DNA of 63,733 bases, from the NCBI GenBank assembly GCA_003225075.1, contig QIAP01000071.1, forward strand, positions 1 to 63,733, given 5' to 3'. The stretch is from Acidobacteriota bacterium. Its GTDB lineage: Bacteria > Acidobacteriota > Terriglobia > Terriglobales > Acidobacteriaceae. This document shows, one piece after another, positions 1 to 63,733 of this stretch (the stretch's first letter is position 1; each line of letters starts with the position of its first letter). Below the pieces are notes generated by a model, which saw only the letters and a list, made by a program, of their open reading frames with translations, did not search any database and was not told the origin of the DNA. Position numbers and translations under genes: made by a program.

Positions 1-415
1 CCAACGACCATCAAAGAATTCTGCGCCGTTAGGCCCTCACAAATGCGATTTGATTCTTGTGGTTCTGGGAATTATAGCCCAGCAACAGCAAACTTCACTG
101 TCAAGTGCTTCACCGCGAACAACGAAAAGTAACCCCCAACGATCTGTGCCGCCAGCTTTACAGGCGGAATTCAGCTATCTGCTCCGGCACCCCGGCGGAC
201 CTGTTCGAAAATACGCAAACTTGCCCGAGCGAGGATTGTCGCAGGTTTCTGCACTTATCGGCTTTTAATTCCATGCTGCCAACCCTAAGTAAGCGGTAGG
301 GGGTCGTCAGGGAGGTAAGAGTCCCAGAAGAGAGAAACAAAATCGGAACATGATGGATTAAAATAACAACCATTGGTCGGTAGAGAGAATCTTACCGGCT
401 ACCGAGGATCGTCCT
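1..415. other. Left-edge stretch with no recognised gene
   Basis: I see no gene I can support here. The reading frames present are short, overlap each other on both strands and have no convincing ribosome binding site. The stretch could hold the promoter of the small plus-strand gene that starts at 416, but I find no clear -35/-10 pair. Confidence 0.4.
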
Positions 416-772
416 ATGGTGCGTTGGATCGCTTTTGACGATGAGACTGCCGAAGCCGTCATTGGCAGATTTAAACGCGGGGCAGCGGAGATCCGTGAAG
501 GCGAGCAACCTCTGGAGGCAGCGCTCAGGTACGGCCGCCCTAGCCTTTTGATTCTGCCCGCGACCACTGCGGGAAGAGTTTTGTTGGTAAGCGTCGAGCC
601 CAAAAGCCGCGATACCTCAGGCACGATCACGCCCCAAGCCACATCGAAGACCCAGCCACAAGCGCCCCTTCGTTACCAGGCCGGCGGTTTTCTCGGCCTC
701 ACCGACGAACCTGTCTTCGAAGAGGAACCCCCGGCTCCCCCCAAAAAGAAGAGTAGAATTGTAGGCTTCTAG
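416..772 (+). CDS. Small protein of unknown function
   Basis: A 118-residue protein that I do not recognise. The ATG is preceded by GAGG eight bases upstream, which supports this start. There is no signal peptide or membrane segment. The first ~55 residues are a charged mixed alpha/beta region (MVRWIAFDDETAEAVIG) that could be a small fold. The C-terminal third is rich in Pro, Glu and Lys (EEEPPAPPKKK) and looks disordered. Its stop overlaps by a few bases the stop of the convergent gene on the other strand, so the two 3' ends share sequence. Function unknown. Confidence 0.55.
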   Translation: MVRWIAFDDETAEAVIGRFKRGAAEIREGEQPLEAALRYGRPSLLILPATTAGRVLLVSVEPKSRDTSGTITPQATSKTQPQAPLRYQAGGFLGLTDEPVFEEEPPAPPKKKSRIVGF

Positions 773-2454
773 AAAGTAAACGCGAACCCGCCTCGCACGG
801 CGCGCGCAGACTGCACCAGGTAAACGGTGCGGCCATCCTGCCCCATGACTGGAACATATCCTTGCGCCAGCAGGTTCCGTATTTCCACCAATGCTTCCAT
901 GCGGCACGGCAGGAAACCCGTACCCGGTATCGGCTGGCGAATAAAAACATTCAGGTAGGCGTCGGACTGTCCAGCAGAGGAATTGAACATATCGACTGGT
1001 GTCAGGCTCTGCCCACTGACCCACCGGTATGACGTAATCCAGCTAGTGTGGGCAACCGGTATTGTGCCGCTTAACTTGCCCGCGATTGCATGGCGTCGCT
1101 CCACAGCCAGCCATCGGCGAGCGTCCTGCAGGTCAACATCCGGCTTCGTGAGATCGAGGACACCGCCGTAGGCGTAATCGAGGGTAGCGGTGAGATCAGA
1201 TGCCAGCTTGCGTTGCAGCACTACTCGCATCCCGCGCGTATCTAAATCTTTGCCCTGATATGAAAACGTCCCCGAATAGAGGTCAGGTAATACCTCGCTG
1301 GTCGCTGCCATCTCCCCGACGCCGGTTAGTGACGGGTTCGAAACGTGGTCCGAATAGACCGCAACCTGCAAATTATTCTTGCCTAACCGGCGCGATAGGG
1401 AGACTTCCTGATGGTGTTCCCGTTGCAGTGAAGGCGCAAACCCAGTTATGGTCATTCGCGGTTCGGACTCGCTTAGATCTGCTGGCGCGGAATCGAATCC
1501 CTTTTCTAACCGTCCATCCGGTAAAGAGCTCGCATACTGGTATTCCAACACCGTGTTGGGTGAGAGATGCACGTCCGCCGATCCAAAAGGACGAAACGCA
1601 TTTACCCGGCCCATAAACTGTATGGTTTGCAATTCGCTGCCGAACTTGAGCTCCAGAACATTGCCAAAAGTAAAACTGTCTGATGTTGTAAGCGCCAGCG
1701 CCTGTAATGCAGCGTTGTGCAAATTCACATCCGGCGATGAAAGCCGCCGCATAGTGAGAGCCACTTGTGGCTCGGACCCATTGGCCAGTTTGTGCGAATA
1801 CGAAGTCCGCAGAACTGCCGTCGGAAGCCCGCTGCCATAACCTACGTTGCCTTGCAGCGCCACTGTGCCGGAGGAGAACAGCGAGTGCTCTACCGAGAAC
1901 CCCGTACTGATGTCCCGTGAACTGCCATAGCCTGCAGACTGCGAACCCGCCAGGAATGAAAGGCTGGCCTTCAACTCATGATCGTCGTTCTTGTCGCCCA
2001 GCGACGCCATAACCTGCGAACCGTCATCCAGCATTCGCAGAATCGGGCGATTGGATGTGGAGCGCAGCGTCCATTTCCAGTCGTCCTGATCCGCCGCCCC
2101 GCGCAGCGGTCCCAACTGCACCGCCTCGAAAAGGGTGTTCAGGGTGATGTTTACCAAGGCGTTGGAGCCTGCTCGCAAACCGACTCGTTCACGTAAGGCG
2201 GGAAGGAAAGAAGGGGCGGAAACCCTGATGCTGTAAACCCCGGGAATTAATCCCGCGGCGGAATAAAAACCCCGCTCGTCGGTGAACACTTTGAGGTCTC
2301 GCGCCGCTGAGCCGAGAATTTCCACCAGAGCGCCCATTTGCGGGACGCCTCCGGCGTTGCGGACGTATCCCGAGATGGCACCCGGCGTCACTGCAGCCGA
2401 TGCCGGGAGCACCAAGCCCAGCGCGACTACGAAGAATCCGAGCTTACGGAACAT
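769..2454 (-). CDS. Secreted carboxypeptidase-regulatory-like, beta-rich envelope protein
   Basis: About 561 residues from the ATG at 2454, chosen over an in-frame start ten codons upstream because GAGG lies about eight bases before it and the signal peptide (MFRKLGFFVVALGLVLPASA) begins there. After cleavage comes a CarboxypepD_reg-like domain (about residues 20-110: GAISGYVRNAGGVPQMGALVEI, then 'FTDERGFYSAAGLIPGVYSIRV'), a beta-sandwich usually found at the N-terminus of TonB-dependent outer-membrane proteins in Acidobacteria. The rest alternates polar and hydrophobic residues in the way of beta-strands and ends in an aromatic residue (GGFAFTF), which suggests an outer-membrane barrel. It is shorter than typical TonB receptors (about 1,000 residues) and I see no clear plug domain. 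Transported substrate unknown. It lies just downstream of the GWxTD gene and may share its transcript. Confidence 0.7.
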   Translation of the reverse strand: MFRKLGFFVVALGLVLPASAAVTPGAISGYVRNAGGVPQMGALVEILGSAARDLKVFTDERGFYSAAGLIPGVYSIRVSAPSFLPALRERVGLRAGSNALVNITLNTLFEAVQLGPLRGAADQDDWKWTLRSTSNRPILRMLDDGSQVMASLGDKNDDHELKASLSFLAGSQSAGYGSSRDISTGFSVEHSLFSSGTVALQGNVGYGSGLPTAVLRTSYSHKLANGSEPQVALTMRRLSSPDVNLHNAALQALALTTSDSFTFGNVLELKFGSELQTIQFMGRVNAFRPFGSADVHLSPNTVLEYQYASSLPDGRLEKGFDSAPADLSESEPRMTITGFAPSLQREHHQEVSLSRRLGKNNLQVAVYSDHVSNPSLTGVGEMAATSEVLPDLYSGTFSYQGKDLDTRGMRVVLQRKLASDLTATLDYAYGGVLDLTKPDVDLQDARRWLAVERRHAIAGKLSGTIPVAHTSWITSYRWVSGQSLTPVDMFNSSAGQSDAYLNVFIRQPIPGTGFLPCRMEALVEIRNLLAQGYVPVMGQDGRTVYLVQSARAVRGGFAFTF

Positions 2455-2483
2455 TTGCCTACCTCGCGCGATCGAAACCAGCA

Positions 2484-4211
2484 CTATTCCACAGCAAATG
2501 TAACCGACGGATCTACCATCTGCTTGGAGATGTTGTCGTTTACCTTGATCTGGATACGGTAAGTTCCAGGCTGCAGATTGGCAGCCGCCAAGCTCTTTTC
2601 CAGAGTTACCTGGTCTCCAACATTGCCCATGCTGTCGGTAGATTCCACTGTGTGCACCACTGACTTGTTGGTAGCAATACTGGTCACGTTGTATTCGATT
2701 GTGGCCGAAGGCTTGTGCGTCTTGTCGTCCACCCCTAGGTTGTAGATCTGCATCCAGAAGTTCATTTTCTGGTTGCGCTTAAAGCTGATCGGCTTTCCAT
2801 CCGCCGTAGGAACTCGTGGCCGCACCTTGGTCGTCCCGATCACAAAGCTGCCGGTGCCCACGTTCTTTGATGGCACTGGCTCCATCTGATCGGCCACAAT
2901 AAGCGAAGACGCCGATAAATGATCGTCACTGAACTCCGGCACCATTACGCCCTTGCTCCACGTTCCCACCCGATCACCGTTAACATCTTTCACGACGATA
3001 TCAAAACGATACCTGCCCGGTCGCAGTGGCAGCGCCTTCCAGTAGACCGACGAATTCTCCGTCGTCTTGGGTAATAGCTCCGTCGGAACGTCGACTTGCA
3101 CGGTGTCTTCAAAAGTCTGCGCAATGCGTCCCGAGAGGGTGCTTACTCGCCCGAAGATGTTTACCGTTCCGCGCTGTATGCCGTCCTTGTTCTGGAAAGT
3201 AATGTCGCGGTTCTTTATCTGCAGGGTCACCGGAACCAGCACCGTATCGCCAGTCACTCTCACGAAGTCAGCCCGCACATCGAAGGGCATCAAGTTCATA
3301 TTAATCTTGTGGCTTACCACTTCTTCCAGGTCTTTGAACTTTACTGCCGGTGGCCGGTTCAGCTTCGCATATTGTTCCAAACGGTCGAATTCCTTCGACT
3401 GCATGTCATGGTTGAACGGGCTGGCGCCCAGTCTCTCAACCCCGCCTTGGGTAAAGCGGCTGGCCTTATTGGCTATGCCCATTTGTTCATAGAGGGTCAA
3501 CCCGGCATTTGGGGTATATAGCAGCGCGTCCTTCTCGGACCTGTCCATCGTCATGTGGTAATCACCGCACATACAGTTATCCACAAATTCGACGATGACC
3601 TCCTGGCCGATGCCCTCCAGATAGCGGTAACGCCACTGCTCAAAAGGAAAGGTGGATGTCTCTCCGCCACCTTCTTCCATAGGACGTTGGTAGCTGCCGC
3701 CTGCAGGATGCGATTCAATTTCATCCGCCGGGCCATACATGATGTAGATCTTGCCGCGATCAGTCTTCCAGCCGGGGATGCCGGCGGCAAAATGCTCGTT
3801 GGCGTACGCGATGCGACGGTAGTGCTCGTCTTTAAATTCGTTTTCCGCAGTATCCGGCGTTGGATCGCGGCGTTGCCAGAAAGCCTCGATGAATTGCTCG
3901 CGCTCTTCCTCGTTCGAGAGTTGTTTGAAAGTTGCGCGCTCTTCGTCCGAGATAATCCAGCGCACATCCTCGTCCAACCATTTCTTATCCTGCTTACTCA
4001 GCTCAATCTTAAGCGACTTGGCATTTTGCTTTTTTTGTTTTTCATTGATCGGACGTTTGAGAGGATCGGTTTCCTGGGATTTGTCGGAAGTCCCCTGGTC
4101 GGCGGCCGATTTATCTTGCTGCGCAACCGCAGAAGACTTTGCCGACCAGACCAATATGGTTAGAAAAGCTAATGCGAAAAAGAAACGGAAAAATGAACCT
4201 ACCCGGAACAT
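2484..4211 (-). CDS. GWxTD-domain secreted protein
   Basis: About 575 residues from the ATG at 4211, where a signal peptide begins (MFRVGSFFRFFFALAFLTI). The in-frame start 20 codons upstream would bury that signal. The GWxTD signature is visible as GWKTDRGKIYIMYGP near residue 150, followed by a conserved 'FEQWRYRYLEGIG' stretch. The N-terminal mature part is highly charged (KSQETDPLKRPINEKQKK). The C-terminal half is beta-rich with three repeated strand-rich blocks. GWxTD proteins are widespread in Acidobacteria and Bacteroidetes; their biochemical role is not established, though they are thought to act at the envelope. The downstream gene begins about 30 bases after this stop, so the two are probably co-transcribed. 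Confidence 0.85.
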   Translation of the reverse strand: MFRVGSFFRFFFALAFLTILVWSAKSSAVAQQDKSAADQGTSDKSQETDPLKRPINEKQKKQNAKSLKIELSKQDKKWLDEDVRWIISDEERATFKQLSNEEEREQFIEAFWQRRDPTPDTAENEFKDEHYRRIAYANEHFAAGIPGWKTDRGKIYIMYGPADEIESHPAGGSYQRPMEEGGGETSTFPFEQWRYRYLEGIGQEVIVEFVDNCMCGDYHMTMDRSEKDALLYTPNAGLTLYEQMGIANKASRFTQGGVERLGASPFNHDMQSKEFDRLEQYAKLNRPPAVKFKDLEEVVSHKINMNLMPFDVRADFVRVTGDTVLVPVTLQIKNRDITFQNKDGIQRGTVNIFGRVSTLSGRIAQTFEDTVQVDVPTELLPKTTENSSVYWKALPLRPGRYRFDIVVKDVNGDRVGTWSKGVMVPEFSDDHLSASSLIVADQMEPVPSKNVGTGSFVIGTTKVRPRVPTADGKPISFKRNQKMNFWMQIYNLGVDDKTHKPSATIEYNVTSIATNKSVVHTVESTDSMGNVGDQVTLEKSLAAANLQPGTYRIQIKVNDNISKQMVDPSVTFAVE

Positions 4212-4702
4212 AATGGGGGCACCCCTCAAAGACACGCTGGTCTCACAATTGTATGTATTTGGACGCAGCAAGGCAAGGCAGCCGTCCCTGATAAATCACT
4301 TCCGCCCCTCCCCAAGACCCCTCCAACTCGAGGCGGGCGCCCAGTGGAATCGCAGGCGGCCAGGGCTGCCCTCTCTGGGCTTATGTCCCCTCTATTGGCT
4401 CCTGTTACAGGGGTTAGCGACTTGGTTCATCCCGCGCCGGATTACAAGATATAATCAGTTATAGTTTCGAGATTCCCGGCTGCGCGTTCCTGTGGCGATT
4501 AACCCGTTCCTGCAAGGCGTTTGGAACTTTCCCGAGGTCGGCACCGTATCTGCTGAGGTGCACCCGGTCACCCTGATGCTGGGGCTTGAGGGAATTCCTG
4601 CAGTGAAAACGGCCGTATGCGGATAGCATCAGTGAGCGGAAGCTGAGTATTTTGGGGCCAAGTGGCTCTCGTTCTGCCCCGATCTTGTTGTGACAGGGAA
4701 GC
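4212..4702. promoter_or_regulatory. Divergent intergenic region
   Basis: About 490 bases separate two divergently transcribed genes, so both promoters should be here. An exact TATAAT hexamer lies at 4450-4455, in the direction of the plus-strand adaptor gene, but no good -35 box sits 16-18 bases upstream of it; TTGGTT at 4422-4427 is too far. The long distance from this hexamer to the ATG at 4703 would give a leader of about 240 bases. I see no gene or clear riboswitch in it. Confidence 0.3.
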
Positions 4703-6115
4703 ATGAAGACTTGGAAAAAAATCGCAATCGGCGTTGCTGTAGCCGTTCTTCTTTTGGCGATTGTGGGATTCACCGTCTACCAGAGCCACAAGAACCTGGT
4801 TACGGTGCAGACCGGTGTCGCACAACGCCAAAACCTGTCGTCTGTCGTGAGCGCATCGGGCGAGATCAAACCCAAGACGTACGTCAATATCGGTGCTAAC
4901 GCCTTCGGCAAGATCGTAAAGCTCTACGTAAAAGAAGGCGACCGCGTCAAGAAAGGACAATTGCTCGCACAACTGGAAAACGTGCAGTCGGGTGCCGACG
5001 TCGCTGCCACGCGGGCTTCGCTTGAGGCCGCTCGGACCGACGCCGTTGCCGCCGACGCTGGACTCAAGACTGCCATGGCCGATTTGAATCGAGCCAAAGC
5101 TGATGCGGAACGCACGAGGCTGGACTGGGAACGCGCCCAGGGTCTCTTCAAGGAAGCCTTAATCGCAAAATCGGAATACGACTCTCGCAAAGCCGCGTGG
5201 GAAAGTGCGCAAGCCGGGTTAGCGCAGGCGGAAGCGCGTATCGCGCAGAATAAGGCCCAGTCGGATTCCGCCGAGCGGCACATTTCGCAAAATCGCGCTA
5301 CCTTGACTCACGCTTCCGACGTGCTTCAGAAAACCACTTACCAGGCGCCGTTCGACGGCATGATCACCAACCTGCCGGTCCGCGAAGGCGAGACGGTTGT
5401 CATCGGAATTCAGAATTCGCCGGGCAGCACGCTGATGACGATTGCCGACATGTCAGTGATCACCGCCGAAGTTAAAGTGGACGAAACGGACATCGTCAAC
5501 GTGAATATGGGACAGCCCGCAGAAGTCACCGTTGATGCAATCCCGAAAACAGTCTTTCACGGCATCGTTACTGAGATTGGTAACAACGCCATGGTCCGTT
5601 CCACCGGCCTTGCCACCGCGCAGCAAACCAGCACCAGCCAGGAAGCAAAAGACTTCAAGGTGGTGGTTACCGTGCAGGACCCGCCCCAGGACTTGCGCCC
5701 CGGCCTCTCCGCCACGGCCAAGATTACGACAGCGACGCGAAAGAACGCGTTGACCATTCCCATTCAAGCGCTGACTGTCCGCCGCCAGTCGGACTTGGTA
5801 AACAAGAATGATCAGAAGGGTTCAGATAAGAACTCTGTTGAAGCTGCGGCGCCGCGCAGCGACGTTTCCAAAGGAGACAAAGACAAGAAGGATCAGGAAC
5901 TCCAGGGCGTCTTCATCATTCGAAACAAGAAAGCGGAGTTCATTTCCGTAGAGACGGGGGTTGCCGACACCACGGACATCGAGGTCCTGAAGGGCTTGCA
6001 GGAGGGCGACCAGATCATCACCGGCAGTTACAAGGTTTTGCGCACCGTACGCCCCGGCGCTAGCGTCAAAGTGGACAACTCGGCCCCCAAGAAGGAAGAC
6101 GAAGAAGGCTCATAA
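4703..6115 (+). CDS. MacA/HlyD-type periplasmic adaptor subunit
   Basis: A 470-residue membrane-fusion protein of the MacA type: it links an inner-membrane transporter to an outer-membrane exit duct. There is one N-terminal membrane anchor (residues 5-26, IAIGVAVAVLLLAIVGFTVY), a first half-lipoyl strand set (residues 40-95, 'VSASGEIKPKTYVNIGA'), a long alpha-helical coiled-coil hairpin (about residues 100-200, Ala/Glu/Lys rich), the second lipoyl half (TYQAPFDGMITNLPVREGE), then beta-barrel and membrane-proximal domains. A charged Lys/Asp insert near residue 390 (SKGDKDKKDQE) looks like a flexible loop. RBS AGGGAAGC precedes the ATG. The ABC ATPase gene follows after about 120 bases; no permease is adjacent. 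Confidence 0.88.
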   Translation: MKTWKKIAIGVAVAVLLLAIVGFTVYQSHKNLVTVQTGVAQRQNLSSVVSASGEIKPKTYVNIGANAFGKIVKLYVKEGDRVKKGQLLAQLENVQSGADVAATRASLEAARTDAVAADAGLKTAMADLNRAKADAERTRLDWERAQGLFKEALIAKSEYDSRKAAWESAQAGLAQAEARIAQNKAQSDSAERHISQNRATLTHASDVLQKTTYQAPFDGMITNLPVREGETVVIGIQNSPGSTLMTIADMSVITAEVKVDETDIVNVNMGQPAEVTVDAIPKTVFHGIVTEIGNNAMVRSTGLATAQQTSTSQEAKDFKVVVTVQDPPQDLRPGLSATAKITTATRKNALTIPIQALTVRRQSDLVNKNDQKGSDKNSVEAAAPRSDVSKGDKDKKDQELQGVFIIRNKKAEFISVETGVADTTDIEVLKGLQEGDQIITGSYKVLRTVRPGASVKVDNSAPKKEDEEGS

Positions 6116-6238
6116 CATTGGCCAGCGTGACTCGTCCAATAGACAGCCCGGCGGGAGCGCTGTTAAGTACGGCTAACTAGGAATTCGAAGCGGGCGGGTA
6201 TCCACCAGGCAATGAATAAGGACGACAAGGAGCAGAGC

Positions 6239-6988
6239 ATGGCAACCGCAGAGATAATCAGCATCCACCAGCCCGTGGTTGGGGCACCGCCAGAGTCGTG
6301 CATGATCTCGACCGAGGATCTCTGGAAAACCTACGACATGGGTTCCGAACAGCAGGTCCATGCCCTGCGCGGTGTCACTTTGCGCATTCAGCGCAACGAA
6401 TACGTCGCAATCATGGGTCCCAGCGGGTCAGGAAAATCTACCTTGATGAATCTGATCGGCTGCCTCGACACCCCCAGCCAGGGACGTTACTGGCTCAACA
6501 GCCAGCTGGTGAGCGAATTGGACGACGATGAGCTGGCGCGCATTCGGAATAAAGAAATTGGATTCGTTTTTCAGACTTTCAATCTGCTCGCGCGCGCCAC
6601 CGCCCTGCACAATGTCGAGTTGCCGCTGATCTACGCTGGTATTCCAGCGGAGGAACGAGTCGAACGCGCCAAGGATGCATTGCGATCTGTGGGCATGGAG
6701 GAGCGCATGACGCACAAGCCCAACGAGCTCTCCGGCGGGCAGCGGCAAAGAGTTGCGATTGCGCGCGCACTGGTCAACAAACCGTCAATCATTTTGGCCG
6801 ACGAACCTACAGGAAACCTGGATTCGCAGACCGGTCTGGAAATCATGGCATTGTTGGACCGGCTGCACGCTGGGGGAAATACTATCGTCCTGGTCACCCA
6901 CGAGCACGACATCGCCGAGTATGCCCACCGGGTGATCCACATTAAGGACGGCGTGATCGAGAGAGATGAGGTCAAAGTGCGCCGGTAA
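6239..6988 (+). CDS. MacB/LolD-type ABC transporter ATP-binding protein
   Basis: About 249 residues from the ATG at 6239, which has AAGGAG seven bases upstream; an in-frame ATG at 6212 lacks a binding site. All nucleotide-binding motifs are present: Walker [14 protein letters not shown]-loop VFQTFNLL, signature [15 protein letters not shown], Walker [14 protein letters not shown] and the H-loop VTHEHD. The sequence is closest to the LolD/MacB/FtsE class, which powers mechanotransmission permeases rather than classical importers. With the adaptor upstream it should form two parts of a tripartite efflux pump, but the permease is missing here. A FtsX/MacB-type permease is encoded alone about 44 kb away at 50.9-52.1 kb. 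Confidence 0.9.
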
Positions 6989-7013
6989 TCGCCGATTGCT
7001 TACGTCAGTTTTG

Positions 7014-7041
7014 AAGCGCCCAGCCGAATGACTGGGCGCTT
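7014..7041 (+). terminator. Rho-independent terminator after the ABC ATPase
   Basis: A perfect 10-bp stem (AAGCGCCCAG / CTGGGCGCTT) with an 8-base loop is followed by TCATTTTC. It lies about 25 bases after the ATPase stop and ends the adaptor-ATPase transcript, which supports the absence of a co-transcribed permease. Confidence 0.85.
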
Positions 7042-7079
7042 TCATTTTCGATCGGCATTTTTATTGACGGAGACCCCAC

Positions 7080-7946
7080 TTAATGGTGAATCCCACGGCG
7101 TTTTTGCCATCCCGGATAGAGCTCACCAATCGAGTAGGTTGCGCCCACGAACACATGACGATGTGGACCACCCGAGGTGAGTCCGGCTTCAAAACCCCCG
7201 TCAACCACCAAGCGCGGAGTAACTGTGTAAGTTAGCGCCCATAGGGATGAAATGAAAGCGGGTGTAGTTCGCTCAAGCCGGGTGTCCCCATAAAACTCGC
7301 CGGTGAACTGAAGCCTCCCATGAAGGGGGTGAGAAAATGCCAGATTAAGTTGATAATTTCGGTCGAAGCCGTTAAGGTTCTCGCGGCCGATCAGGAAGTG
7401 GGTGACGTTGAAGTCAAAATGCAGGCCTGCGATGTCTTTACTCGCCAGAAAAGTAAATGAATGATCCACGCGTCCCGTCCCGAGACCATTTTTCTGGCTG
7501 GCTGACGGAAATTTAATTGCATAGCCGAAGGATAGCGTCGGCACTCGCCTGGTCTGCTTATATATCCGCACTTGTGGACCGATCCAGTTATCCCCAACTC
7601 CGCTATGCGTGCCGTTTGCATCCTCCTGTGAGAGAAACGACGTGGTGTTCCAGCGAAGCTCAACGTCACATAGCAACCCGAATTTCAGAAGTCCACCCAG
7701 TGAATTTTGATTTGCCATTCCCTGCGGCCAAGCTGTATCCCAGCCGTACTCAAGTTCCAATACGCCGTATTGCGTAATGTCGGCGGGGTTAGCGACAGTT
7801 GGCCGGTTTGGATTCGCGACGATTGCATCTGGGTAGCACCCGGTCTGCTTACCCATCCATTGCGCCATTACGAGGCTGCTGGCAGCAAGCGATACCATGA
7901 TGCTCCACATCACGTGGCGGACCACACGGTAAACTGCGTCATCCAT
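7080..7946 (-). CDS. Outer-membrane beta-barrel protein (phenol-degradation MetA-like transporter)
   Basis: A 288-residue secreted protein. Residues 10-28 form a signal peptide (HVMWSIMVSLAASSLVMA). The rest consists of alternating-residue beta-strands with repeated 'F-x-F-x-V' patterns and a glycine-aromatic rhythm. It resembles the 'MetA pathway of phenol degradation / putative transporter' family, which form small outer-membrane barrels. The barrel would run from 'ITQYGVLELEYGW' to 'HVFVGATYSIGELYPGW'. The plus-strand terminator separates it from the ABC genes. Its substrate cannot be told from sequence. The second outer-membrane protein of this window (56.5 kb) has the same general design. 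Confidence 0.65.
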   Translation of the reverse strand: MDDAVYRVVRHVMWSIMVSLAASSLVMAQWMGKQTGCYPDAIVANPNRPTVANPADITQYGVLELEYGWDTAWPQGMANQNSLGGLLKFGLLCDVELRWNTTSFLSQEDANGTHSGVGDNWIGPQVRIYKQTRRVPTLSFGYAIKFPSASQKNGLGTGRVDHSFTFLASKDIAGLHFDFNVTHFLIGRENLNGFDRNYQLNLAFSHPLHGRLQFTGEFYGDTRLERTTPAFISSLWALTYTVTPRLVVDGGFEAGLTSGGPHRHVFVGATYSIGELYPGWQKRRGIHH

Positions 7947-8000
7947 TCTTGTTAAGAGTATCCAAACGCTCGCATCTATAGTCAGTTGATTCTGAAGTGA

Positions 8001-8494
8001 TTACTGGGCCGGCCTGGAATTTTCCTTATGCGGAGGGGAAGGCTTCTCGTCGTGCGCGGAAATCTCACCCGCGACCGGGATTTCAGTCCGTTCCCAGTGT
8101 TCTGTCACTACCAGTCTCTCGACTCGGCGCCGAATTTGATCCCTGATTTGCCTCACCGCCTCAAGCGGTCTCTCCTTGGGATCCGGTAGCGGCCAATCTT
8201 CCCGACGCGCACGGGAACGATTGGACAAGCCTCACCGCAACCCATGGTTATCAAAAGATTCGCCTCACGGGCGAGGTCCTCCGTCAGACGTCGAGGAGTC
8301 GCCTGCGCTACGTCGATTCCAACCTCGCGCATGACAATGATAACTTCCGGCTGGACATACTCAGCGGGTTGAGTTCCCGCGGAAACAGCACGGGCGGCTG
8401 CTGGATTGGCGAGCGCATTGAAGAATGCTGCTGCCATTTGGGAGTGCCCCGCGTTATGAACACAAGCGAAGAGAACAGTCTTTGTGTCTGACAC
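8001..8494 (-). pseudogene. arsC: Thioredoxin-type arsenate reductase, frameshifted
   Basis: A low-molecular-weight-phosphatase-fold arsenate reductase. Start GTG at 8494, with AAGGTGGG just upstream. The P-loop reads CVHNAGHSQM, where the family has Cys-x5-Arg: the phosphate-binding Arg is His. The second redox cysteines are in 'MGCGEACPIVP'. After this the frame breaks at about 8211-8213, and the expected C-terminus (ARREDWPLPDPKERPLEA) continues in another frame to 8001. One missing base explains it. Loss of both frame and catalytic Arg argues for real decay, although the indel alone could be a sequencing error. No arsR or arsenite pump is adjacent. Confidence 0.7.
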
Positions 8495-8514
8495 GGTCCC
8501 CACCTTGCTGAGGA

Positions 8515-8528
8515 GTATACGAGTATAC
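8515..8528. promoter_or_regulatory. Palindromic operator-like site upstream of arsC
   Basis: GTATACgaGTATAC, two palindromic hexamers two bases apart, lies 21-34 bases before the arsC start codon. It has the size and position of a repressor operator in a metal or arsenic promoter; no regulator gene is in the window, so this is inference. Confidence 0.35.
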
Positions 8529-8641
8529 CTGGGAGACGTACCGAGGTCGGAGGGAAGAGCCTCGAAGAGTGCCACCAATTAAGAGAAAGAGAGGAGCCCC
8601 GCCGGGCAAGGCCACTCCCTCTACGGAATAACGATGCTCAT

Positions 8642-9091
8642 CTATGCAGCCAAAGTGTCCCTCATTGACTTAACTTTGTCATGCGCTCGGCGGATGCCTT
8701 CTGCCTGGCGACGGACGATCATTTGCACCTCGGATGGTAGCGAGGCGTTCAGGGCTTTCTCATAGGCTTCCTTGGCGCTGTCCTCGCCCTGTTCAACCGA
8801 TTCCAGAATAGTGTGGTCGCCGCCTCCAAGATTCGCTTTAGTGTCGATCCAGGCTCTATGCATTGCGCCAGCAACCGATCCCGATTCCTTTTTGCCGGGC
8901 TTGCCGAGGCGCGCCAACTCAGCCTCCAATTCCCGGGCAAAACGGCCGCGTTCGACGCTTTGTTCCGCAAAGAAGGCCTTTAAGTCGGGCCGTTTGACGT
9001 GCTCGGCCGCGTCTTTGTATCCCTTTTCCCCATCCCGGCAGGTTTCAATTAAGGTCTCAAGCACACTGATAGGATCATCTTGGTTCATCAT
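8642..9091 (-). CDS. PA2169-type four-helix-bundle protein (DUF2383)
   Basis: A 149-residue soluble, almost all-helical protein of the PA2169/DUF2383 family, related in fold to ferritin-like bundles. Helix 1 carries 'VLETLIETCRDGEKGYKDAAE', helix 2 'DLKAFFAEQSVERGRFARELE', helix 3 'HTILESVEQGEDSAKEAYEKAL' and helix 4 'VRRQAEGIRRAHDKVKSMRDTL'. The Glu/His spacing in the helices is like that of ferritin-like proteins, but whether it binds metal is not established. GGAGGTGCA sits directly before the tandem ATG-ATG; the second ATG at 9088 has the better spacing. Such genes often belong to stationary-phase or general stress regulons. Single-gene transcript. Confidence 0.85.
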   Translation of the reverse strand: MMNQDDPISVLETLIETCRDGEKGYKDAAEHVKRPDLKAFFAEQSVERGRFARELEAELARLGKPGKKESGSVAGAMHRAWIDTKANLGGGDHTILESVEQGEDSAKEAYEKALNASLPSEVQMIVRRQAEGIRRAHDKVKSMRDTLAA

Positions 9092-9189
9092 TGCACCTCC
9101 GGCGACTGAGATGCTTTATGCGCAACGGGGTTGTTCTCAAGGGGTTAGAAAATGAAATTCGCCCAATTTTGAGGAACTTGCAGTATCAG

Positions 9190-9279
9190 CTATCTCCGCA
9201 AATACATCCATGCGGCAAGAGCGATTAAGGCAACTGCAATAATCCATTTGACGAGTTGGTTTTCTTTTGGTTCGGCCAT
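9190..9279 (-). CDS. 29-residue single-pass membrane peptide
   Basis: A very short frame: MAEPKENQLVKWIIAVALIA continuing to LAAWMYLRR. A charged N-terminus, one membrane helix of about 18 residues and a positively charged tail give a clean N-in/C-out... or reverse topology that cannot be settled here. The upstream binding site is weak, so the call rests on composition and on the empty interval around it (9.1-9.5 kb). It sits between the DUF2383 gene and the PilZ gene, both on the same strand. Confidence 0.45.
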   Translation of the reverse strand: MAEPKENQLVKWIIAVALIALAAWMYLRR

Positions 9280-9485
9280 GAACAGAGCTTAGCCGAAATT
9301 CGCGTCATCGTCACCCGCAACCGCGCGGCTTGGCGAAAAAATTGTCTTCGTCGCACCGCCACGTCGCAAGGGTGCGGAATGACTCAACCGGTAGCTTCGG
9401 AATTCGAGTGCCGCGGGGCGGCAGTTGAACCGCAGAGTGGATTTAGTCCTGTCTAATGAGCTATTGGCACAGGGGTTGTTCCGGC

Positions 9486-9851
9486 TTATTTGAGTACGCG
9501 GAAGCGCTTCAAGCTGACGGCCACCCCGTACACCGCCCCGACGGGAGCTTTCTGGACACGCACCACCTTGCCCTTGCAAGAAATGGGGGCGTTGTTTGTC
9601 CAGGCCGGAAATCTGAGCACGAACTCCAATTGATCGCCGGGAGTGGATCCAAAGTCCGAATAAAAGAAAATGCCCTTGCGGTTCATGTCTCGTACCATTC
9701 CCATGTGACGATGAGGATCGCTGGGTTGAAGTTGAATCCAGACTGGAAGACGGACTAGAGTGCGCTTTTTCCAACGCCGTTCTGGCTGGTCCCCAGTCAT
9801 TACAGCTTCGGCGGAGGCATTGTGTAGCGGTGCGAAATCGCTCGCTTGCAT
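9486..9851 (-). CDS. PilZ-domain protein
   Basis: About 121 residues from the ATG at 9851, which has AGGAGA seven bases upstream; the longer frame to 9917 lacks a binding site. It is a single PilZ-like domain. The first c-di-GMP motif is visible as RRWKKRTLVR (RxxxR), and the second as DMNRKGIFF, where the usual D/NxSxxG has Asn-Arg in place of Ser. The remaining strands (GDQLEFVLRFP, CKGKVVRVQ, YGVAVSLKRFRV) complete the six-stranded barrel. The altered second motif makes c-di-GMP binding uncertain. Acidobacterial genomes have many such stand-alone PilZ proteins. Confidence 0.8.
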   Translation of the reverse strand: MQASDFAPLHNASAEAVMTGDQPERRWKKRTLVRLPVWIQLQPSDPHRHMGMVRDMNRKGIFFYSDFGSTPGDQLEFVLRFPAWTNNAPISCKGKVVRVQKAPVGAVYGVAVSLKRFRVLK

Positions 9852-10080
9852 GGCGCTCTCCTTTTCAAACGCTGCAGGGGAAGAGCCGTACCAGGGGGAG
9901 GAACTGCCCTTTACCATTGCAGTCCAACCGCCAAGAACAGCGCATAATTACGCGAGTTTAGGAGACCTTTGAGATACCAACCAAGGTAGCTTTTACGCCC
10001 TCGAAGCCTTCATTACATCGTTACCTTAGTAACTACAGTTTGGGGTAATTGATCTTCCAGGTAGGGTATTGCAAATACAA

Positions 10081-10100
10081 AAGGCCTCGCGAGAGGCCTT
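10081..10100 (-). terminator. Rho-independent terminator of the penicillin-binding gene
   Basis: On the minus strand AAGGCCTC-TCGC-GAGGCCTT is followed by a short T run. The perfect 8-bp stem lies about 35 bases beyond the stop of the penicillin-binding gene. Confidence 0.8.
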
Positions 10101-10135
10101 AGTTAGAAGTTAGAAGCCAGAAGCGACAGCTTGAA

Positions 10136-11368
10136 CTACTGCGCCACTCCCACCTTCTCGACGCCTGCGTTGTCGGTCGGCATGGTGGGACGTACGATGA
10201 AGAAATTGTGATCGTACAGATTGCGGTACAGATGTCCCGCGATCTCGGCAGCTTTGGGTCCGTAAGTAGGACGTCCGCCCTCCAGGAACACGACGGTTAC
10301 GATACGGCCTACTTCAGTGTTGGCGTAAGAGGCAAACCATCCGTACCGGGTTCCGGCGCGCGAGCAGGTCCCGGTCTTTCCCAGAATCTCTTCCTCACTA
10401 AAATTCATCCGCACACTTCGCGCCGTGCCATACAAAACTGCGCCGGCCATGCCATCAGAAATTTCCGGAATCAAGGGAGCGATATCGAGATGCCGCTTCA
10501 CTCGTGGTTGGAAATTGGCGACCTCTTCCGCGGAAGTTGGATGCTGCAAGTAGTAAAGTGTTCCGCCGTTGGCAATGGCTGAGACCATAGCTCCCAGTTC
10601 CAGCGGCGTCATGGAAACACCCTCGCCGAACGAACACATTTTCCCTACGCCACCGAGTTTGGTGGGAATCTCCGCGTCCGGATAAGTGCCGAGATGTTCG
10701 CCTTCAATGTTGTATCCGGCCATCTCCCCGAGCCCAAACTGGTGCGCGTAATAGCTGACCTTGTCGAAACCTAATTGGCGTCCCAAGGCTTCGAAATACG
10801 CGTTGTTGGAGTGGGCCAGCGCCCGGGTAAGATTCATGCGGCTGCGGCGGCCGAGTGCGATTTCGGTGTTCTTGTCAATGACACCTTCACTAAGGGCTGC
10901 CAGCGCAACTGAAAGCTTGATGGTGGAACATGGTTGCGCGCCACTGGAGAGAGCCAATTTCTGATTCACCATGGCTAGAATGCGTCCACTGGTAGGCTCG
11001 ATGGCGACAACGGTGCCGTTCATATTGCCGAGGGCATCTACTGCGGCTTGGCGGACAACCGGATCTTCGCCGGCGGTGGCGTCACCGTCAGATAAATCTT
11101 GCGCGAATGAACTGGTGGAGAAGCGTTCGTAATAACGATGACGGCGGCGGTGGGTGGTGCGAACCAGCCGGGCACGTGGCGCGCGCTTGCGGGCCAGACG
11201 GCTCATCCGTCTGCGTGCGCGCTGAGATTCATTGACCGATTGTGACTTGGACTTTCTGGAAGTCAAAGAACGGGTGTTAACGTTAGCGGCAATGCCGCTC
11301 TCTTTGAGCAGCAACGCCAGAAGCAATATAAAAGCGAAGCGAAAGATCGACCAGCCCTGTTTCGACAT
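10136..11368 (-). CDS. Membrane-anchored penicillin-binding transpeptidase-domain protein
   Basis: A 410-residue protein with an N-terminal membrane helix (residues 9-27, FRFAFILLLALLLKESGIA), an Arg/Lys-rich linker (residues 35-80) and one transpeptidase domain. The serine active-site motifs are CSTIKLS (SxxK), HSNNAYF (SxN) and GKTGTCSRAG (KTG). It has no dimerisation or transglycosylase domain, so it is smaller than FtsI or PBP2 and resembles class D beta-lactamase-like or YbgI-like PBPs. It probably acts on peptidoglycan in the periplasm; hydrolysis of beta-lactams cannot be excluded. It stands alone between terminators. The window's FtsI is damaged, but this protein lacks what would be needed for a simple replacement. 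Confidence 0.82.
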   Translation of the reverse strand: MSKQGWSIFRFAFILLLALLLKESGIAANVNTRSLTSRKSKSQSVNESQRARRRMSRLARKRAPRARLVRTTHRRRHRYYERFSTSSFAQDLSDGDATAGEDPVVRQAAVDALGNMNGTVVAIEPTSGRILAMVNQKLALSSGAQPCSTIKLSVALAALSEGVIDKNTEIALGRRSRMNLTRALAHSNNAYFEALGRQLGFDKVSYYAHQFGLGEMAGYNIEGEHLGTYPDAEIPTKLGGVGKMCSFGEGVSMTPLELGAMVSAIANGGTLYYLQHPTSAEEVANFQPRVKRHLDIAPLIPEISDGMAGAVLYGTARSVRMNFSEEEILGKTGTCSRAGTRYGWFASYANTEVGRIVTVVFLEGGRPTYGPKAAEIAGHLYRNLYDHNFFIVRPTMPTDNAGVEKVGVAQ

Positions 11369-11690
11369 CTAGCCCTTTTCCCCGGAGACGTCCCCAATTT
11401 ATGACTGCACGAAGCTTGCCAGTGATACGTAGCCACTGGTGGAGTTCTTTGTATGTTTCCGATATTAAGGGAGTTACGTAGGCTACGCAACTGAAAAGTG
11501 GATTTTAGGCAAGATCCATCGAAATCGATTTAACTAGCTTGTACACGATCAACTTAGCGGGAATTTGTGGAGGCAGCTTCCGACTTTCGTAACCAGCGCG
11601 ATTACTTCAAAGATACGTCCATATTTGTGCAAACGCTTTCCTATGCCTTGATGTCCAAGGCCTGGTCGTCGCCAAAGCTAGTTCCGTGCT
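11369..11690. other. Intergenic stretch, no gene seen
   Basis: 322 bases upstream of the penicillin-binding gene and downstream of the cytochrome gene. It should hold the promoter of the former and the terminator of the latter. GGGGAAAAGGG just before 11368 is the binding site. I see no supported coding frame or clear hairpin terminator. Confidence 0.4.
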
Positions 11691-12269
11691 TTACTGCGGG
11701 TTCTCGGCCGCCTGTTTGTAGGTCCCGAGTTTCTTGGCGACCGGCTTTAGCGTCGGATAGAACTGCACAAAGCTATGTTCTACGGCGGCGTGGTCCTCGT
11801 GGCACTGCCAGCATGCGGCCTTGGGATTGGCCTCGGCTGATTTGTTGGATTCGCCGAAGGCGAAATACGCCCATTTGTCGGGGAACTTGGCGTCTTTAAC
11901 TTCCACGCCGATACCCATTAAATCGGTCTGGAAATGGCCCTGTTTGTTGATCGATCCCTTGCTGGCGGCACTCCGCTCCTCCACCACGAACATGGTCTTG
12001 TCAGGCCATTTTCCTGATTTAAGGAATTCTTGGTAGGCGGATTGAGGCACGAACACGTTGGTAAACATGTCATGGTCTCCTGCCATGGGGCTGTAGTTCA
12101 TATTGAGGCCTGAGGAAAGATAAATCCAATTGCGATAATTATCCGGGCGCACAAGCTGATTGTCCTTGGTGTATTGCGGCGTGTCCGAATTCGAGTCGGG
12201 GGCTGCGGCGCCGATTAGAACGAAACAGCAGATCAGCATTATGGACCAGAAGAACAAAGACTGTTTCAT
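11691..12269 (-). CDS. Cytochrome P460 family protein
   Basis: 192 residues with a signal peptide (residues 1-22, LFFWSIMLICCFVLIGAAA) and one c-type haem site, CWQCH, near residue 160. The preceding 'NWIYLSSGLNMNY' and 'FTNVFVPQSAYQEF' blocks are typical of the cytochrome P460 fold, a beta-barrel dimer with a Lys-crosslinked haem. P460 proteins oxidise hydroxylamine or nitric oxide, or have roles in NO detoxification; in heterotrophic Acidobacteria the role is not known. Lysines are abundant in the beta part but I cannot point to the crosslinking one. RBS GGAGGTGAT is directly before ATG. Divergent from the next small gene. Confidence 0.85.
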   Translation of the reverse strand: MKQSLFFWSIMLICCFVLIGAAAPDSNSDTPQYTKDNQLVRPDNYRNWIYLSSGLNMNYSPMAGDHDMFTNVFVPQSAYQEFLKSGKWPDKTMFVVEERSAASKGSINKQGHFQTDLMGIGVEVKDAKFPDKWAYFAFGESNKSAEANPKAACWQCHEDHAAVEHSFVQFYPTLKPVAKKLGTYKQAAENPQ

Positions 12270-12482
12270 ATCACCTCCGTGCGATGTCCTGCGGTTGAAG
12301 ACTAATACGACGTAACGCGCCGGCCCGTTCCCTAAATTGACTTCGCTATATAGACGTGAGCCGGAGGGAAAAGTAAGTGGTGGCGAATAATCGGCGGTCC
12401 CGACTCGCTGAATGTTCTGCCTTCCCCGTGCAATCTGAATTATGCCAACCTAGAATACCTATCAAAGAGTTCAGGAGGGACC

Positions 12483-12815
12483 ATGTTAGGCCGAATTGTT
12501 CTGATTTCTCTATTTGCGCTATTCGCCGCAATAACATCGGCCAGCGCCCAGACCCAGGACAAGTACTCAGTTGAGACTCCCCAAGGCAAACCAGAGTCAC
12601 ATGACGGGCAGTCCGCAGACCTGAAATCAGAGGTGCAGAGGATGCGCGTCATTCTCGGCCAGATGCAGAGTAACCTGGCGTTCGTGCAGAATACGACCAC
12701 GCCTCTAAAGCATCAGTTCGAACTGGAGATTGAGATGTGGCAGGTCGCCCTGGACGAGATGGATCATCGCATTCGAGAGACGGGACACTCTGACAGCGAA
12801 AGGCCGGAAAAATAA
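12483..12815 (+). CDS. Small secreted coiled-coil protein
   Basis: 110 residues. A clear signal peptide (MLGRIVLISLFALFAAITSA, then SAQ) is followed by a Ser/Gln-rich linker and an amphipathic helix pair (DLKSEVQRMRVILGQMQSNL, then HQFELEIEMWQVALDEMDHR) with heptad spacing. Strong RBS AGGAGGG four bases before the ATG. Probably periplasmic. I do not recognise a named family. It is divergent from the cytochrome P460 gene with about 210 bases between them. Confidence 0.7.
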   Translation: MLGRIVLISLFALFAAITSASAQTQDKYSVETPQGKPESHDGQSADLKSEVQRMRVILGQMQSNLAFVQNTTTPLKHQFELEIEMWQVALDEMDHRIRETGHSDSERPEK

Positions 12816-12850
12816 AGACTAGCCGAAGAACCAAGTGACGAGAAACCACT

Positions 12851-12917
12851 AAAGGACACAAAGGATCACAAAGGAAATGGCAGGTCGATTTCTTCCTTTG
12901 CGCAACTTCGTGTCCTT
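12851..12917. repeat. Imperfect inverted repeat of AAGGACAC type
   Basis: Left arm AAAGGACACAAAGGATCACA and its mirror near TTCGTGTCCTT at 12907-12917 form an imperfect long hairpin in the gap downstream of ftsZ. The wording (ACAAAGGA units) resembles a dispersed non-coding repeat class seen in Acidobacteria and similar genomes. Confidence 0.55.
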
Positions 12918-12944
12918 CGCAGTACTTTTAAGAGCAGAGTTCGC

Positions 12945-14186
12945 TCAGATCGCCTCCCCTCGTTTCCGCAGGAAGGCCGGGACGTCGAGATCATTCTTTT
13001 CGTAGTTAGCGACCATGCCACGTCCGGCACTGAGCGGAATCACTTCGCCGCCTCCTGCCGCCTGTGCCACCGATGCTCCGGCAGCAACTGCGGCGTGCAC
13101 TGGTTCTGGCTCCGGTTCGAATTCCGAGTCCTGGTATTTCGAGGGCTCGCGCGACATGATGAGCGTGTCCTGCATTTCCTGATTGCGCCGACGGATATCG
13201 GAGTCCTTGAAGCCGGTAGCAATCACGGTGATTTTCACGGAGTCTTTCATCTTGTCGTCGAGGACGGCACCGAAGATGATGTTGGCATCCTCGTGGGCCG
13301 CGGTCTGGATGATGCTGCAAGCTTCCTGTACCTCGGCCAACTTGAGGGAACTCGAACCGGTGATATTGATGAGGATACCGCGCGCACCGTCGATAGCTCC
13401 GGCTTCGAGTAATGGCGATGCGATCGCCTTTTGTGCTGCCTCAGTGGCCCGCCGCGTACCGCTGGCCGTAGCTGTGCCCATCACGGCGTAGCCCATGCCG
13501 GCCATGATCGCTTTCACGTCAGCGAAGTCGCGGTTGATGATCCCGGGAATGGTAATGATGTCGGAGATGCCCTGAACGCCCTGGCGAAGGATATCGTCGG
13601 CCACACGGAATGATTCGAAGAATCCGGCATCCTGCGCGACCGCCAATAGTTTTTCGTTAGGGATTACGATCGTGGTGTCCACCGAGTCCATTAACTCGGA
13701 GATACCACGCTCGGCTTGCTGCATGCGGCGTTTGCCTTCGAAGGCGAAGGGCTTGGTCACGACAGCCACGGTTAACGCGCCCATTTCGCTGGCCAGCGAA
13801 GCGATGATGGGAGCGGCGCCAGTGCCGGTGCCGCCGCCCAGTCCCGCGGTGACGAACACCATGTCGGCGCCTTCCAGGGCCTCGATAATTTTGTCGGAAT
13901 CCTCGAGAGCGGCCTTACGGCCCACTTCGGGATTGGCGCCCGCGCCCAAGCCATTGGTGAGCTTGACGCCGAGCTGAATTTTGGCAGCGGCACGAGACAT
14001 GCGCAGAGCCTGCAAGTCAGTGTTCGCCACCACGAACTCGATGCCTTCCATACCGGCATCAATCATGCGATTTACCGCGTTGTTGCCGCCGCCACCCACT
14101 CCGATGACCTTGATCTTGGCATCGTTGCGAGTGTCTTCATTGAAACTGATGCGAATGCCATTTTCATTTTTCATGTCCGCCGCCAT
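12945..14186 (-). CDS. ftsZ: Cell division GTPase FtsZ
   Basis: About 413 residues from the ATG at 14186 ([15 protein letters not shown]); a second ATG at 14174 is equally possible, while the frame extends artificially to 14312. FtsZ polymerises at mid-cell into the Z-ring. The nucleotide-binding segment is [15 protein letters not shown], the tubulin signature [10 protein letters not shown], and the T7/synergy region follows. After the globular part (about residue 330) there is a Pro/Glu/Ala-rich linker and the C-terminal peptide [13 protein letters not shown], which binds FtsA. It is the last gene of the dcw cluster, with ftsA about 100 bases upstream. Confidence 0.97.
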
Positions 14187-14292
14187 AGTTGAATTTTTGT
14201 ACTCCCTCGGTCTTGTGTTTCTGTGGTGCTTCGATCGCTTTCGCTTCATGGGAAAGCCTCTTTGCGGCACGGCGTAAGGCGTGCCCTTCCCT

Positions 14293-15513
14293 TTAAGCGC
14301 CCTTATCTGCAAACAGAGCTTTCAGTCGTCCACTCCACCCATCATCCTGCATGCCCCGCGCGGTGCGAGCCCGGTGCCCGTAGGAAACCATTCCCAGCAC
14401 AGTGGCGAATTCCGGTTCTGCCAACACCGAGGGCATCTTCGCCATGGGCACAGGCCATGCCAGTCGTACCGGGCGGCGCAGCACCGATTCCGCAATGTCG
14501 AGAATCCCGGGCAGGCGCGAAGCGCCTCCACTGAGCACGATCCCGCCAACGCAGCGCTCGAGCATGCCATGGTGGCGAAGATTTTCGCGCATCATCTCGA
14601 ATAGCTCGCAGGCTCGGGGCTCCAGGATCTCGGCTACGAATCGCTGCGACAACAGACGCGAAGGACGATCTCCCACTGATGGAACCTCTACTTCATTGCC
14701 TTCCGGGATCAGCGTCGCGCTCACGTTGCCGTAAAGCTTCTTAATTTTTTCGGCCTCAGCGACGGGTGTACACATGCCGACCGACAAGTCACTGGTAAAG
14801 TGGTCGCCACCGATGGGAATGACGGCGGAATGAGATACTGCACCTTCCTGGAACACAATCAGATCGGTGGACCCCGCCCCGAGGTCCGCAAGGCAGACAC
14901 CCATTTCGCGCTCGTCGGAGCGCAAGGTGGAATCAGCACACCCCAGCGGTTCGAAGACGGTGTCGTCCACGTGAACTCCGGCGCGATTGACGGCGGTGAC
15001 GACGTTCTGCATGGCGCTCGAAGCCGCAGTAATGATGTGAACTCGAACTTCGAGGCGGGTGGCCATCATGCCCAAGGGATCGTGAACCCCAGCCTGGTCG
15101 TCGAGGATGAATTCCTGCGGCAGCAGATGCACGATCTCGCGATCGTTGGGCAGGGGAATAGCGCGGGCCTTGTCAACCGCCAGGCGGATTTCATCGCGAG
15201 TAATTTCACGCGTCCGAGTGCCGAAGCTGATGCCTCCGTGGCTATTAATGCCACGCACATGAGAGCCGGCGATTCCCACCCAAGCGTGCTCAATCGGTGC
15301 GCCAGCGACGTCCTCGGCCTGCTCGACGGCCCTTTGAATTGACGACGCCGCTTTTTCGAGGTCCACGATGACGCCTTTGCGCGAACCACGAGAATCCGTT
15401 AGACCGTGGCCACGATAGCGAAGGCCGTTGTCGGTTACTTCGGCCAAGAGGATGCAGGTCTTGGCGCTGCCTACGTCAATCGCGGTCATGAAGCTGGCTT
15501 GCTGGTTCGCCAT
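14293..15513 (-). CDS. ftsA: Cell division protein FtsA
   Basis: 406 residues, actin-fold ATPase that tethers FtsZ filaments to the membrane. Phosphate-1 region [19 protein letters not shown], the SHS2 (1C) domain around residues 80-160, '[17 protein letters not shown]' (phosphate 2) and '[14 protein letters not shown]' (adenosine motif) are in order. The C-terminus WSGRLKALF is the amphipathic membrane-targeting helix. It starts four bases after the ftsQ stop on the minus strand, so translation is probably coupled. Confidence 0.96.
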
Positions 15514-15516
15514 GTT

Positions 15517-16875
15517 CTATGGATTTTCCTGATCTTTGTCTTTGCTCTTTGCTATCGCAGGACTCGGTTTTTTCTTGTCAGCAGGCTTAGCCGACATCGA
15601 ACCTGTCGCAGCGACTGAATTTTGTGCTGACGGAGCACCGGGTGCTGCTACACCGGGTGAAGGGATAGGAACCGACCGCGTGTTTTTCGCTACGTTCTTC
15701 GAAATTGCGACTGACGTTGGATTTTTGCTGGCGGCAATTTTCTTGTGATGCCTGGAGCGAACCCACTTTCCTGCCTTCCTCCTGGGGTTGGACCTGAGCG
15801 CCGGCTGAACCACGAGTTTCGTAGGGGGAGGCGGGACCGTCGTCTTCGATCTCACGGTCTCGCGGCTTATGAGTGCAGCAGGCTTAACTCCGGCCGCGAT
15901 AGCGGCTTTTGCCGCGGAAAAGGCGAGCGGCGCAGGCTTCACGGCGCTGCGCAGGTCGGGGTTCACGATGATCTGCCGGTCGTAGCGCAAATCCACCGAC
16001 TCTAATTTGGCGAACTGCTGGCGCCATTCGCGCACGTGCGTCACATAAATATGGTAACGGTCGAGGAAATTCGATGAGCCGAGGTGGACTAACACCGTCC
16101 CTGCCGGGTCGCCCATTGATACCTTCACATCGTCCGCGTCAGAAAGATCTACCTCGCTGAGATCCTGCGAGTAGTGCGCTCCGCTCGAATCCAGTTGGTG
16201 AATCAGGTCGTTATAGATCTTCATGCGCGCGTTTCGCGTGGACAGGGGTTCCCCCGGATTCATCCCCAGGATGACGGGAAACGAGTATTTCTTTTTGCTC
16301 GAGGACGGCAGTTCCATCAGAGTCCCTCCCGCATCTATGAGCGAAATGCGCGGGCCGATGCGGGCAAAGGCTACCGGGGTGCGTTCGTGAATCTCCACTT
16401 TGAGGCGGTTGGGGACGAATCGCATGACGCTGGCCGATTCGACCCAGGGAATCTGCTCCAGTTGTGTCTTGCGCTGGGCTAGCGGGACGAAAAAGATGTT
16501 GCGGCCGATGTCACCACCCAGGACTTCCATGATCTGCGAATGAGTGACGCTATGAATGCCGGTAATTTCGATGTCGTCGCTGGATTCAATACGGAAACGC
16601 CACGAATGCTCGCCATAGCGATAGGCGGTTCCTGCGGCGATCGCCAGCACCAAGAGTCCAGTCAGGACGGCCACTGCCCATTTCAGGCGGATAGCAGCTT
16701 TTTTAGGGAGAGAACCGCGGCGAACAGAAACGCGCTTCTGGGCGCGAAGGAATGGCGATTCCTGTTCCACGTCCAGATCAAGCAGCCGCGCGTCATCAAT
16801 ATCTTGGCGCGCGAACTCCTCGTCGGGTGGATACAACTCATCCTGCGTTATGGTGGGACTTTTCCGCGCCATCAA
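15517..16875 (-). CDS. ftsQ: Cell division protein FtsQ with long Pro/Lys-rich tail
   Basis: 452 residues. A cytoplasmic N-terminus of about 70 residues, one membrane helix (WAVAVLTGLLVLAIAAGTAY), then a POTRA domain (IEITGIHSVTHSQIMEVLGG, IPWVESASVMRFVPNRLKVE) and the FtsQ/DivIB beta domain to about residue 310. The POTRA block recruits the FtsB-FtsL complex. Unlike typical FtsQ (about 270 residues), it carries roughly 140 extra residues that are Pro, Ala, Lys and Ser rich (KTTVPPPPTKLVVQP, SPGVAAPGAPSAQ), which are probably disordered and periplasmic; some acidobacterial FtsQ proteins have such tails. Confidence 0.93.
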   Translation of the reverse strand: MMARKSPTITQDELYPPDEEFARQDIDDARLLDLDVEQESPFLRAQKRVSVRRGSLPKKAAIRLKWAVAVLTGLLVLAIAAGTAYRYGEHSWRFRIESSDDIEITGIHSVTHSQIMEVLGGDIGRNIFFVPLAQRKTQLEQIPWVESASVMRFVPNRLKVEIHERTPVAFARIGPRISLIDAGGTLMELPSSSKKKYSFPVILGMNPGEPLSTRNARMKIYNDLIHQLDSSGAHYSQDLSEVDLSDADDVKVSMGDPAGTVLVHLGSSNFLDRYHIYVTHVREWRQQFAKLESVDLRYDRQIIVNPDLRSAVKPAPLAFSAAKAAIAAGVKPAALISRETVRSKTTVPPPPTKLVVQPALRSNPRRKAGKWVRSRHHKKIAASKNPTSVAISKNVAKNTRSVPIPSPGVAAPGAPSAQNSVAATGSMSAKPADKKKPSPAIAKSKDKDQENP

Positions 16876-17026
16876 CTCAGGTAGTTGTCGTCAGGGAATC
16901 GCTGAGCGAAAACACTATAACTTCTTTTCGCGAAATGAGACAGAGAAAATTTGCATAGTTTTGCACAGAAGTGCAGATGGCAAGTCACCGGACAAAAAAA
17001 GCTCGGCGGACGCGGAGAAGCAACGC

Positions 17027-17515
17027 CTAGAACGTGTCGTCGGCGTCCGCTTCGGCGCTCTCAGGGGAGTCGAACGTTGGCGGCTCGGGGATATCTACCG
17101 TGATGCTGGGAACGCGAACCCTGACCTCAGACTGATGCGGACAAGTGACTAATGCAACGCGATTCCGGGTTACCGCAATGAGGTGCGCCTTCTCGCTTTC
17201 GAAGCGGGCTTTCACCAACTGGGGCCGCGCCTTCTCGATCTCTCTCTGGGCTAGCGCCATTCGGGCGCAGGCTACTTTGGTCTGTACCCGCGCTAAGGCT
17301 ACTTGTGCGGGGCCAAACTCGGCTTGGCGATGTCCCAGCATGATCTCAGCCAGGGCCACGTACCGCAGACCGTTATCGGAGGCCCGTTCCATTAGTGCCA
17401 TCGATCGGTCTACTGCGCGATGGGCCCATGCCAGCCGGCCACTCTGATATTCACTATTCAAGCCCAGGGCCAGAACGCCTGCCGCCACCCAATACCATGC
17501 CTTTGCGGATGCCAT
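17027..17515 (-). CDS. Unknown membrane-anchored protein inside the dcw cluster
   Basis: 162 residues that I do not recognise. Residues 5-20 form an N-terminal hydrophobic segment (AWYWVAAGVLALGLN), the middle is a long Ala/Arg/Glu-rich helix (VALARVQTKVACARMALAQR) and the tail is acidic (PPTFDSPESAEADADDTF). It lies between murC and ftsQ on the same strand with about 90-150 bases on each side, where other bacteria have murB and ddl. Neither murB nor ddl is in this window. Position suggests a division- or envelope-linked role, but that is only inference. Confidence 0.7.
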   Translation of the reverse strand: MASAKAWYWVAAGVLALGLNSEYQSGRLAWAHRAVDRSMALMERASDNGLRYVALAEIMLGHRQAEFGPAQVALARVQTKVACARMALAQREIEKARPQLVKARFESEKAHLIAVTRNRVALVTCPHQSEVRVRVPSITVDIPEPPTFDSPESAEADADDTF

Positions 17516-17606
17516 ATGCTCTGCTCCTGCTTCCCTGATTTAGACGAAGGGCCTTTAATTTTGTTATCAGAGCTAGATACGGCAAACCGGGAGCCGAAGT
17601 TCAGCC

Positions 17607-19013
17607 CTAAGGAGTGGCAGGCTCACGGGTTTGCAGCTTTTCCAGGAGTATGGGACAGAGGTGATATACGTTGCCAGCCCCCAGGGTCAGGATCATATCT
17701 CCTTCCTCGGCAAGGTCCGTTACTGCTTCGACGGCGGACGCAAAGGACTCGATATAGCGAACTGGCCGGTTTCCAAGTTCTTGAATTCGTTCTGTCAGGG
17801 CCTTACTGGTTACGCCCTCGATGGGTTGCTCGCTCGCGGCATAGATGTCGAGCACGAGGAGCGAGTCGGCATCGCGGAAGGCTTTGGCGAAATCGTCCAT
17901 CAGCTCTTGCGTTCGGCTATAGCGGTGCGGTTGGAAAATGACATGAATTTTGCGATAGCCACATTGCTTTGCGGCGGCAAGGGTGGCACGGATTTCGGTA
18001 GGGTGATGGCCGTAGTCGTCGACAACACTGATTCCAGCGCTGGTGCCACGGAGTTGAAAGCGGCGGTCAACCCCACGGAAGTCGTCGAGGGCGGCGCGGA
18101 TGTGTTCCAGGCCAACGTCGAGACCCACACCGACCGCGATTGCCGCGGTTGCGTTGAGCACGTTGTGAGTGCCGGGGACGTGCAAGGTGAACTCACCGAG
18201 ATCCTTCCCGCGATAGTTCACGCGGAAGCAGCTTAGAGGGCGATGTTCGCCGGGGTTTAGCTCTGATGGGGCGAGTTTGATGTGGAAATCGGAACCGCGA
18301 CGGGTGCCGTACGTCATTACCCTGCGTCGCACCTGCGGCATCAGACGACGCAGGAGCGCATCATCATTGCACAGCACGATTGTGCCGTAAAAGGGGACGC
18401 GGTCCATGAATTCGAGGAAAGTGCGTTTCACGTCCCGCATATTGCGGTAGCAATCCATGTGCTCACGGTCGATGTTGGTCACCACCGCAAGGATGGGCGA
18501 GAGCTTCAGGAATGAGCGATCGCTTTCGTCGGCTTCTGCGACCAGGTATTGCGACTTGCCGAGGCGGGCGTTCGAACCCATGGCATCCACACGGCCGCCG
18601 ACTACGACGGTTGGATCGAGATCCCCAGTTGCCATAATTGCGGCCACCATGGAAGTGGTCGTGGTTTTGCCGTGCATCCCCGCGATGGCGATGCCGTACT
18701 TGAGTCGCATCAACTCCGCGAGCATTTCTGCGCGGGGTATGACTGGGATGTGCAGGCTGCGGGCTTCGACGACTTCGGGATTCTCCTGAGTGACGGCGGA
18801 ACTGATGACGACGACTTCGGCACCGGCTACGTTTTGCGGGCTGTGTCCCTCGAAGATTGTGGCGCCCAGGCTGGCGAGACGCTGCGTAGTGGGAGAATTC
18901 TTGAGATCCGACCCGGAGATTCTGTAGCCGAGGTTGAGCAGAACCTCGGCGATACCGCTCATGCCGATGCCACCGATACCGACGAAATGAATCCGTTGAA
19001 TTCTAGCGAACAT
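17607..19013 (-). CDS. murC: UDP-N-acetylmuramate--L-alanine ligase
   Basis: 468 residues. MurC adds L-Ala to UDP-MurNAc in the cytoplasm. N-terminal Rossmann motif FVGIGGIGMSGIAEVL, central ATP loop GMHGKTTTTSMVAAI and the ligase C-terminal domain with GVDRRFQ and 'DDYGHHPTEI' are all present in order. Length matches the family. It is followed about 90 bases on by the unknown 162-residue gene and preceded by murG. Confidence 0.96.
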   Translation of the reverse strand: MFARIQRIHFVGIGGIGMSGIAEVLLNLGYRISGSDLKNSPTTQRLASLGATIFEGHSPQNVAGAEVVVISSAVTQENPEVVEARSLHIPVIPRAEMLAELMRLKYGIAIAGMHGKTTTTSMVAAIMATGDLDPTVVVGGRVDAMGSNARLGKSQYLVAEADESDRSFLKLSPILAVVTNIDREHMDCYRNMRDVKRTFLEFMDRVPFYGTIVLCNDDALLRRLMPQVRRRVMTYGTRRGSDFHIKLAPSELNPGEHRPLSCFRVNYRGKDLGEFTLHVPGTHNVLNATAAIAVGVGLDVGLEHIRAALDDFRGVDRRFQLRGTSAGISVVDDYGHHPTEIRATLAAAKQCGYRKIHVIFQPHRYSRTQELMDDFAKAFRDADSLLVLDIYAASEQPIEGVTSKALTERIQELGNRPVRYIESFASAVEAVTDLAEEGDMILTLGAGNVYHLCPILLEKLQTREPATP

Positions 19014-19100
19014 GAATCAACCGTTGGCCGGGAATTTGCCGGAATGGACTCTGATTATAAGAAACATCAAAATTACCCCTGCGATCGGCCCGACCCCAGT

Positions 19101-20174
19101 TTAGGTGTCGTAAGCCGCCAGCCGAGCTGCCATGGCTGCGATGTCCCGCGCTGCCTGGGGGTGCGCGAGTCCGCGAGCTGCCGCTCCCATCTGCTTCAGC
19201 CGCTTACCATCCTGCAACAGCGAGCTGAGTAGTTCGACCAGTCGCTTACTGGTTAGATTCGATTCCTCCAGCATTACCGCCGCGCCTGCACGTTCCAACG
19301 CCTGGGCGTTGACTCGCTGATGATCGTCGGCTGCGCGCGCGAACGGGATGAAGACTGCCGGTTTACCCGCCGCGGCCACCTCCGCAACCGTACTCGCGCC
19401 CGAGCGACAGATTAGCAGATCAGCGCGGGCAAACGCCGCGGGCATATCGTCAATGAACCGGTACACCTCGGCGGAAACCCCGGCACGCTGGTATGCCTCT
19501 TGCGCGTCATTATAATCGCGCTCGCCGGTCTGGTGGACGACGCGCAAATTCGTAAGCATCTCGCGCAATAGCGGTAAGGACTCGATCATCGCCTGATTGA
19601 TTGAGTGCGCGCCCTGGCTTCCGCCAAAAATCAGCAGAGTTGTCGGACCATTCTTGTTTTGGTTGTCAGGCACTTCGAAAAAGGCCTGCCGCACCGGGAC
19701 TCCAGTAACCCGGCAACGGCGGAAATAACGGCATGTTTCCTGGAAGTGTACTGCCGCGGCGGAGACCATGGGTGCAACTAAGCGGTTGGCAAATCCGGGA
19801 ACCACGTTGGGCTCGAATGCGAGCGTCGGAAGACCGCTGAGGGAAGCCGCGAACATAGCCGGGCCGGAGGCGTATCCGCCAACACCGATTACTACATCGG
19901 GATGGAATTCCACGAGCATGCGCCACGAATCCCAAACTGCCCGCGGGAGGTCCAATACAGTTTTGAACCACGTCGCGAGCGACACGTTCTTGAGACCGCC
20001 CACTCGAATGAGACACAGAGGGAACCCGGCGGCTGGGACAAGGCGGTTTTCGATCCCACGCGCGGTACCAATGAACAATACCTCGGCGAGATAGTCGCGT
20101 TTTAACGTTTGGGCGATGGCGAGTGCCGGAATAACGTGGCCACCCGTACCGCCGCCCGCCAGAATTACGCGCAT
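19101..20174 (-). CDS. murG: Lipid II synthase GlcNAc transferase MurG
   Basis: 357 residues, GT28 family. It adds GlcNAc to lipid I on the inner face of the membrane. The N-terminal signature [18 protein letters not shown], the '[17 protein letters not shown]' loop and the C-terminal UDP-binding block '[20 protein letters not shown]' followed by [12 protein letters not shown] are intact. Start is the ATG at 20174. Confidence 0.96.
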
Positions 20175-20226
20175 GAAGTGACTATAAACCGCGACGCGCA
20201 GAAGAAGAGTTAACCCTTCGGTTCCA

Positions 20227-21318
20227 TCACTCGGCTTGCTTGGTGATGTTCAGAAGTACGCCTACACAGGCCAGGGTCACGAATAAGGAAGAGCCGCCAT
20301 AAGAGATGAACGGGAGCGGGATACCTTTTGTGGGCATCATCCCGAGCACGACACTAATATTGATGAATGCCTGCAGAACAACCATGCTGGTAATGCCCAC
20401 TGCGAGCAGTCGCCCGAAGGTGTCATGAGTGCGCAGGGCGGCGCGCATGCCGCGCCAAAGGAATATAGCGAACAATAAGATCACAATAGCGGAGCCTACC
20501 AATCCCAACTCCTCTGCAGTTACCGCAAAAATGAAGTCAGTGTGCGGCTCGGGTAAGTAGAAGAGCTTCTGTTTACCTTCCATGAGTCCCGAACCAGTAA
20601 GACCTCCGGTGGCAACCGCGATCAGCGACTGGATAATGTGAAAGCCGCGGCCTTGCGGGTCAGCGTAGGGATTCACGAACGCAAGGATGCGATCGCGGCG
20701 GTATGTCACGTGAAAAATGAGCCAATACAGAGGGAGTATTGAAGCCAGCACCGCGAAGCCAAAATAGCGCACTTGCAGGCCGGCGACAAAGAGGACACAG
20801 GCGGTGATTCCGGCGCAGGCGATCGCCGTACCAAGGTCAGGTTGAAACACGATCAGGACCAAAAAAACCGCAGTGGGCGCGATTGCCGGAAGCAGGGTGT
20901 TCCGCCAGTCGGCCATTGATCGGGTGCGGCTCTCAAGAAAATAGGCGAGGAACAGGATCAGGACAGGTTTGGCGACTTCGGAAGGTTGTAACGAAAATGC
21001 ACCCCAGTGAAACCAGCGATGGGTATTGTGCGATCGATCCAGAAAGAAGACCGCGATGAGCATCAATGTGGTGAAACCAAGCAACAAAAACACAACGGCG
21101 GGATGCTTGTAGCGGCGGTAGTCGATCTTCATGCCGGCTATCATCACCGCGATGCCTGCAATGGCCCACGCAAGCTGCCGAATTACGAACGTGTAGGGGG
21201 AATTAAAGCGCTCTTTCGCCATTACCGCCGAAGCGCTGAATACCATCACCAGTCCAAGAAATACCAGAAGTAGGGTTATGGTAAACAGCCAGCGATCGAC
21301 ACTGACACGCTTCGCCAT
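20227..21318 (-). CDS. ftsW: SEDS glycosyltransferase FtsW
   Basis: 363 residues with about ten membrane helices. SEDS family peptidoglycan polymerase working with FtsI at the septum. Conserved features: '[11 protein letters not shown]' in the large loop, 'QPDLGTAI' with the catalytic Asp region, '[12 protein letters not shown]' and the terminal '[14 protein letters not shown]'. It is cotranscribed with murG (50 bases) and lies after murD. Confidence 0.95.
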
Positions 21319-21329
21319 TATTTATGAGG

Positions 21330-21361
21330 TTGCCACAGAGACACAGAGCCGCAGAGATTTT
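21330..21361. repeat. CCACAGAGACACAGAG-type intergenic repeat
   Basis: TTGCCACAGAGACACAGAGC and a further GCAGAG unit lie in the ftsW-murD gap. The same wording occurs as both arms of a repeat at 22831-22960, so this is a dispersed non-coding repeat. Confidence 0.6.
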
Positions 21362-21452
21362 AAAGGGTTTCATTTGTAACCGCTGTTGGTGATCTTGGTT
21401 CGCTGCGTGGATTTTCGATTTTGCTTCCTATGCTGCCACGGGGCAGCGGCGG

Positions 21453-22820
21453 CTAAGAATTTTTCGCCTGTTCCGCCACAGCGCGCACGATTTCCTTGAA
21501 AACCTGGCCACGGTGCTCATAGTTCTCGAATTGGTCGAAGCTGGCGCACGCCGGAGCCAGCAGGACAATGTCCCCGGGTTCGGCTAAGGCAGCAGCCCGC
21601 CGCACCGCTCTTTCCAATGTCTCGGCACGAACGATCTCGGTGGCATTTTTTATCTGAGATTCAATCTTTTCGGCCGCAGCCCCAATGGTGTATACACGCT
21701 TCACTCTCTGTTTCAGCACGTCGGCGAGAACGGTATAGTCACTGCCTTTGTCCTTGCCCCCCAGAATTATGTGGATGTTGGCCGGAAAAGATTCAAGCGC
21801 CTTGATGGTGGCATCCACATTGGTGGCTTTGGAATCGTTGTAGTAGTCAACATTTCGGATTGTGGCCACGTACTCCAACCGGTGTTCGACTGCCTTGAAA
21901 TCTTTTACCGCTTGTCGAATCTCTTGAGGCGGGCAGCCCATGAGCGCGCTTGCGCAGATACTTGCCAGAACGTTCTCGACGTTGTGCGCACCTTTCAATG
22001 GAATTTCAGATACCAGCATGAGGTTGCGCTCCCCATCGGCTGCGCGGAAGAAGATGCTTCCATCGCGTACGAAAGTGCCATGGTCCACTTCTTTCTTTCG
22101 ACTGAACCAGAAAACCTGGGCTTTCGTTCGTGCCGCCAACGGTACGCAACTGGAATCGTCAGCATTCAGCACTGCAAAATCATCCGCCTGCTGGTTCTCG
22201 AAGATCCGAGCCTTTGCATCTACATAGGTTTCGAAGGTTCGATGACGATCAAGATGGTCAGGAGTGATGTTCAGAATTACCGCTACTTTGGGCCGGAAGG
22301 TCTGGATGGTTTCCAATTGAAAACTGGAAACCTCGAGCACAATCAAAGTATCTGGTTTAGCCGAAGACACCAGCGATATTGCAGGAGTTCCGATATTTCC
22401 CCCGACCAGGGTTGGGAAACCTCCTCCAGTCAGGATTTTCCCAGTAAGGGTCGTGGTCGTAGTCTTGCCGTTGGAGCCGGTGATGGCAACAACGGGCCCC
22501 GGCAGAAATTGAGCGGCCAATTCGATCTCGCCAATCACCGGAACGCCGAAAGAACGGTCCTGCACAATCGGTGGCGCGTCCACCGGCACGCCTGGACTGA
22601 CGACGATCAGGTCCTGCCCGTGAAAGGTACGGTCGCCGTGCCCGCCAGTTTCAACCGTAATGCCGTTATCGAGCAGCACCGGAATCGCAGATCGCAATTC
22701 GTCTTCTGTTTTTGCGTCGGACACGGTCACGCGTGCGCCCCGCGATTTGAGAAACAGAGCCGAGGCTGCGCCCGATTTGCCCAGGCCGACGACGAGCACG
22801 CGTTTTCCGTTTAGATCCAC
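21453..22820 (-). CDS. murD: UDP-N-acetylmuramoyl-L-alanine--D-glutamate ligase
   Basis: About 455 residues. MurD adds D-Glu to the stem peptide. I place the start at the GTG at 22820 (VDLNGKRVLVVGLGKSGAAS): the frame opens 24 codons upstream, but that extension lies inside a non-coding inverted repeat. Rossmann motif VLVVGLGKSGAAS, ATP loop AITGSNGKTTTTTLTG and the C-terminal 'YNDSKATNVDATIKAL' and 'ILLAPACASFDQFENYEHRG' motifs are present. Confidence 0.94.
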   Translation of the reverse strand: MDLNGKRVLVVGLGKSGAASALFLKSRGARVTVSDAKTEDELRSAIPVLLDNGITVETGGHGDRTFHGQDLIVVSPGVPVDAPPIVQDRSFGVPVIGEIELAAQFLPGPVVAITGSNGKTTTTTLTGKILTGGGFPTLVGGNIGTPAISLVSSAKPDTLIVLEVSSFQLETIQTFRPKVAVILNITPDHLDRHRTFETYVDAKARIFENQQADDFAVLNADDSSCVPLAARTKAQVFWFSRKKEVDHGTFVRDGSIFFRAADGERNLMLVSEIPLKGAHNVENVLASICASALMGCPPQEIRQAVKDFKAVEHRLEYVATIRNVDYYNDSKATNVDATIKALESFPANIHIILGGKDKGSDYTVLADVLKQRVKRVYTIGAAAEKIESQIKNATEIVRAETLERAVRRAAALAEPGDIVLLAPACASFDQFENYEHRGQVFKEIVRAVAEQAKNS

Positions 22821-22830
22821 AGACCTCGAT

Positions 22831-22960
22831 CTTGCCACGGAGAGACCGAGGCACCGAGAAAAGGCCACATTATTGAATTTATGCGCCGACAAGTTCTCGC
22901 AACGGGAGACGAAGCGATCATGGTTTGTTTACCTCTGTGTCTCCGTGCCTCTGTGGCAAG
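22831..22960. repeat. Inverted pair of CTTGCCAC(A/G)GAG repeats between mraY and murD
   Basis: Left arm CTTGCCACGGAGAGACCGAG (22831 on) and right arm ending GTGCCTCTGTGGCAAG at 22960 are inverted copies of about 28 bases with some mismatches, flanking about 75 bases. The unit sits inside the dcw cluster without disturbing flanking frames other than adding apparent N-terminal codons to murD. Confidence 0.65.
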
Positions 22961-22963
22961 ACA

Positions 22964-24097
22964 TCACCGCAACTTAAGCGTTGTCAGGGCGAACAGCGCG
23001 AAGATCAACGAGGCAATCCAGAAGCGCACAATGATCTTCGATTCCGACCAACCCAGGAGCTCAAAGTGGTGATGCAAGGGGGCCATCTTAAAAATGCGTT
23101 TCTTGCGCAGCTTGTAGGACCCGACCTGCAATATCACCGATACTGCTTCGATCACGAATATTCCACCGATAAAAGGCAGTAACAACTCCTGCTTGATCAT
23201 TACCGCCACCGTACCGATCGCACCGCCCAGCGCCAGCGACCCAACGTCCCCCATGAAAACTTCTGCAGGATGCGCGTTGTACCAGAGAAATCCGATGGAT
23301 GAACCCACCATCGCTCCGCAGAAAATAGTCAGTTCACCCACTTGAGGCATGCGCTGGAGCTCGAGATATCCGGCGAAAACCGCATGTCCGCTGACATAGG
23401 TAAGAACCGCCAAAGCCCCTGCCGCAATTACTGTGCAGCCGATCGCCAGGCCGTCTAACCCGTCAGTAAGGTTCACCGCGTTGCTTGCGCCGACAATGAA
23501 GAAGGCTACAAATGCCACAAACGGCACAAACGCTAAGGGCCAAAGATGAGGATAGTGCAACAACGGCTCGATCACGAGGTCGGGGCGGAATTGCTTAATG
23601 AAAGGTACCAGGAGCCTGGTCGAATACATGCCCCGGGTCTGCATCGCGATCAGAGCTACGGCAATCAGGACGCTGGTGGCGGTCTGAAGTCCCAGCTTGG
23701 CGCGGGCGGTCAGCCCGAGATTTCTTCGGTGAACTACCTTCAAGTAGTCGTCGGTGAATCCGATAGCGGCGAATGCGCAAGTGGCTAACACGGCGATCCA
23801 CACAAAAAGATTGCTCAAGTCCGCCCACAAGAGTGTCGGTACCACCATCGCGATTACGATCAGCAATCCGCCCATGGTGGGCGTGCCGGACTTTTTCTGG
23901 TGGGCTTTTGGACCTTCCTCACGAATGTACTGGCCGATCTGAAACTCGCGCAGGCGGTTGATGACGAGCGGGCCGACGATGAGAGCGGTAAACAGTGCGG
24001 TCAGGCTGGCGAACGCGGTACGGAACGTAAGATAACGGAAAATTCGGAACGGCGGGAAATAATGGAACAGTTTGAGATAGAGCAGCCAATAAAGCAA
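22964..24097 (-). CDS. mraY: Phospho-N-acetylmuramoyl-pentapeptide transferase
   Basis: 377 residues, about ten membrane helices. MraY transfers phospho-MurNAc-pentapeptide to undecaprenyl phosphate, giving lipid I. Conserved blocks: '[13 protein letters not shown]', 'FTDDYLKV' with the Asp pair, '[17 protein letters not shown]' and '[18 protein letters not shown]', ending with the His-rich '[15 protein letters not shown]' loop. All catalytic Asp and His residues are visible. Confidence 0.96.
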
Positions 24098-24121
24098 TCA
24101 GCCTCCGTCCGGAATCAGACC

Positions 24122-25516
24122 TCAGTTCTTGTTATTGCCGCTGAGAACGGCCGCCCGACGCGACTTCCAGGTCTCCAGCGCCCGTTCGAGCTTCACCCCG
24201 CGCGAGGCTTTCAGCAGGACCACGTCGCCGTCGCGGGCCTCATGCGCCAGCCATTCGCCTGCTTGCTCCGGCGTTGCTACAAAATCCGCACGCATCCTGG
24301 ACTGCGCGGCTGCGACTATTTCCTGGGCCAGACCTCGCACCCCCAGCAACACATCAATCTTCTGGCCGGCTATGTGCTCGCCGGCTTGGCGATGCAGGTC
24401 CGCCGCCGAGGGGCCGAGCTCAAGCATCTCTCCGGCAACCACAATGCGACGTTTGGCGGGCATCGCAACCAGGGCATCCACCATCGCTTTGAGCGCTTTC
24501 GGATTTGAATTGTAGCAATCGTTGATGATGGTGATGTTATCCAGTTGGACGACCTGCCCGCGTTTATCAGATGGTGCGAGGGTCCTGAGCGCCCCTACTG
24601 CTTCGGAGGGCGTCAGCCCGCGTTCTATCCCTACCGCCACCGACGCAAGCGCATTAAAAATGTTGTGATTGCCGACCAGCGGCAACGTCGCTTTTTCGCG
24701 ATAGCCGCCCACTATCACATCAAACCCAGAACCCAGAGATCCGCGCTGCTCAATGTTTTCAGCCCGGACATCTGCCGATGGGTTCATGCCGAAGGTTACG
24801 ACTTTGCCTTTGAAATCACGCCCGAACTGGCAGACATATTCATCGTCGGCATTGAGCACCGCGATACCGGTCGCAGGCAAAGAGGTGATCAATTCGTATT
24901 TGGCGCGGGCGATGTCAGAGACTGAATTGAAAAATTCGAGATGGACGGCTGCCACACAGGTGACAACGCCGATTTCCGGCTGCGCGATTTTTGCCAGCGC
25001 CGCAATTTCCCCGGCGTGCGACATGCCGAGCTCGATGGCGGCTACGTCGTGCTCGGGCTCGAGCTTGAGCAGCATCAATGGCAAGCCGAAATGATTATTA
25101 AAGTTGCCCTCAGATTTCAGCACCCGGAAGCGGCTGGCCAGGACGTGAGCAATCGCGTCCTTAGTAGTAGTCTTGCCGACTGAACCGGTGACCGCGATCA
25201 GTGGTCTCGCCCACATACGGCGGACTGCTGTAGCCAATGTTTGAAGCGCAACCAGCGTATCTTCCACGGCCACAAGCTGCGCCCTTATTGGGTAGCGGGC
25301 CAGATGGTCTCTGCGCACTACGGCTGCTACGGCGCCTCGGACCAATGCCTGGTCAATGAAATCGTGGCCATCCAACCGTTCGCCTCTGACTGCGAAGAAA
25401 AGCTCGCCTGGACGGACGGTTCGCGAATCGATCGAATATCCTTCGGCAATCGCCTTGGGATCGAAATCGCCCGTAGCGGCCATAAATTCGGCAATCCGGG
25501 AAAGCGGCAAATTCAT
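24122..25516 (-). CDS. murF: UDP-MurNAc-tripeptide--D-alanyl-D-alanine ligase
   Basis: 464 residues. MurF adds D-Ala-D-Ala to complete the pentapeptide. ATP loop VTGSVGKTTTKDAI, 'NNHFGLPLMLL', 'AAIELGMSHAGEIAALA' and the C-terminal 'INDCYNSNPKALKAMVDAL' motifs are in order. The start is two bases from the murE stop, so the two are translationally coupled. Confidence 0.96.
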   Translation of the reverse strand: MNLPLSRIAEFMAATGDFDPKAIAEGYSIDSRTVRPGELFFAVRGERLDGHDFIDQALVRGAVAAVVRRDHLARYPIRAQLVAVEDTLVALQTLATAVRRMWARPLIAVTGSVGKTTTKDAIAHVLASRFRVLKSEGNFNNHFGLPLMLLKLEPEHDVAAIELGMSHAGEIAALAKIAQPEIGVVTCVAAVHLEFFNSVSDIARAKYELITSLPATGIAVLNADDEYVCQFGRDFKGKVVTFGMNPSADVRAENIEQRGSLGSGFDVIVGGYREKATLPLVGNHNIFNALASVAVGIERGLTPSEAVGALRTLAPSDKRGQVVQLDNITIINDCYNSNPKALKAMVDALVAMPAKRRIVVAGEMLELGPSAADLHRQAGEHIAGQKIDVLLGVRGLAQEIVAAAQSRMRADFVATPEQAGEWLAHEARDGDVVLLKASRGVKLERALETWKSRRAAVLSGNNKN

Positions 25517-25518
25517 TT

Positions 25519-27036
25519 CTACCCTGCTCCCGTGGCCTTAACTTCGCCGCATTCGTAACCGGTTTGGCGCAGGACTTGCATCGCCACCTCAACATCGTCA
25601 AATGGAATCGGCCCGTCCCGAGTTACTTGCACTTTTTCGTGTCCTTTACCAGCGAGCAGGACGATATCGCCGGGGCGAGCATGTCCAATTCCCAGAACGA
25701 TCGCGGCTCGACGGTCGGGCTCTATGGTGTATTTCGCGCCGGAGCGCTGCAAGCCTACAACCGCGTCATTGATGATGGCGAGAGCATCCTCGCTACGCGG
25801 GTTATCCGAAGTGAGCACGACGAAGTCGCTGTCTCGTCCCGCGGCCTCGCCCATCAATGGACGCTTGGCGCGGTCACGGTCCCCACCGCAGCCAAACACT
25901 GTGATCACCTGACCCTTTTGTCCTGCTTGCGCAACGAACTCACGCGCCAGTACGGTGAGATTGCGAAGGGCGTCATCGGTATGAGCGTAATCTACAACTA
26001 CAGTAAAAGGCTGACCACAATCCACGCGTTCGAATCTTCCCGGAACACGAGCCAGCGACGCGACACCTTGGGCGATTGCTTCGCTGCTGCAGTCGCGCGC
26101 GTAAGATGCAGCCGCTGCGGCAAGAATGTTGTACACATTCACCTTGCCGAGCAGTGGAGACCAGATGGGAATCGTGCCTTCGGGCATGATCAGTTGAAAA
26201 CGAGTGCCACGCTGCGTGATCTGGACCTCAGTGGCGTGCACATTGCCGCTGGAGAATCCATAGCTGAGCACACGCGATCCATGCTTGCTACTTACTTTCA
26301 TTAGCTTCTGCCCGTATTCATCGTCCCCATTGATCACAGCCGCGCGCGGCGGGTCGGTTCCACAACCGGTGAACAGTGTCTGTTTGGCTTCAAAATAGTC
26401 ATTCATCGTCTGGTGATAATCGAGATGATCGCGGGTGAGATTAGTAAAAACGGCAACATCGAATGGGATGGCGAACACCCGCTGCTGAGTCAGCGCGTGC
26501 GATGACACTTCCATGACAGCTTCCGTCGCTCCAGTGCCCAGCGATTCGGCAAGCCTCTGATTCAATTCCAGCGCCTCGGGAGTCGTATGCGGTGCGGGCA
26601 AGGTCTTCCCGGCAACGTGATATTCGATTGTGCCGATCAAAGCGCTCTTACGACCTGCGGATTTCAGAATGGATTCGAGCAGAAATGTAGTCGTACTCTT
26701 GCCGTTCGTGCCGGTAATTCCGGTGATGGCGAGCCGTTCCGCCGGACGTTTGTAGAAGTTGGCACTGAGACGGGCCAGGGCGCGGCGTCCATGCAACACT
26801 TGCGCCCATGCCACGTTCGGCCGCGGTTGCTCGTTCGCTGAGTCAGTGACAACTGCTACCGCTCCCGCGGCGATAGCCTTGTCGATAAATTTGTTGCCGT
26901 CGCTCGACTCTCCCCGCATGGCGACAAAAACATCTCCGGCGTGTACGCGTCGCGAGTCGTACTCCATACCGCTGACGCCGGGATTGCCGCTCTGGGACAA
27001 CACCTCCGCCCCATTCAGGAGTTGAAGGAAATTCAT
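25519..27036 (-). CDS. murE: UDP-MurNAc-dipeptide--meso-diaminopimelate ligase
   Basis: 505 residues. MurE adds the third amino acid. ATP loop ITGTNGKSTTTFLLE, 'EVSSHALTQQRVFAI' and, in the C-terminal domain, 'SDNPRSEDALAI'. The DNPR motif is the one that selects meso-diaminopimelate rather than lysine, so the peptidoglycan is of the Gram-negative A1-gamma type. Length and motifs are normal. Confidence 0.96.
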   Translation of the reverse strand: MNFLQLLNGAEVLSQSGNPGVSGMEYDSRRVHAGDVFVAMRGESSDGNKFIDKAIAAGAVAVVTDSANEQPRPNVAWAQVLHGRRALARLSANFYKRPAERLAITGITGTNGKSTTTFLLESILKSAGRKSALIGTIEYHVAGKTLPAPHTTPEALELNQRLAESLGTGATEAVMEVSSHALTQQRVFAIPFDVAVFTNLTRDHLDYHQTMNDYFEAKQTLFTGCGTDPPRAAVINGDDEYGQKLMKVSSKHGSRVLSYGFSSGNVHATEVQITQRGTRFQLIMPEGTIPIWSPLLGKVNVYNILAAAAASYARDCSSEAIAQGVASLARVPGRFERVDCGQPFTVVVDYAHTDDALRNLTVLAREFVAQAGQKGQVITVFGCGGDRDRAKRPLMGEAAGRDSDFVVLTSDNPRSEDALAIINDAVVGLQRSGAKYTIEPDRRAAIVLGIGHARPGDIVLLAGKGHEKVQVTRDGPIPFDDVEVAMQVLRQTGYECGEVKATGAG

Positions 27037-27115
27037 TGATTCGAATTATATTGCACAGCGGGAGGGCGCATGGCGGGCATCAGAGGCTGCGCAAAACCTT
27101 GAGTATTAAGGCATT

Positions 27116-29187
27116 TCACCTTTCGAACCTAACCACTACCCGGCTTCCCGCCGCAACATGTGACCCAGGCGAAGGCGACTGGTCGTGTGCAATGCCGCTG
27201 CCTACGGCGTCTAGTTCCAATCCGCTTTCCTCGGCCGCCTCTATGGCTCCACGAACGGTTTTCCCAAGGAAAGAAGGTACTGCCATACCGCCCTGCTCGA
27301 CCTCCAGAATCACCGTGCCGGTGGATGGTAGCTGCGACTCTGCTGTCATCGCAGACTGATTGATGTCTCGGGGAGAGGCTGCGCTTGGTGTGACCTCTCG
27401 TTGCACTCGCGATGCTGGAATTATCTTTTCAGCGGCTGCGGCGGACGGTCTTCGCGTTTCTGCCGAATTCGTTGAAGATTGAACCGGAGGAGGTTCTGGA
27501 GGATTGGACTCTGCCACTTCGAGGGTGGCGCCCAGATGGTCAGGTGAGATCTCTGCAAGGTCTTCTTCCTTCACTTGTCGAGCAGCCAGCAGCACTTGTC
27601 TATTGGGAGACAGTTCGACGTCATGGGGCACGTGCAGATATTCCATCACCTGCTGCGTCACTGTTTGGAAGACTGGCGCCGCAACTTGCCCTCCCTGATG
27701 CAGGATGCCGACGGGCGAATCCAGTATGACGGCCACCGTGATTGCAGGGTTGTTGATGGGGGCGAATCCAGCAAAAGAGGCGACGTACTTTGTGCGCGAA
27801 TAGACGCCGGTCGCAGGATCCACCTTTTGTGCCGTGCCGGTCTTGCCGGCTGCGGAATAACCATCCAGCACCGCCTTACGTCCGGTGCCGTGTAACACCA
27901 CTCCCTGCATCATCTCTTTCATTTTGGCGGCGGTCAGAGGGGAAATGACGCGATGCTCGGTGGCGGGATGAAACACCACCGTTTGTGGTGTCCCTTGCGG
28001 CTGTGTCGTAGCTGCCACGATGCGCGGCGCCACCCACACACCATCATTCGCAATTGTTGAAACCATCCCCGCCAGTTGAAGCGGAGAAATGCCAATCTCC
28101 TGGCCCATGGAAATCGCGCCGATAGATACTTTAGACCAGCGGCTTACCGGCTTGGTGAGGCCGCGTGTCTCGCCCGGCAATTCGATGCCAGTCTGCTGGC
28201 CAAATCCGAAGGCGCGGATGTATTTGTAAAAGCGATCCTCACCGAGCCGCAGCGCAATTTTGATCGCACCCACGTCGCTGGACTCAGCGAGAATTCCCGC
28301 CACTGACAGCAAACCATGCGGTTTGCTGTCGCGGATGCGCATGCCGTTGATCACGATCGACCCCATCTGGCAGTCAAAGACTTCGTCCGGGCGGGTCAAC
28401 TTCTCTTCGAGGGCGGCGGAAATAGTTACCAGCTTGAAAGTCGAACCCGGCTCATAGACATCACTGACAGCCCGGTTCTTCAGAGCCTCAGTCTTCATTC
28501 CCCTTGAACTATTCGGATTGAATCTGGGCCAGTTGGCGAGTGCCAGAATCTCGCCGGTGCGCGGATTTTCGACAATCACCGTGCCCGCGATGGCGTGAGT
28601 GCCGTGAATTGCCTTCTCCAGTTCCCGTTCCGCGATGTACTGGACGTTCTGGTCAACCGTGAGAACTACATTGTTTCCCGGCTCGGGCTGCTTTTCCACG
28701 CGGCCGAACCATTTGCGGCGGGCATCGATCGAAATCAACATCTCTCCCGGCTTGCCCTGCAATTGCCCGTCGTATTCGCGCTCAATCCCGCTCAGTCCTT
28801 CATCGTCCATTCCTACGTAGCCGAGAACTTGCGACGCCAGCTCGCTTTTAGGATAGGAACGCCTGGACTCTTTCTGGAAGTAGATGCCGCGCAGATTCAT
28901 GGCGCGTATACGATCACTGGTCTCAGCATCCACCTTGCGCGCTACCCAGCAAAAGGTGTGCGATGTCTTGAAGCGGGCCAGCAATTCCCGCGGATCCGCA
29001 TTCAGCACCCGAGCCAGCAGGCTGGCGGTGGTGGCCTGATCCGGAACTTCGCTGGGCACGGCAAACACTGAATCGACGGAAACCGACATTGCCAGTTCAT
29101 GACCTGCGCGATCGAAGATGATGCCAAAATTCCACCGAGAAGGTAGAGCCGGTAGCCTGCGTTGCCGCGGGAATTGTTGGTTGCCAT
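27116..29187 (-). pseudogene. ftsI: Septal transpeptidase FtsI/PBP3 with PASTA domain; N-terminal anchor segment deleted
   Basis: The open frame (27116-29089, 657 codons) has the PBP dimerisation domain, the catalytic motifs GSTFKLV (SxxK), SSDVGAI (SxN position, here SSD) and GKTGTAQKV (KTG), a Pro-rich linker and a C-terminal PASTA domain (VPSFLGKTVRGAIEAAEESG). It lacks the cytoplasmic tail and membrane helix. The true start lies at 29187, with GAGGTG upstream, and encodes MATNNSRGNAGYRLYLLGGI in another frame. This is joined directly to GIIFDRAGHELAMSVSV of the main frame. About 45-55 residues, including the anchor and the lead-in to the RGIIxDR motif, are missing and the frame is shifted. 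A free-floating FtsI should not work, so this is either a real lesion or an assembly collapse. Confidence 0.75.
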
Positions 29188-29390
29188 TCCTTTAACACCT
29201 CAGACAAATATGGCGGCCCGCTCGCACAGCGGAAGCCGCCAGATACCCGCAGATTCTACTTTCCCAACTGATTCCGCCTTCGTCTCCCTGAATCCGAAAC
29301 TCATCCTTCCATTACTGAGGAATCCTTTCTCAGAATGTACCAACTCGTGCACTTCCGAGACGACTCCCTCTAAATGCTGTAGTAACCGGT

Positions 29391-29501
29391 GGGCGTGTAG
29401 CTCAGCGGAACGGGGTTAGGTCCTTGATCAGTTCCAAAGCCCCCAAGAGCGCCGAGATGCTAACTCGGAGGTCGTTGGTTCGACTCCAATCACGCCCACC
29501 A
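29391..29501 (+). tRNA. tRNA-like gene with 43-base D-loop, anticodon GCU
   Basis: A full cloverleaf can be drawn: acceptor GGGCGTG/CACGCCC (7 bp), T8-A9, D-stem GCTC/GAGC, anticodon stem CCGAG/CTCGG with loop ATGCTAA (anticodon GCT at 29459-29461), variable AGGTC, T-stem GTTGG/CCAAT with loop TTCGACT, discriminator A and encoded CCA. The D-loop is 43 bases instead of about 8-11: about 36 extra bases contain GGAAC/GTTCC and GGGG/CCCC pairings that interleave. The anticodon reads serine AGC/AGU codons, yet the body is class I with A73, not a normal serine tRNA. It lies antisense inside the dcw cluster, 200 bases from ftsI. Confidence 0.6.
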
Positions 29502-29512
29502 TCTTTTGACAC

Positions 29513-29606
29513 GGAGGAGTAGCCCCCCTTAATAGGCAAGGGAGCAGACTCTCAATCTGCTGCGTATTTCGGGGCGCTTCCTGAATCATACCCGCCTCCT
29601 CCGCCA
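29513..29606 (+). tRNA. Second tRNA-like gene, long third arm, apparent anticodon CUC
   Basis: 94 bases ending in G-CCA. Acceptor GGAGGAG/CTCCTCC (7 bp), D-like hairpin CCCTT-aataggc-AAGGG, six-bp anticodon stem AGCAGA/TCTGCT with loop CTCTCAA (CTC at 29551-29553). After it comes a long arm (GCGTAT...ATACCCGC, with inner TTCGGGG/TCCTGAA) in place of separate variable and T arms; no TTCRANY T-loop is visible. Length, G73 and the six-bp anticodon stem recall the non-canonical 'allo-tRNAs' reported from Acidobacteria, but those keep a T-loop. It begins 11 bases after the first tRNA-like gene and may share its transcript. Confidence 0.45.
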
Positions 29607-29811
29607 TCAACTTTTTTGAAAAATCGGCGATTTCGCCTCAGTACTGTCTCGGGAGTTACTCTCTCTGGCTCCCGGCAATGAAGAGAGCGTCGACAAGACA
29701 GGAATCCTAAATTTTCTGCCTACGGCTAGCAAGTGACCCCGCTGGCTCTAGTATAGCCACAAAACTCATAGCCTAAGGACATACCAATGGCTTGGAGTTT
29801 CATATCTCCTC
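29607..29811. other. Gap between tRNA-like genes and ftsL
   Basis: Begins with ACTTTTTTGAAAAATCGG, a T-rich stretch that could end the plus-strand tRNA-like transcript. The rest has no supported gene. The ftsL stop is at 29812. Confidence 0.35.
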
Positions 29812-30279
29812 TTACGGAACCGAGATCACCGCAATTGGAGCGGCACTTGCCATTACTGGTGCGCCACCATCTGAACTTGTGGCGTCGAGGTGCATCACTT
29901 GCCCGGCCTGCGGCGGCTGCAAATTTAATTTGCGAGCCATCTCGTCGATTCGATCCGGAGCCCGCAGCCAGGATTCCTCCAGGCGGAGGGCACGGTTCAT
30001 TTCCACCAATCCATCGCGCTGGGTTGTGAGTAACTCGATCTTGTAGCCGTATTCAACCGCCTTGAAGTGCTGCCAGGCATACGTCATGACCAGCAGGAAC
30101 AGGCAGCCCAGGGCAATCCCGAAATGCTTCATTTCGCGGCTGCGCACCGGGTCTTCGACCTTGACCAGGCGCGAGTTGTCGATTGCCTTGGAAAAGTAAA
30201 TTTCCGGTGTCCCGGTCCAGCACGGTACTCTGCGGCTGGAAGGAATTGCACCCTGAACTGCTGCGCCTGCTGCTGCCAT
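29812..30279 (-). CDS. ftsL: FtsL-like division protein
   Basis: 155 residues. A cytoplasmic part of about 50 residues (..VRSREMKHFG), one membrane helix (IALGCLFLLVMTYAWQHFKA) and a periplasmic leucine-zipper-like coiled coil (YKIELLTTQRDGLVEMNRAL) followed by DEMARKLNLQPP, the usual end of the FtsL family. The tail after it is low complexity. FtsL, with FtsB and FtsQ, activates FtsW-FtsI. The ATG directly follows the TAA of the 51-codon gene (TAAATG), implying coupling. Position between rsmH and ftsI confirms the call. Confidence 0.85.
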   Translation of the reverse strand: MAAAGAAVQGAIPSSRRVPCWTGTPEIYFSKAIDNSRLVKVEDPVRSREMKHFGIALGCLFLLVMTYAWQHFKAVEYGYKIELLTTQRDGLVEMNRALRLEESWLRAPDRIDEMARKLNLQPPQAGQVMHLDATSSDGGAPVMASAAPIAVISVP

Positions 30280-30435
30280 TTACGCCACCCCAAGTAGATT
30301 TTGTTCGGGCCGGACGGCTTCCGAGTGCGCTCCCGCGTACCAGTTCTCCAGTTCTTCAGTGCTCCGCAGCCGGCCATACTGCTCCGTCCGCTCCACCGTC
30401 GCAATCAACTCTTCAATCAATGTGCCTGTATACAT
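30280..30435 (-). CDS. 51-residue protein between rsmH and ftsL
   Basis: MYTGTLIEELIATVERTEQY is followed by GRLRSTEELENWYAGAHSEA and a short tail ending LLGVA. GGAGGT lies eight bases upstream of the ATG, and the stop touches the ftsL ATG. It is soluble, acidic and helical, with no membrane helix, and I do not recognise a family. Strong translation signals and tight coupling to ftsL suggest a real product, perhaps a dcw accessory factor or a leader that sets FtsL translation. Confidence 0.65.
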   Translation of the reverse strand: MYTGTLIEELIATVERTEQYGRLRSTEELENWYAGAHSEAVRPEQNLLGVA

Positions 30436-30464
30436 GTCCTTGACCTCCGCCTACTGAACTCTCG

Positions 30465-30632
30465 CCGGGACAGCATCGAGAGATTGGTAGGAAATTTTGT
30501 TTTCGCCCTTTTGAGAGGCGATGCTGTCCCGGAAACCTTTATCTTTCAAAGTTGCTACCACGCAACCCGGAAAACCTTGCCCGGCGTGCCGTCCCTGAGT
30601 CACGCCGGGAGCCTCGGCTGTTTTTCCGAGGC
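30465..30632. promoter_or_regulatory. Three hairpins in the rsmH-ftsL leader
   Basis: A perfect 14-bp inverted repeat (CCGGGACAGCATCG at 30465-30478 with its mirror at 30519-30532), a 9-bp stem CCCGGCGTG/CACGCCGGG (30580-30609) and a 7-bp stem GCCTCGG/CCGAGGC (30611-30632) fill the 210 bases between rsmH and the 51-codon gene. None has a T run on the coding side, so they are not ordinary terminators; they may be processing or attenuation structures. Confidence 0.55.
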
Positions 30633-30644
30633 CAAACTCGTCAA

Positions 30645-31583
30645 TTAAACTCGCTCGGCGGCCCGCAACTTTGCGCTGCGTGACCGCGGATTGCGATCGA
30701 TCTCTTCTTCGCCCGGGCTTACTGGCTTCTTCGTCAACAATCGGTAGTGATTCTGCTTCACTCCATCGCGGAGGGCGTCTTTCACAATCCGGTCTTCCAG
30801 CGAGTGGAAGCTGATGATCACCAGTCGTCCCCCCGGTTTGAGCACTCGCGGCGCCGCTTTCAGCAGCGCCTGCAAGTCGTCCAGTTCGCGGTTTACGAAT
30901 ATTCGGAGAGCTTGAAAAGTACGCGTCGCCGGATGAATGCGCTCAGATTTCATTGGCCGGGCCGCGGCCGCTATGACTTCCGCAAGTTGCGTGGAAGTGC
31001 GTATCGGCCGCGACCGGACAATGGCTCTGGCGATTCTCCGCGACCTCCTTTCCTCACCGAATTCGTAAATCACATCGGCGAGTGTTCGCTCGTCGAGGCG
31101 ATTTACCACTTGTTCGGCGGTCAGCTCGGCTTGCGGATTCATTCGCATGTCGAGTGCTCCTTCCGCCTGAAAACTGAATCCCCGCTTCGTGTCTCGCAGT
31201 TGCAGGCTGCTTACGCCGAGATCGGCTAGCAGTCCGTCGGCTGATGCCGATCCAAACCGTTCACCAATTTTCGCGAACGAACCATGCAGCAGCGTGATCT
31301 GCGGCCAATCCCCTTCCAACTCCGAGGACGGCTGCAGCCGCTCGCGGGCCAACTCCAGTGCCGCAGGATCTTTATCGACCCCAATCAAATGACCCGCTGC
31401 GCCTAGGCGTTTTGCGATTTCGTAACTGTGCCCGCCGAGGCCCACCGTGGCGTCGATATAAGTCCCGCCACGCTGGACGGCTAAAAAGTCGATCGCTTCT
31501 TTTAAAAGAACCGAAACATGGCCAACTTCCCTGCCGCCATGCCCACCCCGCTCGGGAGTGTCCTTCCCAAACTCTTCGTCCAC
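30645..31583 (-). CDS. rsmH: 16S rRNA (cytosine-1402-N4)-methyltransferase
   Basis: 312 residues, formerly MraW. N4-methylates C1402 of 16S rRNA in the P site. SAM-binding block 'YIDATVGLGGHSYEIAKRLG', then 'LLADLGVSSLQLRDTKRGFSF', 'LDMRMNP' and 'RVFQALRIFVNREL'-type segments (here RTFQALRIFVNRELDDL), ending with 'GGRLVIISFHSLEDRIVK'. All match the family. The start overlaps the mraZ stop. Confidence 0.96.
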   Translation of the reverse strand: MDEEFGKDTPERGGHGGREVGHVSVLLKEAIDFLAVQRGGTYIDATVGLGGHSYEIAKRLGAAGHLIGVDKDPAALELARERLQPSSELEGDWPQITLLHGSFAKIGERFGSASADGLLADLGVSSLQLRDTKRGFSFQAEGALDMRMNPQAELTAEQVVNRLDERTLADVIYEFGEERRSRRIARAIVRSRPIRTSTQLAEVIAAAARPMKSERIHPATRTFQALRIFVNRELDDLQALLKAAPRVLKPGGRLVIISFHSLEDRIVKDALRDGVKQNHYRLLTKKPVSPGEEEIDRNPRSRSAKLRAAERV

Positions 31584-32023
31584 TAGATGCCCAGTTCGTC
31601 GAGCGTCTTCTCATCCTCAGGCGTGAACGGCTGCTCCTCGATCTCCTTGCGGTACTGCTCCAGGTTGCGAACTATCAGGTGGGTCAGATTGCCCGTCACC
31701 GCGACCTCGCCCTTGATCTGTGCCGACTCGCGCAGCAACTGCGGCATCAATAGCCGGCCTTGGCCGTCCATTTCGATCTGCTGTCCCCAGTAGTTCACCC
31801 GGTCCAAAAACTTCTTCTTCGTAGGATTGAAGGTGGAGAGGCCCGCCAACTTCTGCTCGATCCGTTCCCACTCCTCGAAGGGATACACTTGAGCAACCTT
31901 CCCGTCTAAGCTCGTGATGTAAAATTGCGTGCTGTATTTCTCGTCGATGACCCGCTTGAATTCCGACGGGACCTTGAGTCGTCCTTTTTCGTCGACGCGG
32001 GTTGGGTGATTGCCGCGAAACAT
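31583..32023 (-). CDS. mraZ: Transcriptional repressor MraZ
   Basis: 146 residues with two SpoVT/AbrB-like halves, each with the DxxxR motif: 'RVDEKGRLKVPSEFK' and 'EMDGQGRLLMPQLLR'. MraZ forms a ring that binds direct repeats ahead of its own gene and controls the dcw operon. It is the first gene of the cluster, and its presumed operator is 185-210 bases upstream of the ATG. Length is normal. Confidence 0.96.
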   Translation of the reverse strand: MFRGNHPTRVDEKGRLKVPSEFKRVIDEKYSTQFYITSLDGKVAQVYPFEEWERIEQKLAGLSTFNPTKKKFLDRVNYWGQQIEMDGQGRLLMPQLLRESAQIKGEVAVTGNLTHLIVRNLEQYRKEIEEQPFTPEDEKTLDELGI

Positions 32024-32207
32024 GTGCTCTGCCCTTTATCGGGCTCCGGGACTTATTTGCGACTGCCACAAAAACAGCGAGGGAGGTAAAAGCGGTCAAA
32101 ATGTCGGTCACTTCCGGTTCGTTCGGGCTATTTTTCGGGGTGTCAGTCTCAAATCCCACTGGCGCCTCTTCTTTAATCACCGCTGCCCACGAGCTGTACC
32201 GTGTTCT

Positions 32208-32259
32208 CCACTTTGTACCACTTTTGTCCACATCCTACGCCCAAACTGTTTGTTGTCAA
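32208..32259 (-). promoter_or_regulatory. mraZ promoter with three MraZ boxes
   Basis: Minus strand: -35 TTGACA (32259-32254), 16-base spacer, -10 TAGGAT (32237-32232), then GTGGACAAAA-GTGGTACAAA-GTGG, three GTGG boxes exactly 10 bases apart (CCAC at 32208, 32218 and 32228 on the plus strand). MraZ operators are known to be short G-rich direct repeats with this period; here they overlap the start-site region. Confidence 0.85.
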
Positions 32260-32439
32260 TAAGAAAGTTATAGGTGGTAGACGAGGCTGTTAGTCAGACC
32301 TGAAAACCGCGAGGAGTTGTAGCTAACTGATTAGGTGACCACAATAGGTTGGGTTTTGAACTTTGGTTCAAGGCCGCGATCACATTCAGTTTTTCAATCT
32401 GCCAGCGAAGATTCTTGTGGAAATCTCCAAACGTTATGC

Positions 32440-33180
32440 TCATTTCACCGCGACCGCGAGCGTGTCGTGATGCAAAGAAATCAGAGTTCGGAGATAAGGG
32501 CCGATCTGACTCGCCGATTCGAAGCCTGCCGCTTTCGCGGCTGCATCCTGATCCTTCTGAGAAACATCCGCGGCCTCGGCGTAGTGCTTAAGATCTCGGA
32601 AGCAGCCAATCGTAAACAGATCCCAAGCTGCTCCCTGGTCGCGCACAAAAATAAGATTCTCCGGTTGCTTGAGCGCTCGCGAGTACAGGTTCTCTTGGTC
32701 CCGTTCCCTGTACAACTCCGCCTGTTTGCCGGGCAGGGATTGAAACATCTCCACGTGAAAGAAGCCTGCCGCATCAAACGCTTTTCGCAGTTCCTGCAGG
32801 GGCGGTCCATAAACGAAAACATCTTCCTGCCAGGAGACATCCTGCTTCAGCTTTTGTGCCGGCACCGAGAGCGGCTCATTCGTGTCCCGTCTTCCTACCT
32901 TCTCCCGCCCGTAGTAATCACCATAGCTACCCATGGGAAACAGTAGCAAAAGATCCCAGCGATCTCCCTGACTGTGACGCATCCAGAGAGGAGCTTGAGT
33001 TCCGGCTTGCTTCATTTCATTACTGATTGTCTGGAAGAGGTCAATCACTTCAAGAATTTTGCCCGGAGCTGCTTGTACCAGGGTCGCCTTGTAAAGATAT
33101 CGGCCTTGCTGGGCCACGGACGGCCAGGGGCGAACGATCAAACTCAAGACAATGATGAGCGGCAGCGGTGTCTTCCGCAT
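32440..33180 (-). CDS. Secreted protein of unknown function, dimeric alpha-beta barrel-like
   Basis: 246 residues with a signal peptide (residues 1-22, LPLIIVLSLIVRPWPSVAQQ). Two similar halves: 'GRYLYKATLVQAAPGKILEV...WMRHSQGDRWDLLLLFPMGS' and 'ENLYSRALKQPENLIFVRDQGAAWDLFTIGCFRDLKHYAEA'. Each has a WDL/F strand followed by a helix, as in tandem ferredoxin-like alpha-beta barrels. Function unknown. It lies immediately upstream (same strand) of the mraZ promoter but is read toward it, so it probably ends in the 32.3-32.4 kb gap. Confidence 0.65.
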   Translation of the reverse strand: MRKTPLPLIIVLSLIVRPWPSVAQQGRYLYKATLVQAAPGKILEVIDLFQTISNEMKQAGTQAPLWMRHSQGDRWDLLLLFPMGSYGDYYGREKVGRRDTNEPLSVPAQKLKQDVSWQEDVFVYGPPLQELRKAFDAAGFFHVEMFQSLPGKQAELYRERDQENLYSRALKQPENLIFVRDQGAAWDLFTIGCFRDLKHYAEAADVSQKDQDAAAKAAGFESASQIGPYLRTLISLHHDTLAVAVK

Positions 33181-33193
33181 TCTTTTCTCAGAC

Positions 33194-33562
33194 CTATTTC
33201 ATCGCTTCGACTACCACCGCTGTCCCGTAAGCCAGAACCTCGGTGACGCCTTGCATGATTTCCGTGGCATCGTAACGTGCGCCCACAACCGCGTTGGCGC
33301 CCAACTGGGCGGCGTGCTCGAGCATCAGGTCAAAGGCCTCGGCGCGCGTTTTTTCGCAGAGATTCGTGAGCAGGGTGATGTTGCCGCCGACGAGCGTCTG
33401 CAGGCCCGCGCCGATAGTGCCGAAAATCGAGCGCGAGCGTACGGTGATCCCTCGCACTACACCGAACGTCCGAACAATGCGATAGCCATCCAGTTCAAAC
33501 TGCGTGGTCACCATGTTGTGTTGAACCATTCGACCCGTGGCAGCGCTGTAGTTTGTACCCAT
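33194..33562 (-). CDS. YbjQ-family (DUF74) protein
   Basis: 122 residues of the YbjQ/UPF0145 'heavy-metal-binding' family, which form small pentameric cytoplasmic proteins. Typical blocks: '[21 protein letters not shown]', '[23 protein letters not shown]' and '[11 protein letters not shown]'. AAGGAA precedes the ATG. In-frame ATGs at codons 12 and 17 are possible later starts. The metal-binding label is by family name only; no Cys/His cluster beyond one Cys is visible. Confidence 0.9.
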
Positions 33563-33640
33563 ATGTCTAATTCCTTTCCCGCTGCTCCATTGTCGCGGAG
33601 CTCCTATAGCCTCGCCGTCATGATAGAAGGCGAGCTACTC

Positions 33641-33877
33641 TTATTCCAACCGCGCATCAATCACATACTGCGCCGTCGCCTCGTCATACCGTGAATGAAG
33701 CACATTAGGTTTGCAACACGTCTGACAGTCTTCCACATATTTCTGCTCGCGCCCGGCGGATTCGTCCACCGTAGTCTCGTTCCACTCTCCGCAGCCGGCG
33801 CACTGAAATCCACTTTCCATATGAGCAATTGCCGGAACTCTCGGAACCTCGTTCCAAGTTTTTAACACACTATTCAT
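33641..33877 (-). CDS. CPXCG-motif cysteine-rich protein
   Basis: Up to 78 residues. The zinc-ribbon-like core is FQCAGCGEWNETTVDES, followed 20 residues on by DCQTCCKPNVLH, giving two Cys pairs, and ends in 'YVIDARLE'. This is the small CPXCG family, with AxC in place of PxC in the first knuckle. The core alone would start at the ATG of MESGFQC; neither start has a good binding site. Function unknown; divergent from the phosphatase-superfamily gene at 33.9 kb. Confidence 0.75.
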   Translation of the reverse strand: MNSVLKTWNEVPRVPAIAHMESGFQCAGCGEWNETTVDESAGREQKYVEDCQTCCKPNVLHSRYDEATAQYVIDARLE

Positions 33878-33945
33878 CTTCTATTAACCGCTTAGTGATG
33901 AGACGCCCCTAACCTCTCTTCTACTTTCTCAACGGAGGATTGCTC

Positions 33946-35380
33946 GTGTCCACCCGTAATCTTTTTTCGAGACTTCTCAGTATGCTGATTCTGTGCAGCT
34001 GCTCCTTTTCCTCTGCTGCATCCGCAAAGGATAAGGACAAAAATGACATCAAACATGGGTTGCTGATCAACGTGGACGGCCTGCACGCTCTCGACCTGGC
34101 AGGTTTTGTCGACAGCCATCCCAACTCCGCGCTGGCGGAGTTGTCCCGTCACGGAATTACTTATTCCAATACACGTACGCCGGCGAACACAGATTCTTTC
34201 CCGGGCCTTCTGGCCCTGGTAACGGGTGGTTCACCCATCAGCCACGGACTGTTCTACGACGTCAGCTACGACCGTACCATCTTCGACCCCACGAACACGA
34301 CGTGCGCGGGATCCCCTGGCAACATGATGGTGTTTGACGAGAGTATCGACCTGTATAACTCGTCGCACGTCTCGCTGGACGTAATCGATCCAAGCAAGCT
34401 GCCACCTCACCTGGACGCGCACGGGAATTGCGTCCCGCTGTATCCCCACAGCGCGCTGAGGACCAACACCATCTTCGAAGTCGTAAAGGCTGCTGGCGGG
34501 CACACCGCTTGGGCAGACAAGCACCCCGCTTACGATCTGGTAAACGGTCCATCCGGCACTGGCGTGGATGACCTCTACACGCCGGAAATCACCAATGTCG
34601 GCGGCTTCGATGCGACCGCCAGCGTGGTTTGTACCGTCGAGAACGATCAGAAGAAGGTCAAGGCAATCCTCAACGAGATTCACGGTCTGAGGCACGACGG
34701 AACGCCGGGACCTGGCGTGCCGGCCATCTTTGGCATGAACTTCCAGGCGGTAAGCGTAGGCCAGAAACTGGCCAAGGACAACGCAGATGGCAGTTGCACT
34801 GACGACGTCGGCGAATTGAATGGTCAGCCCGGCGGTTACACGGACGGCGCTGGCACGCCGACTGACGTTCTCGCTTACGGGCTGCAAAAGACTGACGAGG
34901 CCCTCGGCAAAATGATTCAGGCGCTTAAGGACCAGGGCATCTACCAATCGACGCTGTTCATCGTCACCGCCAAGCACGGTCAATCTCCCATCAACTCGGT
35001 GAAGGTCGATAAGCCGGGCCACTTCGGGGATTTGGTTGCAGGTCTGCCAGATGGCGGGACCCATCCCGCGGCGATCGCCATCGTCAGCGCGGCGAATTGC
35101 GCCACGGGTTCGTGTGGTTTCGTTGCGGACGACGATGTCGCTTTAATCTGGTTGCAGGACCAGAGCATGAGTCATCAGGTTGCCGGCTACTTGAACACCA
35201 ATGCCAACGCGCTGTTCATCGATGAGGTGATGGCCGGGACGGAACTCAAGCTCAGATTCAACAATCCGCTCAGCGACAGCCGCACACCCGATGTCATCGT
35301 GCAGCCCGTGTACGGCATGATCTACACAACTTCGACAAAAAAGAATGCCGAGCACGGCGGCTTCAGCTTCGGCGACACTA
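33946..35380 (+). pseudogene. Alkaline-phosphatase-superfamily phosphodiesterase, 5' part
   Basis: GTG at 33946 with GGAGG eight bases upstream; signal peptide (SRLLSMLILCSCSFSSAASA). Metal and nucleophile motifs of the nucleotide pyrophosphatase/phosphodiesterase clan are visible: LLINVDGLHAL (first metal Asp), ANTDSFPGLLALVTGG (nucleophile region), 'VTAKHGQSPI' and 'AEHGGFSFGDT'. At 35380 the gene is cut by the transposon; reading runs on by chance to 35685. The missing last ~60 codons are intact at 39747-39928. Periplasmic phosphate or nucleotide release is the likely former role. Without its end the product is probably inactive. Confidence 0.88.
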
Positions 35381-35402
35381 CTACCCATCCCATAAATGCC
35401 TC
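35381..35402 (+). repeat. Left terminal inverted repeat
   Basis: First 22 bases of the element; the transposase stop codon (TAG on the minus strand) is its outermost triplet. Confidence 0.85.
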
Positions 35403-36169
35403 AGCAAGATCAAACAGCAGCCTAAGTGGAGCATTCCAAGAAAGTTTCCAGCGTAGCGTTCGTAACGAACAACCAACCTGCGGAAATTTTGTAGCCACGC
35501 AAACAGCCGTTCAATCTTCCAACGTCGGCGATACCGTCGCAGGCGACGTAGGTCCTGGGTCGTATTTTTTCGATTCATGCGGTGTGGGGCGATCAGTTCA
35601 ATTCCGTATCGGCGAAGCTCGCTATCCAATTTGTCGGAGTCATAGGCATTGTCGCCTACTAGATTTTGGGGCGCATCTGGGATGACCATCTGGACGAGAG
35701 TGTTGGTAGCTAACTTCACCTCGTGAGGAGTAGCGCTCTCGACGCAGATGGCAACGGGGAGACCATGCCGGTCTGCCACAGCCATGATTTTCGATCCCTT
35801 ACCTCGCTTTGTTTTCCCGATCTTGGATCCCCTTTTTTCGATGGTGCGAAACTCCCATCGATGAAGGCCTCTTCTACGTCGATCAGGCCGTGGATTTTGA
35901 GCTCTGCAGCAAGAGCCTCCAGAATTCCTCTCATCACTCCGGACTGGACCCATTGCTGGAATCGGCGATGGCAGGTCTGGTACGACGGATATCGATCCGG
36001 AACTTCAACCCAGGGAGCACCCGTGCGTAAAACCCATAAGATACCGTTCAGAACTGCCCGCCGCTCCTTCCAGGGCCGACCCCGGCCGTCACGTCGCCTG
36101 GCGGGCTCTGGGACTAGGGGGGTCAAGGATCTTCCACTGTTGGTCTGTCAGGTCACGTTTATGGCACAT
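35381..36169 (-). pseudogene. IS5-family (IS427-like) transposase with -1 frameshift site and an extra base
   Basis: Start ATG at 36169 (MCHKRDLTDQQWKILDP). Two overlapping frames encode one DDE transposase: the first runs to [12 protein letters not shown], the second continues with [19 protein letters not shown] to the end. They overlap at AAAAAAGGGG (complement of 35829-35838), the usual slippery site for programmed -1 frameshifting in this group. DDE residues: D in FIDGSF, D in '[12 protein letters not shown]', E in '[12 protein letters not shown]'. In addition a run of six C (complement of about 36117-36122), where five would keep frame, breaks the first frame after ILDP. So this copy is inactive unless that is an error. 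Confidence 0.8.
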
Positions 36170-36275
36170 TCCTGTGTTGATGCCGTGAAGCAGTCCGCGC
36201 ACCGGCGGCAGCCTGACCAAGCCAGCTGAAAGACAGGATTGCCACCAGGCCAGCCCCGGCCATGATACTGATCAT
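36159..36275 (-). CDS. Possible 38-residue membrane peptide or gene remnant
   Basis: MISIMAGAGLVAILSFSWLG is followed by an Arg/His-rich end. AGGAGGG sits five bases before the ATG, a strong binding site, and it follows the YCII gene by 20 bases. Its 3' end overlaps the transposase start. It may be the first membrane helix of a former passenger gene truncated when the transposase end was joined. Confidence 0.35.
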   Translation of the reverse strand: MISIMAGAGLVAILSFSWLGQAAAGARTASRHQHRNVP

Positions 36276-36295
36276 TCTTTCCCTCCTGGCCGCCC

Positions 36296-36700
36296 TCATC
36301 GCGAGGTATCCTTTCGCCGTCGCCGCTCGCTCTTTCTCATGATTTCGTTTATATCCGCCGCTGGACGTATCTCGATTGTTCCACACTTCAACTTCACTCC
36401 CGGATGTTGGGAAATGAGCTGAATTGCGTGATTCAGATCTCGCGCTTCAAGCACCTGAATTCCACCCAATTGCTCCTTCGTTTCCGCGTACGGACCGTCT
36501 GTCACTGCAACCTTTCCGTTCTTCCAATACACGGTCACCGCCGTGTTGGCGGGCTGAAGAGGTTCCTCAGCGACTAAATGTCCGTTCTTCCGCAGTTCGT
36601 CGTTGTAGCTAAAACACTCGTCCAGCACGGTGTTGCGCTCGCTCTCAGACATGTTTTCGAACTTGCCGGGTTCGATATATCCTAAACAGATGTATTTCAT
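36296..36700 (-). CDS. YCII-related domain protein
   Basis: About 134 residues from the ATG at 36700 with AGGAGG six bases upstream. YCII/DGPF fold: 'KYICLGYIEPGKFENMSESE' and the hallmark 'VTDGPYAETKEQLGGIQVLE' (DGPF-type motif, here DGPY). Basic tail. YCII proteins of this class are regularly encoded beside ECF sigma factors with the C-terminal DUF6596 region, as here. Biochemical role not established. Confidence 0.85.
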   Translation of the reverse strand: MKYICLGYIEPGKFENMSESERNTVLDECFSYNDELRKNGHLVAEEPLQPANTAVTVYWKNGKVAVTDGPYAETKEQLGGIQVLEARDLNHAIQLISQHPGVKLKCGTIEIRPAADINEIMRKSERRRRKDTSR

Positions 36701-36928
36701 CAATTCCTCCTTGTTTCCTGTGATTCAGAGAGCCGTAGCTCATCGTTCTATTATCAGATAGTCGTTCGGGAGACCGAACATCGACAGCTGCTCTTTATTT
36801 CTAGCCCCGTCAGAAGAGTCTGTGGGTCACTGATGCGTTCGAATGGCGGCCGGAAGTGGGCTCGAGGGGCACCCCACTGGGTTGGTAATGCCCGCAAGAT
36901 CAAAAGCCCGGGCCACCCGGCCGAATGT

Positions 36929-37525
36929 TTATAGACTTCCGGTTGGGACTGCGCCTGCACGCTCGTAATTCACGATAATGACGCCTTTTGAGGTGACTGT
37001 GCTTTCCGTCACCTTGAATGCCGCCGGGATCGTGCCATCGGCAAACAATCGTTTTCCACCGCCCAACGTTATCGGATATATCTTCAGCCAGAACGCATCG
37101 ACCAAATCATGCTTGATGAGCGTCTGAACGAGATTTGCGCTTCCAAAAACGTGCAAATCCGGCCCTTCCTGTTGCTTAATTTTGGTGATTTTTTCCGCAA
37201 TATCTCCATTTAGAAACACGGACGGCTGCCATTCGTGAGAAGTCATGGTATTCGAAGCGACGTACTTGGTCGCTGTGTTGACGGCTGGCCACATGTCATT
37301 ATGTTGCGGCCAGAATCGTGCAAAATTGTCAAAGGTTCTGCGCCCTATCAACAAGTCAAACGGCATGTTCATCTGCTTTCTTATGGCCGTTGAAACAACA
37401 GGGTCGGAATGTGGACTTATCCACCCGCCATACGCGAAGCCGCCACTGGTATCTTCCTCTGGCCCGCCTGGGGCTTGTATGACACCATCAAGGGAGACAA
37501 ATTCAAGCACATTGACTTTTCTCAT
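36929..37525 (-). CDS. Dihydrofolate-reductase-like (RibD C-terminal) protein
   Basis: 198 residues. RibD C-terminal / DHFR fold: [15 protein letters not shown], then [16 protein letters not shown], '[39 protein letters not shown]', which is the NADPH-binding half. These proteins are NADPH-dependent reductases of unknown substrate, not genuine folate enzymes. AAGGAA lies eight bases upstream. Passenger gene in the transposon, between the two YCII genes. Confidence 0.88.
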
Positions 37526-37689
37526 GACTGAGTTCCTTCGAGTCCTATCTGATTTTGTTTAATTTACGGGTGTCCCCGGTTTTCGATGAGCCAGGTAATG
37601 CCACTTGGAAGCAGGGATGCTGACCCGGCTCGCGGCACCCCGACACCGGCCCGTCAGGCCGGCATCGCCGGCAGTGTTGTCACTGCCGC

Positions 37690-38046
37690 TCAGTTGGTTC
37701 CGTTGGTCCTCCCAAAAGGGCGCACCTCGACCGGCGTCCGACAGGCGACGGCAGCCTTGCGCCCCCACGCCAGTGCCTCGTCCAGGTCGGCGGCGTCCAG
37801 CACCCAAAAACCGCCTATGTGCTCCTTGGTCTCCAGGTACGGCCCGTCTGTGATGAGCACCTTGCCATTGGGCTGCGCCCGCAGCGACCTCGCGTTGCTG
37901 GCCGCGGAGAGGCCACCAACGAAAATCCTGACACCGGCAGCCACCATCTCGTCGTTGAGCACGTCGATATCGCGGGACATCGCTTCGGTCTCGACGGACG
38001 GGTCGTAGTCGTCGGGGTGGTGAATAGCAACCAAATACTGCGTCAT
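37690..38046 (-). CDS. Second YCII-related domain protein
   Basis: 118 residues with strong AAGGAG six bases before ATG. YCII/DGPF fold: 'QYLVAIHHPDDYDP' and 'LITDGPYLETKEHIGGFWVL'. It is diverged from the other YCII protein in the element (36.3 kb), so it is an older paralogue rather than a recent duplicate. Directly downstream of the sigma factor gene. Confidence 0.87.
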   Translation of the reverse strand: MTQYLVAIHHPDDYDPSVETEAMSRDIDVLNDEMVAAGVRIFVGGLSAASNARSLRAQPNGKVLITDGPYLETKEHIGGFWVLDAADLDEALAWGRKAAVACRTPVEVRPFGRTNGTN

Positions 38047-38227
38047 GATTTCTCCTTTTCCTGTAACGGTCTTCGAGCCGGGCCGGTTGCCCTGCCTTCA
38101 CCATATAGACGAACGGCCGGACCGGAATTCGACAAATCGTCCAAGAAATTTTGCTTCTTCCGCGCTTTAGAACTATGCTTTGCGCCTGGTCATCTCAATA
38201 TCCGCATCGGCTTTTGACGATTTTCTT

Positions 38228-39481
38228 TTATTTCAACTGCCGAATCCGCTCCTGCAGGAATTGCCGCTCTGGTTCCTGTTGGGTCAGCGCCAGAGCTTTC
38301 TCATAAGAGGACCGAGCCTCAGCTGTCCTGCCGAGCCTGCGGTACATATCTGCACGGGCGGAATGCGCCAGGTAATAATTTGCCAATTCGCCATGTTCCA
38401 ACACCGCGTCGATATGCGTCAGACCGACCTCTGGACCATCGCGCATTGCAATGGCCACGGCACGATTTAGCCGTACAACTGGCGAAGGCTGAATTCGTAC
38501 CAATCGGTTGTAAAGCGCAACAATCTGCCGCCAGTCGGTCATAGCGACCGATTCCGCCTCCGCATGAACGGCCGCAATCGCAGCCTGCAGTGTGTAGGAG
38601 CCGAAGCGGCGGGACTTCAGGGCTTTCTCCAGCAATGCCACTCCCTCCGCCATCTGCTCCCGGTTCCAGAGCGAGCGATCCTGGTTCTCCAGCAAAATCA
38701 GCTCTCCGGTCGGAGAGGTTCTCGCGGTGTGACGGGATTCGTGTAGCAACATCAGGGAAAGCAGCCCAATGACTTCCGGCTCTGGCTGGAGTTCGGCCAG
38801 CAACCGGCCCAGTCGAATCGCCTCGCCGGTTAGCTCGGCCCGCGTTACCTCCGTTCCCGCCGCAGCCGAATAACCCTCGTTAAAGACGAGATAGATGACC
38901 TGCAGCACCGCGCCCAGTCGCTCCGGCAATTCCTGCGGCGTCGGCACCTCGTACGGAATCCGTGTCTCCCGAATCTTTGCCTTGGCGCGCACAATGCGCT
39001 GCGCCAGCGTACGCGGAGTGATCAGGAAGGCCTTTGCTATCTCCTCGGTTGTCAGCCCGCACACCTCACGCAAGGTGAGCGCAACGTGCGCTTCCGGCGC
39101 TTGAGATGGATGACAGCAGGTAAAAATCAGGCGCAGCCGATCATCCTCGAGGCTGTCCTCTTCATTAGACCTTTCCGCCGAATTCCATTGCGCTTCGAGA
39201 TATCGCACGAGCTCGTCTTGAGACGCATCAAATCTTGCCCGTCGACGTAGAGTATCAATGGCTTTGAATCGGGCCGTCGAAATCAACCATGGCCGCGGGT
39301 TGCCGGGTACTCCACTCCTCGGCCACAGGCTCAGCGCAGCCGCAAAGGCTTCGTGCATCGCCTCCTCGGCAAGATCAAAATCACCGAGCAAGCGGATCAG
39401 AGTTGCCAGGATTCGTCCCGAATCCACGCGATAAAGGGAGTCGAGCAATTCGCGTATCTGCTCGGTGGAACGCTCGGACAT
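38228..39481 (-). CDS. ECF sigma factor with DUF6596/TPR-like C-terminal extension
   Basis: About 417 residues from the ATG at 39481 (MSERSTEQIRELLDSLYRVD), with AAGG eight bases upstream; the longer frame to 39664 lies in promoter sequence. Sigma region 2 (LIRLLGDFDLAEEAMHEAF), region 4 with HTH ('LTLREVCGLTTEEIAKAFLI'), then a roughly 230-residue all-helical extension with TPR-like repeats near the end (YYLAHSARADMYRRLGRTAE). This class has no anti-sigma factor; the extension is thought to control activity. It lies first in the passenger operon and probably drives it. Carriage on an IS-like unit is unusual. Confidence 0.88.
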   Translation of the reverse strand: MSERSTEQIRELLDSLYRVDSGRILATLIRLLGDFDLAEEAMHEAFAAALSLWPRSGVPGNPRPWLISTARFKAIDTLRRRARFDASQDELVRYLEAQWNSAERSNEEDSLEDDRLRLIFTCCHPSQAPEAHVALTLREVCGLTTEEIAKAFLITPRTLAQRIVRAKAKIRETRIPYEVPTPQELPERLGAVLQVIYLVFNEGYSAAAGTEVTRAELTGEAIRLGRLLAELQPEPEVIGLLSLMLLHESRHTARTSPTGELILLENQDRSLWNREQMAEGVALLEKALKSRRFGSYTLQAAIAAVHAEAESVAMTDWRQIVALYNRLVRIQPSPVVRLNRAVAIAMRDGPEVGLTHIDAVLEHGELANYYLAHSARADMYRRLGRTAEARSSYEKALALTQQEPERQFLQERIRQLK

Positions 39482-39722
39482 GACGACGACCTTAGCAAAC
39501 CAGCTACCCCGAATCAATTTGGCAAACGGCGGATCGATGCAAAGTGCCCAGGTCGTGACTCTGAAATCTGGACAACAGAACGCTTCCTCGGCTGACTCAA
39601 GATCGCCAAGGCACTCATTTGAGCTTCGTACAAGCTCAACACTACCGCGTTGCTCTCGAGTCACGAGCCATCCGGAAGTTGAACCACAAAAGCGAGACGG
39701 TCCGAATTAGGCTTCGGGGCTC
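39482..39722. promoter_or_regulatory. Promoter region of the sigma-factor operon inside the element
   Basis: About 240 bases between the sigma-factor start and the right inverted repeat. It should hold the operon's promoter, possibly recognised by the sigma factor itself. I could not pick a -35/-10 pair with confidence. Confidence 0.35.
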
Positions 39723-39744
39723 GAGGCATTTATGAGATGGGTTG
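39723..39744 (-). repeat. Right terminal inverted repeat
   Basis: Mirror of the left end with two mismatches; followed directly by TAACGTC, where TA is the duplicated target. Confidence 0.85.
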
Positions 39745-39746
39745 TA

Positions 39747-39928
39747 ACGTCGGCTTGGTGGTCTCGAATCCTAAACTGCGCACCCGCGTGATCAAAACTC
39801 CAGTGACGACGTCACAAGTAGCGCCGACTATCCTGCGAGCCTTGGGTCTCGAACCCCGCGACTTAAAGTCGGTGGGAGTCGAGAAAACCCCCGCACTGCC
39901 TGCCTTAGCCCTCGCAGACGACGAGTAA
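39747..39928 (+). pseudogene. Alkaline-phosphatase-superfamily phosphodiesterase, 3' part
   Basis: The stranded C-terminal end of the split phosphodiesterase. It reads NVGLVVSNPKLRTRVIKTPV, then 'TTSQVAPTILRALGLEPRDLKS', the typical close of this family. In the reconstructed gene it follows FGDT without a gap, giving about 538 residues in all from the GTG at 33946. It has no start codon or promoter of its own and is followed by a strong terminator. Confidence 0.88.
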
Positions 39929-39954
39929 TGCATCTCAATCGCGAGACTAAAGCA

Positions 39955-39984
39955 AAAAGGGGGAGCGCAACGCTCCCTCTTTTT
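39955..39984 (+). terminator. Rho-independent terminator
   Basis: AAAAAGGGGGAGCG-CAA-CGCTCCCTCTTTTT: 14 pairs with one G-T, T run on the plus strand and A run on the other, so it can act in both directions. It ends the (former) phosphodiesterase transcript. Confidence 0.9.
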
Positions 39985-40048
39985 ATTTGGTGATGCCGAA
40001 TTTCCACACGACCTCTATAATCTCCGGTCACCTTATTTGGGGGCTTCC

Positions 40049-41335
40049 ATGTTCTCGCGCCGCCGTTTCCTGCAAGCCGGAACTCTTGCTGCTGGTACTA
40101 GCCTGCTGCCACAACTCTCACCCGGCGCGGAGACAAACAGTCCGCCGCTCCCAGCTTCTATCGCAAGTCTGAAGTCAATGAGTGGCCAGGCCAAGCCGAT
40201 CACGCCGGAGGAGCGAAACCAACGAGAGGAAAAAGCCCGGCGGCTCATGCAAACGAATAATCTTGACGCCATTCTCTTGACCGAAGGCACTACCCTCAAC
40301 TACTTCACCGGCATACGCTGGTGGGGAGGCGAGCGTCTGTTTGCCATGGTGTTGCCGGTCAAAGGTGCGGCGTTTTATGTGTGTCCCGCATTTGAAGAGG
40401 GCCGAGCTCGGGAGCAGATCGCGAAAGCCCCGGATGGCGAGCGCGCCGATGTGCGTATCTGGCAGGAAGACGAGAGCCCTTACCAGCGCGTCGCGGGCGG
40501 GCTGAAAGATCGCGGACTTGTCGGCGGAAAGCTTGGCATTGAAGAAACGGTGCACTTCGTATTCACTGACGGCATCTCGCAAGCCGCGCCCCAAGTCAAA
40601 CTTTTAAGCGCCACACCGGTAACTGCCGGATGCCGCATGATTAAGAGTGATCATGAAATTGAATTGATGCGCTTGGCGGCCAAGGTCACGTTAGCCGCCT
40701 ATGAAGCAACCTGGCGATCGTTGAAGGAAGGAATGACCCAGCAAGAGATTCAGAATCTCATCGAGGCCGCACATACCAAGCTGGGATTTTCAGGCTCAGC
40801 CGACGTGCAGGTAGGAGAGTTCGCCGCTTTCCCGCATGGATCGGTCACGCCGCAGGTCATCCGCGAAGGGACGATCATACTCGCAGACGGTGGCTGCAAA
40901 GCGGAAGGCTACACCTCCGACATCAGCCGAACGTTTGTGCTCGGAAAGGCGACCGACAAGATGAAACAAGTCTTTGACATCGTACACCGGGCGCAAAACG
41001 CCGCGCTGGCAGCAGCTCGCCCAGGTTTGGAGTGTGCTGCGGTGGATGCAGCAGCGCGCAAGGTAATCACCGACGCCGGGTACGGTCCCGACTATAAATA
41101 TTTCACGCATCGCGTGGGTCACGGAATGGGTATGGACGGACACGAGTGGCCTTATCTGGTGCGCGGCAACCCGAGTAAAATTGCCGCCAACATGACATTC
41201 AGCGATGAGCCTGGGATTTATATCCGTGGGGAGTTTGGTGTGCGTCTTGAGGATGACATGCACATCACGGAAGATGGCGCGGAACTGTTTACGCCGCAGA
41301 GTCCGTCACTCGAAGATCCGTTCCGCCAGGCCTAG
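40049..41335 (+). CDS. Tat-exported M24 (Xaa-Pro type) metallopeptidase
   Basis: About 428 residues from the ATG at 40049 (GGGGG five bases upstream). Twin-arginine signal FSRRRFLQAGTLAAGTSLLP. N-terminal creatinase-like domain (residues 60-180), then the pita-bread catalytic domain with metal ligands in ILADGGCKAEGYTSDISRTF (two Asp), HRVGHGMGMDGHEWP (His), FSDEPGIYI (Glu) and 'FGVRLEDD' (Glu). It should remove X from X-Pro peptides, here in the periplasm, which is less usual than the cytoplasmic forms. Not part of the next operon, which is on the other strand. Confidence 0.9.
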   Translation: MFSRRRFLQAGTLAAGTSLLPQLSPGAETNSPPLPASIASLKSMSGQAKPITPEERNQREEKARRLMQTNNLDAILLTEGTTLNYFTGIRWWGGERLFAMVLPVKGAAFYVCPAFEEGRAREQIAKAPDGERADVRIWQEDESPYQRVAGGLKDRGLVGGKLGIEETVHFVFTDGISQAAPQVKLLSATPVTAGCRMIKSDHEIELMRLAAKVTLAAYEATWRSLKEGMTQQEIQNLIEAAHTKLGFSGSADVQVGEFAAFPHGSVTPQVIREGTIILADGGCKAEGYTSDISRTFVLGKATDKMKQVFDIVHRAQNAALAAARPGLECAAVDAAARKVITDAGYGPDYKYFTHRVGHGMGMDGHEWPYLVRGNPSKIAANMTFSDEPGIYIRGEFGVRLEDDMHITEDGAELFTPQSPSLEDPFRQA

Positions 41336-41364
41336 CAGAAAACTGCGGGTGGCAGATTCGTTGC

Positions 41365-42042
41365 TCAGGCTTCCGGAAGCACCGGGCAACCCGGAAAGTC
41401 TTTCATGTACTTATTCCCGATATATTGAAGATCTTTAATTCCAATCGCGCTAGTGAAGTAGCCATCCGCGGTCAAGTTCCGCAAGAATGAGAAGAATTCC
41501 ACACCCTGGCTGATGCTTGGATCGGCTTTTGCATTCTTTCGGTAAGCAATCAGATCAAGTATTTGTTTTTGCTGTTCCGGCGTGCACTCCAGATAATTCT
41601 TCCCATAACGATCGTTGCAAGTTGAATCCAGCCACATCAGGCCGCCGCCTAATTTCAACTGGTAGTCGCTGTTTTCGCTGGTCAGCAGGTCAATGAATTC
41701 GGGAGCGGCGGCTTCGATAGCGCCTCCCGAATGATTGTCTGGTGGAATGATGGCTTGGCAAAGCGCCTGGAGCGTTTTGTATTGCTGCGGCGAAAAGAAC
41801 TTCGGTGCATAGGCGCCTCCGGCAGATGCTTTCTCCGCCTGCACTAAATGATGAGCGTATTCGGCTGCTTGCGCGGGAATGACTCGGAGAACGGAGCCAG
41901 CCAACACTCCCATCGCGAGCGATTTCAGAATGTCGCGACGGCTGATCGATTCGCTTGAACCGGGCAGTGACGTGCTGTATGAGTTGTCAGTCATCCCGAG
42001 TTTTGAGTTCTCAAACTTCGGCATAAACAAATTAGACATTCC
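41365..42042 (-). CDS. Gluconate 2-dehydrogenase subunit 3-like protein (pair 1)
   Basis: About 225 residues from the ATG at 42042, which overlaps the stop of the upstream GMC gene (ATGTCTAA). Tat signal ESISRRDILKSLAMGVLAGS. The family domain shows 'FFSPQQYKTLQALCQAIIPP', 'YGKNYLECTPEQQKQILDL' and ends 'DFPGCPVLPE'. Such small subunits guide export and assembly of the flavin subunit, which is carried across by the Tat signal of this partner. Co-translated with the dehydrogenase at 42.0-43.7 kb. Confidence 0.9.
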   Translation of the reverse strand, partial: GMSNLFMPKFENSKLGMTDNSYSTSLPGSSESISRRDILKSLAMGVLAGSVLRVIPAQAAEYAHHLVQAEKASAGGAYAPKFFSPQQYKTLQALCQAIIPPDNHSGGAIEAAAPEFIDLLTSENSDYQLKLGGGLMWLDSTCNDRYGKNYLECTPEQQKQILDLIAYRKNAKADPSISQGVEFFSFLRNLTADGYFTSAIGIKDLQYIGNKYMKDFPGCPVLPEA

Positions 42043-43741
42043 CCTTCTTCGCCTGCTCGAGCAGATACTCCGACGCTCGCCAGGATAACGCCAGGATGGT
42101 AAGCGTTGGATTCTTGTCCGGATTGCTGACAAAGCAGGCCGCATCAGTTACAAACAGGTTCTTTACGTCGTGCGCCTGGCAATACTTGTTCAAGGCTGAT
42201 GTCTTTGGATTAGTTCCCATACGAGCGGTTCCGAGCTCGTGGATGATGACGCCGCCATCGGTGATTCCGTAAGGATGAGGACCGCTGCCGTCACCAGCCT
42301 TGCTCTGGAAAGTGCCTCCACCAGCTTCAACGATCGACCGGAAGGTCTCCTGCATATCCCGCGCCATCCGGATCTCGTTGTCGCTCCACCGCCAGTGAAA
42401 ACGAAGTACCGGGATCCCCCATCGGTCAACTACGTCGGGATCGATTTCACAATAACTGTTTTCATTGGGAATCATCTCGCCACGGCCTTCGAAGCCGATG
42501 TAGCTGCCATAGCTCGAACGGCACTTCTGTTTCAATGGCGCGCCGTATCCTTCGTACTCCTCGCACACACCATCAAAGTCGCCGGCGCCGGGCATGAAGC
42601 GGCCCCCATAGAACTCGATGTGATATCCGCGCAGGAATTCGTTCTTGCGGTCAAACTTCCACCACGGAATGTACATGTGCATCCCGCCCACACCGTCGTG
42701 ATTGTGCGGCGGAACTTTGGCTAGCTGGGGAAAGTACCCAGCGCCCGAACTCCCCACAGAGTCGGTCAGATAGCGCCCCACCACTCCCGACGAGTTCGCC
42801 AAGCCATCAGGAAAAAGTCTTGAGCGTGAGTTCAGCAACAGCCGTGCCGATTCGCAAGCGCTGGCTGCGACGACGAAGGCCCGGGCATTCACCCGTTTTT
42901 CAGTGCGTGTGGTTTTATCGATATAGGAAATCGCCTCTGCCTTTCCGTCCTTGCCCACCAGGATCTCGCGCGCCATCGCATCTGTGATCAAGGTCAGCCT
43001 GCCGGTATCCTGCGCCGGCGGAATCATTACCTGGCTGGAACTGAAGTTGGAGGCTGTTACACATCCGCGTCCGCACTGCGCACAATAATGGCAGGCCGCT
43101 CGGCCGTTGAGAGGTTTGGTGAGGATGGCCATGCGGGAAGGCACACAGAGAATACCGGCCTTGTCGCAGGCTTTCTTGACCAAAACTTCTGTACAACGCG
43201 GCGGGGGCGGCGGCATAAAAACGCCATCAGGCGCACTGGAAATATTCTCTTTGGTACCAAAAACTCCAATGTAGGATTCAGCTTTGCTGTAATACGGGGC
43301 GATTTCTTCGTAGGTAATAGGCCAGTCGTCGCCCATGCCATCGGTCGATCGCGACTTGAAATCCACCGGCGCGAAACGTAGTGCAATACGGCCCCAATGG
43401 TTGGTGCGGCCACCGACGATTCGGGAACGAAACCACCGAAAAGTTGAACCAGGAGCTGACACGTAGGGCTCGCCGTCGATATCCCACGCCCCATTCGGAG
43501 CCAGGAACTCACTATTGAGTTCACCGCGTAGCTTGCCGCCGACCCCGATACCGCGATGCTCGAGGTCGTAAGGCCAGAGATGTTCTTTGTAGTCTCGCGC
43601 CGGATCTAGAGGAGGCCCAGCCTCAAGCATCACGACACTCAGCCCGCCTTCGGTAAGTATCTTCGCAGCGGTGCCCCCGGCCGCACCGGACCCGATAATG
43701 CAAACGTCGTACGGTTTCGGTGAGCGAGTTATTTGGGCCAT
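42032..43741 (-). CDS. GMC-family FAD dehydrogenase (pair 1)
   Basis: 569 residues. FAD-binding 'VCIIGSGAAGGTAAKILTEG', substrate-binding GMC_oxred_N and C-terminal GMC_oxred_C regions with 'ELGTARMGTNPKTSALN' (catalytic His/Asn region before it). CHYCAQCGRGC carries four Cys in a CxxCxxCxxxC pattern, as in FAD-glucose and glucoside-3-dehydrogenases that hold an Fe-S cluster. It has no signal peptide of its own, so export should rely on the partner. Likely oxidises a sugar or glycoside in the periplasm and passes electrons to a cytochrome not in the window. Confidence 0.9.
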   Translation of the reverse strand: MAQITRSPKPYDVCIIGSGAAGGTAAKILTEGGLSVVMLEAGPPLDPARDYKEHLWPYDLEHRGIGVGGKLRGELNSEFLAPNGAWDIDGEPYVSAPGSTFRWFRSRIVGGRTNHWGRIALRFAPVDFKSRSTDGMGDDWPITYEEIAPYYSKAESYIGVFGTKENISSAPDGVFMPPPPPRCTEVLVKKACDKAGILCVPSRMAILTKPLNGRAACHYCAQCGRGCVTASNFSSSQVMIPPAQDTGRLTLITDAMAREILVGKDGKAEAISYIDKTTRTEKRVNARAFVVAASACESARLLLNSRSRLFPDGLANSSGVVGRYLTDSVGSSGAGYFPQLAKVPPHNHDGVGGMHMYIPWWKFDRKNEFLRGYHIEFYGGRFMPGAGDFDGVCEEYEGYGAPLKQKCRSSYGSYIGFEGRGEMIPNENSYCEIDPDVVDRWGIPVLRFHWRWSDNEIRMARDMQETFRSIVEAGGGTFQSKAGDGSGPHPYGITDGGVIIHELGTARMGTNPKTSALNKYCQAHDVKNLFVTDAACFVSNPDKNPTLTILALSWRASEYLLEQAKKGNV

Positions 43742-43822
43742 TTAGGTCTCCGCGCAAAAATGCAATTATAGACGCCGCTTTGCCATGCGCCCCAGGCTTG
43801 GTTTGAGATCGCGTTCGATTCT

Positions 43823-44692
43823 TTAGAACCGCAGCCGGTTGAGATAATCGAAACTGATCTTGATGCTCTCCAGGGGATTTTTAGGATTGTCATGTTCCAC
43901 GAAGTAATGCTTGATTCCCGCTTTGTCCGACTGTGCAAAGATTTTTTTCCAGTCGATGATGCCACTGCCCACTTCGGTCATTTCAGGCAACGAATCGCCG
44001 AAATTCTGGCCGCCTGATGCTGACGCCTCCGGGATTTTTGTCAAGTCTTTAACGTGAACCAGGGGAAAACGTCCGGGATAACGATTGAAGTATTTCAACG
44101 GATCCTGCCGCCCAACCGTGATCCAGCAAAGATCCATTTCCATTTTGACCAGCTTCGGGTCGCACTGCTCCAATAGGGTGTCGTAAGGCAACTTCCCGTT
44201 GACTGGATCGAACTCGAACCAGTGATTGTGATACGCAAATTGGATTCCTGCCTTTTTGCTGGCAGCACCTGCACGATTGAAAGTCTCCGCCGCTCGCTTC
44301 CATCCATCGGGCTGTTTGCGAATCTCTTCGGGAATCCATGGGCAGACGATGTATTTGTGGCCGACAATCTTGGCTGCGTCGAGCACTCCCGGCCACTTAT
44401 CCCCGAGAACCTTGTAGTCCACATGGGCCGAGGGCGCAACCAGCGAATGACGATCAAGAATCGTTTTCACTTCCTGCGGCGAGTGATCGAAATATCCGGC
44501 AAACTCGACCTCGCGGTAGCCGATTTCCGCGACCTTGGCCAATGTGCCTTCGAAGTCTTGTTTCATTTGGTTGCGCACGGTGTAAAGCTGCACGCCGATT
44601 TTTTCGATCTTGCGCTCTGCTGCCCAGCCCAAGCGTCGGCTCAGCAGCGTAGCAGCGCTTATAGTTCCCAGGAAATTTCGACGGTTCATCAT
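43823..44692 (-). CDS. Secreted sugar phosphate isomerase/epimerase-like TIM barrel (C)
   Basis: About 289 residues from the ATG at 44692, which overlaps the stop of the GMC gene (TGATG). Tat-like signal MNRRNFLGTISAATLL. TIM-barrel AP-endonuclease-2/xylose-isomerase fold: 'GVQLYTVRNQMKQDF', 'VEFAGYF', 'YHNHWFEFD' , 'MEMDLCWITVG', 'LVHVKDL' and 'YFVEHDN'. Conserved His/Glu/Asp metal ligands are visible. In such operons these enzymes are thought to process 3-keto sugars. It is translationally coupled to the second dehydrogenase pair. Confidence 0.88.
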   Translation of the reverse strand: MMNRRNFLGTISAATLLSRRLGWAAERKIEKIGVQLYTVRNQMKQDFEGTLAKVAEIGYREVEFAGYFDHSPQEVKTILDRHSLVAPSAHVDYKVLGDKWPGVLDAAKIVGHKYIVCPWIPEEIRKQPDGWKRAAETFNRAGAASKKAGIQFAYHNHWFEFDPVNGKLPYDTLLEQCDPKLVKMEMDLCWITVGRQDPLKYFNRYPGRFPLVHVKDLTKIPEASASGGQNFGDSLPEMTEVGSGIIDWKKIFAQSDKAGIKHYFVEHDNPKNPLESIKISFDYLNRLRF

Positions 44693-46377
44693 CAGATTTC
44701 TCCCCGCTTCATCAATCCCACCGAGTGATCGCAAGCTCGAGCGGTAAGCGCCATGTAAGTGAGTGAAGGATTGACACACGAAGAGGAAACCATGGCGGAG
44801 CCATCGGTAATAAACAGGTTCTTGGCATCGTGCAATTGGTTGAACGGATTAAGCACGGAAGTCTTGGGATCTTGTCCCATACGAGCGGTGCCCATCTCGT
44901 GGATTGTCAGCCCGGGTGCATTGTCTTCAATAAACGGTTCGATCTCGTGCGCCCCGGCTGCCGAAAGCATCTCCGCCGCGGTAATCGCCATATCTTGCAA
45001 AATCGCTTTTTCATTTTCACGGAAAGCGCAGTGTATCTTAAGCACATGGACGCCCCAGGCATCTACCTTTTCCTTGTCAAGTTCAACAAAGTTAGCGTGG
45101 TTGGGGAGGCACTCGCCGAAGCCGTAAAAGCTAAACATCCAGGGACCAGGCTGGCGCAGCACACGCTTGAACTCGGGACCGAACCCAGCCATAGTGATTC
45201 CCCGGCTCCAATCCTGTCTCCCTCCGCCGCCTTGGAAACCGTAGCCACGAACGAACCCGGGGTACTTCTGTTTCACGTTTCGAAAACGCGGAATATAAAT
45301 CCCGTTCGGCCGGTTGCCAAAGTCCACTCGATTCTCATTTCCCTCGATCCGGCCGGCGGCGCCCCCGCCCATGATGTGGTCCATGAGGTTGTGCCCCAGT
45401 TCACCGCTGGAATTACCCAGGCCGTTGGGAAACTCAGAAGTCGCAGAGTTGAGCAGGATGCGCGTTGATTCCAGCGTGGATGCGCAAAGAAACACTACGC
45501 GGCCATGGAACTCCAAAGCCTTGAGACTTTGACCATCAATGACCCGGACTCCACTCACTCTTCTGGCTTTGGAATCGAATATCAAGCTGTGTACCACGCT
45601 GTGCGGACGAACGGTGAGTTTACCGGTAGCGAGAGCAACTGGAAGGGTGGCATTCAGGCTGCTGAAATACGAGCGCGTGCTGCAGCCGCGGTGGCACGGT
45701 CCGCAGTAGTGACATGGTGCACGACCATTGTGGCGTTGGGTCAGCACTGCGGCGCGGCCGATCGTCATCAGCCGCTCCCCCGAGAAATGTTTTGCGATGG
45801 CGTCCTTCACCACCATCTCGGCACAATTCATCTCCATCGGCGGCAGAAATTTTCCATCCGGCAATTGCGGCAGTCCTTCGTTCTGGCCTGTGACGCCAAC
45901 GAAATCCTCGACATAGTCGTACCAGGGAGCAATGTCTTTGCAGCGGATGGGCCAGTCCGCCGCGATACCTTCGCGCACATTGGCCTCAAAATCCAGATCG
46001 CTTAAGCGATACGATTGCCGTCCCCACATGATTGATCGACCGCCGACCTGGCGCCCGCGAATCCACATGAATGGCTTGTCCGGATCGGTGATATAGGGGT
46101 TCTCGGTATCATTCACAAAGAATTTCGAGGCCCACTCGTCGCATGCGTAACACTCGCGCTGGATGGGTTGCTGCGCAGCCGTTCCCTTGCGGTCGCCCAG
46201 ACCACGAAAACGGACTTGCCAGGCCGGAACGTGTTCCACGAAGTCCGTATCCGGCTCGATCGGGCGTCCCGCCTCCAGAACCAGCGTATTGAGACCCTTC
46301 TCGGTGAGTTCCTTGGCGGCCCATCCGCCGGTGATCCCTGAACCTATGACGACCGCGTCGTATTTGACATCCGCCAT
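44692..46377 (-). CDS. GMC-family FAD dehydrogenase (pair 2)
   Basis: About 561 residues; start ATG at 46377 with AAGGAG nearby, chosen over the longer frame to 46416. FAD motif 'AVVIGSGITGGWAAKELTEK', four-Cys segment CHYCGPCHRGC, and 'HEMGTARMGQDPKTSVLN' near the end. Closely similar to pair 1 but with diverged substrate region; e.g. an extra 'ECYACDEWASKFFVNDTE' block. Together with its small subunit it is probably a periplasmic glucoside 3-dehydrogenase-like complex. Overlaps the next gene by one base. Confidence 0.9.
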   Translation of the reverse strand: MADVKYDAVVIGSGITGGWAAKELTEKGLNTLVLEAGRPIEPDTDFVEHVPAWQVRFRGLGDRKGTAAQQPIQRECYACDEWASKFFVNDTENPYITDPDKPFMWIRGRQVGGRSIMWGRQSYRLSDLDFEANVREGIAADWPIRCKDIAPWYDYVEDFVGVTGQNEGLPQLPDGKFLPPMEMNCAEMVVKDAIAKHFSGERLMTIGRAAVLTQRHNGRAPCHYCGPCHRGCSTRSYFSSLNATLPVALATGKLTVRPHSVVHSLIFDSKARRVSGVRVIDGQSLKALEFHGRVVFLCASTLESTRILLNSATSEFPNGLGNSSGELGHNLMDHIMGGGAAGRIEGNENRVDFGNRPNGIYIPRFRNVKQKYPGFVRGYGFQGGGGRQDWSRGITMAGFGPEFKRVLRQPGPWMFSFYGFGECLPNHANFVELDKEKVDAWGVHVLKIHCAFRENEKAILQDMAITAAEMLSAAGAHEIEPFIEDNAPGLTIHEMGTARMGQDPKTSVLNPFNQLHDAKNLFITDGSAMVSSSCVNPSLTYMALTARACDHSVGLMKRGEI

Positions 46378-46379
46378 CC

Positions 46380-46982
46380 CTAACTCCTTGAGGCCTCGGG
46401 TTCCAGTGGAGCGCAACCTTGATAACGGCTAAAGTGATTCCGTAACTTGAGTTCCTCGGTTTCCCCAATCTCAGAGGTGTAATAGCCGACCAGCGTGAGC
46501 CGTTTCACGCTGGCCAGGAACGGCCCTTCCATCGGTTCACGTGGCCGCCGCCTTCGCCGCGTTTCAAGCTTTTGCTCACGTACGCTTGTCGCTTCGTCAT
46601 CCAGGATCGCCAGAATGTCCTTCTGCTGATCGCTGGTGCATTCGACGAAGTTTTTCCCGAATTGCTTGCGGGTGCGTACATCAACATCGTCCAACCCGCT
46701 GAGAAAATTTGATCTTTCTTTGTCCTCGCACCACTCGGCGAGAATCGCATCCATAAACTCGTTTACCCGCGCTGCTTTCGCGCCGGGCGTGTCGGTTTGC
46801 GGAAGAATTAAGTCGGCGATTGCGGTAACAGTTGCGTTCTGGTGGGGATTAAAAGTCTTCAGCGCTGCTGTGGCCGGCAACTCTTCATGCACCTGCCGGA
46901 ACAGAGCGAACATATCCCGGGACAATATCGGCAGTGCTGCCGCACCAGCCAGGAGTTTGAGTGCCTCACGTCGTTCCATTCG
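46380..46982 (-). CDS. Gluconate 2-dehydrogenase subunit 3-like protein (pair 2)
   Basis: 200 residues from the ATG at 46982, with GGGAGGG about eight bases upstream. Short Tat-like signal MERREALKLLAGAAALPI (one Arg pair after a Glu, weaker than in pair 1). Domain landmarks 'NPHQNATVTAIADLILPQTD' and 'FGKNFVECTSDQQKDILAIL'. Gene order is subunit 3 then GMC, the reverse of pair 1, so the two pairs face different neighbours while staying on one strand. Confidence 0.88.
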   Translation of the reverse strand, partial: RMERREALKLLAGAAALPILSRDMFALFRQVHEELPATAALKTFNPHQNATVTAIADLILPQTDTPGAKAARVNEFMDAILAEWCEDKERSNFLSGLDDVDVRTRKQFGKNFVECTSDQQKDILAILDDEATSVREQKLETRRRRRPREPMEGPFLASVKRLTLVGYYTSEIGETEELKLRNHFSRYQGCAPLEPEASRS

Positions 46983-47098
46983 CGACCCTCCCAGATGTGT
47001 AAGGGCGGAGATTAAACCTCGCAGCTTTGGGCAGTCAATCGTAATATAAAAAATCGATTTTGGCGCTGCGCACGCCAAAACAGCCGAATGGACCGCGG

Positions 47099-47992
47099 TT
47101 ACGCGGTTCCCGCGCGCAACACCATCTCACGCGCAGCGCGCAGACTGGCGACTGTATCGGCTGTGGGAATGAATTCCATGGCGACGTAGTGGCTGTATTT
47201 CAGTTCAACCAATTTACGATAAATGTTCGCGTAGTTAATCTCCCCTGTACCTGGCTCGTGACGACCTGGTACGTCGGCAATGTGGATGAGCCCCACATCT
47301 CCAATATTCTTCTCCAGTTTTTCAATCAAGTTTCCTTCAGAAATCTGCTCATGATAGAAATCATAGAGAAATTTCACGCGAGGGTGAGCCACCTGGCGAA
47401 CAATCTCGAATCCCTCCGCGACTGAGGTCAGGTAATACTTGGGATTTTCTTCCTGATCGATATTCTCCAGCAGAAGCGTCACATTCTGCTTGGCCGCAAG
47501 ATCGGCTCCCCGCTTCAGAGTCTCTACACAACTTTGGTGCTGCGCCTCCTGGGACAGTCCTTCCACTCTGTTCCCGGAGAGAACAATAATCGCCGGACAC
47601 TCTAGCTTCTCAGCTACAGGAAGCAATCGTGTTATGTCGGAGAGAAATGCCTCGCGCGCGCCCGGATTGGCAACGCCATTCTTGGTTGCAGCCACGGTAT
47701 CGAAGGTGATGTTCAGTGCTCTCTTCCTTGTGTCGGCTTTACGAAAATCTTCCACTGACCAGTTCTTGTATTCGTCTACCAGTTCCACCGCGTGATAGCC
47801 CGCCTCGGCAACTTTCTCCAATCGCTCCTCAAAGGGCAAGTGCTCATATACGGTCCACAGCATTACGGATAGTTTGAATGGCAAAACCGGACTTGCATCG
47901 CTGGCCTGTGAAGATAACCCGGAACTTAAAGGCAATACCGCGGTACTCAACGCGGCGCCGGTTAAGCTTTTAGCAAAGTCGCGCCGATTCAT
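47099..47992 (-). CDS. Hydroxypyruvate isomerase-like secreted TIM barrel (B)
   Basis: 297 residues with a Tat signal MNRRDFAKSLTGAALSTAVL. Hyi-like TIM barrel: 'KLSVMLWTVYEHLPFEERLEKV', 'GYHAVELVDEY', 'LLLENIDQEENPKYYL' , 'VKFLYDFYHEQISEGNL', 'HIADVPGRHEPGTGEINY' and 'YVAMEFIP'. The HIADVPGRHEPG motif is the hydroxypyruvate isomerase signature. Presumed substrate is a keto sugar from the dehydrogenases; not hydroxypyruvate in the periplasm. Confidence 0.88.
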   Translation of the reverse strand: MNRRDFAKSLTGAALSTAVLPLSSGLSSQASDASPVLPFKLSVMLWTVYEHLPFEERLEKVAEAGYHAVELVDEYKNWSVEDFRKADTRKRALNITFDTVAATKNGVANPGAREAFLSDITRLLPVAEKLECPAIIVLSGNRVEGLSQEAQHQSCVETLKRGADLAAKQNVTLLLENIDQEENPKYYLTSVAEGFEIVRQVAHPRVKFLYDFYHEQISEGNLIEKLEKNIGDVGLIHIADVPGRHEPGTGEINYANIYRKLVELKYSHYVAMEFIPTADTVASLRAAREMVLRAGTA

Positions 47993-48060
47993 GATTCGAA
48001 TCTCCGCACTGAATCGCTTTTCTTACGCACTTCAATTCATGAGCTCTCGAGCGTGCAGCA

Positions 48061-49203
48061 TCAGGTTGTAATCCCGAGAATTTCATTTCGAACATTCTTG
48101 AGCACGTAAAGCGCCCGCTGCACACCAACTTCACCGGGCAGGATGGGGTCTTCATTTTCAATACTGAGAATCCCTTGATAACCAACTTCCATGTAAGTGC
48201 GGACAATATCTTTCCACGTGCTCGCACTGTGCCCATAACCAACCGCACGAAACGTTTCCGATGCCTGCGCTAAACCTTTGGTGTCGAAGGCAAAATTCAG
48301 CACGCCGTACTTTGCCACGTTGTCCTTGAACATGACGGTATCCTTCATATGGGCATGGAATAGTGCGCCCTGTTTCGCCAGCATGCGAATCACCTCGAGG
48401 GGATCACAACCCTGCCAGAACAAATGGCTGAGGTCGCAATTGGCGCCAATCGCCTCGCCCACAGCCTCGCGTAGCTTCAAAAGGGTCATCGGATTGTAGA
48501 CGACAAACCCGGGATGCATTTCGAGAGCAAGCTTGTGTACACCGTGGTTCCGAGCAAACTTCGCGGCCTGTTTCCAGTACGGAATCACTTTCTCTTTCCA
48601 TTGCCAATCCAGAATCTGCGCGTATTCGGGCGGCCAACGATAAGTAGCCCAGTTCGGCATCGTCTCATTGGGAGCACCTCCCGGACATCCCGAGAATCCG
48701 ACAATTACCCCAACCCCTAAGCGCTCTGCCAGCAGCACTGTGTTGCGGAAAATCGCAGCGTCGCGCTCCGCCCTTTTGGGATCGGGGTGTATCGGATTGC
48801 CGTGACAACTCAGCGTCGCCACCAGGATGTTGCGATCGTCAAACTTCTTCTTCCACGCTTGCAGCTTGGCAGGACTGCTCAGTAATTCCGTAACTTGACA
48901 ATGCTTATCTCCCGGATAACAACCGGTGCCAATCTCCACTGCTTCAATTCCCCAGCCGGAAATCTTGTCGATCATCTGATCCAGCGAGAGGTCGGGAAAT
49001 ACCGCATCGAACACGCCAATTGGGATTTTTCGCGCGGGGCCTGCGGGCAAGTCCGCGTCACTACTCGAAGACGTTTGGTTCACCAGGGCAGAGGCGATGT
49101 TCGGCGTTGCCGCCGCGGCCGCTACCAGGCTCGTGGCGGTGAGAAACTTTCGGCGTCCGGGAGACTTAGGACCGGCATGAATGAGATTTGGAGTGCTCTC
49201 CAT
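48061..49203 (-). CDS. Secreted sugar phosphate isomerase/epimerase-like TIM barrel (A)
   Basis: 380 residues. Tat-type signal GRRKFLTATSLVAAAAATPN. TIM barrel: 'PIGVFDAVFPDLSLDQMIDKI', 'AVEIGTGCYPGDKHC', 'GFSGCPGGAP', 'LALEMHPGFVVYN', 'NCDLSHLFWQGCDP', 'FHAHMKDT', ending 'LSIENEDPILP'. Glu, Asp, His and Glu ligands for a divalent metal are in the expected strands. First gene of the sugar-oxidation operon, with about 180 bases upstream containing no other gene. Confidence 0.87.
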   Translation of the reverse strand: MESTPNLIHAGPKSPGRRKFLTATSLVAAAAATPNIASALVNQTSSSSDADLPAGPARKIPIGVFDAVFPDLSLDQMIDKISGWGIEAVEIGTGCYPGDKHCQVTELLSSPAKLQAWKKKFDDRNILVATLSCHGNPIHPDPKRAERDAAIFRNTVLLAERLGVGVIVGFSGCPGGAPNETMPNWATYRWPPEYAQILDWQWKEKVIPYWKQAAKFARNHGVHKLALEMHPGFVVYNPMTLLKLREAVGEAIGANCDLSHLFWQGCDPLEVIRMLAKQGALFHAHMKDTVMFKDNVAKYGVLNFAFDTKGLAQASETFRAVGYGHSASTWKDIVRTYMEVGYQGILSIENEDPILPGEVGVQRALYVLKNVRNEILGITT

Positions 49204-49382
49204 AATTTCCTCGCAGCTCAGGTTTCCGCACGCAGGGCGAGCGGATGATAGCGTTCCTTCTGCGCCCGCAATCTTCCGTTGCGCAAGCAGAGGACATGAA
49301 TGCGGGGTAGCTTATACGAGTGCACCCTAATCAGCAAAGGAGATCACCAAAAGGTAGCTTTAACCTTATTAGATGAGAACTA

Positions 49383-50750
49383 TTAAGGCATGCTGCGCAA
49401 GATTTCCTTCGCCGCCCTTCGCCCGCTGGCGATCGCCCCGTGCACCGTTCCGTTGTGCCCGGAAAGGTCAGTGGCCTCGCCAGCGAAAAACAACGTATCC
49501 TCCACTGGAGTGGCTAGTTCTCGCTGGGCGCCGTCACCTCCAACCTTTACATAACTGTAAGCTCCCCGCGCGAACGGGTCGGTTTGCCAATCGTGCGTGT
49601 AGGCCGCTCCTAGCAGACCTTCAAGCTCCTGCCGATCAACCTTTAATAATCTGCCGAGAGTATCCAAGGCTTTGTCAATAATGAAGTCTTCGCCTTTGCC
49701 AGAGATAGCTTCGGTACATTTGAACGGCGCCCAGCCGGTAATGATGGGCAGCTTCTCCGGCATTGTGGTCCACCAGGTGGGAAATGGATTTTCATCCGAC
49801 AAGAGGAAACCCATTTTCGCCAGCGTCTTAGATTCGGGACTATGCTTTGGCCGCAAGTTCTCCCAAAAGCGCTCCCGAAAACGCAGTGTCACGCGAATGA
49901 CCTTGCCCATGGCGAGTTTGCCGAGCGCTTCTTGCTTCTTCGGCGGCAGTTCTGGAACGAAACGCACTGCCCCGACTTCTTCCTGTCCCCGCTCAAGCAA
50001 ACTAGCTTGCAACACCGAGAGCGGTAGGGTTACCAGCAAGCACGAACCGTTGAAAGTGAGTGTCCCTTTGACGCTGCGCGCCTTGACCTCCACCTGACGG
50101 CCAGTCCAACGGATACTCTCAGCAACCGTATTGAGCTCGATCGCCACACTGGCGCTTGCCAGTTGTCGCTGAAAAATGTCGGTCAACAATTGATAGCCCT
50201 GCGGAATGCGGAAGGCTCGGTCACCTTCAATCTTCTCGTCGGCGCGCAGCCCCTTCACCAGCCAATGAACACTAACCAGGCCAGGATCTGCCGCATGAAA
50301 TCCGGTCACGTATTTCCTGGCCCACTCTACTGACTCCCTTTGCTTCGGGTCAGTCTTCCAGCTTGGATAGCGCCGCTCGATGAATTCCAGAAAAGATTCA
50401 TCCGGCGAGCGGTCATTTAACTTTTCCAACAGACTGCCCCCCTCAGAAAAGAAATCGCAGGTACACAATTCTCCATTGCGAACGCAAAAGTTCTCGCCCT
50501 TCACTTCCCTCGCTACCGTTTTGTGCTTTTTCAGCAGGTCCCAAATTTCGGGCGGGCGGCCGTGGATGAACTCTGCGCCCAATTCCACCGGCACATCGCA
50601 TACGGCATCATAGCGAGTGAAAATGCGGCCGCCCAGGCGCTCGCGTGCTTCTAAAATCAAAACTTTCCGGCCGGCGCGAGAGAGTTCCGTCGCTGCCGAA
50701 AGCCCAGCCGCACCTGCTCCCAGGATAATTACATTTGCGTCAAAGGACAT
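49383..50750 (-). CDS. Flavin amine oxidase-like FAD-dependent oxidoreductase
   Basis: 455 residues. N-terminal FAD motif VIILGAGAAGLSAATELSRA then 'VLILEARERLGGRIFTR', the GRIxTR feature of monoamine-oxidase-type flavoproteins. The C-terminal block 'TLFFAGEATDLSGHNGTVHGAIASGRRAA' closes the FAD domain. No signal peptide is visible, so it should be cytoplasmic. The substrate (polyamine, amino acid or other) cannot be told. Single gene between the sugar operon and the permease. Confidence 0.88.
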   Translation of the reverse strand: MSFDANVIILGAGAAGLSAATELSRAGRKVLILEARERLGGRIFTRYDAVCDVPVELGAEFIHGRPPEIWDLLKKHKTVAREVKGENFCVRNGELCTCDFFSEGGSLLEKLNDRSPDESFLEFIERRYPSWKTDPKQRESVEWARKYVTGFHAADPGLVSVHWLVKGLRADEKIEGDRAFRIPQGYQLLTDIFQRQLASASVAIELNTVAESIRWTGRQVEVKARSVKGTLTFNGSCLLVTLPLSVLQASLLERGQEEVGAVRFVPELPPKKQEALGKLAMGKVIRVTLRFRERFWENLRPKHSPESKTLAKMGFLLSDENPFPTWWTTMPEKLPIITGWAPFKCTEAISGKGEDFIIDKALDTLGRLLKVDRQELEGLLGAAYTHDWQTDPFARGAYSYVKVGGDGAQRELATPVEDTLFFAGEATDLSGHNGTVHGAIASGRRAAKEILRSMP

Positions 50751-50898
50751 GAAATGAGGTAGCTGCTTAAACAGCTTCAGCAGGGTAGATGCGAGTTGCT
50801 GAGGTCACGCTGCTCAATTTATGAAAGGAAGATCCGACTTAAAGACTGCCGTGGTCCATTTTGGATGGCTTAGACGGCGAAGCGCATGGCGCGTATCC

Positions 50899-52116
50899 TT
50901 ACTCGTATCGCAGACCTTGGATGGGATCGAGTTGTGATGCCTTCCGAGCAGGATAGTAGCCAAAAAGAATTCCCACTCCGGCGGAGAAAACGGCACCAAT
51001 CAAGAAAATTCCCGGGGTCAGTAGAGTGGGAAATTGGAATAGCCTTTCAACCCCTACCGAAGAAATTATGCCGAATAGAATGCCTAGAATTCCGCCCAGC
51101 AGGCTGAGCGCAATCGCTTCGCTAAGAAATTGAATTTGCACATCCCATTCCGTCGCTCCCACCGCCAGCCGCACACCGATCTCGCGCGTACGCTGCGTAA
51201 CCGACACCAGCATGATATTCATAATTCCTATACCGCCGACGAGCAACGAAAGCGACGCTACGCTCGCCATCAGCACGGTCATAATCCGGCTGGTCGCAAG
51301 TTGCGCCTGAATCACATCTTCCGGCCGGCGAACGTTGAAATCGTCGTCTTCGGCGGCATTCAGATGGTGACGTTCACGTAGAAGACTTGTGATCTGCCGT
51401 GTTGCCCCAGGCATCGCCTCGCGAGAAACCGCCGAGCAGAAAATATCGTCCAGCCAAAACGTGCCGGTAATTCTCTTTTGCACGGTGGTGTACGGCATCA
51501 CCACAAAGTCATCCTGGTCGCGTCCGGTCGCTGAAAATCCTTTGGTCTGCATGACTCCAACCACGGTGCACGGCAAACTCTGCAAACGAATTGTCTTTCC
51601 TATCGGATCTTCGTCCCCGAAAAGATTCTCCACCACGCTATGTCCTAGAACACAAACCATCGCGGCGTTATCCACGTCAGCGCTCGTGAAAAACGATCCA
51701 TGCGCCAGCGTCCACCGGCGAACTTGCAAAAACTCCGGAGTGACTCCCCGATAGGACGTCGCCCAATTCTCGCCTCCATAGACGACCTGTATCTGTCCGT
51801 CGACGTTTGGCACTGCAAGCTTTATCGTCGGAACCTGTTCCAGGATGGCATAAGCATCAGCCAGCACCAGCGACCTGGTGCCACGAGATCCCAGCCGCAT
51901 GCCATTGTGAGTGCGGCTCCCCGCCTCGATCCAAACGAAGTTGTCTCCCAGGCTCTGTAATTGGTCCTCGATGCTGCTGGTCCCCGCGTTGCCAATAGCC
52001 ACCACGCAGATGAATGCGCCCACGCCCACCGATATGCCAAGTATGGTGAGCACACTGCGGATCCAATGCCGCGTCAACGTTATGAAGGCTTCGCGAATGA
52101 CAGTCTTGAAACTCAT
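50899..52116 (-). CDS. MacB/FtsX-type ABC transporter permease
   Basis: 405 residues with the topology of MacB permeases lacking an ATPase domain: helix 1 (SVLTILGISVGVGAFICVVA), a periplasmic MacB_PCD domain of about 230 residues (LQSLGDNFVWIEAGS, 'VMPYTTVQKRI'), then three helices in the FtsX domain (SLLVGGIGIMNIMLVSVTQR, 'EAIALSLLGGILGILFGIIS', 'PGIFLIGAVFSAGVGILFGY') and PARKASQLDPIQGLRYE at the end. It stands alone here. The adaptor and ATPase at 4.7-7.0 kb are the obvious complement, but that pairing is a guess. Confidence 0.9.
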   Translation of the reverse strand: MSFKTVIREAFITLTRHWIRSVLTILGISVGVGAFICVVAIGNAGTSSIEDQLQSLGDNFVWIEAGSRTHNGMRLGSRGTRSLVLADAYAILEQVPTIKLAVPNVDGQIQVVYGGENWATSYRGVTPEFLQVRRWTLAHGSFFTSADVDNAAMVCVLGHSVVENLFGDEDPIGKTIRLQSLPCTVVGVMQTKGFSATGRDQDDFVVMPYTTVQKRITGTFWLDDIFCSAVSREAMPGATRQITSLLRERHHLNAAEDDDFNVRRPEDVIQAQLATSRIMTVLMASVASLSLLVGGIGIMNIMLVSVTQRTREIGVRLAVGATEWDVQIQFLSEAIALSLLGGILGILFGIISSVGVERLFQFPTLLTPGIFLIGAVFSAGVGILFGYYPARKASQLDPIQGLRYE

Positions 52117-52156
52117 CAGAGCAATCTCATAACTTCAAATTCCCGCTCACCGCCGT

Positions 52157-54304
52157 TCAGGCTGGTAAAGGTTCGATCCGAATGGGCAATGTCACAGCTC
52201 GCACCCCGATCGCGTCGAAGACGGCGTTGCCAATCGCCGGGGCCAATCCGATCATCGGGCATTCTCCCGCCCCCGCCGAAGGAAGATCCTTCCGGTCGAG
52301 CAAGACCGTCTCCAGCACCGGCACATCGCTGAATCGTGGGACCCGATAATCCGAGAAACGTCCGTTCAAAATGCGCCCGTTTTCGAATTCAATGGCTTCC
52401 CATAGTGCGCCGCCCAGTCCCATGACATTCGCGCCTTCAATCTGATTGCGCAGATTGTCGGGATTAACAATGGCGCCACATTCAAAGGCAGTGACCACTC
52501 GAACGACTTTCACCTCGCGGGAACTCCGATCAACCGCCACCTCGACGCAGGTCGCAACATTTCCACCCTTCTCGAATCCACCGCCCATTCCGAAGCCCTG
52601 GCCGGCAGCGGTTTTCTTTCGTCCCCATCCGAACTTCTTGGCGGCGGCCTCGAACACCCCTCGCAGCCGTTCGTTCTTCAGATTCTTCAGGCGAAATTCA
52701 AGCGGATCAATGTTCACCAGATGAGCGAGCTCGTCCATGTGTGATTCGCGGGCAAAGTGATTCGCGGTGGCTGCCAACGCGCGATACGACCCTTGCCGAA
52801 GGGGAGAGCGCGTCTCGTGAAACTGAATTCGCTGGTTGGGAATATCGTAGAAAGTACGGATTCCCGCCGCGCCGGAATTATAGTTGTGAAATTCCCAAGC
52901 CAGAATCGTGCCATCTTTTCGCAGTCCGCTGCGGACATCAATAACCCCCGCGGGACGAAAATAGGCCCAGGAGAATTCTTCTTCCCGCGTCCACACCAGC
53001 TTAACCGGCCGCTTGGCCGCGCGCGCCAGTCGCGCCGCCTCGATCGCGGTTTCGCCCGTGTGTTTTCCTCCATAAGCTGACCCTGTATCCGGCATCAGGA
53101 CACGAACGCGATCCTCAGGAATGCGAAAGGCTTCCGCGAGTTCACTGCGCACGCCGAAAGGCCGCTGCGTGCCTGTCCAGACGGTCAGATTATCGCCCGA
53201 CCACTGCGCCAGCGCCGCGCGTGGTTCCAGGGGCGCGTGCGCAATGTAGCTGACGTTGTAAGTCTGCTGCAAACGGTGATCGGCGGAAGCTGTCGCTTTC
53301 TCGACCGATCCGATTTCATATTCAGCCCGATCCTCTCCTCCGGCCGGATTCTTCTTCAGATATTCAAAGAGTTCCTTGTTCGAAGGCTGCGGCTCGGACT
53401 TCCACTCGGCGTGCAGTGCGGCTATCGCGCGACTGGCGATTTCTACGGTGGGCGCTGTGACTCCTACAAAATTGCCGTCACGCACAATCGCAACATCACG
53501 CATTTTCTCCGCGTCGTGGGTGTCAAGTGAGACCAGCGTCGCTCCGAAAGCCGGCGGCCGCAAAATCTTGCCGTGCAGCATGTCGGGTAATTTCTGATCG
53601 GAAGGATAACGATGCTTTCCGGTGACGAAGTCCAGCCCATCCACTTTGCGCAATGACTGGCCTTCGACCGCCCACTGCGTCGCGGGTATCAGCGGATCCT
53701 CTGCCGGAATGGCCTGGGTGAACTGTTGCCCTTTTAACAGGGCTGCGTATTCAACCGCGCGCTTGCTTTGTGTGTCTGTGACCTTGCCGTTCGCAGCGAC
53801 CAGTCTTCGCCGATCAACCTGCCATTGCGCAGCCGCCAACCCAATTAGCAGATCGCGCGCAGCCGCAGCAACTTTCCGCAATTGCAGATTCATGGTTGGC
53901 GTGGTGCGACTGCCAAACGTGCCCATATCGTACGGAGTCAGCTTCGTGTCGCCCATCACCATATGAATCTTGTCGACGGGAACGCGCAACTCTTCCGCGA
54001 CCGCCTGGCTAAGCGACGTTCGAATATTCTGGCCCACTTCGACCTTGCCCGTGTACACGGTTACCTCACCGTTTTCTCCGAGGTGCAGCCAAGCTCCAAT
54101 CTCATTGGGGAGTGATTCCCCCTGCGGCCGTTTCCTGGTGCCAGACTCCTGCAAACCGCGCCCATCCTTCAGCACGCAGAAAACTAGTACCCCGGCGCCA
54201 AGGAACTTGAAAAATTCCCTCCGATCAACTTCGAAATAGTAGGCAGGCGGCGCATTGAGTTCGTAGCGCTCGGGCTCCAGTCGCCAATTCGGATTGTTGC
54301 TCAT
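52157..54304 (-). CDS. Molybdenum hydroxylase large subunit (isoquinoline 1-oxidoreductase beta type)
   Basis: 715 residues. Tat-like signal VDRREFFKFLGAGVLVFCVL. Two aldehyde-oxidase/xanthine-dehydrogenase molybdopterin-binding domains: 'GEVTVYTGKVEVGQNIRTSL' (MPT site), 'AHAPLEPRAALAQW', 'TGSAYGGKHTGETAIEAARLA', and 'SAGAGECPMIGLAPAIGNAV' with the active-site Glu (GECP). This is the IorB-like class, which is exported with its Fe-S partner. Substrate may be an N-heterocycle or aldehyde. Starts four bases inside the end of the Fe-S gene. Confidence 0.9.
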   Translation of the reverse strand: MSNNPNWRLEPERYELNAPPAYYFEVDRREFFKFLGAGVLVFCVLKDGRGLQESGTRKRPQGESLPNEIGAWLHLGENGEVTVYTGKVEVGQNIRTSLSQAVAEELRVPVDKIHMVMGDTKLTPYDMGTFGSRTTPTMNLQLRKVAAAARDLLIGLAAAQWQVDRRRLVAANGKVTDTQSKRAVEYAALLKGQQFTQAIPAEDPLIPATQWAVEGQSLRKVDGLDFVTGKHRYPSDQKLPDMLHGKILRPPAFGATLVSLDTHDAEKMRDVAIVRDGNFVGVTAPTVEIASRAIAALHAEWKSEPQPSNKELFEYLKKNPAGGEDRAEYEIGSVEKATASADHRLQQTYNVSYIAHAPLEPRAALAQWSGDNLTVWTGTQRPFGVRSELAEAFRIPEDRVRVLMPDTGSAYGGKHTGETAIEAARLARAAKRPVKLVWTREEEFSWAYFRPAGVIDVRSGLRKDGTILAWEFHNYNSGAAGIRTFYDIPNQRIQFHETRSPLRQGSYRALAATANHFARESHMDELAHLVNIDPLEFRLKNLKNERLRGVFEAAAKKFGWGRKKTAAGQGFGMGGGFEKGGNVATCVEVAVDRSSREVKVVRVVTAFECGAIVNPDNLRNQIEGANVMGLGGALWEAIEFENGRILNGRFSDYRVPRFSDVPVLETVLLDRKDLPSAGAGECPMIGLAPAIGNAVFDAIGVRAVTLPIRIEPLPA

Positions 54305-54777
54305 TGGCTGGCCTCCTTCATTGCTTTCGCCGCCTTCTGTATCGCAGCCACAATTCGCGGATAAGTTCCACAGCGGCAGATATTACCTTCCATAAAATGC
54401 GCGATCTCACTCTCAGACGGATTGGGATGCGTCTTCAAAAGCGCCACCGAACTCATGATCATTCCCGAGGTGCAGTAGGCGCACTGCATGGCGTCTTCAT
54501 CAAGGAATGCCTGTTGCAACGGATGCAGACGTCCATCCTGCACAAGACCTTCAATGGTTGTGATCCGTCTGTTCCCCACGCTGCCAACCTGCGTGATGCA
54601 CGACCGGCGCGGGTTTCCGTCGATCAGCACAGTGCAGGCTCCGCACTGGCCCTCGCCACAACCGTATTTGCTTCCGGTCAGATCGAGATGGTCGCGCAAT
54701 ACGCTGAGCAAGCTGACATCCGCATCGGCGTCCACGTCGTAGACACTTCCATTCACATTTAAGGGGATCTTAGCCAT
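54301..54777 (-). CDS. Molybdenum hydroxylase [2Fe-2S] subunit
   Basis: 158 residues from the ATG at 54777 (MAKIPLNVNGSVYDV). Plant-type [2Fe-2S] site GCGEGQCGACTVLIDG plus RSC, then the alpha-helical second cluster site MQCAYCTSGM and NICRCGTYP. It transfers electrons from the molybdenum subunit. The stop overlaps the start of that gene (ATGAGC). Divergent from the sugar kinase, with about 190 bases of shared upstream region. Partner oxidant (cytochrome) not seen. Confidence 0.93.
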   Translation of the reverse strand: MAKIPLNVNGSVYDVDADADVSLLSVLRDHLDLTGSKYGCGEGQCGACTVLIDGNPRRSCITQVGSVGNRRITTIEGLVQDGRLHPLQQAFLDEDAMQCAYCTSGMIMSSVALLKTHPNPSESEIAHFMEGNICRCGTYPRIVAAIQKAAKAMKEASQ

Positions 54778-54968
54778 GCGGAAACACCGGATCAGACGTC
54801 TGCTAGGACAACTAAAAATGATACACCACAGCGAATTCTGGTTCGAGCGCACCTCCGTGAAAGCCGCTTGCGTTCAGGGAGGGTGACCGCAAATCCTGCA
54901 CTTGAGCTACAGTATTGGCCGGCGAATAGAAGCCAAAGCCGCCTTCCCTTCGCACCCGCTGGCTCGCC

Positions 54969-55883
54969 ATGAAGACGTCCGCTCTCAAAATCGTCGGCAT
55001 AGGCGAGGTTCTCTGGGATTTGTTGCCTGGCGGCAAGCAACTCGGCGGCGCTCCCGCCAACTTCGCGTACATGTCAAACTTGCTGGGAGATCATGGAATC
55101 GTCGCCAGCCGCGTTGGCAGCGATCCGCTCGGCCGAGAAATGGCAGCGACAATGCAGCTGTTGGGGCTCACCACCTCTTACCTGCAGACTGACGAAACCC
55201 ATTCCACCGGCACCGTCGGAGTCAAAGTTGACCCAACCGGACAGCCCGAGTTCACCATTACGCCCTCAGTAGCATGGGACTTTCTCGACTGGACTCCCCT
55301 GTGGGAAGACCTGGCGGGCCAGGCCGATGTCGTCTGCTTCGGAACTCTGGCCCAGCGATCTCCAAGTTCCCGCGCCACCATTCGCCGGTTTTTACAGGCG
55401 GTGCGAACTGACACTCTGCGCGTCTTCGATGTAAATCTTCGTCAGACTTTCTTCTCCGCAGAGGTGCTCAGCGAATCATTGAAGTATTCCGATGTGGTGA
55501 AGCTCAATGACCTGGAACTGCCGCTGGTGTGCAATCTTCTCTCTTTGGAGTTCGGCGAGCAGCAAAGTTCCGCCCGGCGGCTGCTCCAGAAGTATGGATT
55601 GAAGCTGGTCTGCGTCACCCGAGGAGCGCATGGCAGTTTGCTGGTAAGTCCATCGAGCGCCGCGGCCCACCCTGGATTCCGAGTGAATGTGGTTGACACC
55701 GTCGGCGCTGGAGACGCTTTCACCGCGTGCCTGGCGCATCATTACCTTCGCGGCGCTTCTCTCAAAACCATTAACGAAGCCGGCAATCGATTTGCTGCAG
55801 GGGTAGCTAGCCGTCCGGGCGCCACGCCTTCTCTGGACGGTCGCGAATTAAAGGAGGCGCTCAGAATGTTTGACGTGGAATGA
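54969..55883 (+). CDS. PfkB-family carbohydrate kinase (fructokinase-like)
   Basis: 304 residues. Ribokinase fold: 'IVGIGEVLWDLLPGGKQLGGAPANFAY' at the start, 'GSDPLGREMA', lid residues after, and the catalytic 'VNVVDTVGAGDAFTACLAHH' with the DTVGAGD anion-hole and base motif. The N-terminal GGAPANFA and 'ATSRVGSDPLG'-like blocks are typical of fructokinases. It probably phosphorylates a hexose in the cytoplasm. Not linked to a PTS or operon. Confidence 0.88.
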   Translation: MKTSALKIVGIGEVLWDLLPGGKQLGGAPANFAYMSNLLGDHGIVASRVGSDPLGREMAATMQLLGLTTSYLQTDETHSTGTVGVKVDPTGQPEFTITPSVAWDFLDWTPLWEDLAGQADVVCFGTLAQRSPSSRATIRRFLQAVRTDTLRVFDVNLRQTFFSAEVLSESLKYSDVVKLNDLELPLVCNLLSLEFGEQQSSARRLLQKYGLKLVCVTRGAHGSLLVSPSSAAAHPGFRVNVVDTVGAGDAFTACLAHHYLRGASLKTINEAGNRFAAGVASRPGATPSLDGRELKEALRMFDVE

Positions 55884-56060
55884 CACGCCACGCCAACTAC
55901 ACGCCTCAATGACCGTGTGTGATTTCCAAAGCGCTGCGAGCAATGCTACACGACACCTGCTGCGACTCTATCTATTGAAACGGAATTGATTCACTTCGTT
56001 CCAAGAATTGCTTCATCTCCTTTGGGATTGAAACGTCTTCGACTGTGGGTGTAGTCTTGC
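55884..56060. promoter_or_regulatory. Upstream region of the metal-handling locus
   Basis: About 180 bases between the kinase stop and the Cys-rich gene. It should hold the terminator of the former and the promoter of the latter; I cannot identify a specific site. Confidence 0.3.
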
Positions 56061-56426
56061 TTGGTGTGGACGCTTGCAACATCAGTTGGAGTCGTCCGAG
56101 TGTTGCTCTGCGTAATGGCAGCGCCAGCGTTAGCATGTCTATTGCCTGGACGCGCCCTCACGCCGCAAGAGCACGCCTGCTGCAAACGCATGGCTCGGCA
56201 GTGTGGGTCGATGAGGATGTCGTCCTCTCATTCGTGCTGCCAAATTGAGGTCCGGGCACAGACCTCGCTGGTGAAGACGTCGGCGCCATCAGTGAATCCC
56301 CAGCTCCACGCAATTGCCAGTTACCAAGCCGCGTCCGAATCGCCGAATGCCTACAATGCAGATCCTCTGAATCCCATCCACCCGCCGCCGCGATCCTCGC
56401 CCAGCTCAACCATCCTGAGAATCTAA
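56061..56426 (+). CDS. Small secreted Cys-rich protein
   Basis: About 121 residues with a TTG or GTG start. Signal-like segment (LATSVGVVRVLLCVMAAPAL, then AC). The mature part contains HACCKRMARQCGSM and SSHSCCQ, i.e. paired and single Cys with Met and His, a composition that fits soft-metal binding. The rest is Pro/Ser-rich and probably disordered. I recall similar small proteins in acidobacteria but cannot name a family. It is followed 60 bases on by the outer-membrane gene; with the HMA and MerT-like genes it looks like one operon. Start codon is uncertain. Confidence 0.55.
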   Translation: MVWTLATSVGVVRVLLCVMAAPALACLLPGRALTPQEHACCKRMARQCGSMRMSSSHSCCQIEVRAQTSLVKTSAPSVNPQLHAIASYQAASESPNAYNADPLNPIHPPPRSSPSSTILRI

Positions 56427-56484
56427 GCCCGTTCTCTATACGGAAGCGGCAGTCGTGTGTTTACCGACATAACAGGAGAGAACT

Positions 56485-57329
56485 ATGCGCACTCATGTGC
56501 TTTTATTCGCCTTATTGCTGGGGACCGGCGCGGAAGCATTCGCTTCCGGTCATGGCCCCGTTTTCGGCTTTGCCACACCGGTGAATTCGCAGGGGGAGTG
56601 GAGTTTCGACGCCGGAATGTTCGGGCGGAATGCTACGTTCGGCTCGCAGCTCACGGCGCGGACGATGGCGAGTTACGGCTTCACGCCCCACCTTCAGTTT
56701 TCATTGATCGCCCCCGCACTCGCGCAGCAAGGATCGTTGCCGATGACCATGATGTCGGGCGGAGGCGAGTTCCAAACCAATTTGGCGTGGCGTTTTCATC
56801 ATCAGCCGAATGCGATTGGAAGCCGCTTCGAAAGCACGGCTTCGGTCGGTCTGGTGGTGCCGGGCCCCAGGACAATTTCGGAATGTTTCGCGGCATGCGT
56901 TTGGCGCCGGGCGTAAGCAGTTGGATTGCTACAGGCGTCGCCTCGCGCAGTCATTACCTGTGGATCGGAGGTGGGCTTATGCGATTCGCGGAATCGCAGG
57001 GAGATCGCCGCCCGAACGTGTACTCAACCAGCTTCGTCTATGGGTACCGGCCACATGCCTGGCGCAACGATCGGCCGTGGGATTGGCGTTTGTTCGCCGA
57101 GTTTAGCGGCGAGTACGTAGGGCTGATGGAGCGGGCAGGAGCGTTGATGCCCGGCTCCGACGCCAGTCAGATTTTCGGCGGGCCGACGGTGCTGGGCATT
57201 TACAAATACTTTGCAATCTCCGGTGGCGCGCAGTTTCCGATTTATCGAGATATGGGGCGGCTGTATCCGCGTGAACGCGTGCGGTTCGCCATTAACGTCA
57301 GTTATTTCCTTTTCTCACATTCGCATTGA
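56485..57329 (+). pseudogene. Outer-membrane beta-barrel protein, frameshifted
   Basis: ATG with AGGAGAG upstream and a signal peptide (MRTHVLLFALLLGTGAEAFA). Beta-rich barrel of about 280 residues if a single frameshift is repaired: the first frame runs to 'SVGLVVPGP' and the other continues 'QDNFGMFRGMRLAPGVSSW' to 'INVSYFLFSHSH'. One C is missing in a CCCC run at 56865-56868. Strand pattern and terminal Phe are as in outer-membrane proteins, and the overall design is like the barrel at 7.1 kb. Probable role: metal or solute passage in the locus. Whether truly broken is unclear. Confidence 0.65.
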
Positions 57330-57338
57330 GGTGAATTT

Positions 57339-57758
57339 ATGAAAAGAATTTTGATTTGCGCATTCATTACTTTGACCTTGGCAGTTTCGGCACAGGCGGA
57401 ACTGCGCCGGGTCGAAATGAAAGTCTTTGGCATGGATTGAGGAGTCTGCGCCCACGCCGTGCGCGTGGCGCTGAAGAATATCAGCGGTACAGATACCGTT
57501 GATGTAAGCCTGAGCAAAGGCGAAGCCGTCGTGACTCTCAAACCGGCTAATGCGGTAAAGTACGAACAACTGTTGCGTGCAATCGAAAAGAATGGGTTTG
57601 TGGTGAAAGGCTCGAAGGTCGTTGCCGACGGCAGCGTAAGCGCGAGTGACGGCGTGACTAACCTTGGCGTCAGCAGCAGCAACGAGCGGCTGAAGCTTGA
57701 ACCCGCGGACGCGAATGTTTCCGCGGCAACCGGACTGTCAGGGAAACTGTCGAAGTGA
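57339..57758 (+). CDS. MerP-like periplasmic HMA protein, candidate selenoprotein
   Basis: About 139 residues if the TGA at 57438-57440 is read through. GAGGTG precedes the ATG; signal peptide KRILICAFITLTLAVSAQA, then the HMA fold. The metal motif, normally GMxCxxC, reads GMD-(TGA)-GVCAHAVRVAL, so the TGA replaces exactly the first metal-binding Cys. The frame is open on both sides and ends in TGA at 57756. The rest (DTVDVSLSKGEAVVTLKPAN, then LLRAIEKNGFVVKG) is a normal HMA domain. A GC-rich hairpin with apical loop CGUGC follows the TGA. Alternatively a point mutation TGC/TGT to TGA made it a pseudogene. MerT-like gene is 77 bases downstream. Confidence 0.6.
57438..57471 (+). promoter_or_regulatory. 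Candidate bacterial SECIS: TGA plus hairpin
   Basis: TGA at 57438; seven bases on, a nine-pair stem (GCGCCCACGC / GCGTGGCGC, one bulged C) closes a five-base loop CGTGC at 57458-57462. The apical loop is 18-22 bases after the TGA and has G in its first two positions, as bacterial SECIS rules require. GC-rich coding sequence can make such stems by chance. Confidence 0.45.
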
Positions 57759-57835
57759 TCGGCACCATCCCGGAAGTTCCCAAAGGAAAAACTCCGGAAG
57801 TATTAAGGTATGACTCCATCGTGGAAAAGTGAACT

Positions 57836-58256
57836 ATGCCCGTGACAGCGGCGCCCAATCGCCAGAACTTCTGGTTGCAATATCTTTCCCTTTTTTCATC
57901 GCTGGGCACGCTGTTGTGCTGTGCTCTGCCGTCATTGCTGGTGTTGTTTGGGCTGGGCGCCACTGTGGGCTCGCTGCTAACGGCGGTGCCGTGGCTGGTC
58001 AGCCTTTCGCATCACAAGAATTGGGTGTTTACGGTTGCCGGTGTACTGATTGGCGCTAATGTTCTGTATGTGCATGTAGTCGCGCCACGCTTGAGAGTGA
58101 GCACCCTTACCTGCGAGCAGCGCGATGATTCCTGCACCAGAGCCGCCCCATTTCAGCATTGTCGTTCTATGGATTTCGGTCGCGATTTACGCTATCGGGT
58201 TTTTCGTGGCCTATGTGCTGGGGCCGACTCTTACGTGGCTCGACAGATCGGGTTAG
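57836..58256 (+). pseudogene. MerT-like membrane protein, frameshifted
   Basis: First frame: MPVTAAPNRQNFWLQYLSLF then SSLGTLLCCALPSLLVLFGL, a helix with a vicinal Cys pair as in MerT helix 1; then a second helix (NWVFTVAGVLIGANVLYV) and a loop with two Cys (LTCEQRDDSC). The third helix (IVVLWISVAIYAIGFFVAYV) is in another frame, ending LGPTLTWLDRSG at 58256. One extra C in the run at about 58144-58150 accounts for this. The design (Cys pair in helix 1, two Cys in the loop, three helices, downstream of a MerP-like gene) strongly recalls mercuric transporters. Gene is broken or mis-sequenced. Confidence 0.6.
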
Positions 58257-58365
58257 GACCTCGGGCTGCTAGCCGTTCTGGTGCTTTGCATTGATTTCCA
58301 TCGTGCATCACCGAAAAGATTCCCTCTTGACTTCGACGCCTCAAACAAGCCATGCTACAAGAAGT

Positions 58366-58397
58366 GTCACGAATCGTGACGTTAGCTACTAGCTAAC
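58366..58397. promoter_or_regulatory. Two perfect palindromes in tandem
   Basis: GTCACGA-A-TCGTGAC (58366-58380) is followed immediately by GTTAGCT-ACT-AGCTAAC (58381-58397). Each has 7-bp perfect arms. They lie in the 310-base gap between two convergent genes, not at an obvious promoter. Confidence 0.6.
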
Positions 58398-58569
58398 TCC
58401 TTTGTTCTCTAGATTTGCGCGGGGTCGCTCGGTAAAGTGATGATTCCAGTATATCGAGGTTAAAAAAAATGGGGTCGTCGAGTCGGAGAGTTCCATTTTG
58501 GGAAATTCGGGCCTCGAGACCCACCGAGAAGTGGAGCGACCTTGGAAGAGATGTGGAAGGGGAGAGTTG

Positions 58570-58907
58570 TTAACTTTCCAGCTTGAAAATCCTCTCCATC
58601 AAGAGCCATTTCTCTCCTAGCTTCGCCTCCGGCAGCGGTTGCTTAACTTTCACATGAGTTCTTCCCATTCCTGAACCTTGGGATTTTTCTGGTCGGCGCG
58701 CGCTTTTGCTTCGAAAGAGAAGTAGTCATTCACTTCCAGAATCATGAGCATTCGCGCTCCCATCAGGTAAATTTCCGCGTCCTCGACGCCGGATTCTTTT
58801 AAGCTGGCCGTGATCTCAGGCCAGATCTTCTGGTGGTATCTCTTGTACTCGGCGATCAATTGCGGGTCGTCTTTTAGGTCCTGGGTAAGGCAGTAGCGCT
58901 GGTTCAT
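58570..58907 (-). pseudogene. rhaM: L-rhamnose mutarotase, frameshifted
   Basis: MNQRYCLTQDLKDDPQLIAEYKRYHQKIWPEI-type start (cut here for length) and the active-site Tyr/His/Asp pattern of RhaM, which interconverts alpha- and beta-rhamnose. The frame stops after QEWEELM at 58650. In the next frame the normal end continues: KVKQPLPEAKLGEKW and LLMERIFKLES to the stop at 58570-58572. ATG-TGG-AAA has become ATG-TGA-AAG by loss of one G. The repaired length (about 112) fits the family. No other rhamnose genes are in the window. Confidence 0.8.
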
Positions 58908-59031
58908 TCGGCTTCACTCGAAACAATATCTAACACGCGACTGCCGCCGCTCCGTAGCCTCGCGGCGCAAAATAAAAACGTAAGCATGACAAATCAGGGG
59001 AACCACGAACGCTTTCTGGATATTCGTGGCA

Positions 59032-60126
59032 TCATTGGTTGCGTCCTCTTTTTGAAGAATTCTCTAGAGTTCGCTGGCCACCGCGTTCCAGAAAATGGGT
59101 ATCACCAGCCTCTCTCAGTTGGGCTGCTGCAATTTCCGGCGTGATGTCGCGCTGGGGTGTAGCTAACATTTCATATCCCACCATAAACTTGGGGATTGTC
59201 GCCGAGCGAAGTAGTGGCGGAAAGTAGTGAGCGTGAAAATGCCACTCGGGATATGAGTCTCGGTCCGTGGGGCGCTGATGAAATCCCATGGAATAGGGGA
59301 AGGACGCCTGGAAGAGATTGTCATAGCGGATGGTCAGACGCTGCATGATGTCGGCTAGTTGGAGCGTCTCGCCTTGATCTAATTGTGCGATGCTGGCGAC
59401 ATGCCGCCGGCTCAACACCAGAGTTTCGAAAGGCCACACCGCCCAGTAGGGCACCAGGGCGACGAATCCCGGATTCATGTAGACGATACGGTCGAGGTGT
59501 TCCGTCTCAAGGTTCAGATATCGGCAAAGTAAGCATGTGCCATGACGTGCCAGGTAGTCGCGCTGCGCGAGTTGCTCGCGCTCCGGAAGATTGGGCATTT
59601 CGGCATTGGCCCAAATCTGGCAATGGGGATGCGGATTGCTCGCTCCCATCACTGCGCCCCGGTTTTCGAAGATCTGAACATGACGAATCCACGGGATCGA
59701 ACCGAGTTCGCGGTACTGCTTTGCCCAGACGTCAACCACCCGACGGACTTCTTCCAGCTTCATTCGCGGGATGGTCAAATCATGTCGCGGCGAGAAGCAA
59801 AGCACGCGACAGATTCCGCGCTCGGTGCGGGCAACAATCAGGCCGTCTTCATCCCTTTCATTGTGTGGTGCATCGGGCAATAGCGCGGGGAAGTCATTAT
59901 CGAACACGAATGTACTGCTGTACGCCGGATTGCGATTTCCGTTGGCGCGTGAGTTCCCCGGACACAGATAGCATTTTGGATCGTAGGCAGACTGCTTTTC
60001 GAGCGAAGGCTTTTCCACCTGACCTTGCCACGGACGCTTCGCGCGATGCGGAGAGACAAGAACCCACTCCCGGGTCAAGGGATTGAACCGGCGGTGCGGA
60101 GTTTCCTCGAGCTTCTCTGGGCTCAT
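59032..60126 (-). CDS. galT: Galactose-1-phosphate uridylyltransferase
   Basis: About 364 residues from the ATG at 60126, which overlaps the galK stop (ATGA); the frame's longer extension lies inside galK. GalT exchanges UMP between UDP-glucose and galactose-1-phosphate (Leloir pathway). HIT-type fold: '[19 protein letters not shown]', Zn-binding '[13 protein letters not shown]', active-site '[11 protein letters not shown]' (HPHxQ with the uridylylated His), and C-terminal '[20 protein letters not shown]'. Second CxxC in 'GTCLLCRYL'. Length and motifs are normal. Confidence 0.95.
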
Positions 60127-61304
60127 GTGGTCTCTTTGAATTCCATCTCCGGTGTAACTAGGCCAGCGCCGTCGGCAGCCGAGCAGACATAGATCTGCGG
60201 CTTCAGTCCGGTACCGTTCTCGTAGGCTTTGGCAACCTGTCGCCGAAATTTCTCCGCGTGCTGCTTGTCCACCAGGTTGATAGTGCAGCCGCCAAAGCCA
60301 CCTCCGGTCATGCGCGCGCCGTAAGCGCCTCTTTGCCCGCTGGCGAGTTGGACCATCAAATCGAGCTCGGGACAGCTTACTTCGTAAACATCGCGCAGGC
60401 TGTGATGCGATTGGGCCATCCGCTTGCCAAATTCTTCGAGGTCTCCGGCGCGAAGTGCTGCTGCGGCCTCGAGGGTACGTGCATTCTCGGAAACAACGTG
60501 CTGCGCTCTGCGCCAAATGGTTTCCGGAAGCAGCGCGCGATGACGCTCAAGCTGTTCCGGGTTAAGGTCGCGAAGGGCGCGGATGCCGGGCACAGCCTCA
60601 GAAAGGCGGCGCACCGCTTCCTCACATTCCGCCCGTCTCCGGTTGTATTCGCTGGAGGCCAATTCATGTTTCACCATCGTGTTGCAGATCACCAGGCAGA
60701 CGAAGTCCGGAATCGAAAGCAGTTCGTAGTCAAGCGATCGGCAATCCAGAATCAAGGCGTGACCGGCCCGACCATGAAGCGAAACAAACTGGTCCATGAC
60801 ACCGCAGCGCGCGCCGACGAATTCATTCTCTGCTTCCTGGCAAAGCCTGGCTACTTGCACCCGGTCAATGGAGCAACCCGAAACGCTGAGGAGGGCATAA
60901 GCGGTGGCAACTTCAATGGCCGCAGAGGAACTCAGGCCGGCGCCTATCGGAACCTCGCCGTGGATCAGCAGGTTCGTGCCCTGAAGGTGGAAGCCGGCTC
61001 GCTGGAGATGCACGGCAACTCCCACCGGATAATCGCTCCAGGTTTGAGACCGACTTATGCTATCGCTGCTTAATTCAATTTCGCAGGTTTCGTGAAAATC
61101 CTCGGAGTGAACTACCAAGCGGTGATCCGGTCTGCGATTAGCGGCGACCAGGCAATGGAAGTCGATTGCCGCGGGGAGTACGAAGCCCTCATTGTAGTCG
61201 GTATGCTCGCCAATCAGGTTGACCCTGCCCGGGGCACGGTAAAAACGTGCGTCGGCTCCAAAGCGCACGCGGAATCGTTCACCTAGGCTGAGCGGTCTGT
61301 CCAT
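60123..61304 (-). CDS. galK: Galactokinase
   Basis: About 393 residues from the ATG at 61304 ([16 protein letters not shown]); the longer frame lacks a binding site. GHMP kinase: signature [23 protein letters not shown] loop '[21 protein letters not shown]', and C-terminal '[18 protein letters not shown]'. It phosphorylates galactose at C1. Overlaps galT by four bases. Confidence 0.95.
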
Positions 61305-61362
61305 TCTGTTCCGGGCCGGCCTATTTGTACTGGATCGAAGGGGGAGGCGCAACCTCTTGACG

Positions 61363-61602
61363 CTATTTCTTGAGTGACAATTCGGAAGAGCGAGCGGCAT
61401 GCTCGCGTTTTGCGCTGCGCATACCGCGTTTGCCGAGCAGAAACATCCCGAGCCCGAATACCAGCAGCACTGTGCCCCACTGCAAATTAATGTTGATGCC
61501 GAGTGACTGCCGGTATCGCGAGGGATCTCCGAGTAGACCGTATGCGGCCAGAATGCACCCCAGCACGGAGAATAAGATTCCGATCGGAAGGCGAATGTCC
61601 AT
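61363..61602 (-). CDS. Small two-helix membrane protein after the symporter
   Basis: 79 residues from the ATG at 61602 with AGGAG nine bases before; the start is 12 bases after the symporter stop. Two helices (LPIGILFSVLGCILAAYGLL; NLQWGTVLLVFGLGMFLLGK) and a basic tail (RGMRSAKREHAARSS). Similar small proteins are often found directly after SSS sugar symporters in acidobacterial genomes (my recollection). It could be an accessory subunit of the transporter. No named family. Confidence 0.75.
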   Translation of the reverse strand: MDIRLPIGILFSVLGCILAAYGLLGDPSRYRQSLGININLQWGTVLLVFGLGMFLLGKRGMRSAKREHAARSSELSLKK

Positions 61603-61613
61603 GCAGGCTGCTC

Positions 61614-63389
61614 CTACCAGAAGATGAAATTCAACAAAGCTGTGCCCACAAGCACAATGAGCGCGAGCGAAGCGGGCTTCAAATACCAGGCCATAGACTC
61701 CTCTTTGGGTCGCGGTGTCAGAGAGTAGACCAAACCGACGAGCTTGCTTTCCTCTGGAGCTTTGGTCAAGAGACTGACGAAGATGGTGACGAGGAAACAA
61801 GTTGTCCAGGCAAAAATCGCAGTCCAGAAATTTTGTGCCATCTCGCTGGGGTAAGTGTGCAGCACGGCCATCCAACCGCCCTTGATGCCTGGGACCGCTC
61901 CCGCGGGGAGAGTGAGAGAGTGGTGCACAGCTGCCGCGGTGGTTCCGGCGAGCAGCCCGGAAAAGGCCGCGTGACCCGTGGTTCGCTTCCAGAACATGCC
62001 GAGTAGAAAGGTCGCAAACAGCGGAGCGTTCACGAAGGCAAAAACGAGTTGCAACATGTCCATGATGTTATTAAAGCGGTTCGCCATGTACGCCGCGGCC
62101 ACAGAAAAGGCGATGCCGAAGACTGTCGCGGCGCGACCCATCCAGAGATAATGCTGATCAGTTGCATTTGGCCGGATATAAGACTGGTAGATGTCGTAAG
62201 TCCAGACAGTGTTGAATGCGGTGACATTTCCTGCCATACCCGACATGAAACTTGCCAGAAGTGCGGTGATGCCAAGTCCCAGCATGCCGGACGGGAAATA
62301 GTGAAGCAGCATACTGGGGATCGCCAGGTCATAGTCGAGTTGAGCGACTCCGTTTTTATCAATTACCGGGGCGCCCGTGGTCGCGTCCATCTTGTAGGGG
62401 ATGAGCCCATGAGCGGGGGACACTGCGGCGGCGGCGGAGGTCTTTGTCGCCGACGGACTGGGGAGCGCCACGGCGATGATGCCGGGCAAAATCACAAGGA
62501 AGGGAAAAAGCATTTTTGGAAACGCGCCAATCAGCGGCGTCCTGCGAGCGGCGCTCATGGAGTTGGCCGCCATGGCGCGCTGCACGACCAGGAAGTCCGT
62601 ACACCAATAGCCGAACGACAAAACGAATCCGAGTCCCATCACCAGGCCAAACCATTCCACGCCTAGCCGATTGGTCGCCGGACTTCCCATACCTGACCAC
62701 GAATGCGTAAAGCTCGGGTCCAGTCGTGCCTTCAGTCCAGCCCAGCCGGCGATATTCCTCAGGCCCAGCCAACTCAGCGGCAAGAAACCCGCAACGATCA
62801 GGAAAAATTGCAATACTTCGTTGTAAATCGCACTGGTGAGCCCACCGAGCAGGATGTACACGAGCACGACTACCGCTGAAGTGAGAATGCCGATGTGGAA
62901 AAGCCATTGTGGACCCACTCCAACGTTGTGAAAGGGCTGGTCGAAGACATGCAGCGTCTGGATAAGCTTGGCCATGGCATACATCGAAATGCCAGAAGAG
63001 AAAACCGTCATGATGGCGAAAGAGATGGCGTTGAGTCCGCGGGTTTTTTCGTCGAAACGCAGCCGCAAATATTCCGGCACGGACCGCGCCCGCGATCCGT
63101 AGTAAAACGGCATCATAAAGATGCCGACGAACACCATGGCTGGAATGGCCCCAATCCAGTAGAAGTGGCTGGTGGCGATTCCGTACTTGGCGCCGGATGC
63201 GCCCATGCCAATTACTTCCTGCGCACCGAGATTGGCAGAAAGAAAAGCCAGCCCGCAGACCCACGCCGGGATGGCGCGTCCGGCGAGGAAAAAGTCGGTG
63301 CTTGTTTTCATCCGCCCTCGCAGGGCTACGCCGATGCCCAGGACGAAAACGAAATAAAGAAACAGAATGAGCCAGTCGATGCCTGTCAT
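61614..63389 (-). CDS. Sodium/sugar symporter (SSS family)
   Basis: 591 residues with about 14 helices. SSS (SLC5-like) signature elements: 'STDFFLAGRAIPAWVCGLAFLSANLGAQEVIGMGASGAKYG' spans helix 1, and 'VGPQWLFHIGILTSAVVVLVYILLGGLTSAIYNEVLQ' helices 4-5, cut here only by position. 'GYWCTDFLVVQRAMAA' is the conserved loop of SGLT-type sugar carriers. The start lies at 63389; the operon continues with the small membrane protein, galK and galT, so the substrate is very probably galactose or lactose-derived sugar. Confidence 0.9.
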   Translation of the reverse strand: MTGIDWLILFLYFVFVLGIGVALRGRMKTSTDFFLAGRAIPAWVCGLAFLSANLGAQEVIGMGASGAKYGIATSHFYWIGAIPAMVFVGIFMMPFYYGSRARSVPEYLRLRFDEKTRGLNAISFAIMTVFSSGISMYAMAKLIQTLHVFDQPFHNVGVGPQWLFHIGILTSAVVVLVYILLGGLTSAIYNEVLQFFLIVAGFLPLSWLGLRNIAGWAGLKARLDPSFTHSWSGMGSPATNRLGVEWFGLVMGLGFVLSFGYWCTDFLVVQRAMAANSMSAARRTPLIGAFPKMLFPFLVILPGIIAVALPSPSATKTSAAAAVSPAHGLIPYKMDATTGAPVIDKNGVAQLDYDLAIPSMLLHYFPSGMLGLGITALLASFMSGMAGNVTAFNTVWTYDIYQSYIRPNATDQHYLWMGRAATVFGIAFSVAAAYMANRFNNIMDMLQLVFAFVNAPLFATFLLGMFWKRTTGHAAFSGLLAGTTAAAVHHSLTLPAGAVPGIKGGWMAVLHTYPSEMAQNFWTAIFAWTTCFLVTIFVSLLTKAPEESKLVGLVYSLTPRPKEESMAWYLKPASLALIVLVGTALLNFIFW

Positions 63390-63556
63390 CTTGGGCCTGT
63401 CATCTTGGCAGAGAGCCTTTTTCTCTCTTTGTCAGGAGCGGGAAGCGCCTCGGGGTAGGCGCACGCGACTGCGAAAGAGCGAAGCGATGACCGCTACGCC
63501 GCCGTGAGGTTACATGAGCGAGCGGCGCTGCTGCAAGATGATTGTGATCATGTGTC

Positions 63557-63601
63557 GTTAGCACATGATATGTCCGGTTGTGATAGCACGTGATCTGTCC
63601 G
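63557..63601. repeat. Two direct repeats at a transposon end
   Basis: GTTAGCACATGATATGTCCG (63557-63576) and GATAGCACGTGATCTGTCCG (63582-63601) match at 16 of 20 positions and lie 25 bases apart. They directly precede the transposase start and look like subterminal transposase-binding sites of the left end. Confidence 0.6.
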
Positions 63602-63616
63602 CTTTTCTGGCGGTGA

Positions 63617-63651
63617 GGGTAAGAGAACATGGCAGGCATGTTCTCTTACCC
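63617..63651. promoter_or_regulatory. 15-bp perfect palindrome across the transposase start
   Basis: GGGTAAGAGAACATG-gcagg-CATGTTCTCTTACCC. Both arms contain a candidate ATG (63629 and 63638). In RNA this hairpin would cover the start codons. Confidence 0.65.
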
Positions 63652-63733
63652 GAAGGCCGCGATGGAGCGGGCGATGAAAGTACAGGAAGTGATTTTGCGG
63701 GCTATGGCGAGGAAGATCACGTGGTGGCAAGCA
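63629..63733 (+). CDS. Transposase, N-terminal end (runs off the window)
   Basis: Partial. From either ATG the sequence continues FSYPKAAMERAMKVQEVILR and AMARKITWWQA, the known N-terminal pattern of a helix-turn-helix transposase of the ISNCY/IS1202-like type (KITWWQAAEIIGIS in complete members). Only about 35 codons are in the window. Direct repeats lie upstream and a palindrome overlaps the start. Confidence 0.65.
   Translation, partial: MAGMFSYPKAAMERAMKVQEVILRAMARKITWWQA

Follow-up and report, generated by a model that had tools for sequence, protein, structure and literature searches.

A candidate selenoprotein family of secreted HMA metallochaperones with a Sec-x-x-Cys site, encoded in a conserved transport-like cassette found mainly in Acidobacteriota

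An in-frame TGA at the metal site of a small HMA-domain gene from an Acidobacteriota bacterium (contig QIAP01000071.1) is almost certainly read as selenocysteine (Sec). By sequence comparison, the genes very probably form a true family of selenoproteins in which Sec occupies the place of a metal ligand, and they lie in a conserved transport-like cassette. The best overall explanation, to which we assign a probability of about 0.86, is that TGA 57438-57440 is a Sec codon in an HMA metallochaperone belonging to a conserved soft-metal transport cassette. Comparison between genomes supports the Sec codon, the SECIS element, the Sec machinery, the predicted fold and the cassette as likely features of the family. 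The whole stretch of DNA analysed, 63,733 nucleotides long, is referred to as the window. Its cassette, comprising a Cys-rich protein, a predicted 12-stranded outer-membrane barrel, the Sec-HMA protein and a MerT-like membrane protein, is laid out as follows.

56061..56426, forward strand: small Cys-rich, secreted-looking protein (ACCKRMARQC...SCC), the first cassette gene, with relatives in other loci
56485..57329, forward strand: gene for a predicted outer-membrane beta-barrel, with a frame break at about 56862-56904; an intact homologue (L086) is modelled as a 12-stranded barrel
57339..57758, forward strand: Sec-HMA gene (MerP-like), first frame up to an early stop
57438..57440, forward strand: in-frame TGA, read as Sec, codon 34, at the first Cys position of GMDCxxC
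57452..57468, forward strand: bacterial SECIS hairpin, from folding and covariation; 6-bp stem 57452-57457/57463-57468, loop 57458-57462 (CGUGC)
57743..57832, forward strand: rest of the Sec-HMA C-terminus, shifted to another frame by a break between 57725 and 57743, from comparison with relatives
57836..58256, forward strand: MerT-like inner-membrane protein with Cys pairs, frame broken at about 58110-58165 (by eye)

The Sec-HMA frame has a good start, GAGGTG lying upstream of its ATG. Its translation begins with the hydrophobic N-terminus MKRILICAFITLTLAVSAQA, a leader that by eye ends in AQA, and continues with VFGMD*GVCAHAV, in which the TGA is the sole internal stop. With this codon passed on as Cys, the protein reaches 48.9 bits against Pfam HMA (PF00403; gathering cut-off 24.8). 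The original prediction, an open frame with a good start, a signal peptide, a single TGA at the first metal-binding Cys and an HMA domain behind it, was thus correct in all these respects; the end it gave to the frame probably was not. The gene is likely to have its natural end beyond the stop at 57756, since a homologous C-terminus runs on at 57743-57832 in another frame and the relatives are mostly longer: those with a complete frame have 148-188 aa in 27 of 32 cases and 113-142 aa in the others, against 139 aa for the window frame.

Homologues were sought in 61 genomes, the window's own and 60 relatives. At E 1e-6 nine of them gave a match, the own genome included, and 52 gave none, among these a genome of the same genus (G001). 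The five best relatives in this search (62, 50, 46, 39 and 34 % identity) all contain exactly one TGA at the same codon, as expected if close homologues share the Sec codon. A class-wide survey found matches at E 1e-7 in 77 of 399 genomes; codons were read in the fetched loci. The site [FY]GMD-U-xx-C occurs in 14 orthologue loci, 13 of them distinct since L019 and L043 are the same stretch, and FGMD-C-xx-C, with TGC or TGT at the critical position, in 11 orthologue loci from two genera, in genomes without SelB over the cut-off. The eleventh Cys orthologue (L055) aligns in two pieces and was omitted from the Cys hairpin alignment and from the cassette count; second Cys copies in G137 and G302 lie outside the fetched set. 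L019 and L043 represent one stretch in two assemblies, on contigs equal in length (G053:C18, JAKCCV010000025, and G130:C21, JAKAWG010000042), and these genomes are not independent here.

The hairpin just downstream of the TGA begins, as a conserved stem, 11 nt after the codon, with the loop at 17 nt. The original prediction had a hairpin with G in the apical loop starting seven bases after the TGA. The hairpin is real; its start varies with the way the lower stem is laid out, and short-segment folding of the window sequence gives pairing from the fifth base after the TGA. The published bSECIS model has an upper stem of 4-16 bp, a loop of 3-9 nt, a G in the first two loop positions and the loop 16-37 nt after the UGA (PMC13188914). 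With 6 bp, a 5 nt loop, G at loop position 2 and 17 nt, the window element falls within these limits of size, spacing and loop G, the model's free-energy criterion lying outside the comparison.

The evidence for the hairpin is comparative, since the single sequence folds unexceptionally: for the 59-nt stretch alone z is -1.16, 26 of 200 shuffles are equally stable, and the minimum-energy structure also has other stems. An Rfam scan of 57300-57800 returned only drum RNA (19.1 bits, gathering cut-off 43). The UxxC genes are gapless from the TGA on, and columns 15-20 pair with columns 26-31 around a loop that reads CGUGC, CGUGA or CGUGG. Among 13 distinct sequences (the window and 12 relatives, not chosen by pattern; L043 omitted as the L019 segment) 98.7 % of cells are paired and five of the six pairs show changes on both sides. 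Covariation is 0.487 against a shuffle mean of 0.182, a value reached by none of 500 shuffles, with the structure drawn from the same sequences and their relatedness left in by the shuffles. When the 3' partner is shifted by 1 to 3 columns, pairing drops to at most 61.5 % and covariation to at most 0.147, and RNAalifold selects the same helix unaided. The Cys orthologues lack the hairpin: ten of them show 46.7 % pairing and not a single double change.

A DNA pattern combining GMD-TGA-xx-C with the loop and part of the 5' arm, which leaves the 3' arm alone as an independent test, was run against 84,980 species genomes. It yielded 41 stretches, 12 of which repeat survey segments; the distinct segments number 38. 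Read by eye, all 41 are UxxC HMA proteins. The leader is visible in 38, the remaining three (L083, L101 and L102) being cut at the 5' side, and six hairpin pairs are present in 38 of the 41 and five in the other three. When codons were redrawn synonymously for the 41 distinct segments contained in 55 rows of the survey and pattern sets, with third-position G+C assumed to be 68 %, a mean of 2.4 segments and a maximum of 7 in 200 redraws had all six pairs, against 38 in reality. Carriers of the pattern are mostly Acidobacteriota; they also include Gemmatimonadetes (3), bacterium HR33, Planctomycetota, a deltaproteobacterium, Polyangium and an Acidimicrobiia MAG. Since nearly all carriers are MAGs, single odd placements may be binning errors.

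The genome that holds the window (assembly of 4.79 Mb in 259 contigs, 97.6 % complete) contains all four components whose presence a Sec reading calls for. SelA reaches 545.2 bits (cut-off 267.9), SelB 369.4 (242.25), SelD 349.9 (125), its match having an in-frame TGA of its own at codon 11, and tRNA-Sec 70.2 (gathering cut-off 47); ARAGORN also calls a tRNA-SeC with anticodon tca. Passing these cut-offs is not automatic, as only 2, 1, 2 and 5 of 14 control genomes do so for SelB, SelA, SelD and tRNA-Sec, respectively. Moreover, SelB over its curated cut-off accompanies the Sec forms in 29 of 32 genomes (14 with UxxC, 18 with UxxU) and the Cys orthologue in none of 11. Fisher's test gives p = 6.3e-8, or 2.7e-6 with UxxC only, for genomes counted by hand from tables and uncorrected for kinship. 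The three misses are G253, whose SelB is split between two contigs (pieces of 215 and 208 bits), and G267 and G351, both incomplete assemblies (79 and 73 %). The best matches to the SelB model in the Cys-orthologue genomes do not exceed about 197 bits, and we read them, by size, as EF-Tu or other GTPases.

A separate subfamily with the site GM-x-U-xx-U contains two TGA codons and was found at 19 loci in 18 genomes (L022, L054, L057-L062 and L065-L075, in G027, G214, G127 and others), the sites reading GMT-U-NF-U or GMI-U-GL-U. Its C-terminal region is similar to that of the UxxC family. In the four loci with ORFs listed (L054, L057, L060 and L073), a TlpA-like (thioredoxin) gene follows the UxxU gene in three and a Cys-rich gene precedes it in two, by eye. 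Since L022 scores 39.7 bits against NF041115 (cut-off 95), the L022-type proteins may constitute a UxxU family without an existing model. A FastTree phylogeny of the HMA region (56 Sec/Cys sequences and 3 MerP stretches, with 12 of the 19 UxxU loci and 20 of the 41 pattern stretches) places the UxxU set in a clade of its own (support 0.956) together with L076, which has UxxC and yet groups there. The ten Cys orthologues form one clade drawn inside the UxxC sequences, with a support of 0.995 that belongs to the clade itself and not to its nesting; the topology suggests a single Sec-to-Cys change in the history of the family. Stop codons also occur in distant HMA matches: TAG in G089:C8:51417, with Cys codons at both metal positions, and in G136, and TGA plus TAA in G162:C92. 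The stretch G089:C8:51417-81127 (L063, L065 and L076) holds four HMA genes within about 30 kb, two CxxC, one UxxU and one UxxC, and looks like a metal island.

It is possible, though rather doubtful, that the family is a true selenoprotein family of which the window copy is an emerging pseudogene whose protein is not made in full. The original prediction had warned of indels in neighbouring genes and of a nonsense mutation. The indels are real: in comparison with G018 there is a shift of frame in the barrel gene, at about 56862-56904, and another in the HMA gene, between 57725 and 57743, and the MerT-like gene, which the homologue comparison did not split, continues by eye in another frame from about 58145. 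Thus three cassette genes are broken within about 1.4 kb (56862-58165), whereas the compared neighbour genes at 59.1-63.4 kb and 43.8-49.2 kb each run in one frame; a further apparent break at 45.8-46.9 kb, a two-frame match in the L141 frame, was discarded as it covers real genes on the other strand in single frames. This copy may therefore be decaying or misassembled, and may no longer be made in full. The same-genus genome without the gene at E 1e-6 also favours decay, as do nonsynonymous distances: to five further distinct relatives, Ka from the window is higher than that from L016 by 0.04 to 0.13 in four comparisons and falls slightly below it in the fifth. On the other side, any decay must be recent since the TGA, the SECIS and the whole HMA domain are intact and Ka to L016 is 0.28, Ks being near saturation at about 1.5. 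A run of four C in two of the three break regions fits base-calling error, a weak argument since the window has many runs of this kind (11 per kb, counting all bases). The breaks could reflect either recent decay or a local assembly error. The nonsense worry thus retains its force for the frame breaks, through which the copy may lose function, and not for the TGA itself, given the conserved codon, the SECIS and the machinery.

The fold predicted for the family is the HMA fold seen in metallochaperones. The model of the Sec-HMA homologue L086 (pLDDT 91.5) comprises an HMA domain and a C-terminal beta domain and superimposes on MerP (1osd) with Z 9.2 and rmsd 2.0 over 72 residues. Its best PDB matches, which reflect the HMA part and hardly cover the C-terminal domain, are the copper chaperone for SOD1 (ranked highest by Foldseek E-value, yet with a poor rmsd), MerP (1osd), CopZ (6ff2), Atx1 and HMA domains of copper ATPases. 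MerP is a secreted single HMA domain with GMxCxxC. The window protein shares with it (TIGR02052; PDB 1osd, 1afi) the secreted single HMA domain and the MerT-type neighbour, and differs in its UxxC site, MerP having a Cys/Cys site, a 92-position model and a mer operon. The description as MerP-like is therefore apt, while identity with MerP proper was rejected: TIGR02052 gives 37.3 bits against 92.55, and the window genome, at 97.6 % completeness, has no MerA over cut-off (best 365 bits against 454.45). The best NCBIfam match, over the HMA region, is NF041115, the UxxU metal-binding (seleno)protein, with two Sec residues by name and review table; it was likewise rejected, with 53.7 bits against 95, since the window protein has one Sec and Cys at the second metal position. 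NF045683, a MerT/CopZ fusion-like selenoprotein, shares Sec in heavy-metal transport (19.2 bits for the window protein against 375); this family and the E1-E2 ATPase (UxxC) have fusion or P-type ATPase architectures, unlike the window protein. None of the five UxxC members scanned exceeds any NCBIfam cut-off.

Sequence and model data point to an arrangement, conserved in several bacterial phyla, in which the gene stands beside a likely metal transporter. Among the 41 pattern stretches the barrel gene is found in 37 (three of the four misses have no upstream sequence), the MerT-like gene in 28 (six of the 13 misses have <500 bases downstream) and both together in 25; in seven the MerT-like gene lies upstream of the barrel. 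All 10 Cys-orthologue loci examined have barrel and MerT-like genes, and 9 of these 10 also match the Cys-rich gene (E 1e-3). At L091, TGA and hairpin (five of six pairs) accompany a diverged C-terminus, and neither a barrel nor a MerT-like gene was found. The L086 barrel is modelled with twelve strands (pLDDT 81.6); its PDB matches include FapF and a COG4313 channel (5o68, 4rl8), with a query TM-score of about 0.6 and 10-13 % identity, a likeness in predicted fold alone. Pfam and NCBIfam gave no family over cut-off for barrel homologues or for the one Cys-rich homologue scanned. The MerT-like protein has a CC pair within its first hydrophobic segment and, in a loop, a further pair of Cys, a layout that we take to be that of MerT. 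Identification as MerT itself was rejected, with PF02411 at 14.6 and 14.0 bits in two relatives (gathering cut-off 32.9) and no match for the window copy or that of L086.

Some loci carry MerR-type regulators. In L116 a MerR-type regulator precedes the barrel; Pfam MerR is over its cut-off, and on NCBIfam CueR (97 bits) and MerR (95 bits) are both below theirs. In G037:C14 (L142) barrel and Sec-HMA genes adjoin a mer operon with a Cys MerP of its own (merP, merT and merR by eye; MerA 529.7 bits, with its neighbour in frame), and another MerR-type gene lies on the other side. MerA over cut-off is present in just two (G053 and G037) of 17 genomes searched, out of 25 with the gene. A mercury-only role was rejected on this count, and mercury detoxification is not the general role of the cassette, given also the lack of a clear MerA in the window genome.

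These features suggest a route for a thiophilic metal ion across the envelope. SelB and tRNA-Sec, aided by the hairpin just downstream, would decode TGA 57438-57440, yielding a secreted, presumably periplasmic, HMA-fold metallochaperone with a Sec-x-x-Cys site and a small C-terminal beta domain. The outer-membrane barrel would pass the ion in (or out), the Sec-HMA protein would bind it in the periplasm, and ligand exchange would then transfer it to the Cys pair that the MerT-like inner-membrane protein has in its first helix. The ion could be Hg(II), Cu(I) or Ag(I), and the direction of transport would be either of the two.

Known selenoproteins are mostly redox enzymes or homologues of these. 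Sec-x-x-Cys might be a redox site, for example one that reduces disulfides or metal-bound thiols, rather than a metal carrier. We consider this unlikely. Bacterial UxxC selenoproteins are mostly thiol oxidoreductases according to a survey and a review (PMC2398784, PMC13188914), and the TlpA-like gene behind the UxxU gene in three of the four listed loci points the same way; however, the nearest structures, MerP, CopZ, Atx1 and the copper chaperone for SOD1, all have the HMA fold, and the partner is MerT-like, with MerR-type regulators in some loci. An ordinary Cys protein in which the TGA arose by nonsense mutation or sequencing error, as the frame breaks nearby might suggest, is extremely improbable in view of the same TGA codon in many genomes of several phyla, the covarying hairpin and the complete Sec machinery. 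Decoding of the TGA as another amino acid was rejected, since the orthologues have Cys and SelB and tRNA-Sec are present.

Sec in HMA proteins has precedents. Table 2 of the 2008 GOS survey contains a 'Mercuric transport protein MerP', with 2 Sec sequences in 1 sample and 0 Cys homologues, and a 'Putative mercuric transport protein' (PMC2398784). The former, a prediction from aquatic metagenomes, is likewise a selenoprotein of MerP type and may or may not belong to the UxxC family: motif, Pfam domain and context are absent from the table, whereas the window family is defined by UxxC, the C-terminal domain and the barrel/MerT-like cassette. The 119-family table of 2026 lists MerT (C/SxxU), E1-E2 ATPase (UxxC) and NF041115 (UxxU), and has no entry for a UxxC MerP or secreted HMA protein (PMC13188914). 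'MerP' does not occur in the main text of PMC9312934, and another study tests one acidobacterium with three known selenoproteins (PMC12013277). Nothing closer to the UxxC family was found in the open-licence literature, outside which most subscription papers lie. As far as these sources extend, Sec MerP, UxxU and P-type ATPase HMA selenoproteins were already known and the UxxC secreted family is a new variant.

A broader reading, which we put forward tentatively and at somewhat less than even odds, is that of a selenium-dependent trans-envelope relay for soft metals in Acidobacteriota, Gemmatimonadota, Planctomycetota and other phyla. It would consist of the barrel, the Sec-x-x-Cys chaperone and the MerT-like carrier, with Sec replaced by Cys in lineages without SelB and a sister UxxU branch partly paired with thioredoxin, and the selenol would serve as a metal ligand and not as a redox catalyst. 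Routine annotation would probably cut such genes short or overlook them, since TGA is normally a stop and no family model reaches its cut-off in the members scanned. On the preferred interpretation of TGA 57438-57440 as a Sec codon, the family would consist of metallochaperones in which Sec stands in for a Cys that ligates metal, and orthologues of both kinds, Sec and Cys, would occur naturally in one type of cassette. Such natural pairs would make the gain from a selenol at a soft-metal site directly testable.
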